From contig SVCW01000001.1 in NCBI GenBank assembly GCA_015058155.1, positions 1 to 64,000 of the forward strand: a stretch of DNA of 64,000 nt, written 5' to 3'. A model generated the notes under the pieces. The model saw nothing but the letters and a program-made list of their open reading frames with translations. It was not told the DNA's origin and searched no databases. Source of the stretch: Clostridiales bacterium. Lineage in GTDB: Bacteria; Bacillota; Clostridia; Peptostreptococcales; Anaerovoracaceae. A program made the translations under genes and the position numbers. Positions 1 to 64,000 of this stretch are shown piece by piece. How positions within the stretch are numbered: position 1 is the first letter of the stretch; each line of letters opens with the position of its first letter.

Positions 1-47
1 TTTGCAACTCGCATCTTGAGTTCTTTGCTGTAATTAATTCTGGACAT
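1..47 (-). CDS. IS3-type transposase OrfA, N-terminal fragment (runs off window)
   Basis: Read on the minus strand, an ATG at 47 preceded by a GGAGGG ribosome site (51-60) opens a frame beginning MSRINYSKELKMRVA that leaves the window. This resembles the N-terminus of helix-turn-helix OrfA proteins of IS3-family elements, which begin with a short basic segment containing YSxELK. Only 15 residues are visible, so the family assignment depends largely on the IS-like terminus found just upstream (to about 114). Whether the element is complete cannot be judged. Confidence 0.5.
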   Translation of the reverse strand, partial: MSRINYSKELKMRVA

Positions 48-114
48 CTGTACCCTCCAATCTACCTTTATTATATCATATTTCTGTAGACTCTACTTTT
101 TGGGGTACAGTTCA
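1..114 (-). mobile_element. IS3-family (IS150-like) element, left end only
   Basis: On the minus strand the sequence starting at 114 reads TGAACTGTACCCCAAAAAGT, close to the TGTACTGxCCCCAAAAAGT type of terminal repeat common in the IS150 group of the IS3 family. The transposase start follows at 47, the short spacing expected from the tip of such an element to orfA. The other end lies outside the window, so target duplication and integrity cannot be checked. The family call rests on recalled consensus, not a search. Confidence 0.5.
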
Positions 115-396
115 GGCACACAAATTGCAATCATTTTTCAGCCCGAAAACACCGATAAAAATGCAAAAATTTGTATTTTCATCAAGTTCTGCAGTCTACA
201 CACAAAAAAATACTCGTTAATGCTTTGATTTTTAAGTAAAAAATGGATTTGATACAGTAGATATTAAGAAATTGAGGATAGCAAAAACGCAGGGGTGTCA
301 TGAGGCACTTCTGCTTTTATTTTGTGCTTTATTATTGATAATATTGGGTATAAAATATGTAAAGAGATTTATTGAAATTATAGGAGGAAATCCATT
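115..396. other. Gene-free spacer between IS end and ZIP transporter
   Basis: About 280 AT-rich bases with no convincing reading frame. The one structure I can support is the hairpin at 289-323, listed separately. A TATAAA at 350-355 could be a -10 box for the transporter but has no clear -35 partner. The transporter ribosome site AGGAGG lies just before its ATG at 397. Confidence 0.4.
289..323 (+). terminator. Possible intrinsic terminator or attenuator upstream of ZIP gene
   Basis: GCAGGGGTG (289-297) pairs with CACTTCTGC (306-314) as nine base pairs, two of them G-U, around an 8-nt loop, followed by TTTTATTTT. It has terminator form but no recognisable upstream gene on this strand. It may end a transcript interrupted by the IS, or act as a leader hairpin for the transporter. 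Confidence 0.4.
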
Positions 397-1179
397 ATGA
401 ATATACAGGTTTTAAGTGCGGTTCTGATACCGTTTTTAGGAACAGTGCTCGGTTCAGGGAGCGTGTTCTTTTTAAGAGGAGAAATGAAACAGAGCATACA
501 GAGGGCGCTTCTCGGTTTTGCATCGGGAGTTATGGTTGCAGCTTCTGTATGGAGCCTTATAATTCCGGCAATGGATCAGTCGGAACACATGGGAAAACTC
601 GCATTTCTTCCGGCTTTTATAGGCGTCTGGACAGGATTCCTGTTCCTGCTTGTACTCGATGAGTTCGTGCCACACCTTCACGTAAACAGTGACTGTCCTG
701 AAGGGGTGAACTGCGGACTTGGTAAAAATACTATGATGGTTTTTGCAGTGGCGCTTCACAATCTTCCTGAAGGAATGGCGGTAGGTGTAGTTGCTGCAGG
801 TTGGCTTTCAGGAAATGAAACTATTTCGTTTGCCGGAGCACTTGCCCTTTCAATAGGTATTGCAATCCAGAATCTTCCAGAAGGTGCGATTATTTCGCTA
901 CCGCTCAAGAGTAACGGAATGAACAGAGGTAAGGCTTTCGGAATCGGTGCACTTTCAGGATTTGTAGAGCCTGTCGGAGCTGTGATTACTATACTTCTTG
1001 CAAGCATTTTTGTTCCGGTACTTCCGTATCTTCTCGCTTTTTCAGCAGGAGCGATGCTTTATGTAGTAGTTGAAGAGCTGATCCCTCAGATGTCGGAAGG
1101 AAATCACTCGAATATCGGAACAGTTTTCTTTGCAGTAGGGTTTACTTTAATGATGGTGCTCGACGTAGCATTAGGATAG
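397..1179 (+). CDS. ZIP family metal ion transporter (GufA/ZupT-like)
   Basis: A 260-residue polytopic membrane protein predicted to import divalent metals such as zinc. The ZIP signature is present in both metal-binding helices: HNLPEG at residues 121-126 and QNLPEG at 158-163, each placing a glutamate in the transport path. About eight hydrophobic segments fill the length, which is normal for the bacterial GufA subfamily. The DEFVPHLHVNSDCPEG stretch (88-103) is a His/Cys-containing loop that could bind metal. The ATG at 397 follows AGGAGG at good spacing. Metal specificity cannot be read from sequence. The TAG stop abuts a palindromic repeat. Confidence 0.9.
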   Translation: MNIQVLSAVLIPFLGTVLGSGSVFFLRGEMKQSIQRALLGFASGVMVAASVWSLIIPAMDQSEHMGKLAFLPAFIGVWTGFLFLLVLDEFVPHLHVNSDCPEGVNCGLGKNTMMVFAVALHNLPEGMAVGVVAAGWLSGNETISFAGALALSIGIAIQNLPEGAIISLPLKSNGMNRGKAFGIGALSGFVEPVGAVITILLASIFVPVLPYLLAFSAGAMLYVVVEELIPQMSEGNHSNIGTVFFAVGFTLMMVLDVALG

Positions 1180-1296
1180 GCTTGTCTTTTTTGTCCGTGA
1201 CTTTGTCAGGCAGCGATATTCGGTGCTCACATACTTCAAGTATGCTCCGCTCCTCATGTCTTGCCTTCCTCGTCACAGCCAGAAAATCCTGCGCCT
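1178..1296 (+). repeat. Palindromic repeat element, copy 1 (complete)
   Basis: Starts within the TAG stop of the ZIP gene and folds end to end. AGGC (1178-1181) pairs with GCCT (1293-1296); the T-run near 1187-1194 faces AGAAAAT; GTGAC (1197-1201) pairs with GTCAC (1272-1276); AGGCA pairs with TGCCT; and CATAC/GTATG (1230-1244) forms the tip. Unpaired blocks CGGTGCTCA and GCTCCGCTCCTC flank the tip and are shared with the copies at 23139 and 30900. The stems differ in sequence between copies but still pair. Function unknown. Confidence 0.85.
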
Positions 1297-1331
1297 ATGC
1301 AGGTCACGTGTATGTATTAAAGGAGAGTTAT

Positions 1332-2000
1332 ATGTCGTTTATTAGTTTGTTTGATGTCATCGGGCCGAATATGGTGGGGCCTTCGAGTTCACACACAGCA
1401 GGTGCAAACAAGATTGCGTTTCTTGCGCAGAAAATGATTGCAGAACCTATTACGAAGGTGGAGTTCACTCTTTACGGCTCGTTTGCAAAGACGTACAGAG
1501 GTCACGGTACAGACCGTGCGCTTCTCGGCGGAATAATGGGCTTTTATACTGACGATTTGAGAATTCGTGATTCTTATGAGATTGCCGATGAAGCGGGGCT
1601 TGACTATTCATTTGTGATAAATGATATCGAAGAGGACGTCCACCCGAATACCGTTGATATTCTCATGGAAAATGAAAAAGGCCAGAGACTTTCGGTGAGA
1701 GGCGAGTCAATCGGCGGCGGTAAGGTCAGAATTTCAAGGATAAATGGAGTGGAAGTCGACTTTACGGGAGAATACAGTGCTGTAATTGTTACGCATTACG
1801 ACAGAGTCGGCGTGGCTGCCCATATTACGAAGTCGCTCAGTGAGAGTGAAGTAAATATTGCTTTCATGCACCTTTTCAGAGAAAAGAAAGGCCACATCGC
1901 ATATACAATCGTCGAATCTGACGGAAAACTTCCGGAAGGCATTGACGATAAGATAATGGAGAATGAAAACGTGAATGACGTTATGATAGTTCAGCTTTAG
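1332..2000 (+). CDS. sdaAB: L-serine ammonia-lyase, iron-sulfur-dependent, beta subunit
   Basis: Small subunit (222 aa) of the two-chain [4Fe-4S] L-serine dehydratase that deaminates L-serine to pyruvate and ammonia in the cytoplasm. The N-terminal serine dehydratase beta domain carries GPSSSHTAGA (residues 16-25), a family hallmark. Residues from about 150 form an ACT-like domain (AVIVTHYDRVGVAAHITKSL). I place the start at ATG 1332, after GGAGAG; an in-frame TTG at 1182 would add 50 residues encoded by the palindromic repeat and is rejected. The alpha-subunit gene follows 13 nt downstream, so the two are surely co-expressed. Confidence 0.95.
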   Translation: MSFISLFDVIGPNMVGPSSSHTAGANKIAFLAQKMIAEPITKVEFTLYGSFAKTYRGHGTDRALLGGIMGFYTDDLRIRDSYEIADEAGLDYSFVINDIEEDVHPNTVDILMENEKGQRLSVRGESIGGGKVRISRINGVEVDFTGEYSAVIVTHYDRVGVAAHITKSLSESEVNIAFMHLFREKKGHIAYTIVESDGKLPEGIDDKIMENENVNDVMIVQL

Positions 2001-2013
2001 GAGGGAGGATACT

Positions 2014-2883
2014 ATGGATTTCAATCATGCAAAAGATTTACTTGAACTCTGCAAAATACATAACCTTCCTATTTCTGAAGTAATGAAACGTCGCGAGTTA
2101 GAGCTTGCTGAAATAAGCGCAGACGAAGTAGAGTGTAAAATGAGGCGCGCGCTTGAAATAATGAAGGAATCAACTCACAAGGCAATTGAGAGTCCTTCAA
2201 AATCCATGGGCGGCCTTATCGGGGGCGAATCACAGAAACTCATGGCTCATTTCGGTGAAGGAAAAGGCATATGCGGGGCAAAACTTGAAAAGGGAATAGC
2301 ATATGCGATGGCAGTTCTCGAAACAAACGCTTCAATGGGACTTATAGTTGCGGCTCCGACAGCAGGATCCGCAGGAGTAGTTCCGGGACTTCTTCTTTCA
2401 CTTCAGGAAGCTTATGACTTCTCTGATGAAGATGTGCTGCAGGCACTTTATAATGCAGGAGCAATCGGATATCTTGCAATGAAAAATGCGACTGTTGCAG
2501 GCGCAGTAGGTGGTTGTCAGGCGGAAGTAGGCGTGGCATCGGCAATGGCGGCATCCGCTGCTGTAGAGCTTCTTGGCGGTACGCCGGAGCAGTGCATGAA
2601 TGCTGCATCGACAGTACTTATGAACATGCTCGGACTTGTGTGCGATCCAGTTGGCGGGCTCGTAGAGTATCCTTGCCAGGCAAGAAACGCAGCAGGCGTA
2701 GCAAATGCACTCATTGCTGCAGAAATGGCGCTTGCCGGAATTCCGCAGCTTATACCGCTTGACGAAATGATTACTGTAATGTATTCGGTCGGAAGAAGAC
2801 TTCCTGTAGAACTCAGAGAAACAGCACTCGGAGGCTGCGCAACAGCTCCTTCAGCCTGCGCAAACTGTAATATGTGTTCATAA
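2014..2883 (+). CDS. sdaAA: L-serine ammonia-lyase, iron-sulfur-dependent, alpha subunit
   Basis: Large catalytic subunit (289 aa) of L-serine dehydratase. It holds the oxygen-sensitive [4Fe-4S] cluster, whose cysteines are visible in CDPVGGLVEYPCQARNAAG and in the C-terminal GGCATAPSACANC. SKSMGGLIGGESQK near residue 63 and repeated glycine-rich segments match the SDH_alpha family, and the length is usual for the Gram-positive two-chain enzyme. A GGAGGGAGG ribosome site precedes ATG 2014. With sdaAB it supplies pyruvate from serine, as expected in an amino-acid-fermenting anaerobe. A strong terminator follows the stop immediately. Confidence 0.95.
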   Translation: MDFNHAKDLLELCKIHNLPISEVMKRRELELAEISADEVECKMRRALEIMKESTHKAIESPSKSMGGLIGGESQKLMAHFGEGKGICGAKLEKGIAYAMAVLETNASMGLIVAAPTAGSAGVVPGLLLSLQEAYDFSDEDVLQALYNAGAIGYLAMKNATVAGAVGGCQAEVGVASAMAASAAVELLGGTPEQCMNAASTVLMNMLGLVCDPVGGLVEYPCQARNAAGVANALIAAEMALAGIPQLIPLDEMITVMYSVGRRLPVELRETALGGCATAPSACANCNMCS

Positions 2884-2884
2884 A

Positions 2885-2915
2885 AAAACCTGCATCCGGA
2901 AAGGATGCAGGTTTT
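2885..2915. terminator. Bidirectional intrinsic terminator between sdaAA and AIM24-like gene
   Basis: A perfect 13-bp stem, AAAACCTGCATCC (2885-2897) with GGATGCAGGTTTT (903-915 of this kilobase), encloses a 5-nt loop. A runs on the left and T runs on the right let it stop transcripts of both convergent genes. Confidence 0.9.
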
Positions 2916-2938
2916 GTGCGTCTTATCAAATTTTTATA

Positions 2939-3625
2939 TTAGTCGTTTGATGTTGGGATGTAAGGCATGATTGCTCTTGCTACAGAGTAAGCAGGCATTG
3001 TCTGGAGAATGATGTTTCCAGGGCCTGTAATTACTGTGTTGAAGAAACCTTCTCCACCGAAGAGCATGTTCTTAGCTCCGCCGCCAACAGTAACAACGTC
3101 CATTGAGCATGAGCTGTCCATCATAGCGAGGAATCCTGTATCAACAACCATCTGCTGACCGGCACCGAGTGTATATTCGATAGCAGCTCCGTCGATTTCA
3201 ATAAATGCGATACCGTTTCCTGAAAGTCTCTGCATGATGAAACCTTCACCGCCGAAGAAACCGGCACCCATTTTTTTCTGGAAGTGGATTGAAAGATCCA
3301 CACCTTCAGTCGCAGCGAGGAATGAACGCTTCTGAACAATTACATCCTTTCCAGGTTTGATTTCGATTGCTCTGATTGAGCCCGGGAATGATGATGCAAA
3401 TGCAATCTGACCTGTGCTGCCCTGAGCAGTATATCTGTTGAGGAAAAGGCTGTCGCCTGAGAACATACGGCCAAGCATCTTACCGAATCCACCGCCTGAA
3501 GTTGTTTCCATCTTCATATTTGGTGTCATCCAGCTCATTGCGCCACCTTCAGTGATAAGTGTTTCGCCTGGTTCTACATTGCAGATTACAACCGGTAATG
3601 AGTCTCCTTCAATTCTGTAATTCAT
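2939..3625 (-). CDS. AIM24 / TIGR00266 family protein
   Basis: A 228-residue glycine-rich beta-structured protein of the AIM24 (TIGR00266) family. Repeated GGxG-type turns (GGAMSWMT, GGGFGKMLGRMFSG, GGEGFIMQRL, GGEGFFNTVITGPG) and the sequence QTMPAYSVARAI near the C-terminus are typical. No signal peptide or membrane segment is seen, so it should be cytoplasmic. Bacterial members have no established biochemical role. The gene stands alone on the minus strand, converging on sdaAA through a shared terminator and divergent from the Nudix gene. A GAAAGGAAATAG ribosome site precedes the ATG. Confidence 0.85.
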   Translation of the reverse strand: MNYRIEGDSLPVVICNVEPGETLITEGGAMSWMTPNMKMETTSGGGFGKMLGRMFSGDSLFLNRYTAQGSTGQIAFASSFPGSIRAIEIKPGKDVIVQKRSFLAATEGVDLSIHFQKKMGAGFFGGEGFIMQRLSGNGIAFIEIDGAAIEYTLGAGQQMVVDTGFLAMMDSSCSMDVVTVGGGAKNMLFGGEGFFNTVITGPGNIILQTMPAYSVARAIMPYIPTSND

Positions 3626-3833
3626 AATCTCTATTTCCTTTCTTATTTAACGATTAGCCTTGTTTACATTTCATAAATTCCTTATGCCACATGAATGCCA
3701 CTTGAAACATTTTCTTAATTATACTATAGCGAAGACTTATTTAAAACGGAAAAGTAAGTGAAAAAAGAGAAAAAAATTATGCAATAAATGCAGAATATCT
3801 AAAGCTTTTTTGCACTTCGGATGATAAGCATTA

Positions 3834-3862
3834 TTGTGTGGAAATTGCGGATGTGATAGAAT
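3834..3862 (+). promoter_or_regulatory. Predicted sigma-A promoter of the zinc-ribbon Nudix gene
   Basis: TTGTGT (3834-3839) and TAGAAT (3857-3862) are separated by 17 nt, giving a transcription start about 22 nt upstream of the ATG. Confidence 0.6.
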
Positions 3863-3890
3863 TAGATAATCAAATGACAGGAGAATGATT

Positions 3891-4406
3891 ATGCGTTTCA
3901 AACACTGCCCGGACTGCGGAACAAAACTTGTAATGAAAAATATCGGTGATGAAGGAATGACACCATGGTGTGATAATTGCAGGAAACCTTGGTTTGATAT
4001 GTTCCCGACTTGTGTAATGACTCTCGTTGTTAATGAATACGAAGAGGCACTTCTTCAGAAGCAGGAATATCTTTCAGATAAGTACTGGAATCTCGTTACA
4101 GGATTTATGAAACCGGGAGAAACAGCAGAAGTTTCAGCCGTAAGAGAAGTCGAAGAAGAAGCAGGCATCACTGTTGAAAGTGCTGAATTTGCTGGTACAT
4201 ACTGGTTTGAGGCGGGCGGCCTTATGATGATAGGTTTTATCGCAAAGGCAAAGAAAGCACCGCTTACACCTTCAGTAGAAGTTTCCGAATCGAGATGGGT
4301 GCCGGTACACGAAGCCATAAACATGGTATTCCCTAAAGAAGAAGGAAACGTGACATATATCCTGCTTGAAAAGTATATAGAAGGTCTTGAAAACTCGGAT
4401 ATATAA
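3891..4406 (+). CDS. Nudix hydrolase with N-terminal zinc ribbon
   Basis: A 171-residue hydrolase of nucleoside-diphosphate-linked substrates, organised like NudC-type enzymes: a short zinc ribbon (C6-x2-C9 and C27-x2-C30) followed by a Nudix domain. The Nudix box is intact (GFMKPGETAEVSAVREVEEE AG), with the REVEEE metal-binding helix. I chose ATG 3891 because ACAGGAG (3877-3883) is 7 nt away; ATG 3885 would leave 1 nt. The substrate (NADH, ADP-ribose or other) cannot be told. The 3' end of the coding sequence forms half of its own terminator. Confidence 0.85.
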   Translation: MRFKHCPDCGTKLVMKNIGDEGMTPWCDNCRKPWFDMFPTCVMTLVVNEYEEALLQKQEYLSDKYWNLVTGFMKPGETAEVSAVREVEEEAGITVESAEFAGTYWFEAGGLMMIGFIAKAKKAPLTPSVEVSESRWVPVHEAINMVFPKEEGNVTYILLEKYIEGLENSDI

Positions 4407-4424
4407 GAAACAAGACCTTTTTAG
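4381..4424 (+). terminator. Intrinsic terminator overlapping the end of the Nudix gene
   Basis: AAGGTCTTG (4381-4389), inside the coding sequence, pairs with CAAGACCTT (4411-4419), followed by a T run. The arm sequence is the same GGTCTTG/CAAGACC seen in the hairpin array at 23327-23570. Confidence 0.8.
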
Positions 4425-4434
4425 ATATTCTGTT

Positions 4435-5154
4435 TTACTGCTTGTTGCGTTTTGATAAAAATTCTGCGAGTATCGCAGTTATCCAGAGGCCGCCGAGCGA
4501 AAGTATCACAACAAGCGCGCCTGTCATTGCCCAGAATGCTTCTGGGAGAATAAGGATAATCTGATCTGTGCGCCAGTCGAAGATCCAGTTCGTTTTTCCC
4601 GGGAAACATACTGCGTGGAAAAATGTGAAGAGGCTGTTGAAATCAGCTACTGCCCACACTGCTGCAATCGTAAAGATGACAGTTACTACAAAAGCGGAAA
4701 CAAAAGCGGGACTCTTTCCGAAAAAACAGTATACGAGCGGTTCTCCCCGCGAAATAACTTCTCCATCATTTTCACAGTATTTAAATTGTCCAGTCACTGA
4801 CTGGCATTTCTTTTTGTATATATAAATTGCCAGAAGTCCGATTACTGAAAGTCCAAGTACAATAAAGTCAAGTCTGAAAAGACCGCGGCAGTCGGCAAAA
4901 TGACTCATCCCGCTCTGAGACCAGCGGAGCTCACCCGTGCCGAATTCACCGCCAAAAACAAGATAGTCCATAACTTCGTTGTATGCATCGTGAATCACTT
5001 CTGTACTGAAACCAGTAACTTCGCTCAGCTTCATAAGCTCGGCACAAGCATAATAATACGGTCTGCAAAGGATTGGAAAGGCAATCGCAAGGCTAATCCA
5101 GAAGAGCGCGATAAGCATTGAAAATACTAATGATAATATCTTTGATTTCTTCAT
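4435..5154 (-). CDS. TIGR01906 (DUF1461) family integral membrane protein
   Basis: A 239-residue membrane protein with about four hydrophobic segments: residues 8-30, around 95-112, 148-168 and 205-230. The extracellular-type segment HAVCFPGKTNWIFDWRTDQIILILPEAFW contains the FxGxxxWxFD and LIxxxPExFW pattern of TIGR01906 proteins. The function of this family is unknown; members occur mainly in Bacillota. It stands alone on the minus strand, convergent with the Nudix gene and divergent from the hydrogenase unit. The start is the only ATG with an appropriate N-terminal hydrophobic segment. Confidence 0.75.
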   Translation of the reverse strand: MKKSKILSLVFSMLIALFWISLAIAFPILCRPYYYACAELMKLSEVTGFSTEVIHDAYNEVMDYLVFGGEFGTGELRWSQSGMSHFADCRGLFRLDFIVLGLSVIGLLAIYIYKKKCQSVTGQFKYCENDGEVISRGEPLVYCFFGKSPAFVSAFVVTVIFTIAAVWAVADFNSLFTFFHAVCFPGKTNWIFDWRTDQIILILPEAFWAMTGALVVILSLGGLWITAILAEFLSKRNKQ

Positions 5155-5219
5155 AAAAGGCTCCGAAATAACTGAAAATTCAATATTGTTAATTTTTTGT
5201 CTAATTAGTGTTTTTTATG

Positions 5220-5248
5220 TTGTTAAAAGTATAACAATAGTGTATACT
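5220..5248 (+). promoter_or_regulatory. Predicted promoter of the ECF-S / hydrogenase unit
   Basis: TTGTTA (5220-5225) and TATACT (5243-5248) are spaced by 17 nt. The predicted transcript begins near 5255, just before the folded leader, leaving an untranslated region of about 110 nt. Confidence 0.65.
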
Positions 5249-5258
5249 GGTTCTTGGT

Positions 5259-5310
5259 GTGTCCGACAACAGGCGTATGAGCCATCATTCAAGCAAAAGC
5301 TTCCGGACAC
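5259..5310 (+). promoter_or_regulatory. Structured 5' leader (three-helix junction), riboswitch-like, unassigned
   Basis: GTGTCCG (5259-5265) pairs with CGGACAC (5304-5310) and closes two inner hairpins: GGC/GCC (5272-5283) and AAGC-AAAA-GCTT (5291-5302). A further AGGA/TCCT hairpin lies at about 5315-5326, and its CCT could contact the AGGAGG ribosome site at 5353-5358. The position between a good promoter and an ECF-type transporter gene suggests ligand-controlled expression, but I could not match it to TPP, FMN, preQ1, folate, purine or SAM riboswitches. Confidence 0.5.
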
Positions 5311-5366
5311 TGAAGGATTTTTCCTAAAGGCACATTCATTATAGCATATAGAAGGAGGAATTAACA

Positions 5367-5915
5367 GTGAACAGAAAAACATTGTGGATTACCCAGACAG
5401 CAGTATTAATTGCCCTTCTGATAATACTCCAGTATACAACAGCAAGTCTTGGACAGCTTATTACAGGTTCATGTGTTAATGCAGTACTCGCATTTTCGGC
5501 ACTTGCCGTTGGCATTTCAAACAGTGCAGTCGTTGCGCTTCTATCACCATTCTTTGCTTTTATGCTTGGAATAGGACCTAAACTTCTTCCTATTGTTCCT
5601 TGTATAGCGATAGGAAATCTGACTTATGTCCTCATAATCGCAATCATCTCAGGAAAAGGCATGAACGATACAAGAAATGCAGTTTCAGTAGGTATCGGTG
5701 CAGTATTAAAGTTTGTTGTGTTGCAGTACCTTGTGGTAAATATCGTATGCACTAAGTTGCCACTCAAACCACCACAGATTGCAACATTCACAAAAATGTT
5801 TTCATGGCCTCAGCTTATTACAGCATTAATAGGAGGTATTCTTGCGATGTTCATTGCAAAGGCAGTGAGAAAGGCGATAAACAAAGTAAAAAACAGTAAA
5901 CAGGAGACACACTAA
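5367..5915 (+). CDS. ECF transporter S component-like membrane protein
   Basis: A 182-residue hydrophobic protein with about five to six membrane segments and a basic C-terminal tail, the size and layout of substrate-binding (S) components of energy-coupling-factor vitamin importers. The N-terminal TAVLIALLIILQY resembles the start of many such proteins. The start codon is GTG at 5367 after an excellent GAAGGAGG site. The substrate is not evident, and no energizing module (EcfA/EcfT) is in the window. The gene ends 1 nt before the hydrogenase gene, so the two are co-translated and probably functionally linked, for example through a cofactor supply. Confidence 0.65.
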   Translation: MNRKTLWITQTAVLIALLIILQYTTASLGQLITGSCVNAVLAFSALAVGISNSAVVALLSPFFAFMLGIGPKLLPIVPCIAIGNLTYVLIIAIISGKGMNDTRNAVSVGIGAVLKFVVLQYLVVNIVCTKLPLKPPQIATFTKMFSWPQLITALIGGILAMFIAKAVRKAINKVKNSKQETH

Positions 5916-5916
5916 A

Positions 5917-7422
5917 ATGCGCGGAATTCCATCATTAATTACAACATACAGAAGCCAGGTTTTCAGAGAAGTAGCAAAAATGGCTTACAGAAATGAAGGC
6001 TACAAGGGTGCGGAAGAAATCCCATATATTGTTGTGCCTGGAGATAAACCGATTCACAGAGAATCAATTTTCCTTGAAAGAGCGATCGTAGAAGAAAGAG
6101 TAAGAATGGCAATGGGTCTTTCAATGAGACCTGTTCAGACAAGAACTCTCGTTACAGACGGTATGGATCAGGCTGCAATCGCAGAGCAGTATTATGAACC
6201 ACCACTTATTTCAATCATCCCGTTTGCGTGTCATGATTGTCCGCCAAACCAGTACAGAGTAACTGAAAGCTGCCAGAGCTGTCTTGCAGCATCATGTCAG
6301 AAGGTTTGCCCTGTAGGTGCAATCAGCTTTGTTAACGGAAAGAGTCATATAACACAGAGTAAGTGCATAAAGTGCGGTAGATGTGCTCAGGCATGTCCTT
6401 ACAATGCAATTATCCACCTCGAAAGACCTTGTCAGGCTGCATGCGGAGTTGATGCAATCGAAATGGACGAAAACGGTAAGGGAAAAATTAATCAGGATAA
6501 GTGCGTTGCATGCGGTCAGTGCCTCGTAAGCTGTCCGTTTGGTGCAATTGTTGATAAAGGTCAGATTTATCAGGTTGTTACATCAATCGTTCAGGGCCAC
6601 AAGGTAGTTGCTATCGTAGCACCTGCTTTTGCCGGACAGTTCGGTAAGGATGTAACAACAGGAAAGTTTGTTGCTGCAATGAAGAAGCTCGGTTTTGCCG
6701 ACGTTGTTGAAGTAGCAATCGGTGCCGATATGTGTACAATAGAAGAAGCAAAGGACTTCCTCGAAAAAGTTCCTGAAGAGCAGAATTTCATGGCAACATC
6801 ATGCTGCCCTGCATGGCATTCAATGGTTCATAAGATGTTCCCTGAACAGGCAGGTAAGATTTCAATGACTCTTACTCCTATGGTTTACACAGCACGTCTC
6901 ATGAAGAGAATCGATCCTGAATGTAAGGTTGTTTTCGTAGGTCCTTGTGCAGCGAAGAAACTTGAAGCTATAAGAGAAGAAATTCGTTCTGATGTTGATT
7001 TTGTATTGACATTTGAAGAACTCTTAGGTATGTTTGAAGCAAAGGAAATCGATTTTTCAACGATTGAAGAGGCTGAACTTACTCATGAGGCATCATCAGA
7101 TGCACGTGGTTTTGCAGTTGCAGGCGGAGTAGCAAAGGCAGTTACAAATCTTCTCAAGGAAACACATCCTGACCTTGAAGTAAAGACTGTAAGTGCACAG
7201 GGACTTCGTGAATGCAGGAAGCTTATGACACTTGCTGCAGCAGGTAAGTATGACGGATATCTTCTCGAAGGTATGGCATGTCCTGGTGGATGTGTTGCGG
7301 GAGCAGGTACAATCCAGTCACTCAGAGATGCTCAGATTGGTGTAGGAAACTACATGAAGGAAGCTGAAAACCAGAGCCCTCTCGAAAGTAAGTATAAGCA
7401 TGTCGGAGAAAAGCTCGACTAA
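5917..7422 (+). CDS. Monomeric [FeFe]-hydrogenase, group B-like
   Basis: A 501-residue iron-sulfur hydrogenase that evolves or takes up H2 with ferredoxin-type partners. Ferredoxin-like cysteines lie at 105-175 (CxxC, CxxCP, CIKCGRCAQACP) and 196-206 (CVACGQCLVSCP). The H-cluster domain follows, with L1 TSCCPAW (294-300, proton-relay Cys 297 present), L2 GPCAAKK (342-348) and L3 EGMACPGGCVAGAG near 455-468. L2 has Gly where classical group A enzymes have Met (MPC), as in group B enzymes. The fermentative role is inferred; no hydEFG maturation genes are in the window. Confidence 0.92.
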   Translation: MRGIPSLITTYRSQVFREVAKMAYRNEGYKGAEEIPYIVVPGDKPIHRESIFLERAIVEERVRMAMGLSMRPVQTRTLVTDGMDQAAIAEQYYEPPLISIIPFACHDCPPNQYRVTESCQSCLAASCQKVCPVGAISFVNGKSHITQSKCIKCGRCAQACPYNAIIHLERPCQAACGVDAIEMDENGKGKINQDKCVACGQCLVSCPFGAIVDKGQIYQVVTSIVQGHKVVAIVAPAFAGQFGKDVTTGKFVAAMKKLGFADVVEVAIGADMCTIEEAKDFLEKVPEEQNFMATSCCPAWHSMVHKMFPEQAGKISMTLTPMVYTARLMKRIDPECKVVFVGPCAAKKLEAIREEIRSDVDFVLTFEELLGMFEAKEIDFSTIEEAELTHEASSDARGFAVAGGVAKAVTNLLKETHPDLEVKTVSAQGLRECRKLMTLAAAGKYDGYLLEGMACPGGCVAGAGTIQSLRDAQIGVGNYMKEAENQSPLESKYKHVGEKLD

Positions 7423-7460
7423 TAATGTTCTCAGCTTAGATATGAAAGAAGGTATTGTGA

Positions 7461-7784
7461 ATGGGAAATAAGAAGTTATATAAGTCAAATGACAACAAGG
7501 TACTCTGTGGAGTTTGCGGAGGTATCGGAGAGTATTTCGGAATTGATCCCGTGATAGTGAGAATTGCACTCGTAGTTCTTACATTTCTCGGTTTCAGTGG
7601 AGTGCTTGCATATATCATCGCAATATTCATTATTCCGAATCAGCCTGTAGTCAAAATGAATGTTCAGCAGGAAACTAATACAAATTATGGCGGAACTCCG
7701 ACTTATACAACAGTTACAAAAAACGTTGTAGAATCAGAAGCGGTCGTAACAGAATCAGAACCTTCTGATAAGGGTGAAAACTAA
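7461..7784 (+). CDS. PspC domain-containing small membrane protein
   Basis: A 107-residue protein whose first 60 residues are a PspC domain: KKLYKSNDNKVLCGVCGGIGEYFGIDP, then one membrane segment (VRIALVVLTFLGFSGVLAYIIAIFIIP). The remaining 45 residues form a polar, Thr/Glu-rich tail. PspC proteins take part in envelope-stress sensing in Proteobacteria; the role in clostridia is not established. AGAAGG precedes the ATG. The gene lies 38 nt after the hydrogenase and ends at a strong terminator, so it may share that transcript. Confidence 0.85.
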   Translation: MGNKKLYKSNDNKVLCGVCGGIGEYFGIDPVIVRIALVVLTFLGFSGVLAYIIAIFIIPNQPVVKMNVQQETNTNYGGTPTYTTVTKNVVESEAVVTESEPSDKGEN

Positions 7785-7793
7785 ACAATTATT

Positions 7794-7822
7794 AAGGCGT
7801 GTAATAAATACACGCCTTTTTT
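7794..7822 (+). terminator. Intrinsic terminator after PspC gene
   Basis: AAGGCGTGTA (7794-7803) pairs with TACACGCCTT (7809-7818), 10 perfect pairs and a 5-nt loop, followed by a T run. Confidence 0.9.
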
Positions 7823-7855
7823 AATACAAAAACCACGCTTATGCGTGGCTTTAAT

Positions 7856-8449
7856 TCAGAATCTGTCGCTGTTGTTTAAAAGATCGCGGATGAAACCTCC
7901 CTGCACTTTTGGCTTTGATTTTGAAGGTGCGCTGTTTCCGCCTGATGTATTATTACCGGAGGTAGTATCACTTTTTTCAATTTCCATTATTTCGACATCA
8001 AGTTTTCCGTCTTCAATAGTAAGAATCGCATATGTTCCTCTGGAACCGTCAGCCGGAAGTGTAATACTTCCGGGATTTATGAGTCTGAGACCATCAGCAT
8101 CAGCATTCAGAGCTCTGTGTGTGTGCCCGAAAAGCACAGTGCTGCAGCCTTGCTCTTCTGCAAAATACATGAGTGACTGAACTGAATTCTTTACGTTTTG
8201 CATATGTCCGTGTGTGAGAAGGATCCTGCCGCATTCTGTATCAAGGATCTTGAAATCGTCTTTTGAATAACCGCCGTCCATATTGCCTCTTACGCTTATA
8301 ACATCGCATCCGAGGCTGCTTTCAAGATATTTTGCATCCTTTTCATAATCACCAAGGTGAATGATGGAATCTATGTCTCCGATTTTATTATAAATCTCCT
8401 GTACTTTTTCAGTTTTTCCGTGTGTATCGCTGATAACTAAAAACTTCAT
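7856..8449 (-). CDS. YfcE/MJ0936-type metallophosphoesterase
   Basis: A 197-residue calcineurin-like phosphodiesterase. All metal-ligand motifs are present in order: SDTHG (7-11), GDYEKD (33-38), GNMDGG (55-60), THGH (79-82) and GHTHRA (102-107). The catalytic domain ends near residue 158, as usual. The final 40 residues are a Ser/Gly/Asn-rich linker (SDTTSGNNTSGGNSAPSKS) and a short tail GGFIRDLLNNSDRF, a lineage-specific extension. Family members hydrolyse artificial phosphodiesters; the natural substrate here is unknown. It is a single minus-strand gene between two terminator or promoter regions. Confidence 0.9.
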   Translation of the reverse strand: MKFLVISDTHGKTEKVQEIYNKIGDIDSIIHLGDYEKDAKYLESSLGCDVISVRGNMDGGYSKDDFKILDTECGRILLTHGHMQNVKNSVQSLMYFAEEQGCSTVLFGHTHRALNADADGLRLINPGSITLPADGSRGTYAILTIEDGKLDVEIMEIEKSDTTSGNNTSGGNSAPSKSKPKVQGGFIRDLLNNSDRF

Positions 8450-8543
8450 AATAACGTCTCCTGTCAGTATAAATACTAGTTATAGCGCAAGTATAACACA
8501 CAAAAAACAAAACTTCCATACCAAGATGTTACATATGAGACAA

Positions 8544-8572
8544 TTGACGGAAACGGTCGTTTGGGTTACAAT
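8544..8572 (+). promoter_or_regulatory. Predicted promoter of the MoaA-like gene
   Basis: TTGACG (8544-8549) and TACAAT (8567-8572) with 17-nt spacing. It may drive the long same-strand run beginning at 8634. Confidence 0.65.
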
Positions 8573-8633
8573 AAAGTATTAAGAAAAATATGATAGCATG
8601 CGCTAAGTATGCTCATTCAGGAGGATAAATAAA

Positions 8634-9359
8634 TTGGCTGAATTAAGAAACACTAAAATGAGAATAGAAATTCCTTCAGGCGAAAATGAAAAGGGACTCG
8701 GAAGAAAGGAAATCAAAGAACTCGTTGAAAATGCTGCAAAAGACGGAATCGATACAGTAAAGATTATCGGAACTGAACCGATTGAAAATCCTGAAATTGT
8801 AAAGATTGTAAAGGATATCGCAAGAATCGAAGGAATCAAGGACATTTCTATCGCTACAAAGGGAAAGGTTCTTGAACCAAAAGCTCAGCAGCTTAAGGAA
8901 GCAGGACTTTCAAGAGTAACATTTAACCTTGATACACTTCTTCCAATCAGATATGTCGGTGGTGATATCAACGACGTAGTAAAAGGTATCAATGCTGCAA
9001 CTGACAATGGTCTCAAGCCTGTAAAGATTAATGTTCTTCTTCAGAAGGGCTATAATGACGACGAAATCATGGACTATGTCCAGCTTACTTTCCAGCATGA
9101 ATATGAAATCAGATTTATAGAAATGACAGAAGAAGAAGAGGCAGCATCAAAGTACGACTTTATGTCATGTGAAGAAGTAAAGGCTAAGCTTCCTGCACTT
9201 CGTCCTGCCGTACTTGATAAGGATGGAAATCTTTCAGAAGATCCAAGATGCGGTATCGCTGATGTTTACAAGTATCCGGGTGCAAGAGGAAAAATCTGTT
9301 TCATTGCTAAGCGTGCAGAAGATTTCGAAGAACGTACAGCTGCTGTATTTGTAAAATAA
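8634..9359 (+). CDS. MoaA-like protein lacking both iron-sulfur clusters
   Basis: A 241-residue relative of the molybdopterin-precursor enzyme GTP 3',8-cyclase (MoaA). Residues 42-104 align with the MoaA core: IIGTEP corresponds to TGGEP, and SRVTFNLDTL to the RVNVSLDSL strand. GIADVYKYPGARGKICFIA (207-225) matches the segment just before the C-terminal cluster. The CxxxCxxC radical-SAM motif is absent, the protein starting after it, and the C-terminal CxxC...C is missing because the protein ends there. Only Cys 179, 206 and 222 exist. It is therefore unlikely to be a radical-SAM enzyme. TTG start after AGGAGG. Confidence 0.7.
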   Translation: MAELRNTKMRIEIPSGENEKGLGRKEIKELVENAAKDGIDTVKIIGTEPIENPEIVKIVKDIARIEGIKDISIATKGKVLEPKAQQLKEAGLSRVTFNLDTLLPIRYVGGDINDVVKGINAATDNGLKPVKINVLLQKGYNDDEIMDYVQLTFQHEYEIRFIEMTEEEEAASKYDFMSCEEVKAKLPALRPAVLDKDGNLSEDPRCGIADVYKYPGARGKICFIAKRAEDFEERTAAVFVK

Positions 9360-9389
9360 AAGATTACGGTATTCCGGGAAAGGAATCGC

Positions 9390-10157
9390 ATGTACAGAGA
9401 ACTGAACAAAAAAAGAATAATTATCGAACGCAGAAAGCCATATAAAGATAATATAGTCGAGTTTCTGAAGGAACTTGATACTGTTGATGTGCTCTATACG
9501 TCTGCAAAACTTGACGGCAGTACAATTACACGCGATATGATTACCGGAATGCTGAAAGGGGCTTTTTATACTGATGTAAGTCTCATGGAGCATGCAAAAG
9601 TTCAGAGATACAGAGAAGTGATTGAAGAACTTTACAATATGAGCAGAATGAAAATAGGTCTTTCACAACCTGTGATGACACATATATATTCGCGCATTAT
9701 GGATAAGCCGGTGAACGACTACAGAGATTGTAATCCTGTTGTTTATGAGTGGGATTACAATCCGCCTCATCCTCGAGAAATAATCGGACAGTTACATACT
9801 CTTGTAAACTGGATAGAACGAGACGGTGCAGAGTACGACATTGTGAATCCTATGGAAACATCTGACCTTCAGGATGAGCCTTCAAATTTTGTACTAAGAG
9901 CAGCATATCTTCATAACAGAATTCTTGAGATTTATCCTTACAATGAAGGTAACAGTGAATTTGCAAGATTTGTTATGTACTACTATCTGATTAGTAAAGG
10001 ATATCCTGTTTTTGAGCTTCTTTTCAGCGAAAGTGAATATAATGAAGCTGTGGCCGAGTATCTTGCAAGCGGTAATATCGGACCGTTTTATCAAGGCCTT
10101 ATGCAGTCGCTTATGGCAAAGATGGAACTTATAATGACGCTTACAGCGATTGACTAA
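9390..10157 (+). CDS. Fic-fold protein with degenerate catalytic motif
   Basis: A 255-residue protein with the outline of a Fic domain. TSAKLDGSTIT (37-47) resembles the N-terminal inhibitory-helix region, NPPHPREIIGQLHTLVNW (124-141) the segment before the core, and HNRILEIYPYNEGNSEFAR (175-193) the active-site loop. The canonical motif HPFx(D/E)GNGR is changed: Tyr 182 replaces the catalytic His, and GNGR has become GNSEFAR. AMP transfer is thus doubtful, and the role may be structural or regulatory. It follows the MoaA-like gene by 30 nt and ends 19 nt before murB. Assignment to Fic is by pattern only. Confidence 0.6.
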   Translation: MYRELNKKRIIIERRKPYKDNIVEFLKELDTVDVLYTSAKLDGSTITRDMITGMLKGAFYTDVSLMEHAKVQRYREVIEELYNMSRMKIGLSQPVMTHIYSRIMDKPVNDYRDCNPVVYEWDYNPPHPREIIGQLHTLVNWIERDGAEYDIVNPMETSDLQDEPSNFVLRAAYLHNRILEIYPYNEGNSEFARFVMYYYLISKGYPVFELLFSESEYNEAVAEYLASGNIGPFYQGLMQSLMAKMELIMTLTAID

Positions 10158-10176
10158 TTTTTTAACGGAGAAAAGA

Positions 10177-11193
10177 ATGGATTTATTTAATATTAAATCG
10201 TTACTATCAGAAAGACTTGGTGATGATGCCGTTATCCCTATGGCAGACATGAGCGAGTACTGTTCATTCAAGTGTGGTGGCAAGGCGGATCTCCTTGTAA
10301 TTGCGGAAGGTATGGATGAATTAAGGTACGCGCTTTACGTAATTGCAGGAGCAGACGAGATGTTCCCTTCATGCGGAAGCTGCAGCGGTGATAAGTGTAG
10401 CATCTGCGAAAGCAGCGAAGCATGCAGCGGTTGCGGAAGAGAAGGCAAAAAGCCAATTCCTTATATGGTAATAGGGAATGGTTCGAACATTCTCGTTCGT
10501 GACGGAGGATACGAAGGCATTTTGATTAAACTCGGAGAAGGTTTTTCTGAAGTTGAAATAGATGGAACTGAAGTAAGAGCAGGAGCATCTGCTTTACTTT
10601 CAAAAGTTGCAAAGGATGCGGCAAAGGAAGGCCTCACTGGTTTTGAATTTGCAAGCGGAATTCCTGGAAGCACAGGCGGCGGACTCTTTATGAATGCAGG
10701 TGCTTACGGCGGGGAAATGAAAGATGTAGTGAAGTATGTAAAGGCGATTTCAAGAGACGGAATGCGGGAATATATGCTCGATGTTTCAGAACTTGACCTT
10801 TCATACAGACATAGTATTTTTGGAGAAACAGGCGATATTATAACTGAAGTAGTCTACGGACTCGAAAAAGGTAATATCGAAGAAATAAACGAAAAAATGA
10901 AGGAACTTGCAGGCAAACGCACTTCAAAACAGCCACTGCAGTATCCTAGCTGCGGAAGCTTCTTTAAGAGACCTGAAGGTTTCTTTGCGGGAGCACTTAT
11001 CGAAGGTGCAGGTCTCAAAGGCCTCATGGTCGGCGGGGCACAGGTTTCACAGTTACATGCAGGTTTCCTTATAAACAAAGATAATGCTACTGCTACTGAT
11101 GTAATTAATCTTATGAAACTTATCCAGAACACAGTTTACGATAAGTATGGTGTAAAGCTTACGCCTGAAGTAAGAATCATCGGAAGAGAATAG
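10177..11193 (+). CDS. murB: UDP-N-acetylmuramate dehydrogenase with Cys-rich insertion
   Basis: FAD enzyme (338 aa) reducing UDP-GlcNAc-enolpyruvate to UDP-MurNAc in peptidoglycan synthesis. Recognisable parts are CGGKADLLV (33-41), VIGNGSNILVRDGGYEG (98-114), GIPGSTGGGLFMNAGAYGGEM, the YRHSIF segment, and the C-terminal QVSQLHAGFLINKDNATATD. Between residues 63 and 95 sits an insertion with Cys 66, 69, 74, 77, 83 and 86, forming three CxxC pairs, absent from typical MurB and perhaps metal-binding. ATG 10177 follows GGAG at good spacing; ATG 10150 overlaps the preceding gene and is rejected. First of a murB-PHP-rapZ run common in Bacillota. Confidence 0.95.
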   Translation: MDLFNIKSLLSERLGDDAVIPMADMSEYCSFKCGGKADLLVIAEGMDELRYALYVIAGADEMFPSCGSCSGDKCSICESSEACSGCGREGKKPIPYMVIGNGSNILVRDGGYEGILIKLGEGFSEVEIDGTEVRAGASALLSKVAKDAAKEGLTGFEFASGIPGSTGGGLFMNAGAYGGEMKDVVKYVKAISRDGMREYMLDVSELDLSYRHSIFGETGDIITEVVYGLEKGNIEEINEKMKELAGKRTSKQPLQYPSCGSFFKRPEGFFAGALIEGAGLKGLMVGGAQVSQLHAGFLINKDNATATDVINLMKLIQNTVYDKYGVKLTPEVRIIGRE

Positions 11194-11218
11194 TTAGTTG
11201 ACAGGCAGGCAAAAGGTA

Positions 11219-11971
11219 ATGGGAGCAAACAAAACGAATTATAACAATTACAAACTCACATACGACTACCACACACATACAACTTATTCACACGGAAAAG
11301 GTTCAATCGAAGACAATGTAAAGGCTGCGATTGAGCTCGGACTAAAAGGAATCGGTATTGCAGATCATGGTCCGGGACATCTTACGTATGGTGTTAAAAG
11401 GGATAACCTCTATGTGATGAAAAAGGAAATCGAAGAACTGAGAGTGAAGTATCCTCAGATTGAAATCCTTATGAGCGTAGAGGCAAATATCGTAAGTGTC
11501 GGAAATAACCTTGATGTAAGAGAAGACGAAAAGTGGATTTTTGACTATCTGATAGCCGGCTATCACTACGGAATCAGAAACGGTTACTGCGTTAAAAACT
11601 GGATAAATGAGAAAATCTACAAAGGAAGAAGCAACAGAGAACTCATGATGAACAACACAAAAATGGTTCTTGATGCGCTCCAGAACAATGATATCAGGAT
11701 TCTCACACATCCGGGTGATAAGGCACAGTTTGACATGAGAGAAATAGCGATTACATGTGCGGCTACAGGTACTCTTATGGAAATCAATACGTGGCACGAT
11801 CACCTCACAAGAGAAGAACTCGAAATAGTAAAGAAATACGACGTAAACTTTGCAGTATCGAGCGATGCTCATTCACCTGCAAGGGTAGGAGAAGTAAGAG
11901 AAGCAATTAAAAAAGCCTTTGATGCCGGTATTGAACCGGAAAGAATCAAAAACATAGAACGTATTTATTAA
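11219..11971 (+). CDS. PHP domain phosphoesterase
   Basis: A 250-residue PHP (polymerase and histidinol phosphatase) hydrolase. The metal-binding residues appear in order: DYHTHTTYSHG near the N-terminus, GIADHGPGH, the glutamate in LMSVEANI, AGYHYG, ILTHPGD and AVSSDAHSPARVG. It most resembles YcdX-like stand-alone PHP phosphatases, not DNA polymerase domains. ATG 11219 is preferred; the in-frame TTG at 11198 would sit 4 nt after murB and lacks a better ribosome site. The placement between murB and rapZ is conserved in many Bacillota, suggesting a link to cell-envelope metabolism; the substrate is unknown. Confidence 0.85.
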   Translation: MGANKTNYNNYKLTYDYHTHTTYSHGKGSIEDNVKAAIELGLKGIGIADHGPGHLTYGVKRDNLYVMKKEIEELRVKYPQIEILMSVEANIVSVGNNLDVREDEKWIFDYLIAGYHYGIRNGYCVKNWINEKIYKGRSNRELMMNNTKMVLDALQNNDIRILTHPGDKAQFDMREIAITCAATGTLMEINTWHDHLTREELEIVKKYDVNFAVSSDAHSPARVGEVREAIKKAFDAGIEPERIKNIERIY

Positions 11972-12001
11972 TTTTTACTAGCGTATCGCAGGAGACAGAT
12001 T

Positions 12002-12850
12002 ATGGAGTTAATCATTGTAACAGGCCTTTCCGGAGCCGGAAAAACGCAGGCGATAAACTGCCTTGAAGACCTCGGATATTACTGTATTGATAATATGCCA
12101 CCGGCGCTAATCAAGAATTTCATAGAGCTTACTTCAAGGGGCAAGACTGCTGTTGAAAAGGCTGCCCTTGTGGTTGATGTGCGTGGAGGCGAGTTTTTCA
12201 GCGACGCCAAAGAATCGCTCATGGATCTCAGAAAACTTGAGATTGAGTACAAGATTATATTCCTTGAAGCAGACGAAAAGGTTCTTATAAGACGATATAA
12301 CGAAACACGAAGAACTCATCCGCTTTCAGAAAGAGGAAGTGCGGAAGATGGTATCAGGAAGGAAGTGGAGCTTCTTTCTGAAATCAGAAAGATGGCCGAT
12401 TATGTTATAGACACTTCAAACATGAAATCATCAAGACTCATGGCAGAAGTAAGGTCTATAATTGATACTGAGAAAAACGGAGAAACATTTACTCTCAATA
12501 TCAAGTCATTTGGATATAAGTACGGGATACCGCTTGATGCGGATTTCGTGTTTGACATGAGATTCATACCGAATCCTTTCTACGTACCGACGCTCAAGCC
12601 ACTTTCGGGTAATAACAAAAAAGTACAGGAATTCGTGATGAAACATGAAGAAAGCCAGGCTTTTCTTGATACTGTAAGCACCATGATAAAGGCTATGATT
12701 CCTTGCTATGTCAGAGAGGGTAAGTATCACCTGAACATTGCATTCGGATGTACAGGCGGACATCACCGCTCGGTTACAATGGCAAATATTTTCGCCGAAA
12801 AACTTAAGGCTGAAGGTATGCGAATTACTCTTGAACACAGAGATTTATAG
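12002..12850 (+). CDS. rapZ: RNase adapter / nucleotide-binding protein RapZ (YvcJ)
   Basis: A 282-residue P-loop protein. The Walker A motif TGLSGAGKTQ (residues 7-16) is followed by CLEDLGYYCIDNMPPALI, diagnostic for this family. The C-terminal half holds FGYKYGIPLDADFVFDMRFIPNPFY and CTGGHHRSVTMAN, the conserved RNA- and ligand-binding domain. In Gram-negatives it controls GlmS synthesis; in Bacillus YvcJ it hydrolyses nucleotides and affects competence. In most Bacillota yvcK and whiA follow directly. Here the next gene is unrelated, so that arrangement is broken in this genome. Confidence 0.95.
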   Translation: MELIIVTGLSGAGKTQAINCLEDLGYYCIDNMPPALIKNFIELTSRGKTAVEKAALVVDVRGGEFFSDAKESLMDLRKLEIEYKIIFLEADEKVLIRRYNETRRTHPLSERGSAEDGIRKEVELLSEIRKMADYVIDTSNMKSSRLMAEVRSIIDTEKNGETFTLNIKSFGYKYGIPLDADFVFDMRFIPNPFYVPTLKPLSGNNKKVQEFVMKHEESQAFLDTVSTMIKAMIPCYVREGKYHLNIAFGCTGGHHRSVTMANIFAEKLKAEGMRITLEHRDL

Positions 12851-12881
12851 ATATTACTTATGAAAAATGAGGAGGTCAAGT

Positions 12882-13706
12882 ATGGAAAAACTTATCATCA
12901 CAGCTGCTATCTGCGGTATGGGCGGAACTAAAGAAGACAATCCTGCAATTCCGTATACAATTGAAGAACTTGCACTCGAAGCAAAAGCGGCATTTGATGC
13001 AGGCGCTTCAGTAATTCATATGCACGTAAGAAATGATGACGGTAGTGTTTCATTTGACAAGGCAAGATATCAGGCTGCAGTTGATGCTGTAGAAGCAGCA
13101 TGTCCGGGCGTAATCATTATCCAGCCGGCAGACGGCGGAGCAGTTGACTGGGAAACACTTGAAAATTACAAGGAAGGCGATCCTGTAAAGCTTCCTGAAA
13201 TGTTTACACTTCCGACAGGAACATGTAACTGGGGCGGAGACGGCGCATACATAAACGAAGAATGTGATGTTTTCAAGCGCGCAGGTATTTTAAAGAGACT
13301 CGGCATCGTACCTGACCTTGAATCATTTGACAAGGGAATGATTGATACAATCATCAAGGGAAACAATATCGGCCTTTTCGAGCACCCTGCACATTTCGAT
13401 TTCATCCTCGGAGTTCAGATGGCAGCAAACGTAAGAGACCTTACTTTCCTTTCATCAAGCCTTCCGCACTGGGCAACTTTTACTGCTACAGGAATCGGTC
13501 CTGATGCATGGCATATCGCTGCATCAGCAATTCTTCTCGGCGGACATGTAAGAGTCGGTTTCGAAGACAGTATGTTCCTTGAAAAAGGCGTAATGGCAAA
13601 GAGCAACGGAGAACTCGTTGAAAAGGTAGCTACTCTTGCAAAACTTCTCGGAAGAGAAATTGCAACACCTGACGAAGCGAGAAAGATTCTCGGAATCATC
13701 AAATAG
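12882..13706 (+). CDS. kce: 3-keto-5-aminohexanoate cleavage (BKACE) family enzyme
   Basis: A 274-residue zinc-dependent Claisen-type lyase that condenses a beta-keto acid with acetyl-CoA to give an aminoacyl-CoA and acetoacetate. The TIM-barrel family signatures are present: TAAICGMGGTKEDNPAIPYT at the start, IHMHVRNDDG with the zinc-binding HxH, IIQPADGG, and GHVRVGFEDS near the end. Kce acts in lysine fermentation, but BKACE enzymes take several substrates and none of the other lysine-pathway genes is nearby. Start ATG 12882 follows GAGGAGG; an upstream in-frame start at 12867 is rejected. The symbol reflects family resemblance only. Confidence 0.8.
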   Translation: MEKLIITAAICGMGGTKEDNPAIPYTIEELALEAKAAFDAGASVIHMHVRNDDGSVSFDKARYQAAVDAVEAACPGVIIIQPADGGAVDWETLENYKEGDPVKLPEMFTLPTGTCNWGGDGAYINEECDVFKRAGILKRLGIVPDLESFDKGMIDTIIKGNNIGLFEHPAHFDFILGVQMAANVRDLTFLSSSLPHWATFTATGIGPDAWHIAASAILLGGHVRVGFEDSMFLEKGVMAKSNGELVEKVATLAKLLGREIATPDEARKILGIIK

Positions 13707-13750
13707 TTATTTTTATTATTTATATATTTACTTATTAGGAGGACAACAAA

Positions 13751-14137
13751 ATGGCAAAGACAATCATCGCAACAGACAAGGCACCAGCAGCAATCGGACC
13801 TTATTCACAGGGAAATGAAGCAGCAGGTTTCGTATACGTATCAGGACAGCTTCCTATCGATCCTGCTACAGGTACTATTCCTGAAGGCATCGAAGCTCAG
13901 ACTAAGCAGGCTTTAAACAACGTTAAGGCTATCGTTGAAGCAGCAGGCGGAACTATGGACGACGTTATCAAGACTTCATGCTTCCTCACAAATATCGGTG
14001 ATTTTGCAGCAATGAACGGAATTTACAAGGAATTCTTCTCAGAAGGCAAGTATCCTGCAAGAGCTGCTCTTGAAGTTTCAAAGCTTCCGAAGCCAGAAGC
14101 AGTAGTTGAAATCGAAGCAATCGCTTATATCAAATAG
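13751..14137 (+). CDS. ridA: RidA family reactive intermediate deaminase
   Basis: A 128-residue homotrimeric Rid protein that hydrolyses reactive enamine/imine intermediates such as those released by serine and threonine dehydratases. The sequence is canonical: APAAIGPYSQGNEAAGFVYVSGQ, a central QTKQALNNVKAIVEAAGG, and the arginine-bearing segment YPARAALEVSKLPKPEAVVEIEAIA. Its product would make sense beside the serine dehydratase of this genome, although that gene is 11 kb away. It follows the BKACE gene by 44 nt with an AGGAGG site and is probably co-transcribed. It is not the ammonia-lyase Kal, which is sometimes paired with kce. Confidence 0.93.
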   Translation: MAKTIIATDKAPAAIGPYSQGNEAAGFVYVSGQLPIDPATGTIPEGIEAQTKQALNNVKAIVEAAGGTMDDVIKTSCFLTNIGDFAAMNGIYKEFFSEGKYPARAALEVSKLPKPEAVVEIEAIAYIK

Positions 14138-14155
14138 TAAAGGTTTAAAGATTTA

Positions 14156-15250
14156 ATGATCAATTTACTCGATTTAAACAAAAAGGAACTGGAAGATTTT
14201 TTTGTTAACATCGGTGAAAAGAAATTCCGGGCGCAGCAGACACGTGAGTGGATTTATCGCGGCGCCCGCGATTTTTCTGAAATGAAGAATCTTCCGGGAG
14301 AATTGAGAAACAGGCTTGAAAAGATGCAGGAAGCCGGAGAAATCACACTGGGCGGACTTAAGATACTCGATATGAGAAGTGCATCTGATGGAAGTACAGC
14401 CAAGTTTCTTTTCGAACTACACGACGGAAATACAATTGAAACTGTACTTATGAGATATAAGTATGGTAATTCAGTCTGCGTTTCATCACAGGCAGGTTGC
14501 CGTATGGGATGCAGATTCTGCGCAAGTACTCTCCTTGGCCTTCAGAGAAATCTGACTGCCGGTGAAATAGTAGCGCAGGTACTCGCATGTCTCAGATATG
14601 TGAAAGATGAAAATGACTATCCTCTTTCATCAAATGATGAGAGAATCGGACATATAGTAATAATGGGTACAGGTGAACCGCTTGATAATTATGAGAATGT
14701 GAAAAAGTTTACCGAGCTTCTCAATGCAAAGGACGGACTTGATCTTTCGCTCAGAAATATCACACTCTCAACATGCGGACTTGTTCCGGTTATAAAGAAG
14801 TTTACAGAAGAGATGCCGCAGGTAAATCTTGCTATTTCTCTCCATGCTTCAAACAATACTTCAAGAAGCGCACTCATGCCGGTAAATGATGCTTATCCGA
14901 TTGATGAACTCATGCCTGCAGTTTCGGCCCATGCAAGAAAGACAGGCAGAAGAGTAACTTTTGAGTATGCACTTACAGCAGGTGTGAACGATAGTGAAAA
15001 GCAGGCAGAAGACCTTGCGAATCTTTTAAGACATTATTTTAACCATCAGGCCGGAAACGGCGGACTCTGTCACGTCAACCTCATTCCGCTCAATAAAGTT
15101 GAGGAAATAGGAATGGAAGGTTCAGGAAGAAAACAGGTACTTGCTTTCCAGAAAAAGCTTGAAGATATGGGTATCCCTGCAACTATAAGACGTGAAATGG
15201 GCGCTGATATCGATGCGGCCTGCGGTCAGCTCAGACTCGGTAAAAAATAA
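14156..15250 (+). CDS. rlmN: Dual-specificity rRNA/tRNA adenine C2-methyltransferase RlmN
   Basis: A 364-residue radical-SAM enzyme that methylates C2 of A2503 in 23S rRNA and A37 in several tRNAs. The SAM/[4Fe-4S] motif is C115-RMG-C119-RF-C122. Other family segments are MGTGEPLDNYENV, ISLHASNN and NLIPLNKVEE. The second catalytic cysteine, which holds the methyl-transfer adduct, is C356 in DIDAACGQL. The length is normal. ATG 14156 has only a weak AAAGG site and lies 18 nt after ridA. The Cfr-like alternative is disfavoured by overall length and N-terminal domain. Confidence 0.95.
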   Translation: MINLLDLNKKELEDFFVNIGEKKFRAQQTREWIYRGARDFSEMKNLPGELRNRLEKMQEAGEITLGGLKILDMRSASDGSTAKFLFELHDGNTIETVLMRYKYGNSVCVSSQAGCRMGCRFCASTLLGLQRNLTAGEIVAQVLACLRYVKDENDYPLSSNDERIGHIVIMGTGEPLDNYENVKKFTELLNAKDGLDLSLRNITLSTCGLVPVIKKFTEEMPQVNLAISLHASNNTSRSALMPVNDAYPIDELMPAVSAHARKTGRRVTFEYALTAGVNDSEKQAEDLANLLRHYFNHQAGNGGLCHVNLIPLNKVEEIGMEGSGRKQVLAFQKKLEDMGIPATIRREMGADIDAACGQLRLGKK

Positions 15251-15275
15251 AAGTCAGAACATTTTGATTTAACGG

Positions 15276-15304
15276 TTGAGTTAGACCACAAAATACGGTA
15301 TAAT
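15276..15304 (+). promoter_or_regulatory. Predicted promoter of the small P-loop gene
   Basis: TTGAGT (15276-15281) and a perfect TATAAT (15299-15304) with 17-nt spacing, 43 nt before the ATG. Confidence 0.7.
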
Positions 15305-15346
15305 ACTATAACAAGTTATAATTATTTTTTTAAGGAGGCGATTATC

Positions 15347-15769
15347 ATGGTGCAGTTATTGATCGGACATAAGGGAAGCGGAAAGACTAAGAGTATGTGT
15401 GACATGGCCAACGCAGCAGTTGAAACAGCCAATGGAAGCGTAGTATTCTTAAGCAAGAACGACAGACTGACTCATGATCTTAAATATAAGATCCGTGTCG
15501 TATGTATGGAAGACTACAAGGGAATTACTAATTCAGACGAATACATAGGATTTATTTACGGAATCATCAGCTCAGACCACGACCTTGAATACGTATACAT
15601 TGACAGTATTCTTAAGCACGCTGACTTCACAGTGGAAATGCTCCCTGAATTCCTTGCTAGATTAAAGGCTATTTCAGAAGAATACGGCACTAAATTTGTA
15701 GTGAGCGTAAGCCTTGACAAGGAAGAAATGGTCGGAGTAGATTTCTCGGATTTTGAAGTTCTCAACTAA
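15347..15769 (+). CDS. Small P-loop protein of unknown function
   Basis: A 140-residue protein opening with a Walker A motif, LLIGHKGSGKTKSM (residues 4-17). A hydrophobic strand ending in acid, EYVYIDSILKHAD (83-95), could serve as Walker B, and another strand, KFVVSVSLD, follows. It is too short for a full ATPase and has no sensor or helicase motifs. It appears cytoplasmic, with no membrane segment. It resembles small conserved Bacillota proteins sometimes labelled twitching-motility PilT-like. It has its own promoter, an AAGGAGG site, and ends 1 nt before the Nudix ATG, implying translational coupling. Confidence 0.7.
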   Translation: MVQLLIGHKGSGKTKSMCDMANAAVETANGSVVFLSKNDRLTHDLKYKIRVVCMEDYKGITNSDEYIGFIYGIISSDHDLEYVYIDSILKHADFTVEMLPEFLARLKAISEEYGTKFVVSVSLDKEEMVGVDFSDFEVLN

Positions 15770-15770
15770 T

Positions 15771-16406
15771 ATGAAGAAGCTTTTCTCAATAGGTGATATA
15801 GAGAATATACTCGATAGCAGAGGACCGATAAAAGTACAGAAATACAATACTTTTGCGGTTATGATGCCGCTTGTCGAAATGGACGATGAGACATATATGC
15901 TCTTTGAGCTTCGTGCAAAACACATGAAGAGCCAGCCGGGCGAGGTTTGTTTCCCCGGAGGCAAGCTTGAAGAGGGCGAAACTGCACTTGAGTGTGCTGT
16001 TCGTGAAACTTGCGAAGAACTCGGACTTAGCTCCGATGACTTCGAAATAACTCATCAGATTGACAGTAACAAAAATGCGAGCGGGATGATTATCCACTGC
16101 TTCCTTGGTAAGCTTAAAAGGGAAGCACTTGACAAGATTGTTCTTTCAGAAGATGAAGTTGATGAAGTTTTCCTCGTGCCGCTTAGTTATTTCATTGAAA
16201 ACGAACCTTTTGTATGGACAGAAACTGTCGGAGTCAGAAATCTCGATACTTTCCCTTACGAAATGATTGGTCTTGATGAAAACAATTACAACTGGGGAGA
16301 CAGAGTAATGGAAGTTCCAATTTACAACTACGGAAATTATTGTATATGGGGACTTACAGGACGCTTTGTAAATAACTTCTCAAAAATGCTTCGCGAATAT
16401 GCATAA
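15771..16406 (+). CDS. Nudix hydrolase, CoA diphosphatase-like (NudL/UPF0035)
   Basis: A 211-residue Nudix enzyme. Upstream of the Nudix box lies LFELRAKHMKSQPGEVCFPGG, matching the extra motif of coenzyme-A pyrophosphatases (LLTxRSxxLxxHxGQxxFPGG). The box itself is GKLEEGETALECAVRETCEE LGL. It probably cleaves CoA or acyl-CoA to 4'-phosphopantetheine and 3',5'-ADP, but the first motif is diverged, so other substrates remain possible. ATG 15771 directly follows the stop of the P-loop gene; an in-frame TTG at 15753 overlaps it and is rejected. No independent ribosome site is seen, which fits coupling. Confidence 0.8.
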   Translation: MKKLFSIGDIENILDSRGPIKVQKYNTFAVMMPLVEMDDETYMLFELRAKHMKSQPGEVCFPGGKLEEGETALECAVRETCEELGLSSDDFEITHQIDSNKNASGMIIHCFLGKLKREALDKIVLSEDEVDEVFLVPLSYFIENEPFVWTETVGVRNLDTFPYEMIGLDENNYNWGDRVMEVPIYNYGNYCIWGLTGRFVNNFSKMLREYA

Positions 16407-16422
16407 GATTTAATAAATAATG

Positions 16423-16450
16423 CAGAGACTGGAAACGGTCTCTGTTTTTT
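16423..16450 (+). terminator. Intrinsic terminator after the Nudix gene
   Basis: CAGAGAC (16423-16429) pairs with GTCTCTG (16438-16444), followed by six T residues. Confidence 0.85.
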
Positions 16451-16474
16451 ATTGCTATATTTTTTTCAAGATAA

Positions 16475-16503
16475 TTGTTTTTGAGAGAAGATTGCAGTAT
16501 AAT
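16475..16503 (+). promoter_or_regulatory. Predicted promoter of the SLH-domain gene
   Basis: TTGTTT (16475-16480) and TATAAT (16498-16503) with 17-nt spacing, located between the preceding terminator and the SLH gene. Confidence 0.7.
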
Positions 16504-16547
16504 CAAATTAGTATGACTAAAATTATCACTAAAGGTAGGAAATTGAA

Positions 16548-17759
16548 ATGAAAGCACGAAAGATACTTGCAACAGTTTTAACAGTAGCGACTATTTTTAC
16601 AGCAATGCCGCTATGCGCATCGGCTGATACACCTGAAATCAAAGGCTTTTCAGATGTGTCAGAAAAACGCTGGTCATATGAAAGCATTATGATTTGCGCG
16701 GAAAAGGGAGCAGTGAATGGTACAGTAGCTCCTGATGAAAACGGTATCGGAAAATATGATCCTGCGTCAAATGTAACTGTAGGACAGTTTCTCGCTGTTA
16801 TTACAAGACTCGTTGCACCTGAATATATCGACGATAGTGTATCTGGTCACTGGGCTCAGAAATATTACAATGCTGCCTGCGATTCGGGCATCATTGACAG
16901 GGGATGGCGCTGGCCGGATACAAAAGAATATCTGAATAGCTACATCACAAGAGAAAGAATGGCGCACATCCTTTATAATGCTGCAGAAATAAGTGGCGAA
17001 ACTCTTGAAATTGAGAACAAGTATGTGCAGTCAATCAAAGATTATTATGAAGTTGAATTATTCAGTAACAAGCAGGTACTTGCAGCATATTCAAACGGCC
17101 TTATCACAGGTTTTGAGGATGGAACATTCAGACCTCAGGGCAACATGACAAGGGAACAGATGGCTGCAGTAGTCTGCAGACTTATGGAATACACTCCGAG
17201 ACCTGAAGTAGCCTATAACAATGAAGGCGTCGAAGAATTGTTCGATATGGATTACTTCAGAGAACATGGTCAGTTCAGTCAGGAAGATTCACTCAGGGTT
17301 GCAAAGGAAATTCTTGAGTCAGCCAAGTTTGTAAATAATAATGGATATCTTGCACTTTCTGTTACTATTCCGGCAATTCCGGAAGAAGCGATTGATAACA
17401 GTAGAGATGCACGTTACGGATGTTTCGGATTCAGATCGATTGCGTATGATGCAGGTACTTTCTTCCTTTACACTTGGGATATTGAAGGTGTCAGTCCGGG
17501 AAACACGTATTTAATAGAGCTTGATAACCTTGTACAGTATGACCTTGGCGGTGGCCTTGACGAAGATACAAAGGTGCCTGTAAATGCACTTAAGAGAAGA
17601 CTTGATACAATTTATCTTGATATCTGGATGCCTGAAGCTTTCGGATACACTATTCGCACAGGTTCGGACTGGGGAAGCGTAGTAGGCATGAATTCGTCAG
17701 ATGATGCAAGAGACTTCACTTTCGATTTTGATGAAATTATGGTTTATGATATGTTTTAA
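16548..17759 (+). CDS. Secreted S-layer homology (SLH) domain protein
   Basis: A 403-residue exported protein. The first 27 residues are a signal peptide (ILATVLTVATIFTAMPLCASA). Three SLH repeats follow: about 33-95 (FSDVSEKRWSYESIMICAEKGAVNG), 95-150 (SGHWAQKYYNAACDSGIIDRG) and 165-225 (NKQVLAAYSNGLITGFEDGTFRPQGNMTREQMAAVVCRLM). SLH domains anchor proteins to pyruvylated secondary cell-wall polymer. The C-terminal 180 residues match nothing I recognise; they are rich in aromatic and acidic residues. The sugar ABC genes follow after 18 nt, so it may be a surface component of that uptake system. Confidence 0.88.
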   Translation: MKARKILATVLTVATIFTAMPLCASADTPEIKGFSDVSEKRWSYESIMICAEKGAVNGTVAPDENGIGKYDPASNVTVGQFLAVITRLVAPEYIDDSVSGHWAQKYYNAACDSGIIDRGWRWPDTKEYLNSYITRERMAHILYNAAEISGETLEIENKYVQSIKDYYEVELFSNKQVLAAYSNGLITGFEDGTFRPQGNMTREQMAAVVCRLMEYTPRPEVAYNNEGVEELFDMDYFREHGQFSQEDSLRVAKEILESAKFVNNNGYLALSVTIPAIPEEAIDNSRDARYGCFGFRSIAYDAGTFFLYTWDIEGVSPGNTYLIELDNLVQYDLGGGLDEDTKVPVNALKRRLDTIYLDIWMPEAFGYTIRTGSDWGSVVGMNSSDDARDFTFDFDEIMVYDMF

Positions 17760-17777
17760 TTTAAGCGGGAAAGAATT

Positions 17778-18875
17778 ATGAAAGTTGTATTAGAGAATTT
17801 AACTAAAAAGTTTCCAAGCAGAACAAAAGGCGGCAGTGATGTTATTGCCGTAAACGATTTTAATTTTGAGATTCCGGATGGCCAGCTTATCGGACTTCTC
17901 GGACCTTCAGGATGTGGTAAGAGTACATGTCTTAATCTCTTGTCAGGTCTTCAGACTCCGACTTCAGGAAAGATTTATTTCGGAGATGATGATGTAACAA
18001 ATCTTCCGCCTGAAAACAGAGGAGTAGGGCTTGTGTTCCAGAACTACGCTCTCTATCCTCATCTTACTGTTAAGCAGAACATCATGTTCCCGCTCCAGAA
18101 TCTTAAGGGTGCGGACAAGCTTTCAAAACCTGAGATGGAAGAAAAGGCTCTCGAAGCGGCGAAGCTCGTTCAGATTGACGGGCTCATGGACAGAAAGCCA
18201 AGTGAGCTTTCGGGCGGCCAGCAGCAGAGAGTTGCAATTGCGCGTGCTCTCGTAAAGATGCCTAGACTTCTTCTCCTTGATGAACCGCTTTCGAACCTTG
18301 ATGCACGTCTTCGTCTTCAGACAAGAGAAGAAATCAGAAGAATACAGAACGAAACAAACATTACTACAGTATTCGTAACTCATGACCAGGAAGAAGCTAT
18401 GAGTATTTCAGACATGATTGTTGTTATGAAGGATGGTGTTCTCCAGCAGATTGGAAAGCCTCAGGATGTTTATGACAGTCCTGTGAATCTTTTTGTTGCG
18501 AAGTTCCTCGGAACTCCGCCGATTAATGTTTTTGTCGGAAGAGTTGAAGGGGAAAAGGTATGGATTGGAGACGAAGCTGTTGCAGAGGCAAAGGGCGTTT
18601 CAGACCAGCCTGTATATATCGGAATAAGACCTGAAGGCTTTGAGCTCAGCAAAGAAGGTACACTTACATGTAATCTTTCAAGAGTTGAAGTTATGGGACG
18701 TGATATCAGCGTTATCTCCACACATAAAGATGCGGAAACTGAAGCAATCCGTTCAATCATCGATGCCGACAATCTCGAAAGCATCGTAGGCGCTACTGTA
18801 AAGTTTGAAATCAAGCCTCACAAGATTCTTATTTTCAATAAAGAAACTGAAGAAAGAATTTATATCGGAGAATAG
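17778..18875 (+). CDS. Sugar ABC transporter ATP-binding protein (UgpC/MsmK type)
   Basis: A 365-residue ATPase of the CUT1 carbohydrate importers. Walker A GPSGCGKST (about 43-51), Q-loop VFQNYALYPHLTV, signature LSGGQQQRVAIARAL, Walker B LLLLDEPLSNLDA and switch His in VTHDQEEAM are all intact. The C-terminal 120 residues form the TOBE/MalK-like regulatory domain (VYIGIRPEGFEL). Such ATPases often energise several sugar transporters. The gene leads an operon with two permeases and a solute-binding protein, the reverse of the common order in which the binding protein comes first. The substrate is unknown. Confidence 0.93.
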   Translation: MKVVLENLTKKFPSRTKGGSDVIAVNDFNFEIPDGQLIGLLGPSGCGKSTCLNLLSGLQTPTSGKIYFGDDDVTNLPPENRGVGLVFQNYALYPHLTVKQNIMFPLQNLKGADKLSKPEMEEKALEAAKLVQIDGLMDRKPSELSGGQQQRVAIARALVKMPRLLLLDEPLSNLDARLRLQTREEIRRIQNETNITTVFVTHDQEEAMSISDMIVVMKDGVLQQIGKPQDVYDSPVNLFVAKFLGTPPINVFVGRVEGEKVWIGDEAVAEAKGVSDQPVYIGIRPEGFELSKEGTLTCNLSRVEVMGRDISVISTHKDAETEAIRSIIDADNLESIVGATVKFEIKPHKILIFNKETEERIYIGE

Positions 18876-18894
18876 TTTTACCGGGAGAGATATT

Positions 18895-19785
18895 ATGGAA
18901 AAAAGAAGCAATAAAGCGTGGATATATCTCTTGCCGGCGATACTGTTCCTCGGTGTATTTATGGTATATCCTCTGATCGACGTTTTCGTGTACTCATTTG
19001 AAGAAGGGTACAACTTCGCATCGCAGAACTTCTGGGGCGTCGGTCTTTACAATTATTCATATGTACTTCATGACCCGTATTTCCTTCAGGCTGTGAAAAA
19101 CACGTTCATCCTCGTAATGTTCACAGTACCGATTTCAACAGGGCTTGCGCTCCTTATTTCGGCGGGTCTCAACTCAATCAAAAAAGTAAAGGATCTGTAT
19201 CAGACAATTTATTTCCTTCCGTATGTAACAAACACTCTTGCGGTTGGCCTTGTCTTCATGATTCTTTTTAAGCAGACACCGTATTCGGATGGGCTTATAA
19301 ATATGATTATAGGTTTCTTCGGCATGGAACCTGTTGATTTTATAGGTGGTCCTTACTGGGCAAAAATGATGGTTCTTTGCATTTACACAGTATGGGTTGT
19401 TATGCCGTTCAAGATTCTCGTTCTCACGAGTGCACTTGCATCGGTAAACCAGGATTATTACAATGCAGCGAAAGTTGACGGAGCATCGAAGTTTACAATC
19501 TTCAGAAGAATTACGCTCCCGATGATTTCACCGACTGTTTTTTACCTTATAATTACAGGATTTATCGGAGCTTTCAAGGCATACAGTGATGCGGTTGCAC
19601 TCTTTGGAACTGACCTGAACTCAGCCGAAATGAATACAATCGTAGGCTATATCTATGACATGCTCTACGGAAACAGCGGCGGATATCCTTCGTTTGCATC
19701 GGCTGCTGCGATTATATTATTTGCAATAGTACTTACTATCACATGTATCAATTTACTTATAAGTAAGAAGCACGTTCACTATTAA
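18895..19785 (+). CDS. Carbohydrate ABC transporter permease, MalF/UgpA type
   Basis: A 296-residue inner-membrane permease with six predicted membrane segments, beginning NKAWIYLLPAILFLGVFMVYPLIDV. The ATPase-contacting EAA loop is YYNAAKVDGASKFTIFRRITLPMISP near residues 195-220. ATG 18895 follows GGGAGAG; an in-frame TTG at 18805 overlaps the ATPase gene by 70 nt and is rejected. It pairs with the next gene to form the channel heterodimer. Confidence 0.92.
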   Translation: MEKRSNKAWIYLLPAILFLGVFMVYPLIDVFVYSFEEGYNFASQNFWGVGLYNYSYVLHDPYFLQAVKNTFILVMFTVPISTGLALLISAGLNSIKKVKDLYQTIYFLPYVTNTLAVGLVFMILFKQTPYSDGLINMIIGFFGMEPVDFIGGPYWAKMMVLCIYTVWVVMPFKILVLTSALASVNQDYYNAAKVDGASKFTIFRRITLPMISPTVFYLIITGFIGAFKAYSDAVALFGTDLNSAEMNTIVGYIYDMLYGNSGGYPSFASAAAIILFAIVLTITCINLLISKKHVHY

Positions 19786-19796
19786 GAGGCAGGACT

Positions 19797-20672
19797 ATGG
19801 ATAAACATACAGATTACGAAAAAATTGAAAAGACTGCCAAAGCCAGAGAGCGTATCAGAAAAGTTGTTATTTATACATTTCTGACTATCTGGGCTGTTGT
19901 AGTGCTGTTCCCGTTTTACTGGATGCTCCTTACTTCAGTAAAAAGCTACAGCTCATACAATTCAGAATATATTCCGAAGTTCTTTGTAACTGATCCGACA
20001 TTCCAGAACTATGTTGATGCGTTTACAGCAGTTCCGCTTGCGGATTACTTCGTGAATACGTTTATATTTACTGTGGTTACTACGGCTGTAATGCTTGTGA
20101 TTACAGTTCTCGCGGCTTTTGCCTTTTCAAGACTCAATTTCAGAGGCAAGGATATTACATTCACACTTTTCCTCGCACTCATGATGATTCCGAACGAACT
20201 CGTTATCATCACAAACTATGTAACAATTACAAATATGGATATGAGAAACACATTCGCAGGACTTATTCTTCCTTCGATTATGTCGGTTTTCTATATCTAT
20301 CTTTTAAAGGAAAATTTCGAGCAGATACCTGATGAACTCTATTATGCTGCAAAGGTTGACGGATGTTCTGATTTCAAGTACCTCACAAAGGTTATGATTC
20401 CGATCTGCCGTCCGACTATCATCACAATAGTAATTCTCAAGGTTATCGAATGCTGGAATTCATACGTATGGCCTAGACTTGTAACAGACGATGAAGCGTA
20501 TTTCCTCGTTTCAAACGGTATTCAGGCGATTCGTGAAAGTGGATTCGGACGTGAAAACATCCCGGCTATGATGGCAGCCGTTGTTGTTATTTCAGTACCG
20601 CTTATCGTTCTCTTCCTTATCTTCCACAAGAAGATTATGGCAGGCGTATCGAGAGGAGGTATGAAGGGATGA
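19797..20672 (+). CDS. Carbohydrate ABC transporter permease, MalG/UgpE type
   Basis: A 291-residue permease with six membrane segments. FPFYWMLLTSVKSY near residue 40 is typical of MalG-type subunits. The EAA loop reads ELYYAAKVDGCSDFKYLTKVMIPICRP. It starts 11 nt after the partner permease and its stop overlaps the start of the binding-protein gene (ATGATG/TGA), so the operon is tightly coupled. Confidence 0.92.
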   Translation: MDKHTDYEKIEKTAKARERIRKVVIYTFLTIWAVVVLFPFYWMLLTSVKSYSSYNSEYIPKFFVTDPTFQNYVDAFTAVPLADYFVNTFIFTVVTTAVMLVITVLAAFAFSRLNFRGKDITFTLFLALMMIPNELVIITNYVTITNMDMRNTFAGLILPSIMSVFYIYLLKENFEQIPDELYYAAKVDGCSDFKYLTKVMIPICRPTIITIVILKVIECWNSYVWPRLVTDDEAYFLVSNGIQAIRESGFGRENIPAMMAAVVVISVPLIVLFLIFHKKIMAGVSRGGMKG

Positions 20673-22288
20673 TGAAACTAAAGAAATTCACAGCAGTAAC
20701 ACTTGTTCTTGTACTTCTCTGTACGACTTTGCTTACAGGTTGCCATGGAAATCGTGGAATGGATGCTTTTGAAATTCCGGAAGAATTTGATACTTCGAGG
20801 AATTATGAAATTACATTCTGGGCAAAGAACGATACGAATAAGACTCAGACTGCAATTTATGAAAAAGCAATTGCTGACTTCCAGAAACTTTATCCGAACA
20901 TAACTGTAAACCTCAGACTCTATACAGATTACGGAAGAATCTATAACGACGTAATTACGAATATTTCAACGAATACAACACCAAATGTGTGTATCACATA
21001 TCCGGACCACATAGCTACTTATCTCACTGGAACAAACAGTGTTATTCCGCTTGATGAAATCATGATTGATGAGGCTTACGGTCTTGGCGGAAGTGAAGTG
21101 AAGTTTGATGCTCCGACAAAGGATGAAATCATTCCTAAGTTCCTCGATGAATGTATGCTCAACGGCAAGTATTATGCACTTCCGTATATGCGTTCAACAG
21201 AAGCTCTTTATATTAATAAGGATTTCGTCGAAAAGCTTGGCTATGAAGTGCCTGATGTAGTAACATGGGATTTCATCTGGGAAGTGTCTGATAAAGCTGC
21301 GGAAATGGATGCCGAAGGCAATTTTCTTCTGAATGGTCAGAAGGTAATGATTCCTTTCATTTACAAATCAACGGACAACATGATGATCCAGATGTTAAAG
21401 CAGAAGGATGCAGGATATTCGACTGAATCAGGAGAAATCCTCATTTTCAACGATACGACTGAAGAACTTCTCTTTAATATTGCAGAACATGTAAAGAAGG
21501 GTGCATTCTCGACATTCAAGATTTCAAGTTATCCTGCAAACTTCCTCAATGCCGGTCAGTGCGTTTTTGCTGTTGACTCGACTGCGGGAGCTACATGGAT
21601 GGGTACTTACGCACCGCTTTCAGATATTGCTGAAGATAAGTTTACTGTATTTGAAACTGAAGTAAGAATGATACCTCAGTTTGACCCTGAAAATCCGAAG
21701 ATGATATCACAGGGCCCTTCGGTATGCGTATTTAACAAAGAAGATCCTCAGGAAGTGCTTGCATCATGGCTTTTCACACAGTATCTTCTCACTAACGATG
21801 TGCAGATTGCTTACTCACAGACAGAAGGCTATGCTCCTGTAACATCAAAAGCTCAGGAATCAGATCTGTATGCTGACTATCTTGCACGCGCAGGTCAGGA
21901 TAATAACCTTTACTATGATGTGAAACTTGAAGCGACAAAACTCATACTCGACAATGTTGACAATACTTTCGTAACACCTGTATTCAACGGTTCCGCTTCA
22001 CTCCGTGATGCATCGGGGCAGATGATTGAAAACGTTACGAAGTCAATCAACAGAAAGCAGACTGTAGACGATGAGTATATGAGAAATCTCTTTGACGATA
22101 TGACATCACTCTACCGTTTGAATCAGATAAGCGGGCAGGGCAATGCAGCATCAGGTGGTAAAGATTCTCTCGGCCCTCTCCCTGTAACATCAGTTGTTCT
22201 TCTTGGAACGCTTGTATGTGTATGGGTAGGAATCGGCTTATATACAGGCTCGCAGGCTCTTAAAAAGAAAAAAATGTCGGGTAAATAA
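20669..22288 (+). CDS. Sugar-binding lipoprotein with extra C-terminal membrane segment
   Basis: A 539-residue extracellular solute-binding protein (family 1, UgpB-like). The lipobox LLTGC sets the mature lipid-anchored Cys near residue 25. The domain opens with YEITFWAKNDTNKTQTAIYEKAIADFQKLYPNI in the usual pattern and has CVFAVDSTAGATWMG in the hinge region. Unusually, after a Gly/Ser-rich linker (GQGNAASGGKDS) there is a second hydrophobic segment, PVTSVVLLGTLVCVWVGIGLY, and a basic tail KKKKMSGK. The protein may therefore be tethered to the membrane at both ends. Ligand unknown, probably an oligosaccharide or glycerol-phosphate compound. Confidence 0.88.
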   Translation: MMKLKKFTAVTLVLVLLCTTLLTGCHGNRGMDAFEIPEEFDTSRNYEITFWAKNDTNKTQTAIYEKAIADFQKLYPNITVNLRLYTDYGRIYNDVITNISTNTTPNVCITYPDHIATYLTGTNSVIPLDEIMIDEAYGLGGSEVKFDAPTKDEIIPKFLDECMLNGKYYALPYMRSTEALYINKDFVEKLGYEVPDVVTWDFIWEVSDKAAEMDAEGNFLLNGQKVMIPFIYKSTDNMMIQMLKQKDAGYSTESGEILIFNDTTEELLFNIAEHVKKGAFSTFKISSYPANFLNAGQCVFAVDSTAGATWMGTYAPLSDIAEDKFTVFETEVRMIPQFDPENPKMISQGPSVCVFNKEDPQEVLASWLFTQYLLTNDVQIAYSQTEGYAPVTSKAQESDLYADYLARAGQDNNLYYDVKLEATKLILDNVDNTFVTPVFNGSASLRDASGQMIENVTKSINRKQTVDDEYMRNLFDDMTSLYRLNQISGQGNAASGGKDSLGPLPVTSVVLLGTLVCVWVGIGLYTGSQALKKKKMSGK

Positions 22289-22299
22289 CCTTGAGATTA

Positions 22300-22327
22300 T
22301 TGAATTGTAATTTTTTTGATGTATAAT
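22300..22327 (+). promoter_or_regulatory. Predicted promoter of the lipoprotein gene at 22392
   Basis: TTGAAT (22300-22305) and a perfect TATAAT (22322-22327) with 16-nt spacing, so the lipoprotein can be expressed independently of the ABC operon. Confidence 0.65.
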
Positions 22328-22391
22328 CATATTGATGCCCAAGGGCAGAAATATTGTTATAAAAGCTTTAAATTTTTAAAGGAGAATTAAA

Positions 22392-23138
22392 ATGAAAAAG
22401 ATTTTAGCAGTAGTATTAGTACTCGTAATGGCTCTCGGCCTCGTAGCTTGCGGTGGCGGAAGCAGTGATGATGATGCTGCAACAAAGTCAGAAGGCGTTA
22501 TGACTCATGAAGAATACGTAGCAGCAGAACTCGACACAGAAGTTGTAGTTGAAACTTATGTACAGGCTAAGCAGTCATGGTGGGAAGATAAGGCTACTCT
22601 CTACACTCAGGACCAGGATGGCGCTTATTTCATTTACGATGCAGCTTGCTCACAGGAACTCTATGATGAACTCGTTCCTGGAACAAAGATCAAGGTTACT
22701 GGATACAAGGGCGAATGGGCCGGCGAAGTTGAAATCATGGACGCTACAATCGAAGTAGTTGAAGGTGGCGACACATTCATCGCAGAAGCTATCGATGCAA
22801 CAGCAATGCTCGGAACTGACGAACTCATCGCACATCAGAACGAATTCGTATCATTCACAGACCTCACAATCGCTCCAAGTGTTGACCCAGAAGGAAATGA
22901 AGTTGCATTCCTCTACAACTGGGATGGTTCAGGTCAGGACGGAAACGACCTCTACTTCAACGTAACAGTTGGTGACGCTACATATCAGTTCCTCGTAGAA
23001 TCATATCTCTGCGACAACACAACTGACGTATATGCAGCAGTAAAGGCTCTCGAAATCGGACAGGTTATCGATGCAGAAGGATTCCTTTACTGGTATGAAG
23101 GTGTGAACCCACATATCACTGCAATCACAGTTAAATAG
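22392..23138 (+). CDS. Secreted lipoprotein of unknown function
   Basis: A 248-residue protein with signal peptide and lipobox (LGLVACGGG, lipidated Cys near residue 20). The mature part is acidic. Segments TKIKVTGYKGEWAGEVEIMDATIEVV and IGQVIDAEGFLYWYEGVNPHITAI suggest beta-rich OB-fold-like domains like those in some lipoproteins, in two related halves. Codon use is that of a highly expressed gene (mostly CTC, GAA, AAG). It has its own promoter and ends at a TAG followed directly by palindromic repeat copy 2. No function can be assigned. Confidence 0.7.
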   Translation: MKKILAVVLVLVMALGLVACGGGSSDDDAATKSEGVMTHEEYVAAELDTEVVVETYVQAKQSWWEDKATLYTQDQDGAYFIYDAACSQELYDELVPGTKIKVTGYKGEWAGEVEIMDATIEVVEGGDTFIAEAIDATAMLGTDELIAHQNEFVSFTDLTIAPSVDPEGNEVAFLYNWDGSGQDGNDLYFNVTVGDATYQFLVESYLCDNTTDVYAAVKALEIGQVIDAEGFLYWYEGVNPHITAITVK

Positions 23139-23261
23139 TTAAGCTTGTCTTTTTTGCCCGTAGCTTTGTCAAGTATCGACATTCAGTGCTCACGTACTTC
23201 AAGTACGCTCCGCTCCTCATGTCTCACTTTCCTCGCTACGAACAAAAAATCCTGCGCTTAA
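23139..23261 (+). repeat. Palindromic repeat element, copy 2 (complete)
   Basis: Begins just after the TAG of the lipoprotein gene. TTAAGC (23139-23144) pairs with GCTTAA (23256-23261); TTTTTTG (23150-23156) with CAAAAAA (23243-23249); GTAGC (23160-23164) with GCTAC (23235-23239); AAGT/ACTT and GACAT/ATGTC further in; and CGTAC/GTACG at the tip. Compared with copy 1, four stems have changed on both strands while keeping pairing. Loop blocks CAGTGCTCA and GCTCCGCTCCTC are conserved. Confidence 0.88.
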
Positions 23262-23271
23262 GGAAGAATTC

Positions 23272-23300
23272 AAAGCGGCTCGTTCATGCGGGCCGCTTTT
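23272..23300 (+). terminator. Terminator-like hairpin after repeat copy 2
   Basis: AAAGCGGC (23272-23279) pairs with GCCGCTTT (23292-23299), loop 12 nt, then TTTTCGCG. A short T run makes it a plausible but weak terminator. Confidence 0.55.
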
Positions 23301-23326
23301 CGCGTCCTTCGCAAAAAATGCATAAT

Positions 23327-23570
23327 GGTCTTGTCTACTTAAAAAAATTTAATAATAAGACCCTTTTTTGCTTGGATTTTTACGCTTTTGTTACAAAAAG
23401 GTCTTGCTTGTGGAATGCATTAAAGTACAAGACCATTTAGGTTTGTGAAATTACAAAATCGCTTTGAAATAGGTCTTGTTTATTTGGTTATTGTTTAAGA
23501 TAAGACCTTTTTCCTATATTCAATAATTGAATCAGGTCTTATTATTGTAGTTTTTCCTGAGTTAAGATCC
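23327..23570 (+). repeat. Array of GGTCTTG/CAAGACC hairpins, about 72-nt period
   Basis: Four inverted repeats in a row: GGTCTT(G) at 23327, 23400, 23472 and 23535, with partners at 23357-23362, 23428-23434, 23502-23507 and a decayed AAGATCC at 23564-23570. Start-to-start distances are 73, 72 and 63 nt. Units 1 and 3 are followed by T runs and look like intrinsic terminators; unit 2 is not. The arms match the terminators at 4381 and 26146. Loop sequences are not conserved. Confidence 0.8.
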
Positions 23571-23587
23571 ACGCTATTTGTGATATT

Positions 23588-23899
23588 GTGCCTGTATTTT
23601 GTATTTTGCTTTTGTGGGCACAATCCAGCATTCTTATAATGCATTTCATCAATCTGCAGGTGCCTGTGTTATTAAAAATGTGCCTAAAAGTTACATATTG
23701 CGAGCTGTGGGCACAAAATACTCTTTTCTTTGTGTGTAAAGGTAGCTTTTTTCTGTATTTTGATTTATTGAGTGCCTGAGATTCGCTTTTTTCTTTCTGT
23801 GGGCACAAAATACTCTTCTGATTGCTTGAAAAACTTTATCTTTTCCAGTGTTTTGATTCATAGTGTGCCTAGATTTCACATTTTACAGGATGTGGGCAT
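23588..23899 (+). repeat. Array of GTGCC/GGGCAC hairpins, 92-93-nt period
   Basis: Four units of GTGCCT, a 22-23-nt loop, then GGGCAC (GGGCAT in the last). GTGCCT starts at 23588, 23680, 23772 and 23865, spaced 92, 92 and 93 nt; partners start at 23616, 23709, 23801 and 23894. An extra GTGCCT occurs at 23660. The flank AAAATACTCTT follows units 2 and 3, and TTTTGATT precedes units 3 and 4. No long open frame, no ribosome site, no cas genes. The sequence is AT-rich and clearly arose by tandem duplication. Confidence 0.82.
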
Positions 23900-24043
23900 A
23901 AAATCTGCGTTACTTAGATTGTTGATCGGGTTTCCAAGCTTCGGTTTCTTTAAAGGACCATCAGTAGTTAAATAGGTGGACAAGTAAGTGGATAGTAATT
24001 TAGAATATAATTAAGATGAGTACATATGAAAGGACTGAATTTA

Positions 24044-24559
24044 ATGAAAGCTAACGATCGTATTGATATAAAACTGGCGGACATCACAAAGCTTGATGTT
24101 GAATGTATCGTAAACGCAGCAAACAAGAGTCTTCTTGGCGGAGGCGGAGTGGATGGTGCGATTCATCGCGCGGCTGGTCCGGAGCTGCTTAAAGAGTGCA
24201 GAACTCTTAACGGATGTGAGACGGGCGAAGCAAAGATTACAAAGGGCTACAAGCTTAAAGCGAAGTATGTAATTCATACTGTAGGGCCGATTTACAGTGG
24301 GAGCGCTGATGATCCTGTGAAACTAAAAGGTTGTTACTGGAATTCTCTTGAACTTGCAAGGAAGTACAATATTCACAGTATTGCTTTTCCGGCAATTTCG
24401 GCAGGTGTTTACGGCTATCCGATGAAGGAAGCGGCACAGATAGCACTTGCGACTGTTTCAGAATGGCTCGAAAGTAATGCGGACTACGAAATGTTGGTTA
24501 CATTGGTTTGCTTCAGCGACGGTGCGGCAAAAATTTATGAAGAAATTGCGTTGAAATAG
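24044..24559 (+). CDS. Macro domain ADP-ribose hydrolase (YmdB/MacroD-like)
   Basis: A 171-residue macro domain that binds ADP-ribose and probably deacetylates O-acetyl-ADP-ribose or removes ADP-ribose from proteins. Key segments are [55 protein letters not shown] and [15 protein letters not shown], all matching MacroD/YmdB, including the catalytic-loop Asn and Asp. Start 24044 is preferred because AAAGGA lies 9 nt upstream; an in-frame ATG at 24026 adds six residues without a ribosome site. It is a single gene with a strong terminator directly after it. Confidence 0.92.
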
Positions 24560-24569
24560 GATTGATAAT

Positions 24570-24604
24570 AGCGAGGTAGTTATTTCCACTACCTCGCTTT
24601 TTTT
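24570..24604 (+). terminator. Intrinsic terminator after macro-domain gene
   Basis: AGCGAGGTAG (24570-24579) pairs with CTACCTCGCT (24589-24598), followed by seven T residues. Confidence 0.93.
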
Positions 24605-24727
24605 AGTTTTTGCAATGGGTCTCGGGAATCCGGAGGTCGTTTCCATGTATTGGACGATGACGTGGTAAGACGGTATGTAATACAATCGTAACAGGCGCGG
24701 ATTATCCGCACGCGAAAGGAGATTACA

Positions 24728-25465
24728 ATGAATAAGAGATTAAGAAGAATCGCAGCAGCTATGTGCATTACATCGTTACTGGCTACCGGGGCTTCTGTAT
24801 ATGCAGAAGAAAATGCGGAGTCTTACGATATTGACTACATCGGTGGGAATTTCACAGTTACAGAAACTGAAGATGGGACACTTTATGCAGGCAGCACTTG
24901 TGTTGCGAGAGCACTCAGGTTTATGGAAAGATTCATGCCTGGTTTTGATATTCCGGATTTTGAACTGCCTGTAATAAGGCCGGGAAGTAAGCCGGAAACA
25001 GAAAGCAGGCCTGAAAACCCTGATAACAAGCCGGAAACAGAAAGCAGGCCTGAAAACCCCGGAAACGGCGGCCCTGTAAATGTAAGCGCTTATGCACGCC
25101 AGGTTGCAGAACTTACAAACGATGAAAGAAGTGAGGCCGGTCTCAAGGATCTGAGGCTCAGTAGTGAACTTTCAGAAGTAGCACAGCGCAAGGCTGAAGA
25201 TATGAGAGATAATGGCTACTTCTCGCACACTTCACCGACATATGGTACGCCGTTTGAAATGATGACAGAGTTTGGCATCAGTTACAAGACAGCCGGAGAG
25301 AATATTGCGAAAGGCCAGAGAACTCCTGAAAGCGTAGTTGATGCATGGATGAATTCAAAAGGTCACAGAGACAATATCCTGAATACTTCATATCAGAAAA
25401 TCGGTATAGGTTACTGTACTGACGCCAGTGGCAATACATACTGGGTGCAGATGTTTACGGACTAG
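24728..25465 (+). CDS. Secreted CAP/SCP-domain protein (YkwD-like)
   Basis: A 245-residue exported protein: signal peptide at 1-26 (IAAAMCITSLLATGASVYA), a linker region, then a CAP domain from about 118 to the end. CAP hallmarks are VAELTNDERSEAGL, MRDNGYFSHTSP, TAGENIAKG, WMNSKGHRDNILN and IGIGYCTDASGNTYWVQMFTD. The linker contains two copies of a 15-residue unit, KPETESRPENPxN, arranged in tandem, a likely length-variable spacer. Clostridial CAP proteins are often induced in sporulation or bind the cell wall; the activity here is unknown. Confidence 0.9.
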   Translation: MNKRLRRIAAAMCITSLLATGASVYAEENAESYDIDYIGGNFTVTETEDGTLYAGSTCVARALRFMERFMPGFDIPDFELPVIRPGSKPETESRPENPDNKPETESRPENPGNGGPVNVSAYARQVAELTNDERSEAGLKDLRLSSELSEVAQRKAEDMRDNGYFSHTSPTYGTPFEMMTEFGISYKTAGENIAKGQRTPESVVDAWMNSKGHRDNILNTSYQKIGIGYCTDASGNTYWVQMFTD

Positions 25466-25482
25466 CTGACATATGTTATAAT
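25454..25482 (+). promoter_or_regulatory. Predicted promoter of the DUF4230 gene
   Basis: TTTACG (25454-25459), inside the end of the CAP gene, and TATAAT (25477-25482) with 17-nt spacing. Confidence 0.6.
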
Positions 25483-25524
25483 CAAGCCGTAAGATATAGC
25501 TTGTAATTTGAAAAGGTATTGGCA

Positions 25525-26136
25525 ATGAAAAAAGTATTAGTAAAAGCAGGGGTTATTTTAGTAGTTCTGGCAGTTATTGTTCTTGTGCTTAGTTTTGCAG
25601 GGCCGAAGTTTGGTAATAATCAGGCTGTAAGTACGACTGTTCTTGAAGAGGCGGTAGTTTCTGCGAGTGAACTTGTAACGGTGAAGTATTACTACAACGA
25701 TATCGGTACATATGAAGATGCAAAAACCATAAATGTAAGTGGAAAGGATACAAAGATACCTTTTACTACTGATGAAATCATGTTTACTTATGGAGGAATT
25801 ATTTCGCTCGGGATTGATGCTGCCGATATTGAATTTGAAGTGAACGACGCAGCCGGCACAATTACATGTACGATTCCGGAAATAAAGGTTGTAGCTCACG
25901 AAGATGATGAAGAAAAATTCCAGGAATATATTATAAAGGATTCAATCTTTACAAAGACTTCATGGGGTGATTACAACGATATAAAAGCGGAATTAAAGGC
26001 TGAACAGGAAACAATCGTGCTTTCTGACGATGAAATAGTTTCCGGTGCAGAAGAAACAGTAAAGAATACGATCAGCACTCTTCTCAATAATGCCGGTCTC
26101 ACAAAAAATTACACACTTATATTCAAGTTTGATTAG
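25525..26136 (+). CDS. DUF4230 domain membrane-anchored protein
   Basis: A 203-residue protein with one N-terminal membrane segment (VKAGVILVVLAVIVLVLSFAG) and an exported domain. LVTVKYYYNDIGTYEDAK, a strand-rich core (ITCTIPEIKVVAHEDDEEKF) and the closing NNAGLTKNYTLIFKFD fit DUF4230, a domain of unknown function common in Bacillota. The ATG at 25525 is preferred over the TTG two codons upstream. It has its own promoter and ends at a strong terminator, so it is monocistronic. Confidence 0.75.
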   Translation: MKKVLVKAGVILVVLAVIVLVLSFAGPKFGNNQAVSTTVLEEAVVSASELVTVKYYYNDIGTYEDAKTINVSGKDTKIPFTTDEIMFTYGGIISLGIDAADIEFEVNDAAGTITCTIPEIKVVAHEDDEEKFQEYIIKDSIFTKTSWGDYNDIKAELKAEQETIVLSDDEIVSGAEETVKNTISTLLNNAGLTKNYTLIFKFD

Positions 26137-26145
26137 TCGGTATAT

Positions 26146-26192
26146 AAGGTCTTGCGTGGCAGAAAAAGTGTCATGCAGGACCTTGTTTTTTT
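26146..26192 (+). terminator. Intrinsic terminator after DUF4230 gene
   Basis: AAGGTCTTGC (26146-26155) pairs with GCAGGACCTT (26175-26184), 10 pairs with one G-U, followed by G and seven T residues. It again uses a GGTCTTG arm. Confidence 0.88.
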
Positions 26193-26238
26193 ACTGATTT
26201 CTGATTTATTTTTCCGGGCAAAAATAGGGTTTGATTTA

Positions 26239-26267
26239 TTGACAAAAATGCCCTGCTGTGATATATT
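26239..26267 (+). promoter_or_regulatory. Predicted promoter of the pyrimidine operon
   Basis: A perfect TTGACA (26239-26244) and TATATT (26262-26267) with 17-nt spacing, placing the start of transcription just before the PyrR-binding hairpin. Confidence 0.8.
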
Positions 26268-26277
26268 ATTCCCGGAA

Positions 26278-26391
26278 AATCTTTAAAGACGATACAGAGA
26301 GATCGGCAAGATTGAAAACTATACTGAATAAGATGGGTGCGTTGCGCCATTTTTGTGTGTGTTTGTCTTGCCGAAAGTGGCAAGATTTTTT
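26278..26391 (+). promoter_or_regulatory. PyrR-type attenuator of the pyr operon
   Basis: ATCTT/AAGAT (26279-26312) with inner CGAT/ATCG (26290-26305) presents the loop ACAGAGAG, the classic PyrR-binding loop sequence. This anti-antiterminator hides CGGCAAGA (26304-26311). When free, that segment can pair with TCTTGCCG (26366-26373) as an antiterminator and so break the terminator TCTTGCC/GGCAAGA (26366-26385) with its T run. A further hairpin, ATGG...CCAT plus T run, lies at 26333-26354. UMP/UTP-bound PyrR should therefore terminate transcription. No pyrR gene is in the window. Confidence 0.85.
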
Positions 26392-26398
26392 GTTTTTC

Positions 26399-26491
26399 AT
26401 GAGTAATTCGGTAGTGTTTGAATACGGACACAATCAGGAAGCAGGTGCTGAACTGAAGTCTGTAATGCAAGAGAGAAAAGGAAGACAATGA
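26399..26491 (+). CDS. Possible 30-residue leader ORF overlapping pyrC start
   Basis: An ATG just after the attenuator opens a 30-codon frame (begins MSNSVVFEYG) whose TGA overlaps the pyrC ATG (ATGA). There is no ribosome site of note before it, since the attenuator T run lies there, and the peptide matches nothing I know. It may be chance; translational coupling to pyrC is the alternative. Confidence 0.25.
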   Translation: MSNSVVFEYGHNQEAGAELKSVMQERKGRQ

Positions 26492-27711
26492 AGAATTCAG
26501 TAAACATGCAGTTAATAGGTTTTGAGAATAATGAAGAGGTTATGGCGGTTTTGTCAGATGTTTTAACAACTGACGAAATCAGTGTTTTTAATTCAGAAAA
26601 GTATGCTGTTTTTCCCGGCTTTTGCGATGTACATGTGCATTTTCGTGAGCCGGGTTTTGTATATAAAGAAACGATTTTATCAGGTAGCAGAGCTGCTTTA
26701 GCGGGCGGATATTCTGCTGTATGCACGATGCCGAATCTCAATCCGGTGCCGGATAGTATTGAGAACCTTAAGATTCAGCTCGATGCTATAAAGAGCGATG
26801 CAGTCTGCAAAGTGATTCCTTACGGAGCAATCACAGTCGGAGAAAAGGGAGAGGTTCTAGCAGACCTTGAAGGCATGGCGCCTGACATCATCGCTTTTTC
26901 AGATGACGGTCGCGGAGTGCAGAGTGAAGACATGATGCGTGAAGCGATGCTCAAGGCAAAAAGCCTCGGAAAGATTATAGCCGCACATTGCGAGGACAAT
27001 ACTCTTCTCTTCGGAGGATATATTCACGACGGAGAATACGCAAAAGCTCATAATCATAAAGGCATCTGCTCCGAAAGCGAGTGGAAGCAGATTGAACGCG
27101 ATATAAAGCTTGCTGAAGAAACAGGTGTGAAATACCACGTCTGCCACATTTCAACCAGGGAAAGCGTGGAACTTATAAGACAGGCAAAGGCAAGAGGCGT
27201 GGATATTACATGCGAAACAGGTCCGCATTACCTTGTACTCGATGACAGCGACCTTCAGGAAGACGGACGTTTCAAAATGAACCCGCCGCTCAGAAGTGCG
27301 GAAGACAGAGAAGCGCTTATTGAAGGTATCAAGGATGGAACAATCGATATGATTGCGACAGATCACGCACCACATTCGGATGAAGAAAAGTCAAAAGGAC
27401 TTTCGGGAAGTGCTTTCGGAATCGTAGGACTTGAAACTGCTTTTCCGGTTCTTTATACACACCTTGTAAAGAAGGGTGTAATCACGCTTGAAAAACTTAT
27501 CGAACTTCTTGCAATTAATCCTGCAAAAAGATTCGGAATCGACATGACAAACGATTTCACGATTTTTGATCTTGAAACAGAGTATGAAATAGACCCTGAA
27601 ACATTCGAAACTGAAGGAAGAGCAACTCCTTTCACCGGATGGAACGTACAGGGAAAATGCATGATGACAATAGTGAACGGCGAAGTAATATACTGCCGCG
27701 AGTACAGATAA
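26488..27711 (+). CDS. pyrC: Dihydroorotase
   Basis: A 407-residue zinc amidohydrolase that cyclises N-carbamoyl-aspartate to dihydroorotate, step 3 of UMP synthesis. Metal-binding motifs are DVHVHFREPGF (about 50-60), AAHCEDN, CHISTRESVELI and the catalytic Asp in ATDHAPHS. FSDDGRGVQ and GLETAFPVLY are also family landmarks. The N-terminal 45 residues are shorter and diverged compared with class I enzymes. AAAGGAAG precedes the ATG. It is the first gene behind the PyrR attenuator. Confidence 0.94.
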   Translation: MKNSVNMQLIGFENNEEVMAVLSDVLTTDEISVFNSEKYAVFPGFCDVHVHFREPGFVYKETILSGSRAALAGGYSAVCTMPNLNPVPDSIENLKIQLDAIKSDAVCKVIPYGAITVGEKGEVLADLEGMAPDIIAFSDDGRGVQSEDMMREAMLKAKSLGKIIAAHCEDNTLLFGGYIHDGEYAKAHNHKGICSESEWKQIERDIKLAEETGVKYHVCHISTRESVELIRQAKARGVDITCETGPHYLVLDDSDLQEDGRFKMNPPLRSAEDREALIEGIKDGTIDMIATDHAPHSDEEKSKGLSGSAFGIVGLETAFPVLYTHLVKKGVITLEKLIELLAINPAKRFGIDMTNDFTIFDLETEYEIDPETFETEGRATPFTGWNVQGKCMMTIVNGEVIYCREYR

Positions 27712-27727
27712 TCAGGAGGATAAAGAA

Positions 27728-30700
27728 ATGGCAAAAAGAACTGACATCAAAAAGATTTTAATCATCGGATCAGGCCCGATCGTAATCGGTCAGGCTGCTG
27801 AATTTGACTACGCCGGAACTCAGGCGTGTCTCGCTCTCAAAGAAGAAGGTTATGAAGTAGTACTCGTAAATTCAAACCCTGCAACAATCATGACTGATAC
27901 TACTATCGCAGATAAGGTTTATATGGAACCTCTTACTCTCGAATATGTAGCGAAGATTCTCCGTTATGAAAGACCAGACGCAATCGTTCCGGGTATCGGA
28001 GGACAGACTGGACTTAATCTCGCTATGCAGCTTGAAAAGAAGGGCGTATTAAGAGAATGCGGTGTTGAACTTCTCGGAACAAGCAGTGAAAGTATCGAAA
28101 GAGCTGAAGACAGAGAACTCTTCAAGGAACTCTGCCAGTCAATCGGCGAACCGACAATCCCTTCAGAAATTACATATAATCTCGATGAAGCAAAAGAAGC
28201 AGCAGCGAGAATCGGATACCCTGTAGTACTCCGTCCGGCATTTACACTCGGCGGAACAGGCGGCGGTTTTGCAAATAACGAAGAAGAACTCATCGAAATC
28301 GGAACAAACGCATTCAAGCTCTCACCTGTACATCAGGTTCTTATCGAAAAGAGCGTAAAGGGTTACAAGGAAATCGAATTTGAAGTAATGCGTGACAGCA
28401 ACGATACTGCAATCACAATCTGCGGTATGGAAAATATCGACCCTGTAGGCGTTCACACTGGTGACTCAAACGTTGTGGCTCCGATTCTCACATTAAACGA
28501 CCACGACCTCAAGATGCTCAATGACAGCGCTATCAAGATTATCCGTGAACTCAAGATTTCAGGTGGATGTAACGTACAGTTTGCTTTAAATCCTGAATCA
28601 AGCGAATATTACCTCATCGAAGTAAACCCTAGAGTATCACGTTCATCAGCTCTCGCATCAAAGGCCAGCGGTTATCCTATTGCAAGAGTAACAGCTAAGA
28701 TTGCTGTAGGTATGGCTCTTGAAGAAATCGAAGTTGCAGGCGGAAACGCAGCTATGGAACCAAGCCTTGACTACATCGTAGCAAAGGTTCCTAGATTCCC
28801 GTTTGATAAGTTTGCATCAGCAAAGAATACACTCGGTACTCAGATGAAGGCAACAGGTGAAGTTATGGGTATCGGTTCAAATCTTGAAGAATGTCTCCTC
28901 AAGTCAGTTCGTTCACTTGAAACAGGTGTGTGCCATTTCCACCTCGGAAAGTTTGACACAATGACAACTGATGAAATCAGAGACTACATGACTGAATTCA
29001 AGGATGATACTCTCTTTGCAGTAGCAGAGCTCTTAAGAAGAGATGTAACAGTAGAAGAAATCCATGAAATCACAAAGATTACAGCTTATTTCATTGAAGC
29101 GATCAGGAACATCGTTGAAATGGAAAAGAAGCTTGCCAAGAATATAAATTCAAAGGAAGTTTTAAAAGAAGCCAAGAAGATGGGATTCTGCGATGAATAC
29201 ATTGCAAAGATCTGGAATCTCAGCGAACTCGACCTTTACAGATATAGAAAAGAAAACGGAATCATTCCTGTTTTCAAGATGGTAGATACACTCCATACAG
29301 GAGCATACATCCCTTATCTCTACTCATCATATTCAGGAGAAAATGCTTCAAGACTTACTGAAAAGAAGAAGATTATCGTTCTCGGAGCAGGCCCTATCAG
29401 AATCGGACAGGGTGTTGAATTCGACTATTCAACAGTTCACGCAGTAACAACAATCAAGAAGTCAGGTTACGAAGCAATTATTATCAACAACAATCCTGAA
29501 ACAGTTTCAACTGACTATACAACAAGCGACAAGCTCTATTTCGAACCGCTTACACCGGAAGACGTAATGAACATCATCGACTTTGAAAAGCCTGAAGGTG
29601 TTATCGCATCACTCGGAGGACAGACTGCAATAAACCTCGCACAGCCTCTCATGGATCGTGGTGTCAAGATCATCGGAACAGACTGCGCAGCAATCGAAAA
29701 GGCTGAAAACAGAGACAGCTTCGAAAAGGTTCTCGAAGAACTCGGAATTCCTCAGCCACCTGGAAAGGCAGTTACAAACATCGAAGATGGCGTAAAGACT
29801 GCTGAAACAATCGGATACCCTGTACTCGTAAGACCAAGCTTCGTTCTTGGCGGACGTGCTATGCAGATTGTTGCAAATGAAGCACAGCTCAGAAAGTATC
29901 TCCAGACTGCCGTTGAAATCGACGAAGACAAGCCTGTTCTCGTTGACAAGTACATCATCGGTAAGGAAGTAGAAGTAGATGCTATCTGCGACGGAAGAGA
30001 CGTATTCGTTCCCGGTATCATGGAACTCGTTGAACGTACAGGAATCCACAGCGGAGACTCAATCAGCGTATATCCGGCATTCAGTATTTCAGACAAAGTT
30101 AAGGGCACAATCTTAAGATATGCAAAGCAGCTCGGTCTTGAAATCGGAATCATCGGACTCTACAATATCCAGTTCATCGTTGATGAAAATGAAGACGTAT
30201 ATATCATCGAAGTAAATCCACGTTCATCAAGAACAGTTCCGTTCCTTTCAAAGGCAACAGGCTACAGCCTCGCTGATATCGCAACTGACGTTATCATGGG
30301 TGTAAGCCTTAAGGAACAGGGAATATTCGATATTTATCCGAAGGAAAAAGACAGATGGTATGTAAAGGCACCTGTATTCTCATTCAGCAAGATCAGAGGT
30401 CTCGATGCATATCTCTCACCTGAAATGAAGTCAACAGGAGAAGCAATCGGTTACGACGACAAGCTCAATCGTGCGCTCTACAAGGCACTTCAGGCATCAG
30501 GAATGCACCTTCAGAATTACGGCACAGTATTCGTAACAATCGCTGATAAGGATAAGCCTGAAGCTCTTCCACTCATCAGAAGATTCTATAACCTCGGTTT
30601 CAACATCGAAGCAACTTCAGGAACAGCCAAGTTCCTCAAGGAAAACGGAATCAAGACAAGAGTTCACGGCAAAATCAGTGACGGAAGTTCAGAAATCGAA

Positions 30701-30901
30701 AACGCAATCAGACAGGGACATATCGCATACGTAATCAACACAAGTGACGTAGGTGCAAATGACCAGCAGAGTGACGGTTACCAGATCAGAAACTGCGCAA
30801 TCGAAAACAACGTAACTATGTTTACAGCACTCGATACAGTAAGAGTACTTCTTGATGTTCTTGAGGAGACTACACTTTGCATTTCAACAATCGACGCGTA
30901 G
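27728..30901 (+). CDS. carB: Carbamoyl-phosphate synthase large subunit
   Basis: A 1057-residue synthetase that makes carbamoyl phosphate from bicarbonate, ATP and glutamine-derived ammonia. Two homologous ATP-grasp halves are seen, starting KKILIIGSGPIVIGQAAEFDYAGTQA and KKIIVLGAGPIRIGQGVEFDYSTVHA (near residue 548), with an oligomerisation domain between and a C-terminal allosteric domain (about 935-1057). The length is normal. It sits 16 nt after pyrC. The glutaminase subunit carA, normally adjacent, is absent from this operon and window. Palindromic repeat copy 3 starts at its stop codon. Confidence 0.97.
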   Translation: MAKRTDIKKILIIGSGPIVIGQAAEFDYAGTQACLALKEEGYEVVLVNSNPATIMTDTTIADKVYMEPLTLEYVAKILRYERPDAIVPGIGGQTGLNLAMQLEKKGVLRECGVELLGTSSESIERAEDRELFKELCQSIGEPTIPSEITYNLDEAKEAAARIGYPVVLRPAFTLGGTGGGFANNEEELIEIGTNAFKLSPVHQVLIEKSVKGYKEIEFEVMRDSNDTAITICGMENIDPVGVHTGDSNVVAPILTLNDHDLKMLNDSAIKIIRELKISGGCNVQFALNPESSEYYLIEVNPRVSRSSALASKASGYPIARVTAKIAVGMALEEIEVAGGNAAMEPSLDYIVAKVPRFPFDKFASAKNTLGTQMKATGEVMGIGSNLEECLLKSVRSLETGVCHFHLGKFDTMTTDEIRDYMTEFKDDTLFAVAELLRRDVTVEEIHEITKITAYFIEAIRNIVEMEKKLAKNINSKEVLKEAKKMGFCDEYIAKIWNLSELDLYRYRKENGIIPVFKMVDTLHTGAYIPYLYSSYSGENASRLTEKKKIIVLGAGPIRIGQGVEFDYSTVHAVTTIKKSGYEAIIINNNPETVSTDYTTSDKLYFEPLTPEDVMNIIDFEKPEGVIASLGGQTAINLAQPLMDRGVKIIGTDCAAIEKAENRDSFEKVLEELGIPQPPGKAVTNIEDGVKTAETIGYPVLVRPSFVLGGRAMQIVANEAQLRKYLQTAVEIDEDKPVLVDKYIIGKEVEVDAICDGRDVFVPGIMELVERTGIHSGDSISVYPAFSISDKVKGTILRYAKQLGLEIGIIGLYNIQFIVDENEDVYIIEVNPRSSRTVPFLSKATGYSLADIATDVIMGVSLKEQGIFDIYPKEKDRWYVKAPVFSFSKIRGLDAYLSPEMKSTGEAIGYDDKLNRALYKALQASGMHLQNYGTVFVTIADKDKPEALPLIRRFYNLGFNIEATSGTAKFLKENGIKTRVHGKISDGSSEIENAIRQGHIAYVINTSDVGANDQQSDGYQIRNCAIENNVTMFTALDTVRVLLDVLEETTLCISTIDA

Positions 30902-31019
30902 GCGTGTCTTTTTCGCCCAGAGCTTTGTTGCTCGTCAATTCTCGGTGCTCACTTACAACGAGTAAGCTCCGCTCCTCGAATTGCCGTGCGCCGCGCTCTG
31001 AACGAAAAATCCTGCGCCT
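30900..31019 (+). repeat. Palindromic repeat element, copy 3 (complete, inside pyr operon)
   Basis: Begins within the carB TAG. AGGCG (30900-30904) pairs with CGCCT (31015-31019); TTTTTCG with CGAAAAA; CAGAGC (30918-30923) with GCTCTG (30995-31000); CAATTC (30936-30941) with GAATTG (30978-30983); and CTTAC/GTAAG (30952-30966) at the tip. Loop blocks CGGTGCTCA and GCTCCGCTCCTC match the other copies. A second copy of only the 3' arm (CGAAAAAAATCCTGCGCCT) follows at 31045-31063. Confidence 0.88.
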
Positions 31020-31095
31020 TGAGGGAACTTGCTTTCGCGTAATACGAAAAAAATCCTGCGCCTAAAAGAATTCTGCACTTAAAGAAAGGAATTTT

Positions 31096-31824
31096 ATGAA
31101 ACAGAGTTTTTTTGAAATAATTGAGAATATAGAGATTGCGCCGAATGTGATGCGTATGAAGCTTGAAGGCGATACTTCAGCGATTACAAGACCCGGCCAG
31201 TTTGTGAATATAAAGCTTGACGGCTTCTTCCTGAGACGTCCGATTTCGGTGAATGACTGTGAAGACAATATCCTCACTATCATCTACAAGGTGGTAGGAA
31301 AGGGCACTGAAGTCATGAAGGAAATGAAGGACGGAAAGCTTGACATTCTGACTGGTCTCGGAAACGGTTATGATATTGAAAAGGCAGGAGACGCTCCGCT
31401 TCTTATCGGAGGAGGAGCAGGCGTACCGCCTATGTATATGCTTGCAAAAAAGCTTATTGAAAACGGAGCAGAGCCAAGCGTTATACTCGGATTCAACAAG
31501 GCTGAAGAAGTTTTCTACGAAGAAGAGTTCGAGGCTCTCGGAGTACCTGTTACAGTTACTACTGTTGACGGAAGCTACGGGGTAAAGGGCTTTGTAACTG
31601 ACGCTATGAAGAATATGGAATATACATATTTCTTCACATGCGGTCCTGAACCTATGCTCAAGGCGATTGACGGAGTTGCAAATACCAGCGGTCAGCTCAG
31701 CTTTGAAGAAAGAATGGGATGCGGTTTCGGAGCATGCATGGGTTGTTCGTGCGAGACAAAATACGGTACAAAGAGAATCTGTAAAGACGGACCTGTACTC
31801 GAAAGGGAGGAAATCATATGGTAG
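31096..31824 (+). CDS. pyrK: Dihydroorotate dehydrogenase electron transfer subunit
   Basis: A 242-residue FAD and [2Fe-2S] protein that passes electrons from dihydroorotate dehydrogenase 1B to NAD+. The FAD-binding signature is RRPISVNDC (about 54-62), followed by the NAD-binding LIGGGAGVPPMYMLAKKL. The [2Fe-2S] cysteines are in MGCGFGACMGCSCETKYGTKRIC near the C-terminus. AAGGA precedes the ATG. Its stop overlaps the pyrD start. The gap to carB (195 nt), unlike other gaps in this operon, is filled by repeat copy 3. Confidence 0.95.
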   Translation: MKQSFFEIIENIEIAPNVMRMKLEGDTSAITRPGQFVNIKLDGFFLRRPISVNDCEDNILTIIYKVVGKGTEVMKEMKDGKLDILTGLGNGYDIEKAGDAPLLIGGGAGVPPMYMLAKKLIENGAEPSVILGFNKAEEVFYEEEFEALGVPVTVTTVDGSYGVKGFVTDAMKNMEYTYFFTCGPEPMLKAIDGVANTSGQLSFEERMGCGFGACMGCSCETKYGTKRICKDGPVLEREEIIW

Positions 31825-32729
31825 ATTTAAAAGTTAATCTTCTTGGCGAAGTCCTCGACAATCCTGTAATTCCTGCAAGCGGAACTTTCGGATACGGTTA
31901 TGAGTTCGCAGAGCTTTACGATATAAATATCCTCGGCACATTCTCATTCAAGGGTACAACAAAGGATTCCAGATTCGGAAATCCTACACCGAGAATTGCA
32001 GAGTGTTATTCAGGAATGATAAATGCAGTAGGTCTTCAGAACCCGGGTGTTGAAAAGGTAATCGAAGAAGAATTGCCTAAACTTGCAAAATGCTTCAGCA
32101 AGAAGGTCATGGCAAATGTAAGCGGTTTTTCTATTGAAGACTATGCTTATACATGTGAAAAGCTTGATAAGTGCGAGCAGGTCGGCTGGCTTGAAGTAAA
32201 TATCAGCTGCCCGAATGTTCACGGCGGAGGTATGAGTTTCGGTACATCACCTGAAGCGGCTGCTGAAGTTACAAGAGCAGTAAAGGCCGTAACAACAAAA
32301 CCTGTTATCATCAAACTCTCACCGAACGTTACTGATATCGTAGCGATTGCAAAGGCATGCGAAGAAGCGGGAGCTGACGGAATCAGCCTTATAAATACGC
32401 TTCTCGGAATGCGTATAGATTTAAAGACAAGAAAGCCTGTTATCGCAAATACTATGGGTGGTTTTTCAGGAAAGGCAATCTTCCCTGTAGCGGTAAGAAT
32501 GGTTTATCAGGTGGCGCAGGCTGTAAATATTCCTGTAATCGGAATAGGCGGAGTTTCAAGTGCTGAAGATGTGATTGAAATGATGCTCGCCGGTGCGACA
32601 GCAGTTCAGGTCGGAGCGGCAAACCTCGTTGATCCTTATGCATGCAGAGACATAATTAATGATCTTCCGAAGGTAATGGAAAAGTACGGTATTGAATCAC
32701 TCGAAAGTATTATAGGAGGTTTAAGATAA
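31818..32729 (+). CDS. pyrD: Dihydroorotate dehydrogenase, class 1B catalytic subunit
   Basis: A 303-residue FMN TIM-barrel enzyme oxidising dihydroorotate to orotate. Typical parts are NPVIPASGTFGYGYEF, the substrate-binding NAVGLQNPGVE, NISCPNVHGGGMSFG with the class 1B catalytic Cys, IKLSPNVTDI, NTLLGMRIDLKTRKP and IGIGGVSSAEDVIEMMLAGATAVQVG. Coupled to pyrK by a 7-nt overlap, it forms the NAD-linked heterotetramer. Its stop overlaps pyrF. Confidence 0.97.
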   Translation: MVDLKVNLLGEVLDNPVIPASGTFGYGYEFAELYDINILGTFSFKGTTKDSRFGNPTPRIAECYSGMINAVGLQNPGVEKVIEEELPKLAKCFSKKVMANVSGFSIEDYAYTCEKLDKCEQVGWLEVNISCPNVHGGGMSFGTSPEAAAEVTRAVKAVTTKPVIIKLSPNVTDIVAIAKACEEAGADGISLINTLLGMRIDLKTRKPVIANTMGGFSGKAIFPVAVRMVYQVAQAVNIPVIGIGGVSSAEDVIEMMLAGATAVQVGAANLVDPYACRDIINDLPKVMEKYGIESLESIIGGLR

Positions 32730-33427
32730 TGGGAAAGGACGTAATCATCGCATGTGATTTTGCGAGCGGAGAAGAAACACTTAAGTTTCTTGACATCTTC
32801 ACAGAAGAAAAGCCTTTCGTAAAGATCGGAATGGAACTTTTCTATGCGGAAGGTCCGTCAATCGTAAGAGAAATCAAGAAGAGAGGTCACAAGATTTTCC
32901 TCGATCTCAAGCTTCACGATATTCCTAACACAGTTAAAAAAGCAATGTCAGTGCTTTCAAACCTCGATGTTGATATGTGTAATGTGCATGCTGCAGGAAC
33001 TATCAAGATGATGGAAGGTGCGCTCGGAGGACTTACAAGACCTGACGGAACCAGACCTCTTCTCATCGCAGTAACTCAGCTTACATCAACTGATCAGGAA
33101 AGAATGGAAAGCGATATTCTTATCGAAAAGCCTCTTGAAGAAGTAGTTATGGCATATGCTGAAAATGCAAAGAAAGCAGGCCTTGACGGAGTTGTCTGCT
33201 CACCGCTTGAATCAGAAAAGGTTCACAGCGTATGCGGTAAAGGCTTCCTTACTGTAACTCCCGGAATCCGTTTCGAAGGCGGAGACGTAGGAGATCAGGT
33301 AAGAATTACAACACCTGCAAAGGCGAAGGAAATCGGTTCTGATTACATCGTTGTAGGAAGACCGATTACTGCTGCAGAAGATCCTGTAGCAGCATACAGA
33401 AAGTGCGTAGCTGAATTTATCGGATAA
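32729..33427 (+). CDS. pyrF: Orotidine 5'-phosphate decarboxylase
   Basis: A 232-residue TIM-barrel enzyme converting OMP to UMP. The catalytic Lys-Asp network is visible in [13 protein letters not shown]; other landmarks are [41 protein letters not shown] and [14 protein letters not shown]. The length is that of the group I (Bacillus-like) enzyme. Its start overlaps the last base of pyrD's stop (TAATG). Confidence 0.96.
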
Positions 33428-33444
33428 ATAAAAGGAGATTCAAA

Positions 33445-34074
33445 ATGGAAAGAAAGATAGCAAAAGGACTTCTCGGTATCAAGGCGGTTTTCTTAAGACC
33501 GGAAGAACCATTTACATGGGCAAGCGGAATCAAGAGCCCTATTTACTGCGACAACAGACTTACTCTCACAGCACCTGACGTAAGAAACGATATTGAAAAC
33601 GGACTCGCTGAAATCATCAAGGAACACTATCCTGAAGCAGAAGTTCTTATGGGAACAGCGACAGCAGGTATCGCTCATGCAGCAATCACTGCTCACATCA
33701 TGGACATCCCTATGGGATACGTAAGATCAGGAGCTAAGGACCACGGAAGACAGAACCAGATTGAAGGAAGACTCGAGCCGGGGCAGAAGGTTGTAGTTGT
33801 AGAAGACCTTATTTCAACAGGCGGAAGCTGTATCGAGGTTGTAAATGTACTTCGCGAAGCAGGCGCGGAAGTGCTCGGCATTGCAAGCATCTTCACTTAT
33901 GGCATGAAGAAGTCTGTTGAAAGACTTGCTGAAGCAGAAGTTAAGAATGTCTCACTTACAAACTTTGATACTGTAGTAGAAGTAGCTGCAGAAGAAGGCT
34001 ATATCAAGCCTGAAGATATTGAAAGACTTATCGCTTTCAGAAATAATCCACAGGACGAAAGCTGGATTAAATAA
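33445..34074 (+). CDS. pyrE: Orotate phosphoribosyltransferase
   Basis: A 209-residue enzyme attaching orotate to PRPP. The PRPP-binding motif [17 protein letters not shown] is at about 115-131; [14 protein letters not shown] near the start and [17 protein letters not shown] (flexible-loop Lys/Arg) are also typical of OPRTases. An AAAGGAG site lies before ATG 33445. It is followed 19 nt later by pyrB. Confidence 0.96.
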
Positions 34075-34093
34075 TATACCGGGAGGGGTAAAA

Positions 34094-35218
34094 ATGAGAA
34101 ATCTTATTAGTATTCTCGACTTATCGGTTGAGGAAGTTCATAGCCTTATCAATGTGGCAAACGATATTATCGATAATCCTGAAAAGTACTCGGAAAAGTG
34201 CAGAGGTAAAAAGCTTGCGACGCTTTTCTTCGAGCCATCAACGCGTACAAGACTGAGCTTTGAAGCCGCGATGTATGAGCTTGGAGGAAATGTGCTTGGA
34301 TTTTCAGAGGCAAAAAGTTCTTCGGCAAGCAAGGGTGAAAGCGTTGCCGATACTGCAAGAATCGTAAGCGGCTATGCTGACATCATCGCAATGAGACATC
34401 CGCAGGAAGGAGCCCCTTTTGTTGCATCAAAAACTGCGACAATCCCGATTATAAACGCAGGCGACGGAGGCCATCAGCATCCGACACAGACGCTAACAGA
34501 CCTTCTTACAATCAAGAGAGAAAAGGGACATTTTGATAATCTTGTTATCGGTCTTTGCGGCGATCTCAAGTACGGCAGAACTGTTCATTCACTTATCGAA
34601 GCAATGGCAAGATACAGCGGTATCAAATTCGTACTTATTTCACCTGAGGAACTCGCACTTCCTGGTTATGTGAAGTATGGTGTTATTGAAAAGCATGGTA
34701 TCGATTACGTTGAAACAAAGAGTCTCGAAGATGCAATTCCTGAGCTTGATGTGCTTTATATGACTCGTATTCAGAGAGAACGTTTCGACAGCATTGAAGA
34801 ATATGAAAGACTCAAAGATGTGTATGTTCTCGATATGCCTAAACTTGAACATGCGAAGAAAGATCTTGTAATTCTTCATCCTCTTCCAAGAGTAAACGAA
34901 ATCAGCGTTGCTGTTGATGATGATCCTCGCGCTCTTTATTTCACACAGGCAGTAAACGGAAAGTACATAAGAATGGCACTTATCCTCATGCTTCTTGAAG
35001 AGGCAAAGCGTTTCAGAGCAGGAGATAAGGACGTTATAGATAATTCTCTCAAAAAAGTATACAAGGAAGAGGACGGTTACGTTACAGGCGGTATCGGATG
35101 TCCGAACCCTAAATGTATAACAACTACTGAGCAGGAACTCCCACATATCTTCAAGGTGGTAGATGCTGAAAAGGGAATTGCAAGATGTATTTACTGTGAA
35201 GCAAAAGTACATTTATAA
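34094..35218 (+). CDS. pyrB: Aspartate carbamoyltransferase fused to PyrI-type zinc domain
   Basis: A 374-residue protein. Residues 1 to about 308 are a full catalytic chain: [13 protein letters not shown] (about 50-62) for carbamoyl phosphate, [23 protein letters not shown] and the catalytic loop [10 protein letters not shown]. After the linker [19 protein letters not shown], residues about 333-374 are a zinc ribbon (C-x4-C in GCPNPKC, C-x2-C in CIYC), corresponding to the zinc domain of the regulatory chain PyrI; the nucleotide-binding allosteric domain is missing. Start ATG 34094 follows GGGAGGGG. An in-frame start at 34019 inside pyrE is rejected. Last gene of the operon. Confidence 0.93.
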
Positions 35219-35239
35219 GTATATTTGGCGAAAGCACAA

Positions 35240-35268
35240 TTGAACTGTCAGAATATTTATGTTAGAAT
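35240..35268 (+). promoter_or_regulatory. Predicted promoter of the carbon-nitrogen hydrolase gene
   Basis: TTGAAC (35240-35245) and TAGAAT (35263-35268) with 17-nt spacing, 50 nt before the ATG. Confidence 0.65.
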
Positions 35269-35318
35269 TAATTATCTATGAATACCGTAATATTCATGAC
35301 AGAATAGGAGGCTGAAAC

Positions 35319-36143
35319 ATGTTTAAAATCGCATTATGCCAGAAACCTGGTTCAACAATTAAAACTACAGAAGAATGCAAGGCGGACAATATAGTTATTG
35401 CAGAAAAGATGATCGAAGAAGCTGCAGCAGGCGGCGCTCAGATTATCGTACTCCCTGAAATCTGGAATGCTCCATATTCAAACAAGGCATTTCCTCCTTT
35501 TTCAGAACCTGAAGGAGGCCATACTTGGCAGATCATGTCAGGCTGGGCAAAGAAGCACGGCGTTTATCTTGTTGGCGGATCAATTCCTGAAATCGACGGA
35601 GACAAGTATTACAACACTTGCTACGTATTTGACAGAGAAGGCAGGCAGATTGCAAAGCACAGAAAGGCACATCTCTTTGACATCAACGTTCCCGGCAAGA
35701 TTTCATTCAAGGAATCAGACGTACTCACACCTGGAACACCTATGCCTGTATTTGATACAGAATACGGCAAGATGGCAGTAGCTATCTGTTTCGACGTAAG
35801 ATTTGCCGACTTCATCAGAAAGGCTGCAATCGATGGCGGAGCCAAGCTCATCTTCCTCCCTGCAGCATTCAATATGACTACAGGTCCTGCACACTGGGAT
35901 GTTACTATGAGAGTAAGAGCTATGGACAATCAGATTTTCTTCGCTGCTTGTGCACCGGCAAGAAATGTGAATGCTTCATACGTATCATACGGCAATTCAT
36001 GTGTAGTAGATCCATGGGCAGAATTCGTTGCACATGCTGACGAAACACCACAGGTTCTTTTCGCAGACATCGATTTTGACAGAATCGATCAGATTCGTGA
36101 CCAGCTTCCTATCGTAACAGGAAGAAGACCTGAACTTTATTAG
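35319..36143 (+). CDS. Carbon-nitrogen hydrolase, omega-amidase (NIT2)-like
   Basis: A 274-residue nitrilase-superfamily amidase. The Glu-Lys-Cys triad is found in LPEIWNAPY (about 47-55), KHRKAHLFDI (about 110-119) and VAICFDVRFADF (about 150-161). The FPPFSEPEGG segment and overall length match omega-amidases, which hydrolyse alpha-ketoglutaramate or alpha-ketosuccinamate to free ammonia. It has its own promoter and an AGGAGG site and is a single gene. A substrate in glutamine transaminase salvage is likely but not proven; other short-chain amidase activities are possible. Confidence 0.88.
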   Translation: MFKIALCQKPGSTIKTTEECKADNIVIAEKMIEEAAAGGAQIIVLPEIWNAPYSNKAFPPFSEPEGGHTWQIMSGWAKKHGVYLVGGSIPEIDGDKYYNTCYVFDREGRQIAKHRKAHLFDINVPGKISFKESDVLTPGTPMPVFDTEYGKMAVAICFDVRFADFIRKAAIDGGAKLIFLPAAFNMTTGPAHWDVTMRVRAMDNQIFFAACAPARNVNASYVSYGNSCVVDPWAEFVAHADETPQVLFADIDFDRIDQIRDQLPIVTGRRPELY

Positions 36144-36183
36144 TCAAAGTTGCCATTTTACGACACTTTGATGCATAAAAATA

Positions 36184-36213
36184 TTGTCAAATCGTGTACC
36201 GTTTTGGTATAAT
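36184..36213 (+). promoter_or_regulatory. Predicted promoter of the nucleoside transporter operon
   Basis: TTGTCA (36184-36189) and TATAAT (36208-36213) with 18-nt spacing, 47 nt before the first binding-protein gene. Confidence 0.7.
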
Positions 36214-36259
36214 GATTTTATAAAATTTTAATTCATTTTTTACAAAAGGAGAAACAAAA

Positions 36260-37402
36260 ATGAAGAAAGTATTAGTTGTTTTACTCGCACTTGTTATGGT
36301 ATTCAGCCTTGTAGCATGTGGCGGCGGCGGATCAGATACTGACACAGATGCAGCTATCTCAAAGATCATCCTCATCACTGACAAGGGTAACATCGATGAC
36401 AAGTCATTCAACCAGGGCGCTTGGGAAGGCGTTGTTGCATTCGCTACTGAAAACGAAATCGAACACGAATACATCAAGCCAGAAGAAGCATCAGATGCTG
36501 GTTATCTCGCAGCTATCGCTCTCGCAGTTGAAGCTGGTGCTGACGTTATCGTAACTCCTGGATTCCTTTTCGAAGTTCCTATTTACGAAGCTCAGACTCT
36601 TTATCCAAATGTTAAGTTCGTTCTCCTCGATGGAGCTCCACACACTGCTGACTACTCAGACGGTACAATTGCTGAAAACGTAGCAAGCGTATTCTATGCT
36701 GAAGAAGAATCAGGTTACCTCGCAGGTTATGCAGCTGTTAAGGACGGCTTCACAAAGATCGGATTCATGGGTGGTATGGCAGTTCCTGCTGTACAGGCAT
36801 TCGGTTACGGATACCTCCAGGGTGCTGAAGCTGCTGCTGTAGAACTCGGCGTAGATGTAAGCGCAGTTTACCACTACACTGGAAACTTTGAAGAAAACGA
36901 CACAAACAAGGCTACTGCTAAGGCTATGTACGAAGGCGGAACAGAACTCATCTTCGCTTGCGGCGGTTCAGTAGGTAAGTCAGTTATGTCAGCTGCTGCA
37001 GAAGCAGGTGCTAAGGTTATCGGTGTTGACGTTGACCAGAGATATGATAGCGAAACAGTTATCACATCAGCTACAAAGGGTCTTGGTGCATCAGTTCAGG
37101 CTGTACTCCAGTCAATCATGGACGGATCATTCGACACATATGCTGGAACAAGCACATACTTCAATGCTGCTAATGACGGTGTAGGTCTCCCTACAGTTGT
37201 TCTTGACGGATCAAGCGACAACGCATTTGACAGATTCGCTACATTCACTGCTGAAGATTATGATGCAGTATTCGCAACTCTCGTTGACGGAACTGTAGAT
37301 CCAATCAGAACTATCGATATCGCTAGCGCTGACGGATATGCAACTGCTGACGAACTCGTAAACGGTCTTGCTCTTACAAAGGTTGCTGTAGAAGTTAGAT
37401 AG
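36260..37402 (+). CDS. BMP family nucleoside-binding lipoprotein
   Basis: A 380-residue basic-membrane-protein (PnrA/Med-like) substrate-binding lipoprotein. Lipobox VFSLVACGGG puts the lipidated Cys near residue 20. The type I periplasmic-binding fold starts KIILITDKGNIDDKSFNQGAWEG, with FLLDGAPH, ESGYLAGYAA, KIGFMGGMAVPAVQAFGYGY and VIGVDVDQ, all typical of BMP proteins that bind purine nucleosides. Codon use is strongly biased, suggesting high expression. A terminator after it would let it be made in excess over the membrane subunits. Confidence 0.92.
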   Translation: MKKVLVVLLALVMVFSLVACGGGGSDTDTDAAISKIILITDKGNIDDKSFNQGAWEGVVAFATENEIEHEYIKPEEASDAGYLAAIALAVEAGADVIVTPGFLFEVPIYEAQTLYPNVKFVLLDGAPHTADYSDGTIAENVASVFYAEEESGYLAGYAAVKDGFTKIGFMGGMAVPAVQAFGYGYLQGAEAAAVELGVDVSAVYHYTGNFEENDTNKATAKAMYEGGTELIFACGGSVGKSVMSAAAEAGAKVIGVDVDQRYDSETVITSATKGLGASVQAVLQSIMDGSFDTYAGTSTYFNAANDGVGLPTVVLDGSSDNAFDRFATFTAEDYDAVFATLVDGTVDPIRTIDIASADGYATADELVNGLALTKVAVEVR

Positions 37403-37422
37403 TTTCGGAATTTAACTAAATA

Positions 37423-37452
37423 AGGGGGAGGTTTAACCTTCCCCTGTTTTTT
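37423..37452 (+). terminator. Internal intrinsic terminator after first BMP gene
   Basis: AGGGGGAGG (37423-37431) pairs with CCTTCCCCT (37437-37445), nine pairs with one G-U, followed by GTTTTTT. As the ATPase gene follows without another clear promoter, it probably attenuates and does not end the operon. Confidence 0.85.
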
Positions 37453-37484
37453 CATTTTTAGACACAGAAGCACGGAGGTCTGTT

Positions 37485-39053
37485 TTGGACAACTATATCA
37501 TTGAAATGCTCAATATTACAAAGGAATTCCCTGGTATTATTGCAAATGACAACATCACTTTGCAGCTTAAGAAGGGTGAAGTCCATGCGCTTCTCGGTGA
37601 AAACGGCGCCGGAAAGTCAACACTCATGAGCGTACTTTTTGGTTTATACACACCTGAAAAAGGTGAAATTCGAAAGAACGGACAGGTCGTAAAGATTAAC
37701 AATCCTAACGACGCAAATGATCTCGGTATCGGAATGGTACATCAGCACTTCAAGCTTGTTGAAATCTTCACAGTGCTTGAAAACATAATTCTTGGTGTAG
37801 AACCTTCAAAGATGGGCGTAATCGACAAGAAAGAAGCCAGAGAAAAGGTTCTCGCTTTAAGTGAAAAGTACGGTCTTAAGATTGACCCTGATGCAGTTAT
37901 CGAAAAGATTTCGGTAGGTATGCAGCAGAGAGTTGAAATTCTTAAGATGCTTTATCGTGAAAACGAAATCCTTATTTTTGACGAACCGACAGCGGTTCTC
38001 ACTCCGCAGGAAATCGACGAACTCATGGCGATTATGCGCGGATTTGCTGAAGAAGGAAAATCAATCCTTTTCATCACTCACAAATTAAACGAGATTATGG
38101 CAGTTGCCGACAGATGTACAGTACTCAGAAAGGGTAAGTATATCGGCACTGTTGACATAAAGGACACAACTAAAGAAGAACTCTCAAAGATGATGGTCGG
38201 AAGAGACGTAAACTTCAAGGTTGACAAGGAAGATGCAAAGCCTGCAGAAACTGTTTTATCCGTTAGAAATGTTACTGTAAAGGCTAAGAATGCAGCGGCT
38301 CACTCAGTTACAAACGTTTCATTTGATGTAAAAGCAGGGGAAATCGTATGTCTTGCAGGTATCGACGGGAATGGACAGAGTGAATTTATCGAAGCACTCA
38401 CAGGTCTTGAAAAGCTTACTTCAGGTACAATCGAACTTTGCGGTAAGGACATCACAAAGGCAAGCATCAGAGCAAAGTCAAAGGGCGGTATGAGCCATGT
38501 CCCTGAAGACAGACACAAGCACGGCCTCGTACTTGATTATACACTCGAAGACAATATGGTTCTTCAGAGATACTATGAACCTGAATTCCAGAGCAAGGGA
38601 TTCCTTAAGAGAAAGGCAATCACTGAGTATTCGGACAAGCTCATAAAGAAGTTTGACGTAAGAAGTGGTCAGGGTTCAGCTACTATTTCAAGAAGTATGT
38701 CAGGTGGTAATCAGCAGAAAGCTATCGTAGCGAGAGAACTTGATAAGGAACACAAACTCCTTATCGCTGTTCAGCCTACAAGAGGTCTTGACGTAGGCGC
38801 TATCGAATATATCCACAAGCAGATTGTTGAAGACAGAGATAAGGGCAGAGGCGTTCTTCTCGTATCACTCGAACTCGACGAAGTTATGAATGTCAGCGAC
38901 AGAATCCTCGTAATGTACGAAGGCGAAATCGTTGGTGAATTCGACCCTAAGACTGTAACTGTGGAAGAACTCGGTCTCTACATGGCCGGTGCGAAGAGAG
39001 ATAACGTAAGCGTGGAAACTGTGAAGGAGGGCAGCGATAATGAAGAAATTTAA
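37485..39053 (+). CDS. Nucleoside ABC transporter ATP-binding protein (NupO/YufO type)
   Basis: A 522-residue duplicated ATPase. The N-terminal domain has Walker A GENGAGKST (about 38-46), signature SVGMQQRVEIL, Walker B ILIFDEPTAVLT and switch His FITHKLNEI. The C-terminal domain is degenerate, as usual in RbsA-like proteins: GIDGNGQSE for Walker A, signature SGGNQQKAIVAREL, and RGLDVG. Start is TTG 37485 after CGGAGG. The end overlaps the first permease by 14 nt. It energises the YufP/YufQ-type channel encoded next. Confidence 0.92.
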   Translation: MDNYIIEMLNITKEFPGIIANDNITLQLKKGEVHALLGENGAGKSTLMSVLFGLYTPEKGEIRKNGQVVKINNPNDANDLGIGMVHQHFKLVEIFTVLENIILGVEPSKMGVIDKKEAREKVLALSEKYGLKIDPDAVIEKISVGMQQRVEILKMLYRENEILIFDEPTAVLTPQEIDELMAIMRGFAEEGKSILFITHKLNEIMAVADRCTVLRKGKYIGTVDIKDTTKEELSKMMVGRDVNFKVDKEDAKPAETVLSVRNVTVKAKNAAAHSVTNVSFDVKAGEIVCLAGIDGNGQSEFIEALTGLEKLTSGTIELCGKDITKASIRAKSKGGMSHVPEDRHKHGLVLDYTLEDNMVLQRYYEPEFQSKGFLKRKAITEYSDKLIKKFDVRSGQGSATISRSMSGGNQQKAIVARELDKEHKLLIAVQPTRGLDVGAIEYIHKQIVEDRDKGRGVLLVSLELDEVMNVSDRILVMYEGEIVGEFDPKTVTVEELGLYMAGAKRDNVSVETVKEGSDNEEI

Positions 39054-40197
39054 TTTAAGAGAATTTACTGCAAGCCCTGGATTCAACAGCTTTACAGCGA
39101 CACTCCTTGCTATTTTCCTCGGCATGCTCTTCGGTCTCATCGTTATGCTTGCAGCTAACCCTGCAAACGCTCTCGAAGGTTTCTCAAGAATCCTTACAGG
39201 CGGTATGAGACGTATTCCTGACGTATTCTACTATGCAACACCGCTCATCATGACAGGTCTTTCAGTAGGATTTGCATTCAAGATGGGTATGTTCAATATC
39301 GGAGCATCAGGTCAGTACACAATGGGTATGTTCTTTGCAATGTACGTAGGTTTTATGTTTAACCTTCCGCCTGCAATTCACTGTTTCGTATGTGTAATCG
39401 CAGGAATGATCGGTGGAATCCTCTGGGGTCTTATCCCGGGTTTCTTCAAGGCATACCTCAATGTAAACGAAGTAATCACTTCAATCATGTTCAACTATAT
39501 CGGTATGTACCTCGTTGATATGCTCGTACAGGGCAATGCAACAATGTACGTATCATCAAAGACAAGAACTGCTTATCTTCCTGCAAGTGCACAGCTCACT
39601 TCACTCGGAATAAAAGGTTCAAGTTTAAGCGTGGCATTTATCGTTGCAATCGTAATAGCAATAATCCTTTACGTAGTTCTCAACAAGACTACTTTCGGAT
39701 ATGAACTCCGTGCGACTGGTTTCAATGCAAATGCTGCAACATACGCAGGTATGAACGGAAAGAGAAATATCGTAATTACTATGGCGATTGCCGGAGCTAT
39801 GTCAGGACTCGGCGGAGCATTTGCAATCCTTGCTCCTTCAACAATTGCCGGATCATCAATGACTTACGAACCGGTTAATATCGTAACACAGGCCGGCTTC
39901 ACAGGTATTGCGGTAGCGCTCCTTGGAAGTTCAAATCCGATTGCGACTATCTTTACAGGTATTTTCGTATCATACATTTACAGAGGTGGTACACTTGCCA
40001 GCCTCGCAGGTTTCAAGCCTGAAATCATCGACGTAGTAATCGCCGTAATTATCTACTTCTCAGCATTCTCAATGGTACTCAATGCTGCATTCAGAAGCAA
40101 GATTTCAAAGGCATTCGGCCACGATAATATCGTAAAACCAAACGCAAACGCAGAACCCGATCCGGTGCCTGCCGAAGCAGAAAGTGAGGAGGTGTAA
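39040..40197 (+). CDS. Nucleoside ABC transporter permease (NupP/YufP type)
   Basis: A 385-residue permease of the branched-chain amino acid/ribose (BPD_transp_2) type with about eight to ten membrane segments. Recognisable segments are MTGLSVGFAFKMGMFNIGASGQY, the conserved loop YELRATGFNANAATYAGMNGKRNI, and GFTGIAVALLGSSNPIA. The C-terminal 25 residues are an acidic, Pro/Glu-rich tail. AAGGAGG precedes ATG 39040, which lies inside the ATPase gene. It forms the channel with the next gene product. Confidence 0.92.
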   Translation: MKKFNLREFTASPGFNSFTATLLAIFLGMLFGLIVMLAANPANALEGFSRILTGGMRRIPDVFYYATPLIMTGLSVGFAFKMGMFNIGASGQYTMGMFFAMYVGFMFNLPPAIHCFVCVIAGMIGGILWGLIPGFFKAYLNVNEVITSIMFNYIGMYLVDMLVQGNATMYVSSKTRTAYLPASAQLTSLGIKGSSLSVAFIVAIVIAIILYVVLNKTTFGYELRATGFNANAATYAGMNGKRNIVITMAIAGAMSGLGGAFAILAPSTIAGSSMTYEPVNIVTQAGFTGIAVALLGSSNPIATIFTGIFVSYIYRGGTLASLAGFKPEIIDVVIAVIIYFSAFSMVLNAAFRSKISKAFGHDNIVKPNANAEPDPVPAEAESEEV

Positions 40198-40200
40198 GAC

Positions 40201-41166
40201 ATGAGTGTTGTTTATTATTTAATTCAGAATACACTTCCTGTAGCAATCCCGCTTCTTCTTGTTGCGCTTGGCGGTATGTTTGCTGAACGAAGTGGTGTTA
40301 TAAACCTCGCACTCGAAGGTACAATGCTTTGGGGAGCATTCTTCGGATGCCTCTTCACGTTATTTGTAGGTCAGAACATGGGTAATGCCCAGGTGGCTCT
40401 TATCCTTGCAGCTATAGTTTCAGCCGTAATGGGTATCGTGTTCTCACTTGCACTTTCATTTGCAGCTATAAATATGAGTGCTGACCAGACTATCGTAGGT
40501 ACTGCGCTCAATATGCTCGTACCTGGTGCTGTGCTTCTCACTTCAAAGATGTTCTTCAACAGTGATGGTATCACAACAAACATCACTTATTACATCAAGA
40601 AGGTTCCTGTGCTCGGAGATATTCCTGTAATCGGTCCTATGTTCTTCCAGAAGACATATATCACTGTTTACATCGGATTCATTATCCTTGCAATTTCAAT
40701 CTTTGTCTTCTATAAGACTAAGTTCGGTTTAAGACTTCGTGCGTGTGGTGAACATCCACAGGCTGCGGATTCAGTAGGTATAAACGTTTACAAGATGCGT
40801 TATGCAGGCGTAAGTATCTCAGGTCTTCTCGGAGGACTTGGCGGATATTTCTACGCTGTAGGTGTTATGGACGGTAACTGTAACGGACATACAGGAGTAG
40901 CAGGTTTCGGTTTCCTCGCACTCGCAGTAATGATTTTCGGACAGTGGAAGCCTGAAAAGATTTTCTTTGCGGCTCTCTTCTTTGCATTCCTCCGTACACT
41001 TGCATACTCGGTAGCTCTTATTCCGTTCCTTGATAATCTCGGAATTAATCAGGCATACTATAAGATGCTCCCATACGTTGCAACAATGGTTGTTCTTGCA
41101 TTTACTTCAAAGAATTCAAGAGCACCTAAGGCAGAAGGTATCCCTTACGATAAGGGATCAAGATAA
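40201..41166 (+). CDS. Nucleoside ABC transporter permease (NupQ/YufQ type)
   Basis: A 321-residue permease with about eight membrane segments. The sequences GGMFAERSGVINLALEGTMLWGAFFG and FGLRLRACGEHPQAADSVGINVYKMRYAGV are diagnostic. It begins 3 nt after the partner permease stop, with GAGGAGG inside the end of that gene. The C-terminal half contains GVAGFGFLALAVMIFGQWKP, as in YufQ. Confidence 0.92.
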   Translation: MSVVYYLIQNTLPVAIPLLLVALGGMFAERSGVINLALEGTMLWGAFFGCLFTLFVGQNMGNAQVALILAAIVSAVMGIVFSLALSFAAINMSADQTIVGTALNMLVPGAVLLTSKMFFNSDGITTNITYYIKKVPVLGDIPVIGPMFFQKTYITVYIGFIILAISIFVFYKTKFGLRLRACGEHPQAADSVGINVYKMRYAGVSISGLLGGLGGYFYAVGVMDGNCNGHTGVAGFGFLALAVMIFGQWKPEKIFFAALFFAFLRTLAYSVALIPFLDNLGINQAYYKMLPYVATMVVLAFTSKNSRAPKAEGIPYDKGSR

Positions 41167-41183
41167 CCCTGAAAGGAATTTTT

Positions 41184-42209
41184 ATGAAAAGATTTTTAGC
41201 ATTGGTACTGGTGATTGTGCTTGTATTATCACTTGCGGCATGCGGTGGCAAGAGTAAAAATAGCGATAATGAAATCGCCGGTTCCGATAATCCTTACGTA
41301 GTAATGGTAACTGACGAAAGCAAACTCGGCGACAATGCTTTTAACGACGCATGCTGGACAGGATGTAACAATGCAGCAGCAGAGTTTGGAATCGAAGTTT
41401 ACTGTATTGAATCAGAAAATGCGGAAAGCTACGCAGACAGTATCGGAGAAGCTGTGGCTATGCAGCCTGAAATCGTAATCTGCGCAGGCTCAAATATGCA
41501 GAATGCACTTGTTGACATTGCACTTGCAAACCCTGAAATGAAGTTTGCAATTGTGGACGCAAGTAATGTAGGTGACAACGTTACAGGAATAACATTCAAT
41601 GAACAGGAAGGTTCGTTCCTTGCAGGCGTTGCAGCAGCAATGATGACTGAATCGGAAATCGTTTCATTCATCGGTGGTGAACCATCAATTACTCTTGATA
41701 AGTTCCAGTACGGATTCGATGCAGGAGTTGCTACAATAAACAAGAACATTTACATCAATAACCAGTACATCGGAAACTTCACAGATGTTGAAGAAGCGGC
41801 GATGCTTACAAGTGCCCATGAAACACTTGGAACTGATGTCGTATATCATGCGGCAGGTGCTGCAGGACTCGGAGTAATCCAGTCAGCAGAATCAAATGGA
41901 ATCTGGGCAATCGGTGTTGACCTTGATCAGTCGCATTTGTCAGAAACTGCTGTGCTCTGCTCAGTTGTAAAGAAGGCTGATGTTGCCGTTTTTGACGTTA
42001 TAAAGAAGGTATACGAAGGCACATTTGATGGAGCTGATATAACTTATTCAATTGCTTCAGGCGCTATGGGAATCAGCGATAATGCAGGAAACCTCCCTGA
42101 AGAAGTTACAAAGGCAATTGAAGAGTATACAGAAAAGATTGCTGCCGGAGAAATTATAGTTCCATATAACTGGCAGACAAACTACGAATACAGACAGACG
42201 CTTAACTAG
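41184..42209 (+). CDS. Second BMP family lipoprotein of the nucleoside importer
   Basis: A 341-residue lipoprotein (lipobox VLSLAACGGK, Cys near residue 20) with the BMP fold: MVTDESKLGDNAFNDACWTGCNNAA, EIVICAGSNMQNALVDIA, EGSFLAGVAAAMM, SFIGGEPSITLDKFQYGFDAG and AIGVDLDQSHLSE. It is only distantly similar to the first BMP protein and less codon-biased. Two binding proteins for one ABC channel suggests different or broader nucleoside specificity. It is separated from the permease by 17 nt and from ygiQ by 8 nt. Confidence 0.9.
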   Translation: MKRFLALVLVIVLVLSLAACGGKSKNSDNEIAGSDNPYVVMVTDESKLGDNAFNDACWTGCNNAAAEFGIEVYCIESENAESYADSIGEAVAMQPEIVICAGSNMQNALVDIALANPEMKFAIVDASNVGDNVTGITFNEQEGSFLAGVAAAMMTESEIVSFIGGEPSITLDKFQYGFDAGVATINKNIYINNQYIGNFTDVEEAAMLTSAHETLGTDVVYHAAGAAGLGVIQSAESNGIWAIGVDLDQSHLSETAVLCSVVKKADVAVFDVIKKVYEGTFDGADITYSIASGAMGISDNAGNLPEEVTKAIEEYTEKIAAGEIIVPYNWQTNYEYRQTLN

Positions 42210-42217
42210 GAGTAACT

Positions 42218-44125
42218 ATGGATAGAAGCGCATTTTTACCAATTTCAAAAAAGGACATGATCGAAAGAGGATGGAGCGAGGTGGACTTCGTAATCGTTAC
42301 GGGTGACGCTTATTGCGACCATCCGTCTTTTGGTACTGCAATAATTGGAAGAGTACTCGAAGCAAGAGGTTATAAAATCGGTATCCTCGCACAGCCTGAT
42401 TTCCACAGTGCTGAAGATTTCAAGCGTTTTGGAAAACCAAGACTCGGTTTTCTTATAAACTCCGGAGCGGTTGACTCGATGGTTAATCACTACTCAGTTT
42501 TCAAGAACAGGCGTAAGAGAGATGAGTATTCACCTGGCGGAGTAGCAGGAAAAAGACCTGACCGTGCAGTAATCGTGTATTCACAGCGTGCAAGAGAAGC
42601 GTACAAAGATGTTCCTATTGCAATCGGGGGTATCGAAGCTTCGCTCAGAAGACTTGCACATTATGACTACTGGGATGACAAAGTAAGAAGATCAATTCTT
42701 CTCGATTCAAAGGCAGATATCCTCATGTACGGTATGGGCGAAAGAACAGTGGTTGAGATTGCTGAAGCACTCGATTCAGGGATTGCAGCTTCTGACATCG
42801 GCTGGATCAGGGGAACTTGTGTAAAGGGCAAGATTTCAGAACTCGGTTTTGAACTTGATAATCCTGATGAAGACACTATCGTGCTTCCTTCATTTGAAGA
42901 AGTTTCAACTGATAAATCACGTTACTGCGATAGTTTCGCGCTCAGTTACTACAACAATGACTGTATCAACGGCAAGAGACTTATCGAGCCGTATGATAAT
43001 AATATATGTGTAATCCAGAATCCTCCTCAGGATCCGCTTGAAAGACAGGAACTCGACGATGTTTACGATTATCCGTATGTCGGAACATATCATCCTGTTT
43101 ATGAAAAGGACGGAGGTATTCCGGGTATTCAGGAAGTAAAGTTCAGCATCCAGAGCGTGAGAGGTTGTTTCGGCGGATGTGCATTCTGCGCGATTACTTA
43201 TCATCAGGGCAGGGAAGTACGTTCGAGAAGTAAGGAATCAATCGTACGCGAAGCTGAAAAAATCACTAAATACCCTGATTTCAAGGGTTATATACACGAC
43301 GTAGGAGGACCGACAGCAAACTTCAGACATCCGGCTTGTGAAAAGCAGCTCACTCATGGTGTATGTAAGAACAAAGACTGTCTGCATCCGGGCGTCTGCA
43401 AAAATATGATAGTTGACCATTCGGATTATCTTGATGTGCTTCGTGCAGTAAGAGGTGTTCCTGGAGTAAAGAAAGTATTCATCCGTTCAGGAATCCGTTA
43501 CGACTATGCGATGGCCGACAAGAGCGATGAATTTATCCGTGAAGTCTGCAAGTATCATGTGAGCGGCGTACTCAAGGTAGCGCCGGAACATCTCTCAAAG
43601 AGAGTTCTTAATCACATGAGAAAACCTTCAATTGAAGTGTTTGATGCTTTTGCGGCAAAATATAAAAAGATCAACGAGGAACTCGGTAAGAAACAGTATC
43701 TTGTTCCGTACCTCATTTCATCACATCCGGGTTCAACACTCGATGATGCGATTGACCTCGCTTTGTATTTAAAGAGAACAGGATTCGTTCCTGATCAGGT
43801 GCAGGATTTCTATCCTACACCAAGCACACTTGCAACATGTATGTATTATACTGAAATGGATCCTTTTACAAGGGAACCTGTATATGTTGCAAAGAAACTT
43901 TCGGATAAGAAAATGCAGAGAGCACTCATGCATTTCCACAAACCTGAAAACAAAGAAACAGTTCTCAAGGCTCTGAAAGTAGCCGGAAGAGAAGAAGTAG
44001 CAGATATTTTATACGGTAATGCTGACTACGCAAAGAAAAGAGTAGCTCAGAAGAAGCAGAATAATAAGGATGGTCGCAGGAATGAGTCTAATAGAAATGC
44101 TTCCAAGAATAATAGAAGAAAGTAG
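42218..44125 (+). CDS. YgiQ family radical SAM protein
   Basis: A 635-residue radical-SAM protein of the YgiQ family (UPF0313). The N-terminal 200 residues form a B12-binding-like fold (VDFVIVTGDAYCDHPSFGTAIIGRVLEARGYKIGILAQPDF). The cluster motif is C-x3-C-x2-C in VRGCFGGCAFCAITYHQG. A second Cys-rich segment is CEKQLTHGVCKNKDCLHPGVCKN, an insertion typical of this family. The C-terminus is basic and Asn-rich (KKQNNKDGRRNESNRNASKNNRRK). The reaction is unknown. The last 44-56 nt overlap the next gene. Confidence 0.92.
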   Translation: MDRSAFLPISKKDMIERGWSEVDFVIVTGDAYCDHPSFGTAIIGRVLEARGYKIGILAQPDFHSAEDFKRFGKPRLGFLINSGAVDSMVNHYSVFKNRRKRDEYSPGGVAGKRPDRAVIVYSQRAREAYKDVPIAIGGIEASLRRLAHYDYWDDKVRRSILLDSKADILMYGMGERTVVEIAEALDSGIAASDIGWIRGTCVKGKISELGFELDNPDEDTIVLPSFEEVSTDKSRYCDSFALSYYNNDCINGKRLIEPYDNNICVIQNPPQDPLERQELDDVYDYPYVGTYHPVYEKDGGIPGIQEVKFSIQSVRGCFGGCAFCAITYHQGREVRSRSKESIVREAEKITKYPDFKGYIHDVGGPTANFRHPACEKQLTHGVCKNKDCLHPGVCKNMIVDHSDYLDVLRAVRGVPGVKKVFIRSGIRYDYAMADKSDEFIREVCKYHVSGVLKVAPEHLSKRVLNHMRKPSIEVFDAFAAKYKKINEELGKKQYLVPYLISSHPGSTLDDAIDLALYLKRTGFVPDQVQDFYPTPSTLATCMYYTEMDPFTREPVYVAKKLSDKKMQRALMHFHKPENKETVLKALKVAGREEVADILYGNADYAKKRVAQKKQNNKDGRRNESNRNASKNNRRK

Positions 44126-45428
44126 AGCCGAATACGAAGAAGCAGTGGCCGGCAGTTTCCCTGAAACAGCATATGTTGGCGGAGACAGTACGGAAAACGT
44201 TCTTGCTGCCGGCGATAATATGGCTTTTATGAAAGCGCTCAAAAGTAAGTTCGAGGAGAGCGGGAACCGCGGCATACAGATGATTTATATCGACCCGCCT
44301 TTCTTCTCAAAGTCAAACTATGGTTCGGAAATCAAGCTTTCTTCAGAAAAACTCGGAAAACTTCCGACAATCAAACAGTTTGCATATCATGATTCATGGG
44401 AAGAAGGTACATTTGAGTATTTAAAGATGCTGTGTACACGTTTCTACATGATGAAGGACCTTCTTGCTGATGACGGCTGTCTTTGGGTTCATCTTGACTG
44501 GCATATCGTTCACTATGTAAAGATTCTTCTTGATGAAGTGTTTGGCGAAAAGAATTTCGTGAATGAAGTTATATGGCAGTATAAATCAGGCGGAAGCAGC
44601 AAAAAACATTATTCAAGAAAGCATGACACACTTCTTTTCTATGCCAAGGGTAAGAATTACTATTTCCAGGCCCAGCAGGAAAAGTCATATAACAGAGGAT
44701 ACAAACCTTACCGTTTCAAGGGCGTGAAGGAATATCGCGATGAAACAGGCTGGTACACTATGGTCAACATGAAAGATGTATGGCAGATTGATATGGTAGG
44801 TCGTACATCAGGTGAGAGAACAGGCTACGCAACGCAGAAGCCTGAAGCTCTTATCATGAGAATACTCGAAAGTTGCACGCGCCCGGGAGACCTTGTTGCA
44901 GACTTTTTCGGTGGCTCGGGAACACTCTGTGCGGCTGCTGAAAAGATGGGACGTAAGTGGCTGTACTGCGATCTTGGTGCTCTTGCAACAGGTTCGGCAG
45001 TAAAGAGACTTTCGAAGGAAGGAAGCACTTTCCTTATATCACAGGAAAGCAGTACAGACTTCGGCGAATGCGAAATCGAAGCAGAAGCTGTTCTTGAAAC
45101 TGCAGGAGTAACAGAAAGCGGCCTTCTTACAGTAAGAATCACCGATTACAAGGTAAATGAACATTCGGATATTCCTGTAGATGACAAGAGTGTGCCGATT
45201 ATAAAGGATGCGATGGAAAAGGATCCTCTCGCATTCATAGATTTCTGGAGTATTGATTATTCATACGACGGAAGTGTTCACAGAGCAGATGAAACATTTG
45301 GCAGAGACAAAAACGGAATTGCGCTCGAAGCTGTGAAACTCGGCGGAGTAAAACCGGGAACATTCGTAAACATCCGTGTTTATGACGTTTTCGGAAATAC
45401 TGCTGAAAAAACTTTGGAGATTAAGTAA
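44070..45428 (+). CDS. Solitary site-specific DNA methyltransferase (beta type)
   Basis: A DNA adenine-N6 or cytosine-N4 methyltransferase, 452 residues if started at ATG 44070 (448 from ATG 44082). The catalytic motif IV is IDPPFF near residue 73, a DPPF variant of DPPY. The SAM motif DFFGGSGTLCAA comes later, near 277, so the order is IV then I, the beta class. TGYATQKPEALIMRILESC matches the region before motif I. The last 130 residues are a beta-rich domain I cannot name. No restriction enzyme or specificity subunit adjoins, so it is orphan. The frame overlaps ygiQ by 44-56 nt. Confidence 0.87.
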   Translation: MVAGMSLIEMLPRIIEESRAEYEEAVAGSFPETAYVGGDSTENVLAAGDNMAFMKALKSKFEESGNRGIQMIYIDPPFFSKSNYGSEIKLSSEKLGKLPTIKQFAYHDSWEEGTFEYLKMLCTRFYMMKDLLADDGCLWVHLDWHIVHYVKILLDEVFGEKNFVNEVIWQYKSGGSSKKHYSRKHDTLLFYAKGKNYYFQAQQEKSYNRGYKPYRFKGVKEYRDETGWYTMVNMKDVWQIDMVGRTSGERTGYATQKPEALIMRILESCTRPGDLVADFFGGSGTLCAAAEKMGRKWLYCDLGALATGSAVKRLSKEGSTFLISQESSTDFGECEIEAEAVLETAGVTESGLLTVRITDYKVNEHSDIPVDDKSVPIIKDAMEKDPLAFIDFWSIDYSYDGSVHRADETFGRDKNGIALEAVKLGGVKPGTFVNIRVYDVFGNTAEKTLEIK

Positions 45429-45441
45429 TAAGGAGATTGTA

Positions 45442-46371
45442 ATGGACGAAAAAATCCGTGAAGCAACTGAATCTGTTGCTTCAAGCGACTATAATTCAGA
45501 AAAGAAAAACTTAAAAGAATTCGCAGTTGATGCGCTGTTTATATTTACCGGCTGTATTGCCGGAGCTTTTGCAAGCATCGGCATTATGATTCCGAACGGA
45601 CTCACAAGCGGCGGTATTACGGGAATCGCACGTATTTTAATGGGCTTTTGTGATATAAGCTTTTCCGTGCTGTATTACGGACTTGCAATCCTTGTTTTAA
45701 TTCTTGCATTAGTATTTCTCGGCAAGAGAGAAGCTCGTAACATACTTCTTATGACACTGCTTTATCCGGCAGTTATGTTTGTGATGGAACGAATTCCTTC
45801 ACTCATCCTTCTCGAAGAGTCTGACCTGATACTCGCAGCTGTTTATTTTGCAGTATTTGATGGTGTTTCGTACGGGCTTGTTCTTATGAGAGGTTATTCT
45901 TTCGGCGGTGCCGACACTCTTGCAAAAATCGTTAAGAAAAAGTTTTTACCGCATATTGATCTGAGTAAGATATTGCTTGTAATTAATTCATGTATTATCA
46001 TATCTTCAGCATTTGTATATGGCAGAAACATAGCGCTCTATGCGCTTATCATGTCAGTTATTTCGACTAAGGTGATGGAGTTTGTAATGTTCGGCTTCGA
46101 TACGAAGATTGTAAAGGTTGAAGTTATTACAAGCATGACTGAAGAAGTTGCAGATTACATCATGACTGAACTTGAACGTGGCGTAAGCATTGATTCAACA
46201 GTCGGTGCATATACTGGAGTTGAAAGAAAACGACTCGTAGTTTACTGCTCACCAAGAGAAAGTATGCTCGTAAAGCAGTTCGTAGCAAAGCATGACGAAA
46301 AGGCTCTCGTTACAGTGCTTCATGTGGATACTGTCTGGGGAGATGGATTCAAGGCAATCGACAAGGAATAG
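45442..46371 (+). CDS. YitT family membrane protein (DUF161/DUF2179)
   Basis: A 309-residue protein: five membrane segments in residues 25-215 with FTGCIAGAFASIGIMIPNGLTSGGITGIARIL and RGYSFGGADTLAKIVKKK, then a cytoplasmic DUF2179 domain (KIVKVEVITSMTEEVADYIMTELERGVS and FVAKHDEKALVTVLHVDTVWGDGF). Function in Bacillota is undefined. ATG 45442 follows AAGGAG; an in-frame ATG at 45376 lies within the methyltransferase gene and is rejected. The TAG stop is the first base group of palindromic repeat copy 4. Confidence 0.88.
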   Translation: MDEKIREATESVASSDYNSEKKNLKEFAVDALFIFTGCIAGAFASIGIMIPNGLTSGGITGIARILMGFCDISFSVLYYGLAILVLILALVFLGKREARNILLMTLLYPAVMFVMERIPSLILLEESDLILAAVYFAVFDGVSYGLVLMRGYSFGGADTLAKIVKKKFLPHIDLSKILLVINSCIIISSAFVYGRNIALYALIMSVISTKVMEFVMFGFDTKIVKVEVITSMTEEVADYIMTELERGVSIDSTVGAYTGVERKRLVVYCSPRESMLVKQFVAKHDEKALVTVLHVDTVWGDGFKAIDKE

Positions 46372-46432
46372 GGCTTGTCTTTTTAGCCCGTAGCATTGTC
46401 AAGCATCGGTGTTCGGTACTCACTTACGTCAA
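46371..46432 (+). repeat. Palindromic repeat element, copy 4 (5' half only)
   Basis: GGGCTTGTCTTTTTAGCCCG, then TAGCATTGTCAAGCATCGGT and GTTCGGTACTCACTTACGTC reproduce the left half of the element up to the tip. The right half, including GCTCCGCTCCTC and the ATCCTGCGC arm, is absent; AT-rich sequence with GTGCC hairpins begins instead. It lies directly at the YitT stop codon, as in the complete copies. Confidence 0.8.
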
Positions 46433-46463
46433 TATTTATAGGCAAAATTATTGCAGTGTTGAA

Positions 46464-46640
46464 TGTGATATTGTGCCCAAAACATGGTATTTATAGTGTT
46501 TTGGGCATAAATTCTTAAAAAATACTAACGAAAATAACGAATTCTTGCTGAAAAATCATGTATTTTGTGCCTATTTTTGATGATTAGGCTCTTTTAGGCA
46601 GTTTTTGTGCCTTGTAGAAGGCAGTACATTGCCTAAATTT
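46464..46640 (+). repeat. Second locus of GTGCC/GGGCA hairpins
   Basis: GTGCCC (46473-46478) and GGGCAT (46503-46508) with a 24-nt loop match the units at 23588-23899. The preceding TGTGATATTGTGCC is identical to the lead-in of the first unit there. Further GTGCCT copies at about 46566 and 46610 with several AGGC/GCCT partners follow in more decayed form. The stretch fills the gap between palindrome copy 4 and the tRNA gene. Confidence 0.7.
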
Positions 46641-46657
46641 ATTGTTTTTACAAATAT

Positions 46658-46732
46658 GGGGCATTAGCTTAATGGATAGAGTAGCAGCTTCCGACGCTGT
46701 TGATCCGGGTTCGATTCCCGGATGCCTCACCA
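46658..46732 (+). tRNA. tRNA-Arg (anticodon CCG)
   Basis: A complete 75-nt cloverleaf with encoded CCA. The acceptor stem GGGGCAT pairs with ATGCCTC (one G-U); the D arm is GCTTAATGGATAGAGT; the anticodon stem GCAGC/GCTGT holds loop TTCCGAC, with CCG at 46691-46693; the T arm is CCGGGTTCGATTCCCGG. It reads CGG arginine codons. The gene is followed by a palindromic terminator into which an insertion sequence has jumped. Confidence 0.95.
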
Positions 46733-46747
46733 TTTTTACGAACAAAA

Positions 46748-46768
46748 AAGGCTTCATATTGAAGCCTT
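46748..46768. repeat. Left target duplication of the IS1182-like element (terminator palindrome)
   Basis: The 21-nt palindrome whose core is GGCTTCATATTGAAGCC occurs here and again at 48424-48444, exactly flanking the element. As a hairpin with flanking A and T runs it was probably the shared terminator of the tRNA and the convergent MBL gene before insertion. Confidence 0.85.
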
Positions 46769-46783
46769 CAGACTGTAGACAAA

Positions 46784-46820
46784 GTCCCCGTGGCTCACAA
46801 GGCTGCGGGGATTTTCTTTT
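46784..46820 (+). terminator. Inward-facing terminator at the left end of the IS
   Basis: GTCCCCG (46784-46790) pairs with CGGGGAT (46806-46812), followed by TTTCTTTT. It reads in the direction of the transposase and would block transcripts entering from the tRNA side. Confidence 0.65.
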
Positions 46821-46906
46821 GCGTAAAAGCATGGCGTTTTGTGCTAGTAAACGTTGAGATTTCAACGTTTTTGTGATAAAATATTCTTAGAAAGGACGGT
46901 GCCGAT

Positions 46907-48355
46907 ATGCTTTCTAAGAATCAGAAAAATACTTCTCAAGTTCAGATGGTTTCTCTTGATCAGCTTGTTCCACAGGACCATCTTCTTCGAAAAATTGATA
47001 AAGCGGTTGATTTTAGCTTCATTTATGACCTTGTAGAAGAAAAATACTCCGCAGATACAGGTCGTCCAAGCCTCGACCCTGTAATGCTCATAAAGATTCC
47101 ACTCATTCAGTACATGTATGGTATTAAGAGTATGAGGCAGACAATTAAGGAAATCGAAGTAAATGTAGCGTTCAGATGGTTCTTAGGCCTTGACTTCTAT
47201 GATGATGTGCCGCATTTCAGCACATTCGGTAAGAATTACAAGAGAAGGTTTGAAGGTACTGATCTTTTTGAGCAGATATTTGTGCAGATACTTATGCAGT
47301 GTATGAGTCACAGTCTTGTTTCTACTGACGAAGTCTTTATCGATGCCACTCATGTCAAAGCCTGTGCAAACAGAAAGAAGGCAAAGAATATCCTTGTAGC
47401 AAAGAAGGCGGCACGTTTTTACGACGAAGCACTTAAGCAGGAAATTCAGAGTGACAGAGAAGCTCACGGCAAGAAGCCACTCAAGGATGATGAGGATAAG
47501 GATGACAACGACAGTGACAATACTTCAGGCGGCACCGGAGGAGAAGAGAACTCTGATTTAAAAGAACGTAAGGTCAGTACGACAGATCCTGAAAGCGGAT
47601 GGTTTCATAAAGGAGAACACAAAGAAGTCTTTGCATACGCGATAGAAGCAGCGTGTGACAAGAACGGCTGGATTCTCGGATACACAATACATCCTGGAAA
47701 TGAACATGACAGTATGACATTCCCAGCACTCTACGAAAAGCTTAGTGGTTTGTTCAAACTTGACAAGTTAATTCTCGATGCAGGATACAAAACACCAGCA
47801 ATAGCAAAACTGCTTCTTGATGCAAATATCACGCCTGTATTTCCATACAAGGGACAAGGTGGAAAGAAGGGATTCATGAAAAAGCATGAGTATGTGTACG
47901 ATGAGTATCACGATTGCTACATATGCCCTGAGAATCAGATTCTGACGTACCGTACAACAAACAGAGAAGGCTATCGTGAGTACAAGAGCAACGGTAACAT
48001 TTGTGCAAACTGTCCTAGACTGAGTGAGTGCACAAAGAGCAAAAACCATGAAAAGGTCATCATGCAGCACGTATGGAATGACTACATGGAAATATGCGAA
48101 GACATCAGGTACACAACCGGTATGAAGGAACTCTACAACAAACGAAAAGAAACAATAGAGAGGATCTTCGGTACTGCGAAAGAGCATCACGGGATGCGAT
48201 ACACACAGCAGATAGGTAAAGAGAAAATGGCGATGAAAGTCGGCATGACTTTCACATGCATAAACATAAAGAAACTGGTAAACATCCTCGATATGAGGGA
48301 GAAAAGCAGGATAATGAAAGACTGTTTTTCTAAAAATGTCTTCAGTTTCGCTTAG
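46907..48355 (+). CDS. IS1182-family DDE transposase
   Basis: A 482-residue transposase. The N-terminal segment VSLDQLVPQDHLLRKIDKAVDFSFIYDLVEEKYSADTGRPS and the DUF772-like IKIPLIQYMYGIKSMRQTIKEIEVNVAFRWFLGLDFYDDVPHFSTF are typical of IS1182/ISL3-like DDE enzymes. The acidic residues are within DEVFIDATHVKA (first Asp), DKLILDAGYKT (second Asp) and the terminal ETIERIFGTAKEHHGMRY (Glu). A charged Asp/Glu-rich linker (DDEDKDDNDSDN) lies between the first two, and a Cys-rich stretch (C-PENQ...CANCPRLSEC) precedes the last. No frameshift. GAAAGGACGG precedes ATG 46907. Confidence 0.92.
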   Translation: MLSKNQKNTSQVQMVSLDQLVPQDHLLRKIDKAVDFSFIYDLVEEKYSADTGRPSLDPVMLIKIPLIQYMYGIKSMRQTIKEIEVNVAFRWFLGLDFYDDVPHFSTFGKNYKRRFEGTDLFEQIFVQILMQCMSHSLVSTDEVFIDATHVKACANRKKAKNILVAKKAARFYDEALKQEIQSDREAHGKKPLKDDEDKDDNDSDNTSGGTGGEENSDLKERKVSTTDPESGWFHKGEHKEVFAYAIEAACDKNGWILGYTIHPGNEHDSMTFPALYEKLSGLFKLDKLILDAGYKTPAIAKLLLDANITPVFPYKGQGGKKGFMKKHEYVYDEYHDCYICPENQILTYRTTNREGYREYKSNGNICANCPRLSECTKSKNHEKVIMQHVWNDYMEICEDIRYTTGMKELYNKRKETIERIFGTAKEHHGMRYTQQIGKEKMAMKVGMTFTCINIKKLVNILDMREKSRIMKDCFSKNVFSFA

Positions 48356-48376
48356 CAAAGAAGAAAGTGTAACAAG

Positions 48377-48411
48377 AAAGGCCCTCGGCAATTGAATGCC
48401 GAAGGCCTTTT
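48377..48411 (+). terminator. Terminator of the transposase gene
   Basis: AAAGGCC (48377-48383) pairs with GGCCTTT (48404-48410), with inner CGGCA/TGCCG, followed by TTTT. Confidence 0.85.
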
Positions 48412-48423
48412 GTCTACAGTCTG

Positions 48424-48444
48424 AAGGCTTCATATTGAAGCCTT
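48424..48444. repeat. Right target duplication of the IS1182-like element
   Basis: A perfect copy of the 21-nt palindrome at 46748-46768. It also serves as terminator for the convergent minus-strand gene that ends at 48448. Confidence 0.85.
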
Positions 48445-48447
48445 TAA

Positions 48448-49080
48448 TTATTTTTTGTAAAGTTTTGCATAGCTGCCCGCATCGATAAAAGGTGATTTCG
48501 GGTCACGTTTGTCATAAATATGCTTAAGTCTTGAAAGAACTTCTTCCTTAGACTGAATGTGTCCGAACTGATGGCTGATTATAAATTTATCGCCTTTAAG
48601 TTTTTCAAAAATATTAATCTGTTCCTTTAAAAAACCTGTATTGAAGTACATGTGTGTAGGTTTGTAGCCCGGGTATGTCGAGTCTCCTACAAAAACATAT
48701 TCATCATTTACTTCAAGACCGAGGCAGCCTTTGGCATGTGCTGCAGGTATATCAAAAAAGTGGAGTTTTACCCCGTCTTCAATTATGAGATGATTCTCAG
48801 GAACGATGCCGACCTTTGTATATTTCTTAGTATTAGCACCCTGATATAAATTCTCGAAATTGACTTTATGTATGTTTGATGCGTGATCCGGGTGGAAATG
48901 TGAAAGGATTACATTGATTTTTCCCTGAATTCCGCTGAGCTCATCAAGAGTTTCGCTACCGTTTCCAACATCATAAAGCCATGTGAATTCTTTTCCTTTT
49001 ATAATTCCTATATCTGAAGAAAGAGGGTTCTTCTTTTCGGGAATATATGATAAATAATCTGTGATCGTAATAATGCTCAT
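48448..49080 (-). CDS. MBL-fold metallo-hydrolase
   Basis: A 210-residue metallo-beta-lactamase-fold hydrolase. The metal-binding motif is LSHFHPDHASNIH (HxHxDH form) at about 76-88. Further ligands are the His in PAAHAKGCLGLE, the Asp in FVGDSTYPG, and ISHQFGH near residue 168. No signal peptide. The substrate cannot be deduced; it is nearest in pattern to generic MBL hydrolases, not glyoxalase or beta-lactamase. It is transcribed alone towards the insertion sequence. Confidence 0.85.
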   Translation of the reverse strand: MSIITITDYLSYIPEKKNPLSSDIGIIKGKEFTWLYDVGNGSETLDELSGIQGKINVILSHFHPDHASNIHKVNFENLYQGANTKKYTKVGIVPENHLIIEDGVKLHFFDIPAAHAKGCLGLEVNDEYVFVGDSTYPGYKPTHMYFNTGFLKEQINIFEKLKGDKFIISHQFGHIQSKEEVLSRLKHIYDKRDPKSPFIDAGSYAKLYKK

Positions 49081-49209
49081 GAATACCTCCGTTTTGTCAC
49101 TAGAACATTATATCCAATAAGTCGGATTTTGTAAATATTTGTGGTAATTAATGGTAACATATTCCGTTTTTTAGCTTTTTATGATAAAATACTCCGGTAG
49201 GAGATTATT

Positions 49210-50517
49210 ATGAAAAAGACATTTTTATGCTTAGTGGCCGCTCTTGCTATGCTTTTCGGAAGCTTTGTAGTTTCTGAAGCAACACCGGTCATTACACAAG
49301 AGAATATAAAAGACGGACTTGATTTCTGCAAAGATTACCCGGTGACTCTTATGCTTGATGGAGAAACTATCGCTTTTTCAGAAAAGGATGTGCCTCCGGT
49401 TATCATTACGCCTGAAGGTGAGGAAAACGGTCGTACACTTATCCCTGCGAGAGCTCTTTTTGAAAAAGCAGGAGCTGTTGTAACGTGGATAAATGAGAGC
49501 CAGACGGTAATAATTGAGCACGGACAGTTCGTAATTGAACTAGTTATAGGAAGCAACATTGCACTCGTAAATGATGAGGAAAAAATGCTCGACGTTCCGG
49601 CATTCATAATCGACCATGACGGAGATTATTACGGAAGCACTATGATTCCTGTAAGATTTGTAGCTGAAAACCTCAGCTTCGGAGTAGAATGGGACGACGT
49701 TTCAAGAACGGTAAAAGTAAGTTCTCCGGTAATTGAACCAAACAGGGGAGACGTAGACAGACCGGAAATCACTTCAGGAAGTGCAATAGACACTACTACG
49801 AATCCGGCTATTGACGAAGTAACAGAAAGTGCAGTCGACACGACTCCGGGATACGAAATCATCGAGGGAGTAGCTTTCCCGGACTATGATATGACGACAA
49901 TGCCTGCGCTTAATGAAGCCGCAAAAGGGATTTTAATTACTGTCGATGCAGGTCACGGCGGACGCGATTCAGGATCAATAGGCCATAGCAAGCAGCCTGA
50001 CGAGCTCTATGAAAAGGATGTTAATCTTGCAGTCGCTTTAAGAGCTATAGAGCTGCTCGAGGAAGCAGGTTTTGAAGTATATGCTACAAGAACGGATGAC
50101 TCATATCTTTATTACAAGACAAGAGCATATGATTCAAACGATGCAGGTGCGTATTTCCTCGTTTCGTATCATAACAATTCAATCAACGATCCGTCAATCA
50201 AGGGAAGCCTCGTATGCTACTATTCAAAATCTACTGAAGCAGGCTACAAGGTAAACAGTAAGAGTATCGCAAGCGCTGTGCAGAGTGAAATGGTAAAGGC
50301 TCTCGGAACTGAAGACAGAGGCATTTCCAGCAAAAAAGAACTTGCTGTATTAAATAAGTCGGTGATGCCTGCAATCATCATCGAGGGTGCGTTTATTTCA
50401 AACGAAGAAGATTTTGCAAAAATGAAAACACAGGAATATGCAGAGCGATATGCATGGGCGTCAGTAAAGGCAATCATCGAATCGTTCAATGCGGCATTCC
50501 CGGATAAAGGAATATAA
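49210..50517 (+). CDS. N-acetylmuramoyl-L-alanine amidase with copper amine oxidase-like N domain
   Basis: A 435-residue secreted cell-wall hydrolase. Signal peptide at 1-24. Residues about 50-180 are a copper amine oxidase-like N-terminal domain (GRTLIPARALFEKAGAVVTWINESQTVIIEHG, repeated as GSTMIPVRFVAENLSFGVEWDDVSRTVKV), often a wall-targeting module in clostridia. A Thr/Ala/Glu linker leads to an Amidase_3 domain from about 245: ITVDAGHGGRDSG with the first zinc His, YEKDVNLAVALRA with the catalytic Glu, FLVSYHNNS with the second His, and MPAIIIEGAFISNEED with the last Glu. It cleaves peptidoglycan side chains. Confidence 0.92.
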   Translation: MKKTFLCLVAALAMLFGSFVVSEATPVITQENIKDGLDFCKDYPVTLMLDGETIAFSEKDVPPVIITPEGEENGRTLIPARALFEKAGAVVTWINESQTVIIEHGQFVIELVIGSNIALVNDEEKMLDVPAFIIDHDGDYYGSTMIPVRFVAENLSFGVEWDDVSRTVKVSSPVIEPNRGDVDRPEITSGSAIDTTTNPAIDEVTESAVDTTPGYEIIEGVAFPDYDMTTMPALNEAAKGILITVDAGHGGRDSGSIGHSKQPDELYEKDVNLAVALRAIELLEEAGFEVYATRTDDSYLYYKTRAYDSNDAGAYFLVSYHNNSINDPSIKGSLVCYYSKSTEAGYKVNSKSIASAVQSEMVKALGTEDRGISSKKELAVLNKSVMPAIIIEGAFISNEEDFAKMKTQEYAERYAWASVKAIIESFNAAFPDKGI

Positions 50518-50543
50518 TAGTTATTGTTAAAGGAGTTAAGATT

Positions 50544-50837
50544 ATGAGTATTCCACTTCTTATGTGCATGCTCGGCTCAGGCTATCTGGTTGGATACTTT
50601 TCACGTAAAAAGGGCATAGAAATAAAAGGTGTGATTACTGCGCAAATGACTGCAGTTGTTGTACTCCTCGCTATTATGGGAGCGAGAATCGGTGCTGACG
50701 AGCAGGTTATGGCGTCGATGGCATCAATCGGAGTATCTTCGGTAATACTCACTGTATTCGTATTTGCAGGAAGTATTTTTGCAGTTACTATCTTCCGTAA
50801 AATATTAGGAATTAACAGGGAGGGCGACAGAAAATGA
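50544..50837 (+). CDS. LysO-like exporter, N-terminal part (DUF340)
   Basis: A 97-residue membrane protein with three hydrophobic segments, matching the N-terminal third of the lysine exporter LysO (DUF340/YbjE): LLMCMLGSGYLVGYFSRKKGI and AVVVLLAIMGARIGADEQVMASM. E. coli LysO is one chain of about 300 residues; here it is split, and the second part starts in an ATGA overlap (50834-50837). The two would be translated together and associate in the membrane. AAAGGAG precedes the ATG. Confidence 0.8.
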   Translation: MSIPLLMCMLGSGYLVGYFSRKKGIEIKGVITAQMTAVVVLLAIMGARIGADEQVMASMASIGVSSVILTVFVFAGSIFAVTIFRKILGINREGDRK

Positions 50838-51445
50838 TAAAGACTGTTATAATCCCTATCATAGTCGGCATGGTGCTCGGATATGCGGTGCTTCCGCAGG
50901 AAACAGTCGATATGCTGATGGGCACACCGATTACGGTGCTTCTTGCCATTATGCTTTTCCTTGTAGGAGTACTTATGGGTCAGGACAAGGAACTTGCCGG
51001 AAATCTTAAAAAGACAGGTATAAGACTCTTTGCTTTCCCGATCGCAATGATTCTCGGTTCGCTTGCAGGAGCAGCACTTGCATCAATCATACTTCCTATT
51101 ACGGCAAAAGGTGCCATGTCAGCTGCGGCAGGGCTCGGGTGGTACAGTCTGACACCGATTCTTATTGCTGATTATTCGGCAGAAGTAAGTGCCATAGCAT
51201 TTCTTCACAATGTACTGAGAGAAGTTGTGGGAATGATACTTATTCCTTTTGTAGCAAAGCATTTCGGATACATAGAGTCAACTGTTCTTATGGGAACGGC
51301 AGGTACAGACGTAGGAATGATTCTTACGGGAGAAGCCTCGGGAAGAACAGATATCCCGATTTACTCATTTGTATGCGGACTCGTTCCACAGATTATCGTA
51401 CCTTTCTTCGTACCGATGATTGTTGGTATCCCATTCTTACCGTAA
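50834..51445 (+). CDS. LysO-like lysine exporter, C-terminal part
   Basis: A 203-residue membrane protein with about six hydrophobic segments, the LysO core. Characteristic parts are IMLFLVGVLMGQDKELAGNLKKTG, SAAAGLGWYSLTPILIADYSAEVSAIAFLHNVLREVVGM and TAGTDVGMILTGEASGRTDIPIYSFVCGLV. LysO exports L-lysine and toxic analogues. In an organism with a possible lysine-fermentation enzyme the transport direction and substrate deserve caution. It overlaps the preceding gene by 4 nt. Confidence 0.85.
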   Translation: MIKTVIIPIIVGMVLGYAVLPQETVDMLMGTPITVLLAIMLFLVGVLMGQDKELAGNLKKTGIRLFAFPIAMILGSLAGAALASIILPITAKGAMSAAAGLGWYSLTPILIADYSAEVSAIAFLHNVLREVVGMILIPFVAKHFGYIESTVLMGTAGTDVGMILTGEASGRTDIPIYSFVCGLVPQIIVPFFVPMIVGIPFLP

Positions 51446-51602
51446 TAAAAACATTGAAGCGTCTTCGCTTGAGAATGTGTTGTATGAGCAGGCAGATGTT
51501 TTCCGAGGTGGGTGTTGAGTATCACCTCACACCGAGGAATTATCTGACTGCTCCTTTGTTTTTAAGTGTTTTTATTATTTTAAAATGCGAACAAATAATC
51601 GT

Positions 51603-51640
51603 GAACAAGTGTTTACATTATGCGCTAAATGTGATATTAT
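51603..51640 (+). promoter_or_regulatory. lexA promoter with overlapping LexA operator
   Basis: TTTACA (51612-51617) and TATTAT (51635-51640) with 17-nt spacing form the promoter. The operator GAACAAGTGTTT (51603-51614), of the GAAC-N4-GTTT form used by clostridial LexA, covers the -35 box. A perfect inverted repeat TGTTCGT/ACGAACA (51640-51660) follows directly after the -10 box and may be a second contact. Autorepression of lexA is expected. Confidence 0.75.
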
Positions 51641-51685
51641 GTTCGTAACAAATACGAACACCCGTTAAAAAGAAAGGAAAAGCGC

Positions 51686-52375
51686 ATGGAGAACTTAAAA
51701 GAAAGAGAACGCGCGATTCTCGCGTATATGAAAGAGGAAATCAAAAAGAAGGGCTATCCTCCTACAGTGCGTGAAATCTGCCAGGCGTTAAATATCAAAT
51801 CAACTTCGACAGCGCATAAAGATATAGACAGCCTTGTAAAGCAGGGATACATAGTGAAGGACCCTTCAAAACCAAGAGCTCTTATGCTCAAGGACACGTC
51901 GTTTTATTCTGATGACATAGATTCAGTTCCGAAGAATCCTCAGGGAATGATTAATCCGGATTCGGTGAAATATTCAAACGCTGAGAGAACTGATGTCGTT
52001 GACATTCCGGTTGTGGGAAGAATTGCTGCAGGTACTCCTATACTCGCTGAGCAGAACATCGAAGAAACTTTCCCTGTTCCTGCAAGATTCATGGGCAAGG
52101 GCACAAACTTCATGCTTACAGTAAGAGGTGAGAGCATGATTGAAGTCGGTATCTTTGACGGCGATTATATTCTCGTTCAGCAGCAGGATACAGCAAACAA
52201 CGGAGATATCGTTGTTGCAATGGTTGATGGTTTTGAATCAGAAGCCACTGTGAAGACTTTCTACAGAGAAGCTGATCATATCAGACTTCAGCCTGAGAAT
52301 TCTTCAATGTCACCGATTATTGTCAAGGATGTTAAGATTCTCGGTAAGGTCAGAGGAGTATTCAGATATTTCTAA
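51686..52375 (+). CDS. lexA: SOS response repressor LexA
   Basis: A 229-residue repressor that binds DNA-damage gene promoters and cleaves itself when RecA filaments form. The N-terminal winged helix-turn-helix contains GYPPTVREICQALNIKSTSTAHKDIDSL (23-50). The scissile bond is A115-G116 in GRIAAGTP. The S24 catalytic dyad is S150 (RGESM) and K190 (EATVKTF). The length is slightly more than B. subtilis LexA because of the linker at 70-105. An AAAGGAAAA site precedes ATG 51686. Confidence 0.97.
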   Translation: MENLKERERAILAYMKEEIKKKGYPPTVREICQALNIKSTSTAHKDIDSLVKQGYIVKDPSKPRALMLKDTSFYSDDIDSVPKNPQGMINPDSVKYSNAERTDVVDIPVVGRIAAGTPILAEQNIEETFPVPARFMGKGTNFMLTVRGESMIEVGIFDGDYILVQQQDTANNGDIVVAMVDGFESEATVKTFYREADHIRLQPENSSMSPIIVKDVKILGKVRGVFRYF

Positions 52376-52429
52376 GTTCCGATGAATCCTGTAACCATTG
52401 AAAAATTAACGATTTTCACCATTTTATAG

Positions 52430-52458
52430 TTGACATTGCAATATGCATATGTTATATT
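52430..52458 (+). promoter_or_regulatory. Promoter of the infC-rpmI-rplT operon
   Basis: A perfect TTGACA (52430-52435) and TATATT (52453-52458) with 17-nt spacing. Confidence 0.82.
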
Positions 52459-52464
52459 ATTCAG

Positions 52465-52585
52465 GTAGCAAAGAAGAAGTTATCCGCTTCTCACCTTTTC
52501 GGCTCACGCTGACTGGGTTAATACATTGAAAAATACAGCGTTGCTGTGTTAGTGTGCGGATACTTCTTGTATCCGCTTTTTTATT
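52465..52585 (+). promoter_or_regulatory. L20-type leader with transcription attenuator
   Basis: The terminator GCGGATAC/GTATCCGC (52556-52576) plus six T residues lies upstream of infC. TATCCGC at 52481-52487 repeats the terminator's 3' arm and can pair instead with GCGGATA, giving an antiterminator. GAAG/CTTC (around 52475-52490) and ACAGC/GCTGT hairpins lie between. This is the layout of the L20 leader in Bacillota, where excess ribosomal protein L20 triggers termination. Exact binding-site match was not checked. Confidence 0.75.
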
Positions 52586-52612
52586 GTTTAGATATCTGGG
52601 AGGTGTAGTACC

Positions 52613-53128
52613 ATTAGCAAGGAAACATTAATTAACGAAGAAATTCGTGACAAGGAACTTCGTGTAATTGACACTGACGGAACAATGCTCGGAATTATGA
52701 GCAGAGATGAAGCGCTTGCGCTTGCAACAGAGAAAAAGCTTGATTTAGTAAACATTTCTCCAAATGCAAATCCGCCTGTATGCAAGATTCTTGATTACGG
52801 AAAGTATCGTTACGAACTTCAGAAGAGAGAAAAAGAAGCAAAGAAAAAACAGAAGACAATGGAAGTTAAGGAAATCCGCCTTAGCACATTCATTGAAGAA
52901 CACGACATCGAAGTTAAGGCTAAGACTGCTATTAAATTCTTAAAGGCAGGAGATAAGGTTAAGGTTTCACTCCGTTTCAGAGGAAGAGAAAGAGACTACG
53001 TAGCTAAGGGCCAGGATGTTATGAACAAGTTTGCTGAAGTAGTTTCTGAAGTAGGAAATGTTGAAAAGAAGCCTGAATTTGAAGGCAGAAGCTTAATAAT
53101 GGTAGTAGCACCAAAGACAGACAAATAA
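52613..53128 (+). CDS. infC: Translation initiation factor IF-3, ATT start codon
   Basis: A 171-residue initiation factor that binds the 30S subunit and discriminates against non-canonical start codons. ATT at 52613 is the start: it follows GGGAGGTG (52598-52605) by 7 nt and gives the expected N-terminus SKETLINEEIRDKELRVIDTDG; the first ATG (52685) would delete 24 conserved residues. Other landmarks are NPPVCKILDYGKYRYELQKREKEAKKKQK and the C-domain HDIEVKAKTAIKFLKAGDKVKVSLRFRGRE. The rare start allows IF-3 to repress its own translation, as known in E. coli and Bacillus. Confidence 0.95.
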   Translation: MSKETLINEEIRDKELRVIDTDGTMLGIMSRDEALALATEKKLDLVNISPNANPPVCKILDYGKYRYELQKREKEAKKKQKTMEVKEIRLSTFIEEHDIEVKAKTAIKFLKAGDKVKVSLRFRGRERDYVAKGQDVMNKFAEVVSEVGNVEKKPEFEGRSLIMVVAPKTDK

Positions 53129-53169
53129 TAAACCATAGTTTTTAATTAATCATAGGAGGATTTTTCATC

Positions 53170-53370
53170 ATGGCGAAGAATAAGATGAAGTCACACAGAG
53201 GCGCTTGCAAAAGATTAAAGATGACAGGATCAGGTAAAGTTAAGAGAAATAAAGCTTACAAGAGTCATATCCTTACTAAGAAGTCAGCTAAGAGAAAGAG
53301 AGGCCTCAGAAAGGCTACTATGCTCACAAGCGCAGACTTAAAGAGAATGCTCAGATCAATGGCTAAATAG
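53170..53370 (+). CDS. rpmI: 50S ribosomal protein L35
   Basis: A 66-residue, very basic ribosomal protein. The sequence [43 protein letters not shown] is canonical for bL35, and the length is normal. Standard position between infC and rplT, with AGGAGG before the ATG. Confidence 0.98.
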
Positions 53371-53389
53371 TTATAGGAGGTAAGGTTAA

Positions 53390-53746
53390 ATGGCAAGAGT
53401 TAAAAAGGGCGTAAACGCACACAAGAGACATAAGAAGATTTTAAAGCAGGCTAAGGGCTTTTATGGTTTAAAGAGCAAGATTTTCAGAGCAGCTAACCCA
53501 GCTGTAATGAGATCATTAAGATCAGCATACGTTGGAAGAAAGCAGAAGAAGAGAGACTACAGAAGACTCTGGATTGCTAGAATCAACGCAGCAGCTAGAA
53601 TGAACGACATCTCATATTCAAGACTTATGGATGGTCTCAAGAAGGCTAACATCGATATCAACAGAAAGATGCTCTCAGAAATGGCAATCTATGATGCTCC
53701 AGCATTCGCAGCACTTTGCGAAAAGGCTAAGGCAGCTCTCAAATAA
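53390..53746 (+). CDS. rplT: 50S ribosomal protein L20
   Basis: A 118-residue basic 23S rRNA-binding protein. [69 protein letters not shown] matches bL20 throughout. It is needed for early 50S assembly and is the likely repressor acting on the leader upstream of infC. GGAGG precedes the ATG; a strong terminator follows. Confidence 0.98.
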
Positions 53747-53779
53747 TTAAGAATCGACAACCTGATTTGACATGATTCG

Positions 53780-53822
53780 ACCCCTTTGTTGGATATAATT
53801 GTATCTGACAAGGGGGTTTTTT
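53780..53822 (+). terminator. rplT terminator whose 3' arm is also the spoIIGA ribosome site
   Basis: ACCCCTTTGT (53780-53789) pairs with ACAAGGGGGT (53808-53817), 10 pairs with one G-U, then a T run to 53822. AGGGGG within the 3' arm (53811-53816) is 8 nt before the TTG start of spoIIGA and is its only plausible ribosome site. TATAAT in the loop (53794-53799) may be a -10 box. Confidence 0.85.
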
Positions 53823-53824
53823 AA

Positions 53825-54682
53825 TTGGTTATTTATGCGGAATACTTATTTATTGAAAATTTTATAGCGGGGCTGTTAATACTGCTTCTTACAGGTAAAA
53901 TCTGCGGACTGGAAAACAGTGCGGTGCGGGTAGGAATCGGAAGCATCGTCTGCGGAGTAAGCGCATTTGTAATATTTGTTGAAATGATACCGCTCATGGC
54001 CATTTTAATGAAGCTTCTGATTTCTTTTTCCATAATAATGATTTCGTATGGAAAAAGAGATATGACTATTAAAAGGATTATGCGAAGCATTGTCGTATTT
54101 TACATAGTAAGTTTTGTGATGGGTGGAGTGACTATTGCAGTAATGGGGCTTCGCGGCACTCAGGGGATATCTTCAAACGGATTTATATACACAAAGACTC
54201 CGACTTATATAACGGTTGCAGCGGGAATGGCCGTATCGTATGTCATAATGGAGCGTTTTATCGGATTTCTGAAGGAAAAGATAAATTCCGAAAGGCTGCT
54301 CCGGGAAGTCAGAATCAGACTGGGGGATGAAGAATTTGACTTGCTCGGATATACTGACACAGGAAATCATCTTAAGGATCCTGTGATGGGAAGGCCGGTC
54401 TCCGTTATATCAAAAAGCGCAGCCGACGCGCTTTTCATAATGGCCGGGGAGGAAGAAATGGAGAAACGTTACTGTACAGTTCCTTATATAAGTGCCGGAG
54501 TGCGAAAAGGAATGATGGACGGTTTCAGAGTCGATGAGATGATGGTTATTTCAGACCGGGGGAAAGTCTCGTATCGCTCAAGTATATTTGCCATCTATGA
54601 TGGCGATTTCAAAGAACGTGACGGAGTAAGAGGATTTGACGTTTTACTGAACAGGGATATTGTAGAAAGGGGAGTTATTTAA
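53825..54682 (+). CDS. spoIIGA: Sporulation sigma-E factor-processing peptidase SpoIIGA
   Basis: A 285-residue membrane aspartic protease that removes the pro-peptide of sigma-E at the start of mother-cell differentiation. Residues 1-150 hold about five membrane segments, beginning [23 protein letters not shown]. The C-terminal protease domain carries the active-site motif [18 protein letters not shown] near residues 178-195. The C-terminal FDVLLNRDI is also conserved. Start is TTG 53825 with its ribosome site in the preceding terminator. Its stop overlaps the sigE ATG by one base, as in the classical spoIIG operon. Confidence 0.92.
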
Positions 54683-55389
54683 TGGGAATTGAGACTATGA
54701 GAAGAATACTCAGAAACTGGCTGGGTACGACTGCTGCGGAAGAATTTTTCTATATCGGCGGTAGCGATGTTCTTCCTGCGCCACTCTCGCACGAGGAGGA
54801 AAAGGAACTTCTTATTGCATTTGACGGTGGCAGTGAAGAAGCAAGAACGATTCTTATTGAGCGCAATCTGAGGCTTGTCGTTTACATAGCGAAGAAATTT
54901 GAGAATGCCGGGATAAATGTCGAGGACCTCATTTCAATAGGCACAATAGGCCTGATAAAGGCTGTAAATACTTTTAAATCGGACAAAAACATCAAACTTG
55001 CAACATATGCCTCAAGATGCATAGAAAATGAAATCCTGATGTTTCTCCGAAGAAATAACAAGACAAAAAATGAAGTTTCATTTGACGAGCCGCTGAATGT
55101 TGACTGGGATGGAAATGAACTTCTTCTTTCGGATATTCTCGGAACTGAAAACGATGTAGTTTATACTCATCTTGAGGAGGAAGTCAATCGTAAGCTTCTC
55201 TACCATGCGATGAATCAGCTGTCATTTCGTGAACGTCAGATAATGGAGATGAGATTCGGACTTGTAAGTGGCAGGGAGATGACGCAGAAAGAAGTTGCGG
55301 ACAGTATGGGGATTTCGCAGTCATACATATCAAGACTTGAAAAAAAGATAATAATGAGACTCAGAAAGGAAATAAGAAAGCTCGGATAG
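54682..55389 (+). CDS. sigE: RNA polymerase sigma-E factor (early mother cell)
   Basis: A 235-residue sporulation sigma factor made as an inactive precursor. The N-terminal pro-region (about 1-28, hydrophobic and basic) is followed by [11 protein letters not shown], the expected processing region. Region 2: [39 protein letters not shown] with [17 protein letters not shown]. Region 4: [44 protein letters not shown]. It matches Bacillus SigE along its length. It directs mother-cell genes after engulfment begins. Confidence 0.97.
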
Positions 55390-55461
55390 AAGAGAATAAA
55401 ATACCATACATTTGCGCATGATTATATCGAGAGATTAATGCGGCAAAGGGGAATGACATGT

Positions 55462-56232
55462 ATGGTAAATAAAGTTGAAATATGCGGTGTAAATACTGCA
55501 AAGCTTCCTGTATACAAGGATGCTGATATGCAGGAGATGATGGTAAAAATCAAAGCAGGGGATAAAGAAGTCAGGGACGAGTTTATCAGAGGAAATCTGA
55601 GGCTTGTGCTCAGTGTCATCCAGAGATTCAATAACAGGGGAGAGAATCCTGACGATCTTTTTCAGGTCGGTTGCATAGGCCTCATAAAGGCACTTAATAA
55701 TTTTGACCTTTCACACGGAGTAAAATTTTCAACATATGCTGTACCAATGATAATTGGAGAGGTGAGAAGATATCTGAGAGACAATAACGCAATAAGAGTT
55801 TCAAGATCGATGAGAGATACTGCATACAGAGCACTTGCTACTAAAGAGAGGTTATCAAGGGAACTTCACAGGGAGCCTCTTATCTCTGAAATAGCAAAAG
55901 AACTCGAAATCGAAACCGGTGAAATTATAAGAGCGCTTGATGCGATTCAGGAGCCTGTATCACTTTATGAACCTGTTTTTCACGATGATGGCGATGCCAT
56001 TTATGTTATGGATCAGGTCAGTGATACAAAAAATACAGACACGCAGTGGGTTGAAAATCTGTCGCTTTCAGAGGCGATGAAGAAACTGAACCCGAGAGAA
56101 AGACACATCATAGAGCTTCGCTTTTTCGAAGGAAAGACGCAGATGGAAGTTGCAGAGGAAATCTCAATCAGTCAGGCACAGGTCTCAAGACTCGAAAAGA
56201 ATGCACTTCAATATATGCGAAAATACATGTAA
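55462..56232 (+). CDS. sigG: RNA polymerase sigma-G factor (late forespore)
   Basis: A 256-residue sigma factor for late forespore genes. The N-terminus VNKVEICGVNTAKLPVYKD is specific to SigG and contains the conserved anti-sigma target. Region 2 is GNLRLVLSVIQRFNNRGENPDDLFQVGCIGLIKALNNFDLSHGVKFSTYAVPMIIGEVRRYLRD; region 4 is LNPRERHIIELRFFEGKTQMEVAEEISISQAQVSRLEKNAL. ATG 55462 follows AAAGGGGA by 9 nt; upstream in-frame starts at 55438 and 55453 are rejected. As in Bacillus and Clostridium it directly follows sigE. Confidence 0.96.
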   Translation: MVNKVEICGVNTAKLPVYKDADMQEMMVKIKAGDKEVRDEFIRGNLRLVLSVIQRFNNRGENPDDLFQVGCIGLIKALNNFDLSHGVKFSTYAVPMIIGEVRRYLRDNNAIRVSRSMRDTAYRALATKERLSRELHREPLISEIAKELEIETGEIIRALDAIQEPVSLYEPVFHDDGDAIYVMDQVSDTKNTDTQWVENLSLSEAMKKLNPRERHIIELRFFEGKTQMEVAEEISISQAQVSRLEKNALQYMRKYM

Positions 56233-56379
56233 AGCCGGCAAAACTGCTTTATTAAAACTAAAGGAGCAGACGAATAATCCCTCCCTGAATGATGATTGTG
56301 ACATTCAGTTCGGGAAACATTCGTCTGCTCTTATTACATTCAGTAAAGCGCAGTCACTTCAAGCAGTTTTGCCGGCTTT
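56231..56379. terminator. Nested palindrome between convergent sigG and methyltransferase genes
   Basis: AAAGCCGGCAAAACTGCTT (56231-56249) is the exact complement of 56361-56379, a 19-bp outer stem. Inside, GAGCAGACGAAT (56264-56275) pairs perfectly with ATTCGTCTGCTC (56319-56330). Inside that, CTGAATG (56285-56291) pairs with CATTCAG (56302-56308); a second CATTCAG at 56337-56343 could compete. The outer arms touch both stop codons. It probably ends both transcripts, but the 110-nt structured interior is far larger than a normal terminator loop. Confidence 0.75.
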
Positions 56380-57557
56380 TATTTATTCAGTATATCGATA
56401 GTCGGATTTACCTTGTAGAGATCCTTTAATGCTTCGTATTCCGCACGTGCTTTTTTGTTCATCTTTGCATCCGGTTCCTTTACGGCGCGGATGAGGATGT
56501 TACGAGCTGTATGTTCAAGTGATGTAAACTCTACACATGATACTTTATATCCGGCTTCTTCAAGTTTGAGAGCACGAAGTCCGTCTGTAAGGATTTCTGT
56601 GAAACGATCCTTTAAGATACCGTGCTTGAGCATCGGATTAAGAACAGGTTCATTAATCTGTGAGAAAAGCTCGTGCTGACAGCATGGAACCGAAAGAATT
56701 ACAGGAGCTCCCCATGTAACAGCATTTATAAGCGCATAGTCTGTTGCTGTATCACATGCGTGGAGTGTAACGACCATATCGGCATGATCGTTTGTATAGT
56801 CGGCAATATCTCCCATAAGGAAACGGAGGCCTTCGTAATTGAGTTCTTCAGCGATTCTGCTGCAGAGTTCGATTACGTCTTCTTTAAGGTCAAGGCCTAC
56901 GATTTCAACGTTACGATTATTAAGAATCTTGAGATAGTAGTAAAGAGCAAATGTAAGATATGACTTACCGCATCCGAAATCTATGATTCTGAGAGGGCGG
57001 TCTTCCTTCGGAAGATATTCGAGTGCATCATCTACAATCTCGAGATAACGGTTTATCTGGCGATACTTTGAATAATGTTTCTTTACAACATTACCGTTTT
57101 CATCCATAACGCCGAGCCTTATAAGAAAATCACAAGGGACGCCATTCGGAATGATTCTTTTCTTTTCACGGTTGTGTGAAAGGATTCTGTCAGGTCTGTT
57201 TTCGCAGCATGCTGCCTGTTTTCTCATGATTTTAGGATTGTCAGGCTTTGATGCGAGTACCTGGATTTCTTCGAGTGCTGTAAAAGCATTTACCTGTTTG
57301 AAGTCACGGATGACAAGAGTCATTGCAAGTTCGACTGCTTCATCAGGTGTAAGGTTTTCGTGGAAGGCCTTATTTGTGTGGAAATATTCAGCCTGGAATT
57401 TATACTGGCTTCCTATCATCACAGGTCTTATTGTTACCTTTTTATAAGGAATTGATTTCTTTCTTAAACCTCCGAAAATGATTTTTGTAAGTACCGGTTC
57501 GCCGCTTTCGTTTTCATCAAATATTAAGTTTTCAAAGAGTTCTTTTAATTTTTCCAT
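56379..57557 (-). CDS. SAM-dependent methyltransferase (METTL25/GSTCD-like)
   Basis: A 392-residue class I methyltransferase. The SAM-binding motif I is RIIDFGCGKSYLTFALYYYL at about 190-209, with acidic motif II in VEIVGLDLKEDVIELC. DMVVTLHACDTATDYAL and VILSVPCCQHELF, near residues 258-295, resemble the Cys-containing motifs of METTL25/GSTCD-type RNA methyltransferases. The N-terminal 170 residues are a separate domain with CCENRPDRILSHN. The target is unknown, perhaps RNA. It lies alone on the minus strand, convergent with sigG. Confidence 0.8.
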   Translation of the reverse strand: MEKLKELFENLIFDENESGEPVLTKIIFGGLRKKSIPYKKVTIRPVMIGSQYKFQAEYFHTNKAFHENLTPDEAVELAMTLVIRDFKQVNAFTALEEIQVLASKPDNPKIMRKQAACCENRPDRILSHNREKKRIIPNGVPCDFLIRLGVMDENGNVVKKHYSKYRQINRYLEIVDDALEYLPKEDRPLRIIDFGCGKSYLTFALYYYLKILNNRNVEIVGLDLKEDVIELCSRIAEELNYEGLRFLMGDIADYTNDHADMVVTLHACDTATDYALINAVTWGAPVILSVPCCQHELFSQINEPVLNPMLKHGILKDRFTEILTDGLRALKLEEAGYKVSCVEFTSLEHTARNILIRAVKEPDAKMNKKARAEYEALKDLYKVNPTIDILNK

Positions 57558-57750
57558 GGGACAATTATATCATATTGAAGATGATTTAAAAACCTCAATC
57601 AATGATAAAAAAATAACTATTCTTGCAAATATTCAGATATTTTGCTAATCTATATGTGTATAAAGATTTTGTAAAATAACACGGCATACTGTTTGGTTAA
57701 AACGGAAAATTTGCGGTAATACTAAACAGAAAGGCGGACAAAAAGGGATT

Positions 57751-58140
57751 ATGCAGAGAATAGACAGTATAGTATTGAAGGAAACGAAGTACATCGCAGT
57801 TTTCATTATCTTTCTGAGCGTGATAATGCAGATTGTATTTGCTTTGCTTGGCTATTGGGATTTTACGGTTCTTACAGGAAACCTGCTTGCTGCGGCTGCA
57901 GCAATATTTAATTTTTTATGGATGGGAATAACGGTTCAAAAGGCCCTTGCCAAGGATGAAAAGGACGCACGTACAGCGATGAAAGCGTCGCAGGCCTTAC
58001 GAACATTATTCCTTTTTGTTATTCTTGCTATCGGTGTACTTCTTGATTTTTTCAATACGATAGCAGTAATCGTACCGCTTTTCTTTCCACGTATAGCAGT
58101 AGCGATGAGACCGATGTTTGACAGAAAAATGGGTTCATAA
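57751..58140 (+). CDS. ATP synthase subunit I-like membrane protein
   Basis: A 129-residue protein with four hydrophobic segments located first in the ATP synthase operon, the position of atpI. ETKYIAVFIIFLSVIMQIVFALLGYWDFTVLTGNLLAAAAAIFNF fits AtpI/ATP synthase subunit I proteins, which help assemble the c-ring and may handle cations. Sequence conservation in this family is weak, so assignment rests on topology and position. AAGGCGG precedes ATG 57751. Confidence 0.75.
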   Translation: MQRIDSIVLKETKYIAVFIIFLSVIMQIVFALLGYWDFTVLTGNLLAAAAAIFNFLWMGITVQKALAKDEKDARTAMKASQALRTLFLFVILAIGVLLDFFNTIAVIVPLFFPRIAVAMRPMFDRKMGS

Positions 58141-58181
58141 AGCTTCGTTATCAGAAAGATGACAAAGGAGATGATAAATTA

Positions 58182-59129
58182 ATGGAAAAGAGGAGTAAAG
58201 CTTTTAAGAGTATGGACATGCTGTATCTGGCAATGATTATTTTGCCTGTAGTGTGTGCTGTTGCATTAAAAGTTCTTACACAACCACCTTCAGATGGAAT
58301 TGAAATTACGGGGGCACTGATCTATTTTGTTATAGATATGCCTATTCAGAAACTTTATATAACAGAGGCTCAGATTAATTCGTGGCTTGTACTTATTTCG
58401 CTTTTCGGGCTCTGCCTTTTCCTAACTCATGGCCTTGATGTAAGAAACACAACTTACAGGCAGAGAGTGGCAGAATGGATTGTAGAAAAGACAGAGAGCC
58501 TTGTAAAAGACAATATGGGTGAGTACTTCAAAGGGTTTGCACCTTTTATCGGAGCGATTATGGCTTTATCAGCATTTTCAAGCCTGCTTTCGCTTTTCGG
58601 ACTCTTCCCGCCAACTTCGGATCTTAATATAGTGGCAGGATGGGCGATTGTAGTTTTCATCCTTATTACGTACTATAAGATGAAATGCGGACCACTTAAT
58701 TATCTCAAAAGCTTCTGCGAACCAGTAGCGCTGCTCGCACCGATCAATGTCGTGAGTGAGATTGCAACACCGATTTCAATGAGTTTCCGTCATTACGGCA
58801 ATATATTATCGGGAACTGTAATATCGACGCTTCTTGCGGCAGGTCTTACAGGGCTTTCTCAGTTTGTGCTGGGATGGATACCTGTGATTGGTGATCTTGC
58901 ACTTCTGAGAATAGGCCTTCCGGCAATTCTTTCAATTTATTTCGATGTTTTCAGCGGTTGCCTTCAGGCATTTATTTTCGCGATGCTGACAATGGTATAT
59001 GTATCCGGCGGATTTGATATGGATCTGTATTTCAGGAAGCATCCGGAAAAGGCCGATGATTACGAAGAATATATCGGAGATTATGGAGATTACTCCGAAA
59101 CATACGAAGACTATATTGACAGTTATTAA
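58182..59129 (+). CDS. atpB: F0F1 ATP synthase subunit a, with acidic Tyr-rich tail
   Basis: A 315-residue membrane subunit forming the ion half-channels. The essential arginine is in ISMSFRHYGNILSGTVI (about residue 202); EIATPISMSFRHYGN and the terminal QAFIFAMLTMVYVSGG are conserved. It is 40-70 residues longer than the Bacillus or E. coli subunit. Part of the excess is a C-terminal tail of about 30 residues made almost wholly of Asp, Glu and Tyr (ADDYEEYIGDYGDYSETYED), not usual for subunit a. An AAAGGAG site lies before the ATG. Confidence 0.93.
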   Translation: MEKRSKAFKSMDMLYLAMIILPVVCAVALKVLTQPPSDGIEITGALIYFVIDMPIQKLYITEAQINSWLVLISLFGLCLFLTHGLDVRNTTYRQRVAEWIVEKTESLVKDNMGEYFKGFAPFIGAIMALSAFSSLLSLFGLFPPTSDLNIVAGWAIVVFILITYYKMKCGPLNYLKSFCEPVALLAPINVVSEIATPISMSFRHYGNILSGTVISTLLAAGLTGLSQFVLGWIPVIGDLALLRIGLPAILSIYFDVFSGCLQAFIFAMLTMVYVSGGFDMDLYFRKHPEKADDYEEYIGDYGDYSETYEDYIDSY

Positions 59130-59142
59130 TTAATGGAGGTAA

Positions 59143-59430
<288 letters not shown>

Positions 59431-59458
59431 ATAGAGACAAGAGAGGGAAGTGAAGATA

Positions 59459-59974
59459 ATGCAGACACTGGAAATTATATCTGTCAATCTATGGAGCACA
59501 GTAATTTCTCTTTGTAATCTGCTCATACTCTATCTTCTTTTCAAAAAATTCCTGTATGAACCGGTAAAAAAGGTTATGCAGAAGAGACAGGATGAAATAG
59601 ATGCTAAGTACATGACTGCAGACGTTGCTGAAATGAGAGCAAACGCTCACAAAAAGCAGTGGGAAGAAAAGATGGAAAACGCAGAAAACGAAGCTGCGGA
59701 AATCATCAAATCTGCAACTAATGATGCAAAGAGAAGAGGCGATACAATAATTGCCGATGCTCAGTACAAGGCTGACAGAATCATAAAATCAGCTGAAACT
59801 GAAGCTGAACTTGAAAAGAAGAAGGTTGAAAGCGATATCAAAAAAGAACTTGCAGGAGTATCTGCTGTTCTTGCTGAAAAGCTTCTCGAAAGAGAAATTC
59901 AGGCAGAGGATCACAGAAGTATGATCGATGCTTTCATCAAGGGAATAGGTGATAATGATGAAGAACATGAGTAA
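59459..59974 (+). CDS. atpF: F0F1 ATP synthase subunit b
   Basis: A 171-residue stator subunit: an N-terminal membrane segment (ISVNLWSTVISLCNLLILYLLFKKFLYEPV) and a long charged coiled coil with many Ala, Glu and Lys (NAENEAAEIIKSATNDAKRRGDTIIADAQYKADRIIKSAETEAELEKKK). It connects F0 to the delta subunit. ATG 59459 follows GAGGGAAG; an in-frame GTG three codons earlier is less likely. The end overlaps atpH. Confidence 0.94.
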   Translation: MQTLEIISVNLWSTVISLCNLLILYLLFKKFLYEPVKKVMQKRQDEIDAKYMTADVAEMRANAHKKQWEEKMENAENEAAEIIKSATNDAKRRGDTIIADAQYKADRIIKSAETEAELEKKKVESDIKKELAGVSAVLAEKLLEREIQAEDHRSMIDAFIKGIGDNDEEHE

Positions 59975-60488
59975 GGAGTTTGCTCTGGCACTTTTCATGC
60001 TCGCAAAGGAAGAAGAGAGGGAACATGAATACTTTGATGCTCTTGGGCTTGTAGCAGACGTTCTTACTGAAAATCCTCTTTATATGGATTTTCTCTCGTC
60101 ACCGAGAATCACAAGAGAAGAAAGAGGCAAAGCCCTGAAGGAAGCTTTTGCAGACTTGGTTCCTTCAAATGTGATTAATTTTCTCCAGCTTATGAGCGAT
60201 GAAGGTCAGGCGGACAATTATTATGACTGCGTAGCAGAATACAGACTTATGATGCTTCAGGATAACCAGATTTCAGAGGCGAAAGTTACAAGCGCAGTTG
60301 TTCTTACTGAAGAAGAAAAAAATCAGTTGCATGACAGACTTGTTAAAATGAGCGGACATCCGGTTGAAATGGAATACATGCTCGATGAAAATTTACTGGG
60401 CGGAATGATTGTTCAGGTCGACGGCAAGATTATAGACGGAAGTCTCAGGACAAAGCTCAGGGAAATGAAGGAAGTGATAGGTAAATGA
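59958..60488 (+). CDS. atpH: F0F1 ATP synthase subunit delta
   Basis: A 176-residue peripheral stator subunit linking b to the F1 head. [15 protein letters not shown] at the start, [20 protein letters not shown] and the C-terminal [28 protein letters not shown] are OSCP/delta landmarks. Start is uncertain among ATG 59955, 59958 and 59967; I take 59958 from the TAGGTGA spacing. It overlaps the end of atpF, and its stop overlaps the atpA start (ATGA). Confidence 0.93.
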
Positions 60489-61975
60489 GCGGAAAGACCG
60501 AAGCAATTGCTAAAGTTATAAAAGAGCAGATCGCTACCTATGAATCACGTATAGAAATGAAAGAAGTCGGAAGTGTAGTTCTCGTCGGAGACGGAATTGC
60601 GAGAGTATATGGTCTGAGAGACTGTATGGCCGGCGAACTTCTTGAATTTGAAGACGGTTCATACGGACTTGCGCAGAATCTCGAAAAGAGAACTGTATCG
60701 GTAGTGCTGCTTTCAAATGAAAATGATATAAGAGAAGGATCTTCTGTAAAGAGAACAGGAACAGTACTCTCAGTTCCTGTGGGAGAAGGACTTCTCGGCA
60801 GAGTAGTTAATGCACTTGGCGAACCGATTGACGGTAAAGGTCCGGTTGAAACTGCAGGAAGACGTCCAATCGAGTCAGAAGCGCCTGGTATTATCGAAAG
60901 AAAGAGCGTTTCAGTACCGCTCCAGACAGGAATCAAGGCTATTGACAGTATGATTCCTATCGGAAGAGGTCAGAGAGAACTTATCATCGGTGACCGTCAG
61001 ACTGGTAAAACTGAAATCGCAATCGATACAATAATCAACCAGAAGGGTACGGGAGTTATCTGTATCTATGTTGCAATCGGACAGAAGAATACTTCAGTAG
61101 TACAGCTTGTAGAAGAACTTACAAGAGCAGGTGCTATGGAACACACAATCATTGTAGCGGCTTCAGCATCAGAAAGCGCTCCGCTTCAGTATGTTGCTCC
61201 GTATGCAGGATGTGCTATGGCTGAGTACTTCAGAGAGCAGGGCAAGGACGTTCTTATCGTTTACGACGATCTTTCAAAGCACGCCGTGGCATACAGAGCT
61301 CTCTCACTCCTTATAAGAAGACCACCGGGAAGAGAAGCTTATCCGGGAGATGTTTTCTATCTCCACTCAAGACTTCTCGAAAGAGCTGCCTGCGTTGACG
61401 AAGAATATGGCGGAGGCTCAATTACTGCGCTTCCTATTATTGAAACTCAGGCGGGTGACGTTTCGGCATATATTCCGACAAACGTAATTTCGATTACTGA
61501 CGGCCAGATATTCCTTGAAACGGAACTCTTCCATTCAGGTGTTATGCCTGCGATAAACCCTGGTATTTCAGTAAGCCGAGTTGGAGGTTCAGCACAGCTG
61601 AAAGCGATGAAAAAAGTATCGGGTGAACTCAAGATTCTCTATTCGCAGTACCTTGAATTAAAGTCATTTGCACAGTTCGGATCAGACCTTGATGAAGATA
61701 CAAAGGCAAGCCTTGCTCTTGGTGAAAGAATCGTAGAAGTTCTTAAGCAGAACAGAAATGCTCCTGTCAGAACAGGATGTCAGGTTGCCATCGTTTACGC
61801 TGTAATCAACGGTTATCTCGGACATGTTCCTGTAAACAAGGTTAAGGAATATGAAGAAAGACTCTACAATCATCTTGAAACACGTTATCCAGTTCTTCTT
61901 GAAAGATTTGAGACAGGTTTCTTTGATGATAGTGATGTAGAAACACTCAAGAAAGCACTTGAAGAACTGAGGTGA
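60485..61975 (+). CDS. atpA: F0F1 ATP synthase subunit alpha
   Basis: A 496-residue regulatory nucleotide-binding subunit of the F1 head. Walker A is [11 protein letters not shown] near residue 169; [76 protein letters not shown] and the signature [17 protein letters not shown] are fully conserved. The length is normal. It starts in a 4-nt overlap with atpH and ends 4 nt before atpG. Confidence 0.98.
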
Positions 61976-61979
61976 TCTT

Positions 61980-64000
<2,021 letters not shown>

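Follow-up and report, generated by a model that had tools for sequence, protein, structure and literature searches.

What kind of element is the row of inverted repeats that lies between two genes of this Clostridiales genome? The stretch analyzed here, the window, is 64,000 nucleotides long and corresponds to positions 1 to 64000 of contig C29 of an assembly (G000) of 1.70 Mb in 60 contigs. A preliminary description, made from the sequence by itself, had placed four hairpins with GTGCC and GGGCAC arms at 23588, 23680, 23772 and 23865, spaced 92 to 93 nucleotides apart, and had offered small RNAs, protein-binding sites or a decayed tandem repeat with selected arms as explanations. We recovered all four inverted repeats (23588-23621, 23680-23714, 23772-23806, and 23865-23898; 34 to 35 nucleotides each) with start-to-start distances of 92, 92, and 93 and the consensus GTGCCYR..GGGCAC, the last unit ending in GGGCAT; once an outer T..A pair is counted, the dyads span 36 to 37 bp. 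The window holds three matches to the strict pattern where 0.12 would be expected, and none of 100 shuffles reached three. Two features had been missed: a lone GTGCCT half-site at 23660 and, directly upstream, a second array of the form GGTCTTR-N21/22-YAAGACC (23327-23569; steps of about 72, 73, and 63). Both arrays lie in the intergenic region 23139-24025, which is flanked by two plus-strand genes; the upstream one encodes a 248-aa protein with no Pfam match. The features of this region are as follows.

23327-23362, no strand: GGTCTTR array, dyad 1
23400-23434, no strand: GGTCTTR array, dyad 2
23472-23507, no strand: GGTCTTR array, dyad 3
23535-23569, no strand: GGTCTTR array, dyad 4, containing a single mismatch, centre 62.5 bp (6.0 turns) past that of dyad 3
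23587-23622, no strand: GTGCC array, dyad 1, TGTGCCTG-N19-GTGGGCACA, 36 bp
23660-23665, plus strand: extra lone GTGCCT half-site between GTGCC dyads 1 and 2
23679-23715, no strand: GTGCC array, dyad 2, 37 bp, centre 92.5 bp (8.9 turns) past that of dyad 1
23771-23807, no strand: GTGCC array, dyad 3, 37 bp, 92 bp past dyad 2
23864-23900, no strand: GTGCC array, dyad 4, 37 bp, with GGGCAT as its right arm, 93 bp past dyad 3
23977-24006, plus strand: promoter-like TGGACA-N18-TAGAAT in the gap that separates the GTGCC array from the macro-domain gene, no stronger than the shuffled background
24026-24559, plus strand: downstream gene, macro-domain protein of 177 aa (PF01661, E = 2.7e-48)

Conservation within the GTGCC array is concentrated in the arms, which are 75 to 100% identical among units, while the interiors are 50 to 60% identical (shuffled interiors, 45 ± 10%), in agreement with the earlier statement that the loop sequences differ. 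The flanks, described as partly conserved, are so only for spacers 2 and 3 (70% identical; shuffled, 51 ± 5%); the spacer 3′ of unit 1 is unlike the others (48 to 52%). Tandem Repeats Finder (TRF) describes the later units as 1.9 copies of a 92-nt tandem repeat at 76%. A CRISPR had been dismissed, and the repeat architecture bears this out: CRISPRs have near-identical repeats of about 23 to 47 bp with unique spacers between them, alongside cas genes, while here only arms of 6 to 8 bp are conserved and the interiors differ. Elsewhere in the window, a gene for a CAP-domain protein contains two tandem 39-nt (13-codon) repeats that are 92% identical (24989-25066).

A genome-wide search for the strict GTGCC pattern returned the same three window matches and nothing else in G000. 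Arrays of the same geometry do occur elsewhere in G000 and in two other genomes; an absence of further copies, named in the preliminary description as grounds for a neutral duplication, is thus not what we found. To locate these arrays, we used a de novo finder that reports neighboring hairpins with common arms of any sequence at any spacing of 55 to 120; it covered 1.03 Mb of G000 (61% of the genome) and returned almost no arrays on shuffled sequence. GGTCTTR arms occur at eight places in G000, counting the window array, and the interiors are unlike at each. Three places are further arrays (C40:70804, C49:380, and C36:2401, the last with four dyads spaced by exactly 73), and four are solitary dyads (4383 and 26148 in the window, one in C48, and one in C52); a match at C36:38075 proved on inspection to be coding sequence and was dropped. 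The de novo scan also found AGTAAAC..GTTTACT arrays at C36:114869 (five dyads) and C13:6387 and an array with TTCTACAAC-like arms at C24:7406. A GGTGGAM..KTCCACC array is present in C22 in two copies (C22a and C22b) about 2.2 kb apart, and a TGTGCCY..RGGCACA array at C52:28853-29575 comprises eight dyads, 93 or 104 apart, whose interiors are alike. Because its arms and 93-bp step are shared with the homogeneous C52 array, the window GTGCC array looks like an older relative of it. A decayed tandem repeat with selected arms, as proposed earlier, is compatible with the GTGCC array taken by itself, because this younger array of eight similar units exists. The window also holds a third, more degenerate array, with dyads TGTGCCC..GGGCATA, TGCCTA..TAGGCA, and TGCCTA..GGGGCA. 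The additional features are listed below.

4383-4417, no strand: solitary GGTCTTR dyad that overlaps an open reading frame (ORF) at its end, with T-rich DNA after the dyad
26148-26182, no strand: solitary GGTCTTR dyad 3′ of an ORF; its hairpin is strong (-22.2 kcal/mol), and T-rich DNA follows
46472-46664, no strand: third array of the window, with degenerate TGCCY arms, ending at a tRNA-Arg, centres 93.5 and 62.5 bp apart
23143-23224, 1180-1261, and 46373-46408 in the window, 15557-15633 of locus L086 (C48), and 14410-14443 of locus L080 (C36): copies of a repeat of about 82 bp

The last of these is a dispersed intergenic repeat (CTTGTCTTTTTTGCCCGTAGC.TTGTCAAG..) whose copies are 86 to 97% identical and which adjoins two arrays. 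Directly past the tRNA-Arg that bounds the third array lies a 482-aa ORF (46907-48355) that resembles an IS1182-type transposase by eye. Two similar proteins of 263 and 267 aa, RibD/DHFR-like by eye (L082, 15410-16201; L148, 6449-7252), each flank a different array, one with AGTAAAC and the other with TTCTACAAC arms.

The arm families have unrelated arms and unrelated interiors but share one geometry. Dyad length peaks at 35 bp for GGTCTTR, 37 for TGTGCCY, 36 to 37 for AGTAAAC, and 37 for GGTGGAM, with other lengths near background; across all arrays the range is 34 to 38 bp, with conserved arms and mostly dissimilar interiors. Clusters of dyads of length 35 to 37 number 18 in 734 kb of G000 stretches and 1 in shuffled sequence, and in three relatives of the genus (G001-G003; 502 kb) they are at background. 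Distances between the centres of neighboring dyads are 42, 52, 62.5, 72 to 75, 92 to 94, 104 to 105, and 146 bp, corresponding to 4, 5, 6, 7, 9, 10, and 14 helical turns. When periods of 8 to 16 bp were scanned with an automated list of spacings (n = 16, drawn from four arm families, each distinct step being counted once per array), the best period was 10.40 bp with a phase of 0.007 turn (R = 0.907), that is, whole-turn spacing, and none of 20,000 null sets, uniform or smeared, was as good. Because the finder allowed any spacing from 55 to 120, this period is not a product of the finder. A longer spacing list, put together by hand and including a fifth family (n = 24), again gave 10.40 bp (R = 0.787), with P = 5e-5 for one value per array, although the phasing P values are optimistic because some of the spacings were collected by hand and because arrays may share ancestry, as the C22a and C22b duplicates do. 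Adding two other genomes (n = 29) gave 10.35 bp (R = 0.754). The steps that fit poorly are 76 and 79 in C24 and 90 in one of these other genomes (G336).

The two other genomes came from a scan of 924 kb of other Clostridia, mostly Lachnospiraceae metagenome-assembled genomes (MAGs), around relatives of a neighboring protein, which yielded two more cases of the same architecture with other arms. Lachnospiraceae bacterium RGIG4653 (G336) carries 52 TGGGCAT-N20-24-ATGCCCA dyads (control, 1), most of them grouped by four in dispersed cassettes of about 230 bp, within which the starts lie about 72, 53, and 72 apart; in one copy the 53-bp step is lengthened to 63. In each of the four slots, six to seven of the outer positions hardly vary, a central A/T run is present in slots 1, 2, and 4, and similarity between cassettes drops just outside the outer dyads. 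The interiors of slot 4 are mostly unable to pair, and those of slots 1 and 2 pair marginally (P = 0.053 and 0.043). An Agathobacter sp. (G337) carries 28 TCAGTAA..TTACTGA dyads (control, 2), set at 53-bp intervals in arrays that reach 8 dyads. Between an Agathobacter array and an HD-domain-like gene there is a small cysteine-rich ORF (L271, 12329-12463).

A DNA similarity search of 99 genomes with 23300-23960 returned chance-level matches only, an apparent match in C12 being coding sequence. In 297 genomes of the family, GTGCCTN15-30GTGGGCAC gave single, mostly coding-like matches and no arrays. The tandem GGTCTTR pattern had zero matches in collections of genome contigs and viral contigs, as did the tandem TGTGCCY and AGTAAAC patterns in viral contigs. 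The arms are therefore genome specific, while the geometry recurs. Long arrays of palindromes also occur in another genus of the family (G035; L130, L132, and L133). Their arms vary, the core between the arms, AATAAGGCTTWGCGG, is conserved, and the period is 86 or 96; they are a different, BIME-like repeat and were not counted.

Are these dyads read as RNA or as DNA? By eye they had suggested RNA hairpins with covarying interiors, an impression that a test of interior pairing did not support: the pairing of GGTCTTR interiors does not exceed that of interiors shuffled between dyads (P = 0.1 to 0.2). At arm position 7 of this family, A faces C in 4 of 18 dyads and G faces A in 1 of 18, and each half-site is therefore conserved on its own strand. 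Among 32 dyads, 15 have a central A/T run of at least 4 (null, 6.3 ± 2.1; 0 of 2,000 null sets). Small RNAs in tandem, or hairpins of a structured RNA, the small-RNA option of the preliminary description, would account for arms that are able to pair, for position 7 of the young C52 array, where both sides change together in a hairpin-like manner (C-G and T-A), and for the four solitary GGTCTTR dyads, which resemble gene-end hairpins and some of which are followed by T-rich DNA. Against this, the interiors do not pair above chance, whole-turn spacing plays no role in RNA, no above-threshold Rfam match was found, and no terminator-like site was found in the array region; we consider an RNA identity very unlikely. 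Whole-turn spacing, nonpairing interiors, independent half-sites, and central A-runs instead favor the second of the options put forward earlier, and they point to dyads that are double-stranded protein-binding sites stacked on one face of the helix.

We therefore favor, on balance and with some reserve, a reading of the GTGCC array as one member of a set of dispersed, phased dyad arrays in which a dimeric protein would sit on each dyad, aligned along one helix face, as in BIME-like architectural repeats. Each dyad would consist of two inverted half-sites of about 7 bp that bound 34 to 38 bp, with a loosely constrained interior in which a central A/T run is common. A candidate dimeric DNA-binding protein may occupy the double-stranded dyad through its outer half-sites, A-tract bending may help the dimer to bind, and several dimers aligned on one face could form a nucleoprotein complex. 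Each arm family would be read by its own, possibly paralogous, protein.

How such arrays serve the cell could be explained differently. Regulators that bind cooperatively or loop DNA typically have helically phased sites, and the arrays might be gene-specific operators or upstream activating arrays through which a transcription factor controls the gene that follows, in this case the macro-domain gene. With a simple ORF caller, which was used for gene context in both G000 and G336, 9 of the 10 G000 arrays examined have codirectional genes on both sides and precede a gene start (no call was made for the tenth), and the end of the C40 GGTCTTR array adjoins a ribosome-binding site. The genes downstream are unrelated, however (macro domain, FMN reductase-like, RibD-like, and others), 7 of 16 classifiable G336 cassettes lie between convergent genes, and up to 8 dyads per site would be unusual for an operator, so that we regard this explanation as unlikely, if worth keeping in mind. 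Because the arrays are dispersed, often multicopy, and in one relative (G336) often between convergent genes, and because their neighbors in G000 are unrelated, we think of them as architectural repeats that are interspersed and partly mobile rather than as gene-specific operators.

Mobility could also mean that the arrays are nonautonomous, MITE-like elements whose dyads are transposase-binding sites, old arrays retaining the sites alone. The many G336 copies of a cassette of about 230 bp, with similarity lost just outside the outer dyads, and the two similar GGTGGAM blocks in C22 fit this idea, but a search of the Y1 family identified no cognate transposase, an unsystematic look identified no target-site duplications, and the G000 arrays have no one common layout; its probability appears low. 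Lowest of all is that of neutral remains of tandem duplication. Such remains would fit the 70% identity of GTGCC spacers 2 and 3 and the existence of a younger homogeneous TGTGCCY array; they would hardly leave conserved arms around interiors of near-random identity, exact periods of 73 or 75 despite unrelated sequence, or whole-turn spacing in unrelated arm families.

The closest known kinds of element to these phased arrays are REPs and BIMEs, the dRS3/NIME arrays of Neisseria, and MITEs. REPs bear a GTAG or CGTC tag at one end and have stems of 5 to 13 bp and loops of 2 to 20 bp, and mobilization of GTAG REPs by RAYT tyrosine transposases has been hypothesized (PMC3733652). Like REPs and BIMEs, the present dyads are short intergenic palindromes that are dispersed and clustered into arrays; they differ in whole-turn spacing, in having no constant tag, in half-sites that vary by array, and in an interior of 20 to 24 bp that is not conserved. 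Neither GTAG nor CGTC tags were found, the half-site ends being GGTCTTR, TGTGCCY, AGTAAAC, and GGTGGAM in G000 and TGGGCAT and TCAGTAA elsewhere. A RAYT gene flanked by the repeats would also be expected of a REP system. No RAYT (Y1) transposase was found in G336 or G337, and G000 has an IS200-type TnpA and a partial copy; on the tests applied here, we rejected a REP/RAYT identity. The complete IS200-type tnpA has end hairpins of its own (L076, 8467-8935; G000:C29:112467-112935), and its partial relative is at the end of contig C57.

In the Neisseria dRS3/NIME repeats, which form intergenic arrays, a variable core is bounded by short inverted arms that are conserved; dRS3 is about 20 bp long with a single arm sequence. 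The likeness lies in inverted arms around a variable core, arrayed between genes; the dyads described here are 34 to 38 bp, fall into several arm families, and are helically phased. MITEs are short multicopy elements with terminal inverted repeats, target-site duplications, and a cognate transposase. They resemble the G336 cassette in that it is multicopy, about 230 bp, and has inverted terminal sequences, whereas here phased dyads make up the whole element and the arrays of the window genome are not copies of one element. The BirA biotin operator, TTGTAAACC-N-GGTTTACAA, has a centre of about 14 to 16 bp, with about 16 to 18 bp between GTAAAC and GTTTAC, and lies next to biotin genes. It also has inverted outer half-sites and a nonconserved centre, and the AGTAAAC family contains GTAAAC as well; however, 23 bp separate GTAAAC and GTTTAC in AGTAAAC dyads, and the other arm families are unrelated. 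No biotin genes were recognized beside arrays on inspection, and a survey of HTH_11 across the genus gave similar counts and no lead to a binding protein; given the difference in spacing and the lack of an HTH_11 expansion, we rejected a BirA/HTH_11 identity. To our knowledge, the geometries of type III toxin-antitoxin RNAs, integron attC sites, and TIGR arrays do not fit phased arrays. Searches of open papers turned up no account of such arrays, which is weak evidence of novelty.

We tentatively propose, at something short of even confidence, that these arrays belong to an undescribed and widespread intergenic class in gut Clostridia: dyads of 34 to 38 bp with a central A-tract, spaced by whole turns, whose half-sites turn over while the geometry stays fixed, read by a candidate paralogous family of DNA-binding proteins. 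If so, the arrays would be a sequence-visible footprint of nucleoprotein assembly in uncultured gut Clostridia, and the rule of fixed dyad length and whole-turn spacing could be searched for in any genome irrespective of the letters. Half-turn insertions would provide a simple test of a kind missing for most interspersed bacterial repeats, and the arrays would offer a way to reach a new family of DNA-binding proteins and to follow the turnover of their sites.
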